DNA of 23,150 nt from a virus. Below the pieces are notes generated by a model, which saw only the letters and a program-made list of their open reading frames with translations, was not told the DNA's origin and ran no database searches. The stretch covers positions 1 to 23,150 of the IMG/VR virus record IMGVR_UViG_3300037493_004751. One strand, 5' to 3'. The position numbers and the translations under genes were made by a program. Shown piece after piece: positions 1 to 23,150 of this stretch; the first letter of the stretch is position 1; each line of letters opens with the position of its first letter.

Positions 1-164
1 TCAAAGCGGTCGGATCGTTCCCACATTTCTCGTGTAGTTGAATGTGAAAGACCTGCGGGGCCATCTTCTACGGCATCAAACAACGATTTCCGCAAAAACT
101 CGTCAACTCGGATCATTTCCAAGAGGGGTAGCGGGTCGTACTGGTCTTGCATTGGTGTCCTCAT
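1..164 (-). CDS. Partial hypothetical protein, C-terminal part beyond left edge
   Basis: This open frame starts at the ATG read from 164 and runs off the left edge with no stop, giving 54 codons. Its start overlaps the stop of the upstream gene (161-418) in an ATGA arrangement, the usual sign of translational coupling, so it is probably the second gene of the leftward operon. The N-terminus reads MRTPMQDQYDPLPLLEM and the visible part is acidic and hydrophilic, with no membrane segment and no motif I recognise. It is too short and incomplete for a function. The coupling and the lack of stops are what is seen; its reality as a gene is inferred from them. Confidence 0.55.
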   Translation of the reverse strand, partial: MRTPMQDQYDPLPLLEMIRVDEFLRKSLFDAVEDGPAGLSHSTTREMWERSDRF

Positions 165-418
165 GGCGATTTTTTTGGAACCATCACAAAGTCAAATCCC
201 GCAAGTTTTGCCATCGCAATCGCCATCCCAAACGATGGTAGGCGTTGCCCAGTCATCGTTTCGCTGTCCGCGAGCAGGCATTCGGCGGTGTGAACCGCAC
301 AGATTTCTGCGTCTGAGACTTTTCTTACAAAGGTGTATCGGCTCATTCCGTGAGTCGCAAGTTGTTTCCGCATGGCGATTTTCCAATCGGCAGGGCTGTT
401 TAGTTTGGCGGGTTTCAT
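161..418 (-). CDS. Small helix-turn-helix-like protein, candidate phage regulator
   Basis: 85 residues. The central part (about residues 14-75) has the alternating helical pattern of XRE-type DNA-binding domains: a basic helix around MRKQLATHGMSRYTFVRK, then a segment ending in SFGMAIAMAKLAGFDFVMVPKK, much like the C-terminal helix and strand of phage Cro/CI-like folds. I cannot match it to a named family, so DNA binding is an inference. It is the first gene of the leftward operon, divergent from everything at 545-6636, a position typical of a phage repressor. Its promoter (426-454) puts transcription within a base of the ATG, so it should be translated from a leaderless mRNA, as lambda cI is from PRM. 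It is a reasonable candidate to bind the CCTAY-N6-RTAGG operators, but nothing in the sequence proves this. Confidence 0.7.
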   Translation of the reverse strand: MKPAKLNSPADWKIAMRKQLATHGMSRYTFVRKVSDAEICAVHTAECLLADSETMTGQRLPSFGMAIAMAKLAGFDFVMVPKKSP

Positions 419-425
419 GGGTTAC

Positions 426-454
426 AGTCTACTGTGACGAAGGGTATGCGTCAA
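426..454 (-). promoter_or_regulatory. Sigma70-type promoter for the leftward operon, leaderless start
   Basis: On the minus strand TTGACG (454-449), a 17-bp spacer and TAGACT (431-426) match the -35 and -10 consensus at 5/6 and 4/6. The expected start of transcription is at 419-418, which is the A of the ATG of the downstream gene. No Shine-Dalgarno sequence precedes that ATG. Confidence 0.75.
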
Positions 455-503
455 CAAATTTGGAATTTTTTGGGGCGTTTCGCAGTCGAATATCATCCGC
501 GCT

Positions 504-540
504 GACCCCTCCGCTCGCCCTATAGGGGCTACGGGGGGTC
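504..540. repeat. GC-rich inverted repeat around a CCCTATAGGG palindrome
   Basis: Arms at 504-513 and 532-540 can pair (9 bp with one unpaired T) and enclose the perfect 10-bp palindrome CCCTATAGGG at 518-527. It lies between the leftward promoter and the plus-strand promoter at 545-572. Its CCTA and TAGG half-sites resemble those of the four operator palindromes, but without the 6-bp centre. There is no U-tract, so it is not an intrinsic terminator. It could be a regulator-binding site between divergent promoters; function unknown. Confidence 0.45.
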
Positions 541-544
541 GCGG

Positions 545-572
545 CTGACGGTTTAAGAGAGAGAGATATAGT
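545..572 (+). promoter_or_regulatory. Putative promoter for the structured RNA
   Basis: CTGACG (545-550), a 16-bp purine-rich spacer and TATAGT (567-572) give 4/6 and 5/6 matches to sigma70 boxes. Transcription would start near 579, just before the first hairpin of the structured region. Unlike the four early cassettes it has no CCTA/TAGG palindrome in its spacer, so it is probably regulated differently. Confidence 0.5.
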
Positions 573-578
573 CACATG

Positions 579-957
579 GGAGCGAGTGGGGAAACCATGA
601 CCCCTTGCACAGAGGTCACGGAATAGCCGCACGGTCGCGGAGCAGGTTCCTTGGGCATCACTTCCACCATTTCGTTGTCAGCCGCTGCTGTGATGCAAGA
701 GCGCGTAGATCCGAGAATCTACGGCGTGGAGTAGGGTCAGACTCCACGACGAGGCGACTGGGGAGTCGCGACAAGTGCCGAGTACGGACCCCTCGACGGG
801 TGGTGCAGCGGTAGCCGACAGACGGCGTGCAAGGCGTGGTATGCTGCTCACGCTTGAGGATGTGTGGTAGTCGCCTTTCCCGAGATAGGAAGCGACTACC
901 GCGCACAGCGTACCGACTTTGACTGGCCTTGTGCTGTCAAGGTCGGTTTTTCTTTTT
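579..957 (+). ncRNA. Candidate structured non-coding RNA, about 380 nt, family unknown
   Basis: No protein gene is convincing here, but the plus strand folds by eye into a chain of hairpins: 598-602/614-618 (5 bp), 627-630/637-640 (4 bp), 650-661/690-699 (10 bp with a 2-nt bulge), 704-710/717-723 (7 bp), 725-732/741-748 (8 bp), 754-759/764-769 (6 bp, GGGG loop), 814-817/823-826 (4 bp), 831-838/849-855 (7 bp with one bulge) and 866-880/888-900 (13 bp with a 2-nt bulge). An intrinsic terminator follows at 912-957. Several stems are perfect and nearly abut, far more than expected in coding or random DNA. A promoter-like pair lies just upstream. I looked for conserved cores of RNase P RNA, tmRNA, tRNA and group I and II introns and did not find them. 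The 5' end is inferred from the promoter; the 3' end from the terminator. Confidence 0.68.
912..957 (+). terminator. Intrinsic terminator of the structured RNA
   Basis: A 12-bp stem (912-923 with 936-947, one G-U pair, 12-nt loop) is followed directly by five T, one C and five more T. It reads only in the plus direction and sits 38 bp before the -35 box of the first early promoter, so it insulates the two transcripts. Confidence 0.85.
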
Positions 958-995
958 GCAAACCAAACTATTTTTTTTATTTTTGGATTTTGCTA

Positions 996-1024
996 TTGCG
1001 CCCTACGGCAAAGTAGGGTATATT
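996..1024 (+). promoter_or_regulatory. Early promoter cassette copy 1 with operator in spacer
   Basis: TTGCGC (996-1001), a 17-bp spacer and TATATT (1019-1024). The spacer contains CCTAC-GGCAAA-GTAGG, one of four CCTAY-N6-RTAGG inverted repeats at the same place in four promoters. A protein on this palindrome would cover the DNA between -35 and -10 and block polymerase. Exactly 6 nt follow the -10 box before the conserved hairpin. Confidence 0.8.
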
Positions 1025-1030
1025 GAGGAG

Positions 1031-1049
1031 GTCGGGAATGTCTCCCGAC
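1031..1049 (+). promoter_or_regulatory. Conserved 5' mRNA hairpin, copy 1
   Basis: Perfect 7-bp stem GTCGGGA/TCCCGAC with loop ATGTC, followed by CTAAC. It would be at the extreme 5' end of the transcript, consistent with an RNA-stabilising or protein-binding element. The AUG in the loop is in frame with the gene start at 1071 (11 codons upstream), but it has no Shine-Dalgarno, and the AAAGGA at 1058-1063 clearly serves the later ATG. Confidence 0.75.
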
Positions 1050-1070
1050 CTAACCCGAAAGGATTTCGTT

Positions 1071-1490
1071 ATGGACATTAAGAAACTTGTCAAGATCGCA
1101 GAGGCTCGCAAGGAAGCATGGGAGGCTTGCACAAAAGCCAAGGCGGCCGCAATGGCCTCAAGCCTCGCGTGGAAAAACGCTCGTCGAGATCACTATCTTG
1201 ACTTGATCGACGCGGAGTGCAAAGTGCGTGTTGTGGAAATCACAAGTGACGCACGGCTTGCAATGTCGCGCTCGGGTGAGTTTGTCCAAAGTCAGGCGGC
1301 GTACTACGGCACGGTGGAAAAGGCTTACCGAGGCCGCAAGCACTTCGGGGTTGTGTGGGTGACCCCTACTGGGGACCGCATGGTTCAAACCATCGGTGAT
1401 CTTGAGCGCGGCTGCGAGTGCCGTGTGCATGGCATCCCGTACCCCTCGGCACGACTTGAAGATTACTGCGCTGTCAAGTCATCAACCTAA
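1071..1490 (+). CDS. Early protein of unknown function
   Basis: 139 residues, first gene of early unit 1. I chose the ATG at 1071 because AAAGGA ends 7 nt before it and because the upstream in-frame AUG lies in the hairpin loop. Residues 1-60 are rich in A, K, E and R and look helical or coiled (VKIAEARKEAWEACTKAKAA). The C-terminal half looks like a compact alpha/beta domain with a CECRVHG segment containing two cysteines and a histidine, possibly a half metal site. I recognise no family. It is followed by a strong hairpin with a short U-run (1500-1533), so it may be made in larger amounts than the genes behind it. Confidence 0.75.
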   Translation: MDIKKLVKIAEARKEAWEACTKAKAAAMASSLAWKNARRDHYLDLIDAECKVRVVEITSDARLAMSRSGEFVQSQAAYYGTVEKAYRGRKHFGVVWVTPTGDRMVQTIGDLERGCECRVHGIPYPSARLEDYCAVKSST

Positions 1491-1499
1491 ACCCACAAC

Positions 1500-1533
1500 G
1501 CGGGGGTGGGGCTTCGGCCCCGCCCCCGCTTTT
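1500..1533 (+). terminator. Very stable UUCG hairpin with short U-run, leaky terminator or stabiliser
   Basis: A 13-bp G/C stem with one G-U pair (1500-1512 with 1517-1529) is capped by a TTCG tetraloop and followed by only four T. The next gene starts 16 nt later with no promoter of its own that I can see. Partial termination, or a 3'-end stabiliser that lowers downstream expression, fits better than full termination. Confidence 0.7.
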
Positions 1534-1548
1534 ACAAAAGGATTTCAA

Positions 1549-1941
1549 ATGAATATCTCTGATGCATTCGACGCTGCTCTCTCCGATGTCAAATCTCCTA
1601 CTACTTGGTATGTCTGCTTGATGCTGCGCGAGCAGTACTACGGCGGACCCGAAGAGGGGGGTTGGTACGGATACGACACCACCCTTGTGCGATTTGCCAA
1701 ATTTCCGTCAGAGGAGGCAGCGTGGGACGGGGCTGAAAAAGTCAAGCGTCTTGCGGCGTGTGAATCCAGTAGGGCGGTGGAGGATTTCAACCGTATGTGC
1801 CTGCGTTCGTGTGACGAGGCCGAGGCTCGCAATGAGGATGTGGACAGGTTGCCCGAAGTCGGTGGACCCGACTCGTACCGCGTGATCGTGACAAACCAAT
1901 TGCCTGCACGGTTTGACGCGGGATCGAGGTACTACGAATGA
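1549..1941 (+). CDS. Early hypothetical protein
   Basis: 130 residues. The ATG at 1549 is preceded by AAAAGGA (1536-1542). In-frame extension upstream would translate the terminator-like hairpin, so it is rejected. The sequence starts MNISDAFDAALSDVK and continues with an aromatic and glycine segment (REQYYGGPEEGGWYGYDTT), then a predicted helix (EEAAWDGAEKVKRLAA) and an acidic tail. The pattern of strand plus helix suggests a small alpha/beta protein. No family is recognised. Its stop overlaps the next ATG (ATGA at 1938-1941), so it is coupled to the CsrA-like gene. Confidence 0.7.
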   Translation: MNISDAFDAALSDVKSPTTWYVCLMLREQYYGGPEEGGWYGYDTTLVRFAKFPSEEAAWDGAEKVKRLAACESSRAVEDFNRMCLRSCDEAEARNEDVDRLPEVGGPDSYRVIVTNQLPARFDAGSRYYE

Positions 1942-2156
1942 CATTCCCGATTCTCGACATGACAGACATCACTTGTGTTGTGATGACGATGCGCTCGGAC
2001 CGCGAGCATTTGATTTTTCACACGACAGATGGGGTGATTACGGTTCAACTCAAACCGATGGGTAGACGAAAAACAGGTATCCATATTTTTGCTCCCCGCA
2101 AGGTCTTGATTCGCCGCGAGCCAACCAAGGAGGAATCACAAAATGCAGCAGTTTGA
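1938..2156 (+). CDS. CsrA-like RNA-binding protein candidate
   Basis: 72 residues, close to the usual 60-70 of CsrA. Aligned by eye to E. coli CsrA, residues 19-62 carry the family landmarks. R19 and E23 fall at CsrA R6 and E10, then comes a strand DGVITVQL, then the block GIHIFAPRKVLIRRE, with AP at 52-53 and RE at 60-61. These match AP36-37 and the RNA-contacting R44-E45 of CsrA. The first 15 residues are an extension. CsrA proteins are dimers that bind GGA in mRNA hairpins near ribosome sites and block or stabilise messages. If this one works the same way, targets could be host mRNAs or the phage's own hairpin leaders. It is coupled by ATGA to the gene before it, and the next gene starts inside its end. 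The fold assignment is inference from a short alignment. Confidence 0.6.
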   Translation: MTFPILDMTDITCVVMTMRSDREHLIFHTTDGVITVQLKPMGRRKTGIHIFAPRKVLIRREPTKEESQNAAV

Positions 2157-2472
2157 AACACTCTTTGATTCCGCCGAAGCAGATCGCCGCATGGAGGCGG
2201 GTATTGCGCTCGCGTCCTCAAGTCAAATGCGTAACGCCCTGCTGAGGGTCGCTCAGGGACACGCGAGGAGTCTCTGTGTCACGCAGGGGTGGGTGACGAG
2301 CGATTGCGTTTGCCGACGCATGGCGGAGAGGGGGTTTGATTACGCGGATTTAGGGAACGCGGCGGGAGCGGTTTTTCGCGGCGGGTTTTCGTGGACTGGT
2401 GAAGTGCAGCGGTCCACTCGCGTGTCTACCCACGGGAGAATCATCCGCGTGTGGAGGATTCGGAATGATTGA
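2143..2472 (+). CDS. Hypothetical phage protein, winged-helix-like
   Basis: 109 residues. A strong ribosome site AAGGAGG (2127-2133) lies inside the end of the CsrA-like gene, 9 nt before the ATG. Residues 1-40 are helical. Residues 45-109 (QGWVTSDCVCRRMAERGF, then GNAAGAVFRGG, then STHGRIIRVWRI) give a helix-turn-helix followed by two beta strands, the layout of a winged-helix domain. Similar small proteins with a NAAG-F--G core are common in phage early regions, but I cannot name the family with certainty. DNA or RNA binding is an inference. Confidence 0.65.
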   Translation: MQQFETLFDSAEADRRMEAGIALASSSQMRNALLRVAQGHARSLCVTQGWVTSDCVCRRMAERGFDYADLGNAAGAVFRGGFSWTGEVQRSTRVSTHGRIIRVWRIRND

Positions 2473-2671
2473 CAGCCTGAAATATTTTTCGGGGATCGTG
2501 CGCGCAAGCGTTGAAATGTGTCCAACTCGCAGCGGCATCATTGGCAAACTCGACTACGCGATTCCAATCCGCCTCATCTTTGAGTGCGCCGACGATGTCG
2601 CGAAACTGCACGATGAAATCGAAGCACTTAAAGCGGAAGTCAAAAAATTAAAAAGACAATCTCGTGTGTGA
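2465..2671 (+). CDS. Small coiled-coil protein
   Basis: 68 residues. The ATG at 2465 overlaps the end of the previous gene by 8 bases and is preceded by GGAGGA (2453-2458). The C-terminal third (DDVAKLHDEIEALKAEVKKL, about residues 43-62) has leucine and aliphatic residues in heptad spacing and should form a short coiled coil, so the protein probably oligomerises. The N-terminal part is mixed hydrophobic without a clear membrane segment. It lies directly before RusA, whose GTG start overlaps its end. Function unknown. Confidence 0.65.
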   Translation: MIDSLKYFSGIVRASVEMCPTRSGIIGKLDYAIPIRLIFECADDVAKLHDEIEALKAEVKKLKRQSRV

Positions 2672-3086
2672 GTTTTTTGCTCACGGGATCCCTGCGCCAC
2701 AGGGATCCAAAAACCTAGTACGACTACGCTCGGGTCGCACCATCATGATTGAGGCATCTAAGCGTGTGATGCCTTGGAGGGCTGTCATCGCGGCCTCTGC
2801 GGTCGCCGCGAGAGTGCAAATGCACGAGCAGGATGTGGAGGTGCGGATTGTTGCGCGGTGGACGCGGCCTGCGTCACACTTTACCGCGAGCGGCCTGCTA
2901 CGGAAATCATCCCCAGTCCTCCCCCGTTACGCCGACTGCGACAAACTCGCTAGGGCTGTGTGTGACGCTCTCGCAGGGATTGCCTACCGAAACGACAGGC
3001 AGGTGGGCAAACTCTCTGTAGAGCGACGGTGGTGTCTCGCTGAAGAGGCGAGTGGCGCATTCATTTCTGTGTTGGCGCATACCTGA
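2664..3086 (+). CDS. rusA: RusA-family Holliday junction resolvase
   Basis: 140 residues, normal for RusA. The N-terminal GIPAPQGSKN and the core DCDKLARAVCDALAGIAYRND-RQV are signature segments of the family. Three aspartates, D91, D93 and D111, fit the catalytic metal-binding positions (D70, D72 and D91 in E. coli RusA). RusA dimers cut four-way DNA junctions symmetrically after recombination or replication. Phage copies often sit beside annealing recombinases, and bet follows here. The start is a GTG at 2664 overlapping the stop of the previous gene; the ribosome site is weak, so translation is probably coupled. A 7-8 bp inverted repeat (3070-3077/3093-3100) straddles its stop codon. Confidence 0.9.
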   Translation: MCEFFAHGIPAPQGSKNLVRLRSGRTIMIEASKRVMPWRAVIAASAVAARVQMHEQDVEVRIVARWTRPASHFTASGLLRKSSPVLPRYADCDKLARAVCDALAGIAYRNDRQVGKLSVERRWCLAEEASGAFISVLAHT

Positions 3087-3100
3087 TTTTCTCGCCAACA
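3070..3100. repeat. Inverted repeat around the rusA stop codon
   Basis: TGTTGGCG (3070-3077) and CGCCAACA (3093-3100) are perfect 8-bp arms around a 15-nt loop that contains the rusA stop. No U-run follows on either strand, so it is not an intrinsic terminator. It may protect the 3' end of the rusA transcript from exonucleases. It abuts the -35 box of early promoter 2. Confidence 0.55.
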
Positions 3101-3103
3101 AAC

Positions 3104-3132
3104 TTGCATCCTATATCTCAATAGGGTAAATT
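3104..3132 (+). promoter_or_regulatory. Early promoter cassette copy 2 with operator in spacer
   Basis: TTGCAT (3104-3109), a 17-bp spacer with the inverted repeat CCTAT-ATCTCA-ATAGG, and TAAATT (3127-3132). Geometry is identical to the other three copies, with 6 nt to the hairpin. It drives bet and the Gp157-like gene. Confidence 0.82.
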
Positions 3133-3138
3133 GACACC

Positions 3139-3156
3139 GTTGGGAATGATCCCAAC
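3139..3156 (+). promoter_or_regulatory. Conserved 5' mRNA hairpin, copy 2
   Basis: Perfect 7-bp stem GTTGGGA/TCCCAAC with loop ATGA. Relative to copies 1 and 4 the second pair from the base pair position changes from C-G to T-A on both sides, a compensatory change that supports an RNA stem. The loop AUG opens only a 4-codon frame here. Confidence 0.78.
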
Positions 3157-3177
3157 CTAACACTAGAGGAAAACAGC

Positions 3178-4161
3178 ATGGAACTGGCAACAATTAAAAC
3201 AGGGCTTTCGCACGAGCAGGTCGATCTACTCTCCCGCACCATCGCGAAGGGCTGCAACCCTGACGAACTGGCGTTGTTCTCGTCCATCTGTGACCGCACG
3301 GGACTTGACCCGTTCGCTCGGCAGATCTACGCGATTCAGCGGTGGGATTCTCGCGAAAATCGAAACATCATGCAGACTCAAATCTCGATTGATGGGGCGC
3401 GGTTAGTCGCGCAGCGATCAGGCGAGTACGCGGGGCAAGACGGACCGTACTGGTGCGGTCCTGATGGCAAATGGGTAGATGTGTGGCTTGATGCCTTGCC
3501 GCCGACGGCGGCTCGCGTCGGCGTGATGCGTAAGGGTTTTGCGGGTCCCCTGTACGCAGTTGCCTTGTGGCGAGAGTATGTGCAGACTACGAAAAATGGG
3601 GGGGTCACGACGATGTGGGCAAAAATGCCAAGCCTCATGATTGCAAAGTGCAGCGAGGCTCTTGCGCTGCGAAAAGCGTTTCCTGCGGAACTGTCAGGGC
3701 TGTACACGAGTGAGGAAATGTCACAGGCTGAAGTGCCTGCGGCGGTTACTCCCGTTGATGTCCCTGTCCGCACAGATGGGTTGCTGCTTCCCCCAGTAAA
3801 GTCGAGCGCGAAGCATGACCCCTCGATGTTTTCTTCCGAGCCGACGCTAAAGCAAGTTGTTCCCGTTGATTTGAAGCCCATTGTGGTCGCAAAGCCCAAG
3901 CCGAAATCAACACAAAAGTGGCCTGCGACGGGGACTGATGTCGTGAGGGTGGAGAAACTGGTGGAGCGCGGAGACGGCTACGCGCTGCTTTGCGCGCACC
4001 CTGTGCATGGACAGTCGTGGGTTTCGGCAAGTCCTCTGAGCGCGTGGACTGTCGCCGCAGACACGAACATCGAACTGACTTGGCGGTGGAACGCTGTCGG
4101 CTTCTGTGAGGCGACCGAGATCCGAGATCAGCCACAGATTCGCGACTTTGTTGCTCTGTAA
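3178..4161 (+). CDS. bet: Bet/RecT-family single-strand annealing recombinase
   Basis: 327 residues. Residues about 10-180 match the phage Bet family, with segments [41 protein letters not shown], then [11 protein letters not shown] and [21 protein letters not shown], ending [10 protein letters not shown]. Bet anneals complementary single strands and drives phage recombination, usually with an exonuclease; none is seen in the window. Typical Bet proteins are about 260 residues. Here residues 185-250 form a proline, valine and lysine-rich linker, and residues 250-327 form an extra domain ([20 protein letters not shown] and [16 protein letters not shown]) that I do not recognise. AGAGGAAA lies just before the ATG. 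It is first in unit 2, and RusA lies immediately upstream in unit 1, so the two probably cooperate. Confidence 0.92.
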
Positions 4162-4192
4162 TTCACCCCCCCCCTCCAACACACGAGAAGCC

Positions 4193-4702
4193 ATGAGCCT
4201 GTACGCCATCACAGAAAATTTGAAGTCATTAGTCGGAGCGTTTGAGGAACACGGCCACGCCTCTGACGAGGCCGCTGCCGCCATCGCGGAACACACGAGC
4301 GCGCTAATCGAGTCGTTTGACGCGAAGGTCGATGACTACGCCGCGTTGATTCGGTCCTGCGAAAGTCGCGCAGCAGGACGGGCCGAAGAGGCCGCTCGCA
4401 TGAAAAAACTGGCACAGGATGACGAGTCGCTTGCAACGCGGCTGCGACTGGCGGTGATGATCGCCATGAAAGAAACGGGACAGCCTCAGATTCAAACGGC
4501 TCGCTTTTCGTTGTCGGTCGTGAAAAACGGCGGAGCCGTACCCGTCATTATCAGCGACGAGGCTGAACTGCCTGAGGAATTTCGTGTTCCCACCGTTACC
4601 ATCACGGTTGACAAGGTCGCAATTCGTGCGGCACTTGAAGCAGGCGAGACGGTGAACGGGGCCACGCTTGGCGAGCGAGGGACACGCCTCAACCTTAAAT
4701 AG
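4193..4702 (+). CDS. Siphovirus Gp157-family protein
   Basis: 169 residues. The layout fits the Gp157 family found in many siphoviruses: an N-terminal helical and coiled-coil part to about residue 95 (DAKVDDYAALIRSCESRAAG, then MKKLAQDDESLATRLRLAV), then a beta-rich C-terminal half (TARFSLSVVKNGG, ELPEEFRVPTVTITVDKVAIRAALEAGE, TLGERGTRLNLK). The biochemical role is not established; in streptococci a homologue has been linked to phage resistance. The start at 4193 is the first ATG after a run of C bases; its ribosome site is weak (GAGAAG). It follows bet by 31 bp and is closed by the terminator at 4729-4752. Confidence 0.8.
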   Translation: MSLYAITENLKSLVGAFEEHGHASDEAAAAIAEHTSALIESFDAKVDDYAALIRSCESRAAGRAEEAARMKKLAQDDESLATRLRLAVMIAMKETGQPQIQTARFSLSVVKNGGAVPVIISDEAELPEEFRVPTVTITVDKVAIRAALEAGETVNGATLGERGTRLNLK

Positions 4703-4728
4703 CCCTGCCCCAGTCACCTAACCCATGC

Positions 4729-4752
4729 GCCCCGAGTTCGGGGCTTTTTTTT
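4729..4752 (+). terminator. Intrinsic terminator of unit 2
   Basis: GCCCCG (4729-4734) and CGGGGC (4739-4744) with a 4-nt loop, followed by eight T. It lies 26 bp after the stop of the Gp157-like gene and 20 bp before early promoter 3. Confidence 0.88.
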
Positions 4753-4771
4753 ATTTTTGGGACGCTGCAAC

Positions 4772-4800
4772 TTGAAACCTACTGATTAGTAGGGTACGGT
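4772..4800 (+). promoter_or_regulatory. Early promoter cassette copy 3 with operator in spacer
   Basis: TTGAAA (4772-4777), a 17-bp spacer with CCTACT-GATT-AGTAGG, the most symmetric operator (6-bp arms), and a weaker -10 box TACGGT (4795-4800). Six nt follow before the hairpin, as in the other copies. Confidence 0.8.
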
Positions 4801-4806
4801 TCGTGC

Positions 4807-4825
4807 GTTGGGAATGCTTCCCGAC
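4807..4825 (+). promoter_or_regulatory. Conserved 5' mRNA hairpin, copy 3, plus a second small hairpin
   Basis: GTTGGGA (4807-4813) and TCCCGAC (4819-4825) form a 7-bp stem with one G-U pair; loop ATGCT. A second 5-bp hairpin GCGAC/GTCGC (4834-4838 and 4843-4847) follows, unique to this leader. The loop AUG opens a 17-codon frame that ends with a TGA overlapping the start of the next gene. Confidence 0.72.
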
Positions 4826-4863
4826 CTAAAAACGCGACAAGAGTCGCAGAAACGAGACAGACA

Positions 4864-5136
4864 ATGACCGCAGAGAATAAATCAACAACCGCCCTTGCAA
4901 ACGCTTCGGATTTTTTCGCCGCCTGCACAGACCTCCGCAACGCCGTTAGGGTTCGTCGCGAGCGCGAGGAGCGAGAATTTCGCGATATGCAATGTTGGGG
5001 TCCGTTGTTGTCGCACTCCCAATACCGCCTCATGAAGGATCGCATGGATCGGTTCATGCTTACGACACCCGAGGATCAGGCGTTGACCGCGTTGGTTTCG
5101 GCCTACAACCTTTCAGTCATTGCTAACGCTAAGTAA
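4864..5136 (+). CDS. Small early protein of unknown function
   Basis: 90 residues, first gene of unit 3. The start at 4864 has no clear Shine-Dalgarno (AACGAGACAGACA precedes it), so translation may depend on the 17-codon leader frame whose stop overlaps it. The protein is largely helical and highly charged in the middle (RRREREEREFRDMQ, about residues 31-43) and polar elsewhere. There are no cysteine pairs, membrane segments or family motifs I recognise. It ends 17 bp before the CxxC protein gene and is probably co-transcribed with it. Confidence 0.65.
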   Translation: MTAENKSTTALANASDFFAACTDLRNAVRVRREREEREFRDMQCWGPLLSHSQYRLMKDRMDRFMLTTPEDQALTALVSAYNLSVIANAK

Positions 5137-5153
5137 AAACAAAGGGATCAAAC

Positions 5154-5387
5154 ATGAAAATCATTGGCTACACATACGACGCTGCGAACCATTGCCCCAA
5201 CTGCACACGCGAGGCCGCAGCCAACGGAACGCTGACCCGAGAGCCGCCGTTGAGGCGCGAGACTGACGAACATGGGGTTCCGCGAGACTTGGTGGACCGA
5301 AGCGTAAACGAGGTGGGGGCGTTGTTTGACACGGACGAAAATGTCGATCCACGCTTCTGCGACGATTGCTTTGAGGAGTTGACATGA
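5154..5387 (+). CDS. Small CxxC zinc-binding-type protein
   Basis: 77 residues. Two cysteine pairs, HCPNC (about residues 13-17) and FCDDC (about 68-72), bracket an acidic middle, as in small zinc-ribbon proteins where both pairs bind one metal. The opening MKIIGYTYDAANHCPNCT and the phrase DEHGVPRDLVDR are characteristic of a family of small accessory proteins scattered through phages and plasmids. They have no known function, and I know the type but not a name. GGGATCAAAC precedes the ATG. The gene is closed by the terminator at 5398-5424. Confidence 0.72.
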   Translation: MKIIGYTYDAANHCPNCTREAAANGTLTREPPLRRETDEHGVPRDLVDRSVNEVGALFDTDENVDPRFCDDCFEELT

Positions 5388-5397
5388 TTCAAATACG

Positions 5398-5424
5398 CGC
5401 CCCGAGGTCGGGGCGTTTTTTTTT
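5398..5424 (+). terminator. Intrinsic terminator of unit 3
   Basis: CGCCCCG (5398-5404) and CGGGGCG (5409-5415) with a 4-nt loop, then nine T. It is nearly the same sequence as the unit 2 terminator, and like it stands just before an early promoter cassette. Confidence 0.9.
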
Positions 5425-5443
5425 ATTTTTGTGATGCGTTCCC

Positions 5444-5472
5444 TTGCCCCCTACCGATTGATAGGGTATGTT
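5444..5472 (+). promoter_or_regulatory. Early promoter cassette copy 4 with operator in spacer
   Basis: TTGCCC (5444-5449), a 17-bp spacer with CCTA-CCGATTGA-TAGG, and TATGTT (5467-5472). Arms are one pair shorter than in copies 1-3. Six nt follow before the hairpin. Confidence 0.82.
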
Positions 5473-5478
5473 TCACCC

Positions 5479-5497
5479 GTCGGGAATGTCTCCCGAC
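5479..5497 (+). promoter_or_regulatory. Conserved 5' mRNA hairpin, copy 4
   Basis: Perfect 7-bp stem GTCGGGA/TCCCGAC with loop ATGTC, identical to copy 1, followed by CTAAC and the ribosome site AAAAGGA (5504-5510). The loop AUG is in frame with the gene at 5519, 11 codons upstream, exactly as in copy 1. Confidence 0.78.
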
Positions 5498-5518
5498 CTA
5501 ACCAAAAGGATTTTGATC

Positions 5519-6118
5519 ATGACAAATGCAAACACTCGCCAAACCGCCAAATCCCTTCAAACCGCCGCAATGGACGCAATTCAGTTGTCGCTTAACGCGA
5601 TTTGCGACCGAGCCAACGACCCAACCGCTCGAATTATTCGCGACGAAGCGCAGGTTCAAATTGATTTCTGTTTTCACATTGGGCTGATTACCCCCGCGCA
5701 AAAGTACGAACTTTACGACCAGTTCGGCTTCGCCATTCGGCTCCACTCTGCGCGACCCTACCGAGCGACGATTGCTGAAATGCTCCCGCTCTATGTCATC
5801 TGCGTAGAGCCGCACGACGCTTCTCCGCGATTCGTTGTGCGTACCAATCAGCAGGGGTACATCATTGAAATGACCCGCGACTGCCACGAGGCTAAATCGT
5901 TTGTCTCGTTTGACGAGGCCAACCGTGCAATGAATATTTGCGTCGGTTGGGCTGACACCCGTTGCATCATGGATGTCCGCACGGGGTTGGCAGTTTCGGA
6001 CCCCGCTGCCGAGCGTGTGGAATACCTGCGAGTGTCCGCTATTGCGGATCGTCAAGAAGCCCGTGAGTCAAACGACACGCCCGTCTTCATGACCGACCGC
6101 GAGCCTGAACTGGACTAA
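5519..6118 (+). CDS. Early protein of unknown function
   Basis: 199 residues, sole gene of unit 4. The ATG at 5519 follows AAAAGGA by 8 nt; the upstream in-frame AUG in the hairpin loop has no ribosome site. Residues 1-75 look helical (AMDAIQLSLNAICDRAND, RIIRDEAQVQIDFCFHIGL). Residues 80-175 look like alternating strands and helices (MLPLYVICVEPHD, RFVVRTNQQGYIIEMTRD, SFDEANRAMNICVG), suggesting a two-domain protein. The tail is acidic. No family recognised. It has its own regulated promoter and terminator, so it is expressed as a separate unit under the same control as bet. Confidence 0.72.
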   Translation: MTNANTRQTAKSLQTAAMDAIQLSLNAICDRANDPTARIIRDEAQVQIDFCFHIGLITPAQKYELYDQFGFAIRLHSARPYRATIAEMLPLYVICVEPHDASPRFVVRTNQQGYIIEMTRDCHEAKSFVSFDEANRAMNICVGWADTRCIMDVRTGLAVSDPAAERVEYLRVSAIADRQEARESNDTPVFMTDREPELD

Positions 6119-6140
6119 GCCCTAAAACACTTTGTCTCGG

Positions 6141-6170
6141 CGCGTCCCAAAGTTGGGGCGCGTTTTTTTT
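6141..6170 (+). terminator. Intrinsic terminator of unit 4
   Basis: CGCGTCCCA (6141-6149) and TGGGGCGCG (6154-6162), 9 bp with one G-U pair and a 4-nt loop, followed by eight T. Confidence 0.88.
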
Positions 6171-6196
6171 ATTCTCAATCCGCTTGCGGATATCGT
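6168..6196 (+). promoter_or_regulatory. Weak putative promoter before the HTH gene
   Basis: TTTATT (6168-6173), 17 bp and TATCGT (6191-6196) would start transcription at about 6203, the base before the ATG, so again a leaderless message. The -35 match is poor (3/6) and overlaps the terminator U-run. Confidence 0.3.
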
Positions 6197-6203
6197 AGGG
6201 GCC

Positions 6204-6440
6204 ATGAAAGCGAGATCAAAAATCCCACAATTGGAACTGGCGGAACTCGGCGTGGATTGGCTGACTACAGGACAGGTAGCGCGGCGGCTAGGTGTGTCCG
6301 CTGCCACAGTTTCTAAATGGATTGATTCAGGGAGGCTACTCGGTATGCGCCTGCCCGAATCGCAGGCAAGGCGGGTTCACCCTGAGGCCCTACGCGAGTT
6401 CTGTCAACGGGAGGGGTTTGATCGTGCGCGAGGCGGCTGA
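6204..6440 (+). CDS. Excisionase/MerR-type helix-turn-helix protein
   Basis: 78 residues from the ATG at 6204; further upstream the frame would translate the terminator. Residues 19-70 match the HTH_17 type of small DNA-binding protein: WLTTGQVARRLGVSAATVSK is the helix-turn-helix, followed by the wing segment WIDSGRLLGMRLPESQARRV and the helix HPEALREFCQREG. Such proteins act as excisionases or as small transcription regulators. No integrase is visible, so a regulator is at least as likely. No good Shine-Dalgarno precedes the start (GTAGGGGCC), which fits a leaderless message. The next gene starts inside its end. Confidence 0.82.
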   Translation: MKARSKIPQLELAELGVDWLTTGQVARRLGVSAATVSKWIDSGRLLGMRLPESQARRVHPEALREFCQREGFDRARGG

Positions 6441-6636
6441 GGCCGCTGAGGCCGCGCAGCGCGAGCGGGAGCGTCTTGCGCTCGTCATCACGCTTGGGGC
6501 GGTGCGGATGCTCCTGTGGGAGTCGCCTACGGATTCAGGAGTGAACGATGCCTACCGCAGACTTCTGACACACGCCGAGGGGGTGTTGCGTGACGAAATG
6601 TTGCCGCGATATTCTAAAGTTTGCGACACATTGTAA
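6424..6636 (+). CDS. Small helical protein, last gene of the rightward arm
   Basis: 70 residues from a GTG at 6424, chosen because GGGAGGGG (6409-6416) lies 7 nt upstream inside the HTH gene. The frame overlaps that gene by 17 bases. The N-terminus is a charged alanine-rich helix (REAAEAAEAAQRERERLAL), followed by a hydrophobic helix (ITLGAVRMLLWE) and a basic C-terminal helix. It is soluble in appearance, with no recognised motif. It is probably made together with the HTH protein and could be its partner, which is only inference from overlap. Confidence 0.55.
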   Translation: MREAAEAAEAAQRERERLALVITLGAVRMLLWESPTDSGVNDAYRRLLTHAEGVLRDEMLPRYSKVCDTL

Positions 6637-6693
6637 AATCCGCTATTCTCTACCTGCCGTCACGAGGCCACCCTTTGATCTTTTCCCCTAGCG

Positions 6694-6722
6694 TCCCCCT
6701 TTCACCTATGTTGGAAGGGGGA
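6694..6722. terminator. Hairpin between convergent transcription arms
   Basis: Arms 6694-6703 and 6714-6722 pair over 9 bp with one bulged T and a 10-nt loop. On the plus strand the stem is followed by a T-rich stretch (TGTTTATTT). On the minus strand there is no U-run. It therefore looks mainly like the end of the rightward transcripts, placed against the stop codon of the last late gene. Confidence 0.6.
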
Positions 6723-6725
6723 TGT

Positions 6726-7172
6726 TTATTTAGGAGACTCGATAAATCCAAGTGGGAGCGGCAATTTTGGTGAATCGGGGAGATCCCACAAAGCCAACGG
6801 GCATTTTGCGCTCGGCATAGTTGCCTTGACAGTCAACTCAGATCTCCGATTCTCGCCGCAGCCGCATCGAGTGCAATATCCAAGTTTTCCTTCTTCGTCA
6901 ACTCGTTTGAGTTTGGTGCAGGCGTTACAGGTTTCAAGCCTTGCCACAAGCACATCGTGCGCGACTGGGCCACAGGCTAAAAGGCTTGCTTCTGCCTTAA
7001 CCCACGAAAGCCCCTTGGCAACTAACCCCTGCTTGTGTGGGTCTGTGCGCCCGACGGTAACTCCAACAAGTTTTATGCTTTTGCATTCAGAACATCGTGA
7101 CTCAGGCGCATCTCCACCACCGATTTTGGGATGTCGGCACAATCCCTCTGACCACCAAAAACACGCGCTCAT
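6726..7172 (-). CDS. Cysteine-rich zinc-ribbon-like protein, end of late operon
   Basis: 148 residues from the ATG at 7172, which overlaps the stop of the preceding gene (ATGA). There are two metal-binding-type regions: an N-terminal one (CFWWSEGLCRHP and ESRCSEC, residues about 4-30) and a central one (LETCNACTKL, then YCTRCGCGENRR and KCPLALW, residues about 83-135). The second resembles a zinc-ribbon module, C-x2-C...C-x2-C-x-C...C, seen in unnamed phage proteins. The end is proline-rich. It is the last gene of the late operon. A structural or DNA-associated role is possible; nothing in the sequence decides. Confidence 0.72.
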   Translation of the reverse strand: MSACFWWSEGLCRHPKIGGGDAPESRCSECKSIKLVGVTVGRTDPHKQGLVAKGLSWVKAEASLLACGPVAHDVLVARLETCNACTKLKRVDEEGKLGYCTRCGCGENRRSELTVKATMPSAKCPLALWDLPDSPKLPLPLGFIESPK

Positions 7173-8479
7173 AGCGTAAACCCCCACGACCATTCACGGG
7201 TTGTAGTGTCCTTTTCACACCAGTCAGGCCAGTAATTAATTACGAAATTTTCAGGAACATAAACGGGATTGTCGGAACAATACGGAAGCATAGCCCCCGC
7301 ATAGGAAGTCGCGCAGTAGTAGCCGTTGGGATCTAATTCAGTCTCAATGCAATATTCTTCAATGGTTGCAACCTCAATGGGAGAGCAGATTGCACACGCA
7401 ACCCCACCGAAATTAAGCGGATTTACGCCATCAAGCAACCCGCCATGTGGGACTAGCCATCCCTGACATCCGCCGTTGTGTGGTTCGTCAAATGTGGTTT
7501 GCGTCAGACAATTTCCGCTACCCGTTACAAGGAAATTCTTGATGCATAACTCAACAGAATCCTCGCTGTAGCACGGCTGAACGATGAGATCGCATGGATA
7601 AGGACAACACGGATCCATGCTTGTGTCAAACGAATGAGTCAGGAATTTTCCCGTGGTGACTGGGGTAAACAAAATTACGGGTCGGGCTGTTACATCCCCA
7701 ACCTCATTGCACAAGGTCGTGCAGAGGATGGTTAAGACTTTTCCCGCAGGAACAAGATTAAACGGGTTTCCAATTGAGCAATTAAAAGGGGTCATTGGGC
7801 AAAACGCCTCCGTAGAGCAACTGCCTTTCCCTATAAGCGTTCCCGTAAAAGACCATTGCTCCTCCTGCACTTGTCGGAAAATGAGATCGTCAGGGGACGA
7901 TGGCCCCACACAATCAGTACACCCTATCGGATTGTAAAAATTTCCAACATCTCCGTCATTGCAATCAGTCCCTGAACAATTCCAACAGACACAGGGGTTC
8001 ACCCCCTTAGAAAGATAAAATCCTGCCCCTGCACCACAGGCGGGGCCATCTCCACACGGAACACACGGTTCGGGTGGCACATTCCCTGTATATGTCATGC
8101 AACCCCCGTTTTGCTCCTTAAAGCAGCAAGATCCGCCGAACCAATTAGCGCAAGTGTGATGGCCTCCAACGCTATAAGCACGGCGAATTCGGTTGTACGA
8201 AAAAACGCAACTTGATGCGGTGTAACGGAAAAGTGATGCTCCTAATCCCGTGCAAATTGTTCCGCTGCGAGTCATTGTCGCCGTCACCGACCAGTAAATT
8301 TCCTCGACGGTAAATTCCTGCGGCGAAGCACTTGGGGTGATTTCTCGCTTTGTTGTAGATGACCCCGACCATGTCACATTGATCGTTGAGGTTGGGCTAC
8401 ACGCCCACCAATTACAGCAGGTGCTTGGAACGGGTGGCCCACCGCCGCAACAACAGGCTGACAGGACTGCGCTACTCAT
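7169..8479 (-). CDS. Very cysteine-rich large protein, possible virion surface protein
   Basis: 436 residues with about 39 cysteines (9%), spread along the whole length as CC, CxC and CxxC groups (ACCCGGGPPVPSTCC at the start, CVPCGDGPAC, NPCVCWNCSGTDC, DPCCPYPCDL). The sequence is otherwise rich in T, S, G, P, N and aromatic residues and poor in lysine, typical of a secreted or exposed disulfide-bonded or metal-bound fold. No signal peptide or membrane segment is seen. It lies between the small-membrane-protein cluster and the zinc-ribbon gene, coupled to both by ATGA overlaps. A tail-tip or host-contact role is plausible from the position after the adhesin, but I recognise no family. Confidence 0.78.
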   Translation of the reverse strand: MSSAVLSACCCGGGPPVPSTCCNWWACSPTSTINVTWSGSSTTKREITPSASPQEFTVEEIYWSVTATMTRSGTICTGLGASLFRYTASSCVFSYNRIRRAYSVGGHHTCANWFGGSCCFKEQNGGCMTYTGNVPPEPCVPCGDGPACGAGAGFYLSKGVNPCVCWNCSGTDCNDGDVGNFYNPIGCTDCVGPSSPDDLIFRQVQEEQWSFTGTLIGKGSCSTEAFCPMTPFNCSIGNPFNLVPAGKVLTILCTTLCNEVGDVTARPVILFTPVTTGKFLTHSFDTSMDPCCPYPCDLIVQPCYSEDSVELCIKNFLVTGSGNCLTQTTFDEPHNGGCQGWLVPHGGLLDGVNPLNFGGVACAICSPIEVATIEEYCIETELDPNGYYCATSYAGAMLPYCSDNPVYVPENFVINYWPDWCEKDTTTREWSWGFTL

Positions 8480-8838
8480 TTGTGTTCATATTCTGCCGCG
8501 ACAAAACTAGGGGGTACTGCCCACCATCCCTCAGGGATTTTAACCTCTGCCTCTGATAGCACCCATTGACCCTCAACGAGGGTGTAAATCCTTCCCGCGA
8601 TCTGTGGCCCCATCCGAATCGGGCTTGATTCGGGGACTAGCACCGTTCTCGTGCATCCACTCGCGAATGCGAGTGCCGCCACGGCGCAACCGATCAGGAT
8701 CAATGTCACCATCAACGGCGATATTGCCACGCTCGATACGCCTGAGGAGGTAATCCACGAGCGCAACCGCGACCAACGCGACAATCTTGTTGAACATGGC
8801 GCGTTATCCTCGTACCAATCGTCGTAACTGTCGTTCAT
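8476..8838 (-). CDS. Membrane lipoprotein, o-spanin (Rz1)-like candidate
   Basis: 120 residues from the ATG at 8838 (GGGAGC upstream, ATGA overlap with the previous stop). Residues 42-61 are a hydrophobic stretch (MVTLILIGCAVAALAFASGC) that ends in a lipobox-like AFASGC at about 57-62. After the cysteine comes a short exposed domain rich in proline (VLVPESSPIRMGP, IPEGWWAVPPSF). That is the layout of outer-membrane lipoproteins of the Rz1 type. Residues 1-42 are read out of frame from the gene at 8573-8797. An internal ATG at 8712 would give a conventional 78-residue lipoprotein but lacks a ribosome site. Spanins link inner and outer membranes and fuse them at lysis; this identification is inference. 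Confidence 0.62.
   Translation of the reverse strand: MNDSYDDWYEDNAPCSTRLSRWSRLRSWITSSGVSSVAISPLMVTLILIGCAVAALAFASGCTRTVLVPESSPIRMGPQIAGRIYTLVEGQWVLSEAEVKIPEGWWAVPPSFVAAEYEHK
8573..8797 (-). CDS. Small membrane-anchored protein overlapping the lipoprotein gene
   Basis: 74 residues, entirely inside the lipoprotein frame but in another frame. The ATG at 8797 follows GAGGATAA. Residues 2-17 form an N-terminal hydrophobic segment (FNKIVALVAVALVDYLL). The rest is charged and helical (RRIERGN, DPDRLRRGGTRIREWMHENG), the form of small inner-membrane proteins in phage lysis clusters. Its composition looks like real coding sequence, and it has its own ribosome site. Two real genes in two frames over the same DNA is the classic Rz/Rz1 arrangement. 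It may be a holin-associated or i-spanin-like protein. Confidence 0.55.
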   Translation of the reverse strand: MFNKIVALVAVALVDYLLRRIERGNIAVDGDIDPDRLRRGGTRIREWMHENGASPRIKPDSDGATDRGKDLHPR

Positions 8839-9035
8839 TTTGCTCCCGCAGATTCGGAACTCACGCCGTTGTCGCGAGCGAAAAACAAACCGAATCCTGC
8901 AAGGGTTGCCGCAAGGACAACGCCCCAGTCAGGATTTGTGGTTGGGTCGCTGTCAGTCATTGCCGTTACGGCAACGCCGACCGCAACTAAAATTGCCCCA
9001 AGCCCTGCGAGAGAAGTGCGCCACGATTTAGTCAT
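8835..9035 (-). CDS. Two-helix membrane protein, holin candidate
   Basis: 66 residues from the ATG at 9035, preceded by AAGGAACACTAAA. Two hydrophobic segments, SLAGLGAILVAVGVAVTAM (about 8-26) and GVVLAATLAGFGLFFA (about 38-53), are separated by a short acidic loop (TDSDPTTNPDW). A polar C-terminus RDNGVSSESAGAK follows. Size and topology fit small class II holins or other phage membrane proteins; the RDNxVSSE tail is one I have seen in small unnamed phage proteins. No endolysin is visible nearby to confirm a lysis role. One base separates it from the preceding 58-residue gene, and its stop overlaps the next start. Confidence 0.65.
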   Translation of the reverse strand: MTKSWRTSLAGLGAILVAVGVAVTAMTDSDPTTNPDWGVVLAATLAGFGLFFARDNGVSSESAGAK

Positions 9036-9036
9036 T

Positions 9037-9213
9037 TTAGTGTTCCTTTTTTTGGTCGCGAAGCCTGTTGACTTCGCCTTGCAAGTGATCAATATCTCGA
9101 CGCATTCCCGCAATTTGCTCGCGAAGCGCGGCGAGACTGGTGTGCAGCCACGCCGCTGCGCCGAGAATTGTGGCAATAGGAGCAATGATAGTACCGATTT
9201 GTTCGATTGTCAT
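9037..9213 (-). CDS. 58-residue single-pass coiled-coil membrane protein, i-spanin/XhlA-like
   Basis: A short frame read by hand: ATG at 9213, stop TAA at 9039-9037. An N-terminal hydrophobic segment (IGTIIAPIATILGAAAWLH, about residues 6-24) is followed by an amphipathic charged helix (ALREQIAGMRRDIDHLQGEV, then NRLRDQKKEH) with heptad-spaced hydrophobics. One membrane anchor plus coiled coil is the design of i-spanins and of XhlA-type proteins. It sits between the adhesin gene and the holin candidate, with tight spacing on the downstream side (1 bp). A lysis or membrane role is inferred from design and position. Confidence 0.68.
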   Translation of the reverse strand: MTIEQIGTIIAPIATILGAAAWLHTSLAALREQIAGMRRDIDHLQGEVNRLRDQKKEH

Positions 9214-9222
9214 TGTGAGATT

Positions 9223-10164
9223 TCAAGAACAGAATGTTGTAACGCGCACATACCCGTTTCCGCCTCTGCCACCTGTCCCTGCGGGGCTTCCGACTCCACC
9301 GCCCCCACCACCGCTTCCCCGAATTCCTTTGCCGCCTGTACCACCGCCTGAGCCACCACCACCTGCTCCACTACCAAACCCGAACGAGTCAGCAGAGACA
9401 ACCCCGTCTCCGCCTGCCCCCCCAATGATGGAAAGTCCTCCCGCTCCCCCTCCACCAGTTGCAGGGGTAGCAGAACCTGTAATTGAGGTTTTTCGCGCCG
9501 AACCTCCCGTCCCTCCTTGCGCCCCCGTACTGCCACCACCGCCACCGCCACCGCTGCCTCGTCCACCAACGCAACCTGCCGCACTCGTCGTACCACCTGC
9601 GCCGTACACATTAATCAACCGTGTGCCAATGGTGGTTGGAGCGGTTTGCCCACGCGCACCAGTTGCCGTCACATAAATGGTAGAGGTTCCAAAAGTGGTC
9701 GCTCCCGCAATTTCGTTTGCTGTCCCTCCCGCAGTACCCGCACCCACGGCAACGGTTACGGTTGCGGTCAAATCAGAGGCCGCGAACATCAGGGTTTCAT
9801 ATGCCCCACTTGCACCCGCAACGCCACCCGTTAATCCTGTCCCCGTCACCCCGCTTGCGCCTCCCCCACTAGCCTCGACGAGTACAAGGAACGCCCCTGC
9901 GGGTTTTGTCCAAGTCGTTCCCGTTGCGCTACCCCCGTTTGGCGTGTCATCGTAAAACTCTTGCAGGTTAATCGTGTGAGAGATTGCAGACCAAGCGGTT
10001 GCGTAGTCGGCAGCAGAGGTCTTCGTTAGCACCGTTCCCGTTGCACCTCCAACGGGAACTCCAACGCCGTTTGCTCCTGCCTGCCCCTGCGTAACCGACA
10101 ACTCGACCCCTGTGTCTGTGACCACAACCGTGACATCGGTGTTGGAAATTTGAATCGTGGTCAT
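9223..10164 (-). CDS. Glycine-rich tail adhesin or fibre tip
   Basis: 313 residues. The N-terminal 60 residues (MTTIQISNTDVTVVVTDTG, GQAGANGVGVPVGG, SAADYATAW) are typical of phage fibre proteins with a short collagen-like stretch. Residues about 60-200 form a beta-rich domain. Residues 200-305 are dominated by glycine runs (GSGGGGGGGG, GGGGAGGLSIIGGAGGDG, GAGGGGSGGGTGGKG) and end in GRGGNGYVRV, the closing motif of glycine-rich tip domains. In such adhesins glycine-rich strands form polyglycine II helices whose loops contact the host receptor. The start overlaps the stop of the gene before it by 4 bases. Host range is probably set here. Confidence 0.82.
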   Translation of the reverse strand: MTTIQISNTDVTVVVTDTGVELSVTQGQAGANGVGVPVGGATGTVLTKTSAADYATAWSAISHTINLQEFYDDTPNGGSATGTTWTKPAGAFLVLVEASGGGASGVTGTGLTGGVAGASGAYETLMFAASDLTATVTVAVGAGTAGGTANEIAGATTFGTSTIYVTATGARGQTAPTTIGTRLINVYGAGGTTSAAGCVGGRGSGGGGGGGSTGAQGGTGGSARKTSITGSATPATGGGGAGGLSIIGGAGGDGVVSADSFGFGSGAGGGGSGGGTGGKGIRGSGGGGGGVGSPAGTGGRGGNGYVRVTTFCS

Positions 10165-10502
10165 GGAGTCACCTCGCCTACATATGGCAAAACTTGCAAT
10201 GCTCCACCAAGGTAGTAGGGGCGTTTAACGCCCCCTGCCCACTCGATGTAAAAGTCGAACTTCCCGTTTCCCGAGTCAAAAATTGCGGTGGTCGCCGCAG
10301 GAATCACCATGATTTTTTCGGCGGTTGTCGCTCCCGCCGTGAGTAGACCGTTTGCGGTTGTCGCGGTTAAAAACGCGGCCTCATTGGGCATCGCGCAAAC
10401 AACCGACCACCCAGTAGCGGACGCGATATCCGCAACTCCCGTAAGGGTAATAGTCTGTTGGTAGGTCTGACCCTTAGCGAAAATGATTGTCCATCGGCTC
10501 AT
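10161..10502 (-). CDS. Small tail-tip or baseplate-associated protein
   Basis: 113 residues, beta-rich throughout (WTIIFAKGQTYQQTITLTG, GWSVVCAMPN, FDFYIEWAGGVKRPYYLGG). The opening resembles the N-terminal beta-sandwich of proteins that attach fibres to tails: a strand pair, a Q/T-rich turn, then strands that finish in a hydrophobic VLPYVGEV. It is coupled by 4-base overlaps to the 636-residue tail protein before it and to the glycine-rich adhesin after it. A connector between tail tip and adhesin is a reasonable inference; no family is named with confidence. Confidence 0.65.
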   Translation of the reverse strand: MSRWTIIFAKGQTYQQTITLTGVADIASATGWSVVCAMPNEAAFLTATTANGLLTAGATTAEKIMVIPAATTAIFDSGNGKFDFYIEWAGGVKRPYYLGGALQVLPYVGEVTP

Positions 10503-12409
10503 GGCGGAATTACCTCTGTACAGGTGACTTTAACAGCGTTTGGAGTGCTAAACCAGTATTGCGCTGTGCGGGAAGCAGGCGGCGTACTCACGAACGCGGT
10601 CGGAAAATGCTCAACCATCAGGACTACCGAGGCTTCACAAATAGGGAGGCAGTCAATAGTCGCGGTCGTGACATCGGCCTGAACCACCCCACCCGCAATA
10701 ACATTTGACCCCGCACCTGCGACCGTAAAAACATTTCCGTTTTCCATCATGTTGCGCGCAGTACCCGTGCGTTTCCGCACACCTATATCAACAGTCAACG
10801 GGCTATTCGCGGAGGTGTTGGGTTCAACCTCTTGAAACGCATAAGTCCATCGCCAATAATCAGACGCTAGACCGTCAATGATCATTGTGGTTCCAATGCG
10901 AGTCGAGGCTCCTATTACCGCAGGAAACACTCGCGTGTTTGGCGGAGCAACATCAATCATGGTGATGCCGCTACCAAGCCGCCGCGCCTGTGCCAATCCC
11001 TTGCCCATCACAATTTCGCTTGGATGATCAGCAGGTAATCCGTCAGGGCCAAAAATCCAATCCTCAGGGTCACATTCCGTAGTCGTGATTGGGACAAGTT
11101 GATTTTCGTCCCCCACATTGCTGCCGAGTTCTCGCGAATGGCTGAGTTGTTTTGTCCGTTGGCCAATGCTGTAGCGCAGCATTGTGCCGCGAAACGCGCC
11201 AAACGCCAAAGTCGGCCATCCCATCCACACGACTTTCCCTATAGACATTTCACAACGCTTTTGCAAAAGCGCAATGACTAGGGTTTTGTAACCAACCCAA
11301 TCCCACGCAGGAGGAAGGGGAGTGTTTAGCGTGTTAGTAAGATCGACGCTTGGATCCCACACGATGTCTTCGGCGGCAACAAGTGGACGAGGCTCACGCA
11401 AAAGCATAGTCGTGCCGTTGGGCTGTCGCGACCGCCCAGTCGCAAGTGGATCCTCTACGCCAAATTCGCACCAGTCCGTAAATTTCAAAAAGGCAGAACT
11501 TACCGCGGCAGAGTTGTTGCAATAGCGCGTTCGTCCCTCAATGTCACGATACGGAAACGAGGTGGCAACCTCGTTAGGCATCCGATTAATCTGCGTGTTG
11601 TTACTTGCGTTCCACGACAGGAGCAGCAGATCTGTTGCAACTACGGTTGAACTCGTTGGCTCAAGACCCGCGGTGTACGCTCGGTGGTTTGCGTTCATGT
11701 ACGCATCGAGTAACGCAATGTCGTTTTTAATTTCACAACAAATGTACCCCGATGCATAATCCCACAACAGGATATATCCCGTTGCCGACAATACAATGTC
11801 GATTGCCATCGCAATACTGCAATCGGGAGTTAGCCGATGATCAGCAAGTCGATTGTTCAGCAGCAGCGCGGGGTTATAAGTGCCGTTTCCAAATGTGCCA
11901 AACGGCAGTAACCCTTTAAGGGTGGTGAGGAGAGTCAACAGGGTAGTTGCAGCCCCAAGTCCCGAGGCTTGCCACCTGCCGTCCGACGAAAACATTGGCC
12001 CAAGGACAGGGTTGTCTACCGTTGTTGCAAGGACGGTGCGTTTCCACCAATAGCGGACATCGACAGCCTCAACGACCGACACCCCCGCATGGGTAGGAAC
12101 GATGTAGAGCGGTCGCGGAGGAAGCAACCAAACATCAATTGACTGCACCGCAAGGCTTGAGGCTTCGCGCCATTTGAATTGAGCAGTCCCAACTCCGCCT
12201 CCTGCGTTGTTTGCGTACAGGGTTGTAATCTGATTTTGCGAAACTAAAACACGAATTCGCGTGTGCCGACTTGCACCTGCGGGAATCTCAATGCTAAAAA
12301 GTTCGTCATTCGACAAACCTGCAATGGCTGCAATTTCGAGGATTTCGCCTTCAGGAACAAGCGCAGGAACAACCGCGCCTGTAGAAAGCAGAAAATAAGC
12401 CTCGATCAT
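10499..12409 (-). CDS. Large tail-tip protein, hub/fibre-type, family not recognised
   Basis: 636 residues, no membrane segment or catalytic motif found. The first 200 residues (MIEAYFLLSTGAVVPALVPEG, RIRVLVSQNQITTLYANN, VWLLPPRPLYIVPTH) are beta-rich. The middle, about 170-280, looks like a mixed domain (LTPDCSIAMAIDIVLSATGY, LLWDYASGYICCEI). The end is again beta-rich and slightly cysteine-rich. Size, order and composition (few lysines, many T, A, G, V) match tail hub or central fibre proteins that follow the tape measure in siphoviruses. Four-base overlaps with both neighbours show it is part of the same translation-coupled block. Confidence 0.65.
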   Translation of the reverse strand: MIEAYFLLSTGAVVPALVPEGEILEIAAIAGLSNDELFSIEIPAGASRHTRIRVLVSQNQITTLYANNAGGGVGTAQFKWREASSLAVQSIDVWLLPPRPLYIVPTHAGVSVVEAVDVRYWWKRTVLATTVDNPVLGPMFSSDGRWQASGLGAATTLLTLLTTLKGLLPFGTFGNGTYNPALLLNNRLADHRLTPDCSIAMAIDIVLSATGYILLWDYASGYICCEIKNDIALLDAYMNANHRAYTAGLEPTSSTVVATDLLLLSWNASNNTQINRMPNEVATSFPYRDIEGRTRYCNNSAAVSSAFLKFTDWCEFGVEDPLATGRSRQPNGTTMLLREPRPLVAAEDIVWDPSVDLTNTLNTPLPPAWDWVGYKTLVIALLQKRCEMSIGKVVWMGWPTLAFGAFRGTMLRYSIGQRTKQLSHSRELGSNVGDENQLVPITTTECDPEDWIFGPDGLPADHPSEIVMGKGLAQARRLGSGITMIDVAPPNTRVFPAVIGASTRIGTTMIIDGLASDYWRWTYAFQEVEPNTSANSPLTVDIGVRKRTGTARNMMENGNVFTVAGAGSNVIAGGVVQADVTTATIDCLPICEASVVLMVEHFPTAFVSTPPASRTAQYWFSTPNAVKVTCTEVIPP

Positions 12410-14310
12410 GACAAAAATTCCTGAGTAGGAACCCCGTAATTATTAACCGCTACGGTATTAGTAGCAAAAACGCTGTGTGCAAGATCTTGTGATCCCGTAG
12501 TTGCAATTGGAGAAATGGATGGCTGTAGCGAACCGTTCGGAGCCGTCCATTGCCTAATGTTTCCTGCGTAGTCAGAGGCAACAGTTGAGTATCCTCCTGT
12601 TCCCCCACCATCGTCATACATGGAAAATGTACGGTCATAAACTCCAACAAACATCCGTGTGCCTTGTTGGTCAAATTTACCAAACGAGACATTCCATTCA
12701 TCGCGCACAAGCATTGCCCCTGCGGGAAACGGGCGCATGAGTTTGTCGGGCGCGGTGTTTGCCCTCGCAACCTCGACGCGCTCTGTAACAAGAACAATCG
12801 GCCTTCTTGTTTGCAGGACTAAATCCGTCCCTGAAATATACATAGAAGACATCCGCACTAGTCCCGAGTCATAACGAGCATTTGTGGTCGAGATTGAGTG
12901 CGACACAATTTGTGTTCCGCCTCCTGCGTTTTCCCCTTGATCCATTTCGGTGGTGTGTAACCCACCCTCAAACGACGCATTAACTTCATCCATTCCTGCG
13001 TCATCGAGAGTGCAAATCGCAATAGTTACAGTCCCCGTGTCAGGATTACCTTCAAAGGTCACCACATCTGCCGTAGGCATTGGAACATCTTCGCCGCCGT
13101 CGCAAGTCATGCCTGAAACCGCATTTTGAATGTAATGCGGAACCATCGAAAATTGCGAGAAATTGGAGGCATCAGCGGCGCAAGTTGATGGCACATATGG
13201 AATAGCGGATCCGTATGCGTCCATTGTTCGCGTGTCAACGGTTCGCGTAATTTGAAAACGCTGCCCGACCATACGCGCAATCGGAGACAAAGTAGTTCCA
13301 CCCGCAGCGTTACCTACCCGAGCAGGAAAAACCTGAGACTCAAGTTCAAATCGAATCGAAAACCCCGACAGGATATTGCGCTCCGTAATTGACATTCGGG
13401 TAATAATGCAAAACGGATAAGTAGCGTCGATTCTCGCCTTACTCAGCGTGACCGCAGTCTCCACAAGCCGACGATTTCCCGATGGCAGGTTGTTTGGAAT
13501 TGTTGCGAGGCTTAAATCGCCTTCAAGTTCCACTACGACTCTGCAAGTGCCAACGCCCGAATCTTGCACCGTGCGCTCGTAGGTAAACTCCATGTCGCCA
13601 ACGCGAACCCCGTCGGGCAGGTCATAGACATATTGCTTGTCGGTAACTGAGTAAATTAGCCCTGTCCCCATCGAGTCATACGCAAATTCCTGTGACTCGC
13701 GCCTCCATCCGTGTGCAGGAACAGGAGGCAGAATTGCACGACGAAAAAGATCAGCGTATGGGAGAACTGTGTCCCAATCGTTTGAGCCATATCCCGCAGG
13801 TAAAACACCCGTAGAACTCGCGTTTCTTGCACAACGAACTGTGCCATTAATCGTCCGAACAAGTCGGCCAGTCGCATCGACCGTCATGCGCTGCGTCCAC
13901 ACATGACCAATGACGGGAGTATCGCACACCGTCGTGGTATCGTTTAGATCAAATCGAACAACAGCGAGTGCTGTACCGATGACCTGTGTCGCGGTAAGTT
14001 TGAGCCACGGCCCACCGATTGCACTCGTCGCGGAGGTTAAATTAATCAGGTAGTTACCTGCGGTTGCTCCGACCATCCTTGCGGTTAAAAGGCGAGTCGC
14101 TTGCGTCCCTAGAGTGGTACGGAGATCATCCCAGTCCTCTGCGGACATCAGGCAGGTTCCCGAGATACTAACTTTTGACCCCTGTGCGACCGATTGGTCA
14201 TCCGCGAGCCACGGCTCGCAGGTGTAACCCTCAATGTTGACTTGCGTCAAGGTAAACGGGGTTGCCCCTGTGCCTAACCGTGTGATAACTAGGTTACATG
14301 GGCCAGTCAT
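12406..14310 (-). CDS. Large tail protein following the tape measure, distal-tail-like
   Basis: 634 residues. It is directly downstream of the tape measure, where siphoviruses encode the distal tail and tail-associated proteins. The N-terminal 130 residues (CNLVITRLGTGATPFTLTQV, GSKVSISGTCLMSAEDWDDL) look like repeated beta strands, as in tube-like distal tail domains. The middle (VGDMEFTYERTVQDSGVGTC, RVVVELEGDLSL) is also beta-rich. The C-terminal 100 residues (MFVGVYDRTFSMYDDGGGTGG) are rich in G, S and T. I recognise no family; the call rests on position and composition. It has 4-base overlaps with both neighbouring genes. Confidence 0.65.
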   Translation of the reverse strand: MTGPCNLVITRLGTGATPFTLTQVNIEGYTCEPWLADDQSVAQGSKVSISGTCLMSAEDWDDLRTTLGTQATRLLTARMVGATAGNYLINLTSATSAIGGPWLKLTATQVIGTALAVVRFDLNDTTTVCDTPVIGHVWTQRMTVDATGRLVRTINGTVRCARNASSTGVLPAGYGSNDWDTVLPYADLFRRAILPPVPAHGWRRESQEFAYDSMGTGLIYSVTDKQYVYDLPDGVRVGDMEFTYERTVQDSGVGTCRVVVELEGDLSLATIPNNLPSGNRRLVETAVTLSKARIDATYPFCIITRMSITERNILSGFSIRFELESQVFPARVGNAAGGTTLSPIARMVGQRFQITRTVDTRTMDAYGSAIPYVPSTCAADASNFSQFSMVPHYIQNAVSGMTCDGGEDVPMPTADVVTFEGNPDTGTVTIAICTLDDAGMDEVNASFEGGLHTTEMDQGENAGGGTQIVSHSISTTNARYDSGLVRMSSMYISGTDLVLQTRRPIVLVTERVEVARANTAPDKLMRPFPAGAMLVRDEWNVSFGKFDQQGTRMFVGVYDRTFSMYDDGGGTGGYSTVASDYAGNIRQWTAPNGSLQPSISPIATTGSQDLAHSVFATNTVAVNNYGVPTQEFLS

Positions 14311-15386
14311 TTTGCCGCCTTTTTCTGATAACCGAGATCAGAATAGTTTTTACCTTTACCCATGACTGCGTTGATGTCCTGCATAAACCATTCATTTGCG
14401 GCGGTTCCGCCACTCGGCTGCGTGTTGCGTTGAATCGCAGCAGTTTTGTTGTAGATGGCGTTCAAAATCGGGAACAGGGTAGACAGCCCCAAACCTCCCA
14501 TAAGGTTGGTTAACCCAAACAACAGCGCGTTGCCCCAATCAACCGATTTTGCTAACCACTCAGCGAATTTCGCGAGCGGCAAAAGAGCCTTCCAAAACAT
14601 CATGCTTAAACGATGCCATACCTGAGCCAACTCTGCGGAAGCGGCATCAAAATGCAGCATCGTTTCTGCGTGAGCGTCTGCCGCAAGCGTTGCAAATGAC
14701 TGTGCTTTTGCGTAGGCCATGCCGTTCTTTGCAGCGTCGGCTATTTGCCGATTAAACACTTGAAGCCGTTCACTTGCCTTGGCAAACATCATTGCGCCCG
14801 AGAAACGAGTTACCTCGTCAAACTTTCGCGCTACCCGTTCCGCAGACGCTTGAAGCAGTTTGTAGGCTGCAATACCTGCGACCACCCCAAGCAATACAAC
14901 CGCAAGAACCGCAGCAACAGGAGCCGCCGCTGCACCGAGCATTGCAATTGCCTTGCCTGTGGAGGCTGATGAACTCAGGAGCGAGGCCATGCCACCCGCA
15001 GAGGGGTTTCGCAAGAAACCACCTAATTCACCTTTAATCGCAGATCCCGTTTCGACCATCCCCATTTTTGCTTGAATTCGTTGCCACATTGATTGAGGAG
15101 CCGCAGGGCCACCGCTACTGCTACCGCCACCAACTCCTCCCATGCCACGAGACGAAGCCCTAACCGCGCCAGTCAGGGCGTGAGTCATGCCCTGTTGCAT
15201 CTGCTGAATCGCAGCCTGATTAATGTAAATAACGGCTTGATTAATGCGAATCAGGCCGCGCTCGCTCATGGCCGAAGGACGCAACGAAAGCAGGCCACCG
15301 CCCATTCCACCCGACATAGATCCACCGCCACCACCGCCGCCGCCTGAGTCCTTGATGTTGATGCTGATTGTTCCAAGGTCTTCCAT
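14307..15386 (-). CDS. Short tape measure protein candidate
   Basis: 359 residues. The N-terminal 35 residues contain a run of eight glycines. Residues 40-75 are a helical segment (GLIRINQAVIYINQAAIQQM). A long alanine and valine-rich hydrophobic region lies at 146-177 (GKAIAMLGAAAAPVAAVLAV onward). Residues 180-260 are alpha-helical and alanine-rich, and a second hydrophobic region lies near 265-310. Helix-rich proteins with central hydrophobic segments next to the chaperone genes are tape measures, which set tail length and cross the host membrane during DNA entry. At 359 residues it would specify a tail of only about 50 nm at the usual 0.15 nm per residue. Its start overlaps the previous stop (TGATG). 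Confidence 0.75.
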   Translation of the reverse strand: MEDLGTISINIKDSGGGGGGGGSMSGGMGGGLLSLRPSAMSERGLIRINQAVIYINQAAIQQMQQGMTHALTGAVRASSRGMGGVGGGSSSGGPAAPQSMWQRIQAKMGMVETGSAIKGELGGFLRNPSAGGMASLLSSSASTGKAIAMLGAAAAPVAAVLAVVLLGVVAGIAAYKLLQASAERVARKFDEVTRFSGAMMFAKASERLQVFNRQIADAAKNGMAYAKAQSFATLAADAHAETMLHFDAASAELAQVWHRLSMMFWKALLPLAKFAEWLAKSVDWGNALLFGLTNLMGGLGLSTLFPILNAIYNKTAAIQRNTQPSGGTAANEWFMQDINAVMGKGKNYSDLGYQKKAAK

Positions 15387-15844
15387 CAGACTTTAACCTC
15401 CCAAGTCATTTCGTAGCCAAAGTCGTAGGTGTCGCGAAGCGTAAGCCACCCCTCTAACTCAGGGACAGACTGCACCGTTCCGCCGTTACGGAAAATCAAC
15501 TGGATGATCATCCCGTCATAGGTTCGCTGTACGAGGTACTCACGGAGCGTGTCTACAAATTGCTGAATGCCCTGTTGACCTGAGATTCGCTCTGTCCCCC
15601 GACTAAGTGGGTCAAAAAATCCACGCCACCACACGACCACATCAACATTGGTGCGGATTAGTCCTACGCCGCTATTCGGGTGGACTGCGGTGTCTGATCC
15701 CGCGACGATTTGAATCGCGTACTGGCCGACTACCTCGTCAATGGGGGCTTCGACAATGTAGACCGCATCACCGAGTCCCTGTTGAGACATCCACGCGACC
15801 AAATCATCACGCATGGCGTACAAAATTGAGTTAACGCTTGCCAT
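15386..15844 (-). CDS. Tail protein, terminator-like candidate
   Basis: 152 residues. It opens with a helix (VNSILYAMRDDLVAWMSQQG) and continues with strands and a helix (YAIQIVAGSDTAV, NVDVVVWWRGFFDPLSRGTE, GIQQFVDTLREYLVQRT), ending in a strand (TYDFGYEMTWEVKV). The helix-strand-helix-strand order and length are like tail terminator proteins that cap the tube and join tail to head. It lies between the chaperones and the tape measure rather than upstream of the tube gene, an unusual position for a terminator, so the call is tentative. The start overlaps the previous stop (TAATG). Confidence 0.55.
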   Translation of the reverse strand: MASVNSILYAMRDDLVAWMSQQGLGDAVYIVEAPIDEVVGQYAIQIVAGSDTAVHPNSGVGLIRTNVDVVVWWRGFFDPLSRGTERISGQQGIQQFVDTLREYLVQRTYDGMIIQLIFRNGGTVQSVPELEGWLTLRDTYDFGYEMTWEVKV

Positions 15845-16152
15845 TATTGGGAGCCTTTTTGCATCTGTGCTTGGATTTCAACTCGTTGTGCAAGTTGATC
15901 ACTCCCCGTGGTTTGGTACACGCACGAAGCGAACATTTTGGAGTCTCCCAACGCCACCGCAATCCCCCTCGCGAGAGTCAATGCTTCGCTTGCCTCAATG
16001 GAAGGGATGTTTGCCATGAGTCCCATCGCTGTTTCAGGCGTGAATTCCGTGGGCAATCGTCCGTAAACGGAAAGAAATCGAGCGGTTGCCCTTAGATTTT
16101 TCCCGATGCCTCCAAGGCTCGCGTCATACGATGCCAAGCCGCGACGAGCCAT
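15844..16152 (-). CDS. Tail assembly chaperone, downstream frame (T-like part of a frameshift fusion)
   Basis: The open frame spans 15844-16152, but its first codons overlap the previous gene and no ribosome site precedes the ATG at 16152. The likely product is the -1 frameshift fusion: 86 residues from the frame starting at 16355, then NLRATARFLSVYGRLP onward, 84 residues, 170 in total. The unique part is helical (LPTEFTPETAMGLM, ASEALTLARGIAVALG). In lambda the equivalent gpGT recruits tape measure and tube protein, and the extension is essential in a fixed ratio. Position between tail tube and tape measure genes fits. Confidence 0.75.
   Translation of the reverse strand: MARRGLASYDASLGGIGKNLRATARFLSVYGRLPTEFTPETAMGLMANIPSIEASEALTLARGIAVALGDSKMFASCVYQTTGSDQLAQRVEIQAQMQKGSQ
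16051..16104 (-). promoter_or_regulatory. Programmed -1 ribosomal frameshift site with downstream stem
   Basis: On the minus strand the heptamer G-GGA-AAA (16104-16098) is in the correct register of the upstream frame, two codons before its TAA (16094-16092). Six nt later a stem forms: GGGCAA (16091-16086) with TTGCCC (16056-16051), continued by TCG/CGA and TCCG/CGGA with bulges on one side. Shifting one base back leads exactly into the frame of 15844-16152. Lambda uses GGGAAAG at the same place between G and T. Confidence 0.82.
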
Positions 16153-16355
16153 TCGTTGTTTGCCAATGCTGCAACATCAGGGGTTCGGCTTGCTTTGCGA
16201 ATTGCCTGCACAACCATTTCGGTTGTTGGCTCTACGCCAGTTGGGCAACCCGCCTGAATAGTGACAACAATCTCCATGTATTGGCAAATCAAAATGCCGT
16301 TTGGGAGGCTTGCGGCAAACAAAAGGGGGTCGTTATCGTCGTTAAGTTCGATCAT
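16092..16355 (-). CDS. Tail assembly chaperone, upstream frame (G-like)
   Basis: 87 residues, MIELNDDNDPLLFAASLPNG, then ICQYMEIVVTIQAG and a helical end (EWLVAAWHRMTRALEASGKI). It lies one base after the second tail-tube gene and ends at the frameshift site. Short acidic, helical proteins here act as chaperones that hold the tape measure before tube assembly; most ribosomes stop at this product and a fraction shift to make the fusion. It is shorter than lambda gpG (140 residues). The family was assigned from position, frameshift signal and size, not from sequence similarity I could name. Confidence 0.75.
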   Translation of the reverse strand: MIELNDDNDPLLFAASLPNGILICQYMEIVVTIQAGCPTGVEPTTEMVVQAIRKASRTPDVAALANNEWLVAAWHRMTRALEASGKI

Positions 16356-16356
16356 G

Positions 16357-16851
16357 TCAAGCAGTATAAGTGTAAATGTCGTTGGAAGAGTCAGGGATAG
16401 CCGAGATATTGAGCGTCAAAACTCGTTCGCGGTTTCCCCATTGCGAATCTCCCATGCCGTCAGGTTGTAGGTAGCAGGAATTAAACAAATACGCAGTCGT
16501 TCCACCTGCCGCAGCCACAATGATCTTCACACGGAAAGTGTTTCCGCCCACCTGCACGACTCGACCAACCGTCGAATTGTTTGCAGCCCCACGCTGCTGT
16601 GCAAGAATCGTGTCAAGCACATCTTGATCCCACTTGACAAGTGCAAGCGTAATCCGTGCGCTTGTCCCCGTTAAGACAATTTCCTCAGGAACATTGCCAC
16701 TCAACACCGTTTTTACTTCGTGATGATTGTCGGTTAACTGCACAGACGGAAGGTTGTCGTTGTCGGAATATCCGAGATCTGCAAATGTTGCAGACGCGCC
16801 AATGGCAACCCGAACAACGGTTGGCCCTGCGATAAAAAACGATGAAGCCAT
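16357..16851 (-). CDS. Tail tube protein, paralogue A
   Basis: 164 residues. It shares with its neighbour (16865-17344) a 29-residue identical block at residues 126-154 (starting CYLQPDGMGDSQ), the blocks DNDNLPSVQLTD and TGTSARITLALVKWD, and the start FIAGPT. Beta strands dominate, as in tail tube subunits that polymerise as hexamer rings. It stands where lambda V or HK97 gp6-type tube genes stand, before the chaperones. GAGGAATCAAC precedes the start. The assignment to the tube is from position, size, beta content and duplication; no named family was matched. Confidence 0.72.
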   Translation of the reverse strand: MASSFFIAGPTVVRVAIGASATFADLGYSDNDNLPSVQLTDNHHEVKTVLSGNVPEEIVLTGTSARITLALVKWDQDVLDTILAQQRGAANNSTVGRVVQVGGNTFRVKIIVAAAGGTTAYLFNSCYLQPDGMGDSQWGNRERVLTLNISAIPDSSNDIYTYTA

Positions 16852-16864
16852 GTTGATTCCTCAG

Positions 16865-17344
16865 TTAGGCGTAGGTGTAAATGTCGTTAATAGCGTCAGG
16901 AATTGCGGAGATATTTAGCGTGAGTACTCGCTCACGATTACCCCATTGCGAATCGCCCATGCCGTCAGGTTGGAGGTAGCAGCGAGAAAAGGTGTACGCC
17001 ATACTGCCGTCTACAGCGCGGATTTTTAGCCCAAAAGTAAACAATCCGCTTACCAGTTTTCGACCAACCACCGAATCGTTGTAGGCTCCGCGTTGCTTTG
17101 CGAGCAATGCCGCTAAAATCGCAGCGTCCCATTTTACGAGCGCAAGCGTAATCCGTGCGCTCGTCCCCGTAAGCACGACGGCGGCAGGGACATTACCACT
17201 CAACACGGATTTGACTTCGTGATGGTGATCTGTCAATTGCACCGAGGGGAGATTGTCGTTGTCGGAAAATCCGAGTTCAACGAATGATCCCGTCGTGTCA
17301 ATATCAATGCGGGTTGGCCCTGCGATAAAAAGTGCTACTGCCAT
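16865..17344 (-). CDS. Tail tube protein, paralogue B
   Basis: 159 residues, tandem paralogue of 16357-16851 with 13 bp between the two genes. The identical 29-residue block is at 122-150. Residues 1-25 and 82-120 differ most, as if the outside of the tube or a loop had diverged while the polymerising core stayed the same. Only one tube gene is normal. One copy may form most of the tube and the other a special ring or a decorated subunit, which is inference. Long stretches of the underlying DNA are nearly identical too, indicating a fairly recent duplication. It starts one base after the end of the gpG-like gene. Confidence 0.72.
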   Translation of the reverse strand: MAVALFIAGPTRIDIDTTGSFVELGFSDNDNLPSVQLTDHHHEVKSVLSGNVPAAVVLTGTSARITLALVKWDAAILAALLAKQRGAYNDSVVGRKLVSGLFTFGLKIRAVDGSMAYTFSRCYLQPDGMGDSQWGNRERVLTLNISAIPDAINDIYTYA

Positions 17345-17345
17345 G

Positions 17346-17996
17346 TCATTTGCCCTTTAGAATAGATTTGAGTCCGAGGTAGATGTCTTTTCCCACCCGC
17401 TGCAAATCATCGCGTGTGGGCAGGATAAATGGGCGTGACGGCACAGTAACGCCGCGCCACGCCATCAAGAAATCTTTGCCGCGCACAAGGTTTTCCTTGT
17501 TCGGATTTCTGCCAGTCGCGTGACCGCGCCTACCCCGTTTCGTCAACGGGATGAAGTTTGGTCCCTTTGTCGTGAATCCACGATCCTGATACAGACCGTA
17601 CTTTCGGCCTTGCATCGTGACTTTGATGCCACTACCCGCACTTGTGCCGCTTGCTCCAAGTGACCCAATTAATTTTCCCGTGTCCACGAGCGGTTGTCCG
17701 CCTGCTCGGTAGGAGGTGTTTTCGATAAGGTACATAGTCCGATTGCGGGGCTTACCATCCTTGTCGATGACGATTTTTCGTACCGCAAGGGCTGACCCAT
17801 CCTTGGGTTTACTGCTCGACCATGAGCGTCCCTTGACGGTTTTGAGCGGAGCGTGTGGCACAGCCCTGCCGCCTGCGCCCCGACCAAAATTTTTATCGAT
17901 GTGTTCGCTCATCCACACGCCTGCGAGCGCGGCAATCCCTTTGACGATCCGAGGATTATCAAGAGCCTGACGAACTTTTTTAGACCACACGCTCAT
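17346..17996 (-). CDS. Mu gpG-like virion morphogenesis / tail completion protein
   Basis: 216 residues, basic. The C-terminal PSRPFILPTRDDLQRVG and the earlier segment KYGLYQDRGFTTKGPNFIPLTKRGRR, together with VDTGKLIGSLGAS, are the landmarks of the phage virion morphogenesis family (Mu gpG, P2 gpS type). Members complete the tail or join head to tail. The N-terminal 40 residues contain helices (KVRQALDNPRIVKGIAALAG). It follows the DUF1320-like gene with a 4-base overlap, the same order as in Mu. Confidence in the family is good; the exact step is inferred from homologues. Confidence 0.82.
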   Translation of the reverse strand: MSVWSKKVRQALDNPRIVKGIAALAGVWMSEHIDKNFGRGAGGRAVPHAPLKTVKGRSWSSSKPKDGSALAVRKIVIDKDGKPRNRTMYLIENTSYRAGGQPLVDTGKLIGSLGASGTSAGSGIKVTMQGRKYGLYQDRGFTTKGPNFIPLTKRGRRGHATGRNPNKENLVRGKDFLMAWRGVTVPSRPFILPTRDDLQRVGKDIYLGLKSILKGK

Positions 17997-18481
17997 GGCG
18001 CGGTGAATCCTCGACGCATAGGGAAAAATGGGCTGTTTGACGCGCTCGCGTAAAACGCTCGCGTCGAATCAGATACAGCAGTCACAAGGGGAGTTCCTGC
18101 GGAGACATTTGCCGTTGCATCACCAAAAAGCATTTTTCCGTCGCGCAGCCCCTCCAAATAGGAGTAGGACTGCTTGATTCGTTGCTCGATAGCAGGTGAG
18201 AGTTTAGACCCTCGACGCTGAAACAGAAACTCGGTCGCGAGATCGACAACAAGCCCGACAAGCAGCGGATCGTGCGCTGCGTCTAAGGCTGTAATTTCTG
18301 TCTCGCTGTAGATGCCACCCACGCGGATGTAGGACCGCACCGCAGCGGTTCCACGCTCAAGGGCCGCGTGCGTGATTGCGTTTGGTCCACCCATCGCCAC
18401 GCCTGCGTCCCCGCATAACTGAGCAATGATCTGCGAGTCGAGCGCGTGTTCAAGATCTGCGTAAGTCGCGTAGGTGGTCAT
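17993..18481 (-). CDS. DUF1320-like protein (Mu gp36 type), head-tail connector
   Basis: 162 residues from the ATG at 18481, which is preceded by GAGGAAA; a start 6 codons upstream (18499) has no ribosome site and touches the terminator. The N-terminus MTTYATYADLEHALDSQIIA and the helical middle (GTAAVRSYIRVGGIYSETEI, DPLLVGLVVDLATEFLFQRR, RIKQSYSYLEGLRDGKM) match the Mu gp36/DUF1320 pattern of helices with a conserved Y-LEGLR-GK segment. In siphoviruses such proteins form the connector ring under the portal. It follows the major capsid gene after a terminator and overlaps the gpG-like gene by 4 bases. Confidence 0.8.
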   Translation of the reverse strand: MTTYATYADLEHALDSQIIAQLCGDAGVAMGGPNAITHAALERGTAAVRSYIRVGGIYSETEITALDAAHDPLLVGLVVDLATEFLFQRRGSKLSPAIEQRIKQSYSYLEGLRDGKMLFGDATANVSAGTPLVTAVSDSTRAFYASASNSPFFPMRRGFTAP

Positions 18482-18497
18482 TGTGTTTTTCCTCAAC

Positions 18498-18529
18498 AAA
18501 AAGAGGGGCGAGGCATAAAGCCCCGCCCC
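18498..18529 (-). terminator. Terminator between major capsid gene and the connector gene
   Basis: On the minus strand GGGGCGGGGC (18529-18520) pairs with GCCTCGCCCC (18514-18505), 10 bp with one G-U pair and loop TTTAT, followed by a TCTTTTTG run. The downstream gene has no visible promoter, so termination is probably partial. That would let capsid mRNA exceed the connector and tail message. Confidence 0.75.
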
Positions 18530-18553
18530 TTCGCCATCGTCTAATTGCGCGAG

Positions 18554-19594
18554 TTAGGCGAGGACATTCTGAATCGCGAATCCGCCGACTGACGCGACAA
18601 GAGCGGGGATGCTGTTGTCGATCACGCGGCCTTCGATGCGACGGTTCATTGGGTCATTGAACTGCTCGACCGTCATGTCCTCGTAGGCGAAGATTTGCAG
18701 CGTCGAGAACGACGATGCACCTTCAGTTCCAACGAGTCCGCTTGGACGCGACAGGAAGTACGCACCGTTGCCGAGGACATACGAGCGAGTGTCGGTTTGT
18801 CCCTTTTTCGAGGTAACCTTGACGGCATCCTCGACAACAACATCGGCAAGGCCGAAAAGGGTCGGCGGGATACCCCACTTCGCAAAAGTGTCGCTTCCTT
18901 GCAGGTACTGGATACCCGCTTGGAACTTCACATAGTCCTGAATTTCAGGGGCTTGCGAAATGATATTCGCGGTGGCAGGCGAGATCACCATGATCAACTG
19001 GTTTGGGTTGACCGCGCCACCAGACGAAAGGCTAACGATTCGCATCGCTTGCTGAATCGACTTTTGGATGTAGCGGTTGGCGGTGGTGGATCCATCCCAC
19101 GAACCTGTCGCGGTGTATGGACCCGTTGTGGCTCCTGCGGCGGTCGTGTAGTTCGTTCCCCAGTTTGCGTTGGTGGTAAGAACCGTCGCCGCTGCCATCG
19201 AGCGACGAGTCATTGCCAACTGGGCCTTGGATCGTGCGTGTTGCGCCACGACATCCCACGAAGCCTGTGCGGCAGATTCCTGCGGAATGTAGAACGGGAA
19301 GCCGAATCGGGCCGTGGTGAACTGCACGAATTCAAACGAATTTTGTTTACCCGTTGGGCGGTCGTTTCCAAGCGGCCACGCGTACTCTTTCTCGTCGCCA
19401 ACGCGGGAGTTATCCGCGTTGTCTTGCTTCAGGTAGAAGCCCGTCATCTTTGCCGTGGGAATCAATGTCGCGTAACGCGACAGGGCAAAAGTGTTAACGG
19501 AACGCGTGAACTCAACTTGCAACGCACCCGTTGCAAGGTCGTTCGTACTTGGGATGTAGGTCGAAAGACCGCCACCCACAACTGTAAATGCCAT
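18554..19594 (-). CDS. Major capsid protein
   Basis: 346 residues, the expected length of a Mu-like or HK97-fold major capsid protein. It lies between the protease/scaffold, the decoration-like gene and the connectors. Mixed alpha/beta composition, the segment FGFPFYIPQESAAQASWDVV and a late SFSTLQIFAYEDMTVEQFND domain fit HK97-type subunits. AGAGGA lies before the ATG. The first 18 residues contain the peptide GGGLSTYIPST, also present in the protease/scaffold protein as GGGLSTFIPST. There is no long N-terminal delta domain, consistent with a separate scaffold. The opposite strand has a long spurious open frame from codon bias. Confidence 0.85.
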   Translation of the reverse strand: MAFTVVGGGLSTYIPSTNDLATGALQVEFTRSVNTFALSRYATLIPTAKMTGFYLKQDNADNSRVGDEKEYAWPLGNDRPTGKQNSFEFVQFTTARFGFPFYIPQESAAQASWDVVAQHARSKAQLAMTRRSMAAATVLTTNANWGTNYTTAAGATTGPYTATGSWDGSTTANRYIQKSIQQAMRIVSLSSGGAVNPNQLIMVISPATANIISQAPEIQDYVKFQAGIQYLQGSDTFAKWGIPPTLFGLADVVVEDAVKVTSKKGQTDTRSYVLGNGAYFLSRPSGLVGTEGASSFSTLQIFAYEDMTVEQFNDPMNRRIEGRVIDNSIPALVASVGGFAIQNVLA

Positions 19595-19633
19595 GATGAA
19601 TCCTCTTTCTTGAGGGAAGGTTTTTGGTCAGAT

Positions 19634-20035
19634 TTACGCGAAGACTGGGCCGCGATATCCGAAACGGAACGCACGAATAATGTCGCCAACAGCCCCTGCT
19701 TCAAGAGCAATGTAAGAGGACTTAGCGGTGGCTCCTGCGGCGGTCGTAACCGTACCGCCTGAGGAGGCGACACACATAAGGAAGTCGCCTGCGGAACAGC
19801 CACCTGTTCCAACCTCAACTTGAACCGTGTTGCTCGGTTGCAGCGTTATCGTACCCGTTGAAACGGCGTGGTTGGTTCCGTTGTAGGCGTTCACGGAACC
19901 GTCAGCCACGCCAACGGCGTAATCTGTGATTGCGTTTGATGCCGCGCCTTGAAACGCGGCTGAAATAGTAACGAGGCGGAACGGCGCAATTGTGCCGCTT
20001 GCAATGAGATTTGGCGTAAAGCCCATGTCAGACAT
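19634..20035 (-). CDS. Capsid decoration-like protein (DUF2190 type)
   Basis: 133 residues, rich in small residues, beta-rich (FRLVTISAAFQGAASNAITD, GTITLQPSNTVQVEVGTGGC, GGTVTTAAGATAKSSYIALE). It is placed directly upstream of the major capsid gene and follows the protease/scaffold, where head decoration proteins occur. The pattern (P-R-VTI, G-A-G-, T-S-Y-A-E-G) resembles the DUF2190 capsid cement family. Such proteins bind the outside of the expanded shell and strengthen it. The ribosome site AAGGAACTCAAA is good. The gene composition is typical for a late gene. Confidence 0.7.
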   Translation of the reverse strand: MSDMGFTPNLIASGTIAPFRLVTISAAFQGAASNAITDYAVGVADGSVNAYNGTNHAVSTGTITLQPSNTVQVEVGTGGCSAGDFLMCVASSGGTVTTAAGATAKSSYIALEAGAVGDIIRAFRFGYRGPVFA

Positions 20036-20052
20036 TTTGAGTTCCTTTTTTT

Positions 20053-20703
20053 TTACCGCTTCGTAGTGATGCGGGAATTGATGGCCTTGGTGAATTCTTC
20101 AGGGCGACCCGCGAACTCGCGGACCATGTCCTGAACTTGACGAGGATCGAGGTCTGATTTCGGAAGCGCGGATCGGCTCATGTCGATACGGATCCCAACG
20201 GGATCGCGAGCGAAGAGGTCACGCCAAGTGTCAATGAGGTCGGAAGGGTCGCGACTTGCAGCAAGTTCAGCGATCAGACGCGGACGGCGGTCTGCGGGAA
20301 TGCGATATCCCTCAGTCTCCATTGCGTCGAGTTCACGACTGAACTTTTCGCGAGCGAGTTCCGAGCGCATCGACTGGAGTTCTCGCGACATCCGCGAGTT
20401 CTCCCGACGCATGGCAATAAAGTCGCCACCCTCACGCGGACGGCTGTAGCGCATTGCGGGGAAAACTTCTTCGGACTCCTCCTCTTCATCTCCTTCGCCG
20501 TCGTGGGATTGGATGTCAATGTGAACATCAGCCTCGCCATCATCTTCGGCAAATTGTTGTTGGATCATGTCATCCGCTGACATTTCATCCTTTTCGTCCT
20601 CTGAATCGTCGGCCTCAAAACGCTTCTTGAACTTTTGGTCGATTTCGTCCATTGAAGCCTTGAGCGCGTCGAGTTCAGCGCGCATATCGTTGTCATCGGG
20701 CAT
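20053..20703 (-). CDS. Possible separate scaffold protein from an internal start
   Basis: A nested product of 216 residues starting MPDDNDMRAEL at the ATG read from 20703 would contain only the acidic coiled-coil half of the 403-residue protein. Lambda C/Nu3 and Mu I/Z encode protease and scaffold this way. The ribosome site is weak (AAAGAGAAAAACCAA). An alternative internal ATG at 20763 gives MGTVGGGLST but has none. The nested start is inferred by analogy, so moderate confidence only. Confidence 0.5.
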   Translation of the reverse strand: MPDDNDMRAELDALKASMDEIDQKFKKRFEADDSEDEKDEMSADDMIQQQFAEDDGEADVHIDIQSHDGEGDEEEESEEVFPAMRYSRPREGGDFIAMRRENSRMSRELQSMRSELAREKFSRELDAMETEGYRIPADRRPRLIAELAASRDPSDLIDTWRDLFARDPVGIRIDMSRSALPKSDLDPRQVQDMVREFAGRPEEFTKAINSRITTKR

Positions 20704-21264
20704 TTGGTTTTTCTCTTTCGTAGAGGGGATGAATGTGGAGAGTCCTCCGCCGACAGTCCCCATGTCGAAACGAAGTGGGCGAGAGAAAGTCACAAGTTCG
20801 CCCTTGCGAACAAAATGAGTATCGGGAAGCGGTCGGCGTGGTGTTTCTCGCCCAAGCAGCGCGACTTCCGAAAGGTGATTGTGGTCCTGCCAAATCTCTG
20901 CGGAGCGACGAGGAAATGCATTGGTCGCGAGCAGTTTTTCAAACACGCTCCGCTCAACCTCGCAGTCTCCGACAATGTAGGCCACACCGCCGCGCTCCTC
21001 GTAATTCACCTTGGTGAATCGTCCCACGCTTGATTTAGGCTCGTTTCCGTCTCGCTCATGCATTACGACGAGGCGAGGGAACGAACCCTTGTCCATGTAC
21101 TGGCGGGTCGCAGCGACAATCTCGCGCACACGAGCGTTGTCGAATTTCTTGAGTTCGTCATCATTGTCGCCGTCGATTTTTGCGTCATAGGCGCAGAAAA
21201 CTTCAAGGTCGTGAATTACAACCTTGTCGCCATCGTCGGTGATTTTGTGTGAGGGGGTGGTCAT
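20053..21264 (-). CDS. Prohead protease fused to scaffold domain
   Basis: 403 residues. Residues 1-165 form the protease: RLVVMHERDG (H69), GRFTKVNYEERGGVAYIVGD, then RRSAEIWQDHNHLSEVALLG (S121). This matches the Mu gpI-type herpesvirus-like serine protease, where His and the Ser of a SAE box are catalytic. A linker follows with GGGLSTFIPST (172-182). Residues 188-403 are acidic and strongly coiled coil (DMRAELDALKASMDEIDQKF, MRRENSRMSRELQSMRSELA), the scaffold that templates the shell and is later removed. An internal ATG at residue 188 would give the scaffold alone. Overlaps the preceding gene by 4 bases. Confidence 0.85.
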   Translation of the reverse strand: MTTPSHKITDDGDKVVIHDLEVFCAYDAKIDGDNDDELKKFDNARVREIVAATRQYMDKGSFPRLVVMHERDGNEPKSSVGRFTKVNYEERGGVAYIVGDCEVERSVFEKLLATNAFPRRSAEIWQDHNHLSEVALLGRETPRRPLPDTHFVRKGELVTFSRPLRFDMGTVGGGLSTFIPSTKEKNQMPDDNDMRAELDALKASMDEIDQKFKKRFEADDSEDEKDEMSADDMIQQQFAEDDGEADVHIDIQSHDGEGDEEEESEEVFPAMRYSRPREGGDFIAMRRENSRMSRELQSMRSELAREKFSRELDAMETEGYRIPADRRPRLIAELAASRDPSDLIDTWRDLFARDPVGIRIDMSRSALPKSDLDPRQVQDMVREFAGRPEEFTKAINSRITTKR

Positions 21265-21779
21265 ACGAATCGGTAGAACGCGCCCATCTGTTGATCCGCG
21301 TTTGCCTGAAACTGCAATTGAATAAATTCAGACCCCATCGTGTCCACTACACAACTGGCCATTTCAAGACTAGCAACAACACCAATGTAGGTCTTTGGCA
21401 AGACATTTACGAGCAATGAAGCCGTAAGCGTCACAAGAGCCATCGGAGAAAGGCTTCCACTAATATTAAAGACAGGAGTTGTGCCTGTAGTCCTCGTCAA
21501 ACTAAAGGACGCTAGCACCTGTGGGAAATACCAAGTTGCGTCTATGGTAGATACATATTGAGAATAACCGACTACACGCATATTCATTGATGTAGCAGCA
21601 GGGTTATTGCAGAATGGGTGCAACGAGATGTTGCTGTTCCCTCTAAGATTTGTAATGACCGCGCCTACTGGCGCAGTAGTAGATGGCTGCGTAACAGGGT
21701 ACGCCGCGAACCCTAATCCCAAAGCAGTTGAAACTTTGCTTAAACGATTCTGTGGGTAGATATCGAACGATTCAGGCAT
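21261..21779 (-). CDS. Virion-type protein of unknown function, low-GC insert
   Basis: 172 residues, rich in T, S, V and A, beta-rich (GAVITNLRGNSNISLHP, FSLTRTTGTTPVFNISG, MALVTLTASLLVNVL), with no membrane segment or motif recognised. The ATG read from 21779 lies 12 bp after the MuF-like gene, and the stop overlaps the protease start. Parts of the gene are near 37-38% GC (for example 21361-21420 and 21541-21600), against 65% in a MuF stretch counted the same way, which suggests later acquisition. It stands among head genes, so an accessory capsid or spike protein is possible. No function is assigned. Confidence 0.65.
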   Translation of the reverse strand: MPESFDIYPQNRLSKVSTALGLGFAAYPVTQPSTTAPVGAVITNLRGNSNISLHPFCNNPAATSMNMRVVGYSQYVSTIDATWYFPQVLASFSLTRTTGTTPVFNISGSLSPMALVTLTASLLVNVLPKTYIGVVASLEMASCVVDTMGSEFIQLQFQANADQQMGAFYRFV

Positions 21780-21791
21780 GGCAAAAGTATA

Positions 21792-22946
21792 TCACCCTGC
21801 GATAAATCCTGTGTCGGGAACTGACCCGTTTGCTACCAATGCTTCCCGAATCCCGTTTTTGGTCTTGATGGCTGCAAAGTTCGGATTACCGTCCTCGTCG
21901 CACAGACCCTCGTTGACGGCGGTAGAAATTGGGATCGGGGTCCACGAGCAGCGGCAATTGAATCCGAGCGGGGTGGCAATGCCTGTTTGGTCAATCTGAT
22001 CGACAGTTGCAATGTAGCCGTCAAAGGCTCGATGTGTTAATCGGGTCCGTGGGTCTTTGGTCGAGCGAAACCGCAAGAGCGGGACGAATTTTCGCACAAG
22101 GTCATCGCGGCAAATGTCTAAGCGGCCTTGCGACTGCGCTCGATTGATGTTGGTCCTGTAGACCGTTTCAAGCCGAGCCTCGGTGAGATTTGTGGCGGTT
22201 TCAAGAATTGTGTGCGCGACAAAGTCACCCACGCCCATCTCCTCGACCTTTTTCCCCGCAACAGACACAGTCACATCCCCCCGAATCGCCGCTGCAAGGA
22301 TGTTTTTTGAGGTTTCAACCTGCTCCATCGTCATCCCCGTGACGAAAAATGACCCTCGCACTACCGCCTGCACCGTAGGGTTTCGACGCTTTTTGACTTC
22401 GTCAGAAGCGTCAGGGGGCAGTTCCTCAACCCGCGCTCGCGTCTTGCCTCGGATGAGTTCAGCGAGGTCGGGGGAGCGCAGCATGATACGCGAGAGCGCG
22501 TTCGCGGCTTCATCGTCTCGTACTTCGGTTGCGGACTGGAGAGCGTGAGCAATTAACGCTTCCCATTTTGCGCGGGTCAGCGGTAGCAGACGAATAAAAC
22601 GCTCAATCACTTCACGAGCGGGGCCACCCGCAAATTGCATCGTAATGCTTGAGATCTCAGTCCGCGACGGCGGCTCGTATCGCAGCGTGTCGATGTCACG
22701 AGCAAATGTCGCAGACGGCGGGGTGATTGCGGGTAGCGGAACACCTGACGCACGAGCGGATGTCAACGCTCCTGCGGCCCACGAGGAAAGCAAAAGAGCG
22801 GCGGTCGCCGTCTTCCACCGTTCCCAGTACTCGGTTGAGTCTTTACCCTCGACTTGTGCCGCAATCGCACGGCGGTACGCATCCTCGCCATATTCAACGA
22901 GGGCGGTCCACCCGCTATCCGCCTGTGATGGTTGGCCTACCACCAT
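21792..22946 (-). CDS. Mu F-like minor head protein
   Basis: 384 residues. The C-terminal half has the MuF signature: TVYRTNINRAQSQGRLDICR (residues 261-280), LLRFRSTKDPRTRLTHRAFD (290-309, with DPRTR and the histidine at 305), and TPLGFNCRCSWTPI (325-338) with the C-x-C pair at 331 and 333. Residues 1-240 are helical. MuF proteins (Mu gp30, SPP1 gp7) bind the portal, enter the procapsid and aid DNA ejection. It follows the portal with a 10-base overlap, as in Mu. No fused toxin domain is present. Confidence 0.9.
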   Translation of the reverse strand: MVVGQPSQADSGWTALVEYGEDAYRRAIAAQVEGKDSTEYWERWKTATAALLLSSWAAGALTSARASGVPLPAITPPSATFARDIDTLRYEPPSRTEISSITMQFAGGPAREVIERFIRLLPLTRAKWEALIAHALQSATEVRDDEAANALSRIMLRSPDLAELIRGKTRARVEELPPDASDEVKKRRNPTVQAVVRGSFFVTGMTMEQVETSKNILAAAIRGDVTVSVAGKKVEEMGVGDFVAHTILETATNLTEARLETVYRTNINRAQSQGRLDICRDDLVRKFVPLLRFRSTKDPRTRLTHRAFDGYIATVDQIDQTGIATPLGFNCRCSWTPIPISTAVNEGLCDEDGNPNFAAIKTKNGIREALVANGSVPDTGFIAG

Positions 22947-23150
22947 GATCGCCGCGAAAATGCCTTAGGTGCGCCTTCAGCGGGTTCTACCCCTTCGGCA
23001 GGCGCAGGAGATTCCTTGAGCCACCCCGCTATTTGATCCTGCGGCGAGTCTGCGGTCGCGGCGGCAACGCTCGCAGGCCCACCGAGGGTTGCTTCATCCG
23101 CCTGAGGCTCTGACAGGCCGAGGAGGTCGCGCACCTCGCGGACTGACACT
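22937..23150 (-). CDS. C-terminal fragment of Mu gp29-like portal protein
   Basis: About 70 residues before the stop; the frame is open to the right edge and the GTG near 23149 is unlikely to be the true start. The fragment VREVRDLLGLSEPQADEATL, followed by an alanine and proline-rich tail (GWLKESPAPAEGVEPAEGA), is typical of the C-terminus of DUF935 portal proteins. Those proteins form the 12-subunit DNA gate of the head. Position next to the MuF gene supports this. The N-terminal bulk, and the terminase that should precede it, lie outside the window. Confidence 0.7.
   Translation of the reverse strand, partial: VSVREVRDLLGLSEPQADEATLGGPASVAAATADSPQDQIAGWLKESPAPAEGVEPAEGAPKAFSRRSWW

Follow-up and report, generated by a model that had tools for sequence, protein, structure and literature searches.

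The window, by which we mean the whole 23,150-nucleotide stretch analysed here, is a 23-kb virus record (IMGVR_UViG_3300037493_004751) from a family of tailed phages of about 31 to 37 kb seen solely in metagenomes. It carries genes for RusA (2664-3086), RecT (3178-4161) and a major head protein (18554-19594), the last without a match among 50,697 cultured-phage records. Near its left end lies REG, a gene for a small conserved protein on the minus strand (161-418), and beside it, not overlapping it, a locus that almost certainly encodes a structured non-coding RNA, also on the minus strand (504-900). The first-pass annotation had proposed a structured RNA gene of unknown family in the phage's regulatory region. 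This much stands, but it was wrong about the strand and the ends, about the promoter and about what the terminator does, and neither the convergent antisense arrangement nor the pseudoknots described below had been part of it.

Relatives were gathered with RecT and the head protein, then with conserved motifs and a profile. The RNA element is present in 24 contigs, window included, of one uncultured phage family, and 19 rows were taken from these as distinct sequences. Identity among homologues goes down to about 70%, with stem sequences wholly changed. The short pattern GTATGCTGCTCACGC, used alone, gave mostly chance hits among the matches listed, yet it brought in further true homologues. 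All 20 of the pattern matches in bacterial genomes failed the profile, and so none of them pointed to a host; plasmid matches came down to a 46-nt chance similarity within traI. The large terminases fall into two lineages that are very far apart, one in four contigs (G001, G033, G034 and G039) and one in the others, although the head genes of these phages are otherwise similar; this looks like an exchange of terminases.

Searches with the region 545-957 found no cultured phage by blastn, no tRNA and no tmRNA, and neither the region nor its homologues matched an Rfam family near or at gathering score. There was thus, as the first-pass annotation had it, no known RNA core: ROOL, GOLLD, OLE, RNase P, tmRNA and group I and II introns gave no Rfam match to the locus. 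That the minus-strand RNA is a previously undescribed family, absent from Rfam, is well supported.

The row of many hairpins noticed at the outset was borne out, and on either strand every dinucleotide shuffle of the region folds less well than the region itself (z of -2.75 on plus, -4.32 on minus). The strand is decided by G-U pairs. Using a helix finder that treats both strands alike, we counted in helices h1 to h5 657 Watson-Crick pairs, with 40 G-U pairs when read on the minus strand and 2 when read on the plus strand. Helix h1 is the main source (25 on minus, 0 on plus), and over-extended helix ends in two homologues (L077 and L210) add a small part of the asymmetry. An RNA on the minus strand is the sole explanation for it, and the covariance model agrees, scoring 150 bits on minus and 9 bits on plus. 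The same asymmetry bears on a DNA-level element, such as a single-strand origin or a packaging or recombination site, whose hairpins would act as single-stranded DNA. Phages need such sites, and the stems could form on either DNA strand; however, a one-strand excess of G-U pairs is a mark of RNA, and conserved promoters and a terminator surround the locus, so that we find this reading scarcely probable.

The fold itself is conserved. In an alignment of minus-strand sequences (A3), in which four helices with 25 pairs were scored, standard pairs fill 98.1% of cells compared with 81.1% in shuffles, double changes number 81 compared with 21, and covariation is 0.517 compared with 0.174, a signal that is lost when helix partners are slid. 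Stem changes that went uncompensated in homologues had been named as evidence against a structured RNA; the homologue stems are compensated. Helix h2 (655-661 with 690-696), which encloses the conserved CGAAAUGGU, is paired at 100% across the 19 homologues in the A3 alignment, with double changes at five of its seven pairs and at least seven different sequences. A later-found homologue outside the model (L277) scores on the minus strand with an E-value of 2e-43 and has one more compensated version of h2. The other hairpins of the core are h1 (595-602 with 614-621), h3 (704-710 with 717-723) and h4 (725-732 with 741-748, with the conserved loop UGACCCUAC), all found by the helix finder and in A3, and h5 (754-759 with 764-769), found by the helix finder; all lie on the minus strand. 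In two homologues (L067 and L136) an extra hairpin of about 30 nt with TTCCACTTCC-type arms is inserted between the core and h1, and the RNA therefore tolerates peripheral stems.

Toward its 5' end, the minus-strand RNA has a hairpin P1 (834-838 with 849-853) whose loop pairs downstream (P2, 843-847 with 805-809), a hairpin H8, and an H-type pseudoknot (779-801) with a conserved CCGUA linker. P1 is Watson-Crick in 75 of 75 cells in 15 homologues; P2 is paired in 82 of 90, compared with 66 in shuffles. In the H-type pseudoknot, helix A (788-791 with 798-801) is Watson-Crick in 58 of 60 cells, and the inner, 4-bp helix B (779-782 with 792-795) in 60 of 60, with 14 distinct arm pairs (shuffled 32 +/- 3.5). 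These arms were picked out by eye, so the significance against shuffles is somewhat overstated.

On both strands, every reading frame is interrupted somewhere among the homologues, in keeping with the initial impression that no protein frame was convincing; a conserved frame would have spoken against the RNA. A mini-frame on the minus strand (MVKTMPMGNLAAAPCG) was considered and dropped: stops or shifts break it in L066, L080, L205 and L183. A type I toxin-antitoxin locus, with a minus-strand mRNA for a tiny toxin and an antisense antitoxin, would have the geometry of hok/sok, in which a long folded mRNA faces a short antisense RNA. All three minus frames, however, are interrupted in several homologues, with indels that do not come in threes, and no minus frame is conserved. 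We regard such a locus as extremely unlikely.

The ends of the minus-strand RNA are less sharply drawn. It would be about 320 to 390 nt long, starting near 900, conserved to about 577 and perhaps continuing to 504. A -10-like element, TACGCT (TAnnnT, minus, 907-912), was found by promoter scan; in the homologues a TTGnnn lies 16-17 nt upstream of it. This promoter ranks first or second among minus sites in about 9 to 10 of the 19 homologues, and in the window it has a weak -35 and stands outside the top four sites. At the other end, a regular terminator was sought, and no conserved U-tract terminator lies past the core in the homologues. Most of them have GC-rich inverted repeats downstream of the core on the minus strand, and in the window such a repeat without a U-tract (504-540) is a candidate 3' end. 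In L069, L087, L205 and L206, GCAACTG direct repeats flank GC hairpins downstream of the core on the minus strand, and after them comes a long inverted repeat rich in GC, GCGGGGGCGC..GCGCCCCCCGC; this region may be the 3' terminus of the RNA or may belong to an origin.

On the plus strand, a promoter and a terminator are conserved, and they very probably delimit a convergent antisense RNA of about 105 nt (852-957), made of hairpin h10 (861-906) and the terminator h11, with a folding z of -6.2. Its -10-like element, TATGCT with an extended TG (840-845), lies within P1. A TAnnnT is found inside P1 in every homologue, usually with TTG 16-17 nt upstream, and in 13 of the 19 homologues the site outscores all other plus promoter candidates among about 480 positions, while it ranks in the top four in all. 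We considered whether RNA pairing (nnnTGC with GCAnnn) could by itself account for this TAnnnT in P1; the TTG box and the top rank in 13 of 19 support a promoter as well. Hairpin h10 follows this site in the homologues. The terminator h11 (912-923 with 936-947, U-tract 947-957) has a 12-bp stem and a split U-run, and 18 of the 19 homologues have a terminator in the corresponding position, with stems that differ yet are compensated. The plus-strand RNA would be antisense to the 5' end of the minus-strand RNA: the minus -10 directly adjoins h11, and the predicted overlap is about 50 nt in the window, across h10, and short in two homologues (L077 and L072).

These features recast the transcript first proposed, a single plus-strand RNA of 370-380 nt running from a promoter at 545-572 to the terminator ending at 957. 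The window does hold a promoter-like pair (CTGACG-N16-TATAGT) and a terminator on the plus strand, and the 12-bp stem with its split U-run is confirmed, at 912-957; it would close, however, a separate short RNA starting near 852. The 545-572 promoter was not seen in the homologues, the plus promoter located behind the core shows better conservation, and both the G-U asymmetry and the covariance scores point to the other strand. A single plus-strand RNA is accordingly most improbable.

REG has no match in Pfam or PHROG, is conserved across almost the whole group of phages, those lacking the RNA included, and is a likely candidate for the regulator of repeated early promoters. A promoter-leader module is indeed repeated before early genes (956-1065, 4740-4829, 5412-5501 and, in part, 6145-6172), with a T-run, a TTGC-like box, a spacer inverted repeat CCCTAC..GTAGGG and a leader hairpin TCGGGAATGT..CCCGA; it probably serves a single phage regulator as a common operator. 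The minus-strand RNA might be a long structured leader, an attenuator or riboswitch, of REG, toward which the minus strand runs in the window, L003, L066, L136 and L072. However, REG has its own promoter between the RNA and the gene, starting a few tens of bases past the last hairpin in L066 and L136. The distance from the RNA to REG ranges from 0.05 to 4.7 kb in homologues, where further genes intervene. In G004, G023 and G024 different genes follow the RNA, the early genes being on its other side. Synteny thus speaks against a REG leader, which we rate very improbable. The variable distance and the differing orientation to early genes indicate that the RNA is a stand-alone module.

What such a module might do is suggested by the replication genes. 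The DUF1376 protein, which PHROGs labels primosomal (E-value 1e-8), is absent from 22 of 22 carriers of the RNA, and present in five of five near-complete relatives in which a profile and the covariance model found no RNA, as well as in two further contigs without it (G021 and G029). A DnaB-type helicase is absent from the carriers (20 of 22 examined). Among the pooled early proteins of 14 carriers, 14 Pfam families were matched, and these included no initiator, helicase, primase, polymerase or integrase. The PHROGs comparison of the carriers' proteins covered the best 25 of 41 families; a 'DNA primase' match was not counted, since in G034 it falls on a C5-methylase gene. An initiator of an unrecognised family may have been missed by these Pfam and PHROGs searches. 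Iterons were not found in positions 1-7000 of the window, and GC skew does not point consistently to the element or to an origin.

The split between RNA and DUF1376 is confounded by descent: it amounts to one change on the TerL and portal trees, where phages without the RNA form one clade, and three on the MCP tree, and further gene families divide along the same line. All five relatives without the RNA have DUF932, an exonuclease-like gene and other families (29180-30196 in G025, and families 89, 102, 105, 107 and 108), all absent or nearly so in carriers, and the exchange therefore involved a gene module larger than DUF1376 alone.

Two scenarios are considered. In the first, to which we give an even chance, the locus is an antisense-controlled RNA that initiates replication. 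The minus-strand RNA, with its conserved hairpins and two pseudoknots, would fold and, close to its 3' end, remain on the DNA that encodes it, supplying a primer or landing site at which host enzymes would begin copying the phage genome. The plus-strand RNA, starting within the 5' domain of the minus-strand RNA and ending beside the minus promoter, would pair with its first hairpin (h10) and limit initiation, as RNA I does on RNA II in ColE1. The missing U-tract terminator on the minus strand is expected if the RNA is a primer. Against this scenario stand the weak minus promoter in the window, the short overlap in L077 and L072, the inconsistent GC skew, the confounding of the DUF1376 split by descent and the lack of similarity to mycobacteriophage origin RNA; moreover, a simple primer would need fewer conserved loops. 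A bolder version, which we think rather unlikely, is that a multi-pseudoknot RNA replaces the primosomal protein and itself recruits the host replication machinery, under convergent antisense control and unrelated to the ColE1 and mycobacteriophage origins.

In the second scenario, the RNA would act in trans as a new structured family, with a host or phage protein as target or in an assembly like those of ROOL and GOLLD; its antisense RNA would tune its level, and the DUF1376 split would reflect shared descent. Invariant loops and two pseudoknots suggest a surface that binds protein or RNA, and the split requires just one to three events. However, the carriers would then be left without a recognised replication start, and an antisense RNA that converges on a 5' end is typical of replication control; we see this scenario as possible but on the doubtful side. 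If the replication scenario is true, it would explain how a phage family without recognisable initiator, helicase or primase replicates.

Whichever scenario applies, the locus brings to the known non-coding RNAs of phages one that has two covarying pseudoknots and a putative antisense partner. Large RNAs with extensive structure are known from bacteria and phages (ROOL, GOLLD and OLE; PMC12286853), compared with which the present RNA is smaller and without Rfam match. The hok/sok-type loci resemble the predicted layout in that a short antisense RNA lies on the 5' side of a long folded one, and differ in that no conserved reading frame is found here. In phage T4, the R-loop origins oriF and oriG use transcript-primed replication, the feature by which, on description only, the proposed locus resembles them; oriF and oriG are not known to have a large conserved fold or an antisense RNA.

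The closest parallel is ColE1 RNA II and RNA I. In both systems a long folded RNA lacks a conserved terminator, and a short antisense RNA of hairpins and a terminator runs, here by prediction, from the 5' domain to beside the promoter of the long RNA; by its sequence features, the antisense RNA here would converge on the 5' end of the long one and have a promoter and terminator to itself. No initiator of a known family is recognised in the carriers, although they may encode one of another family. Unlike ColE1, the locus has no sequence or Rfam similarity to RNAI or a related family, sits in a phage, has two antisense hairpins rather than three, and combines two covarying pseudoknots and many invariant loops with an origin role that is putative.

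Mycobacteriophages have RNA-primed origins and, according to the sections of PMC7157519 that deal with them, the origin in their prophages relies on RepA in some and on a non-coding RNA in others. In the cluster A phages Alma, LadyBird and RedRock, as presented there, the non-coding RNA region spans 400-500 nt and RepA occurs only in relatives, a likeness to our phages. The covariance model, however, did not match Alma or RedRock (no match to L278 and at best 3.1 bits in L279, the mycobacteriophage origin sequences), nor did blastn, and these origins are therefore an analogy, not members of the same family. In addition, parABS lies beside the mycobacteriophage RNA origins in those sections of PMC7157519, whereas the pooled carrier proteins gave ParB-like matches only and no ParA family in Pfam; and the same sections describe no antisense RNA at the origin RNA, unlike the arrangement predicted here. 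If the RNA described here does start replication, it would be a second, differently built case of an RNA-based origin in phages.
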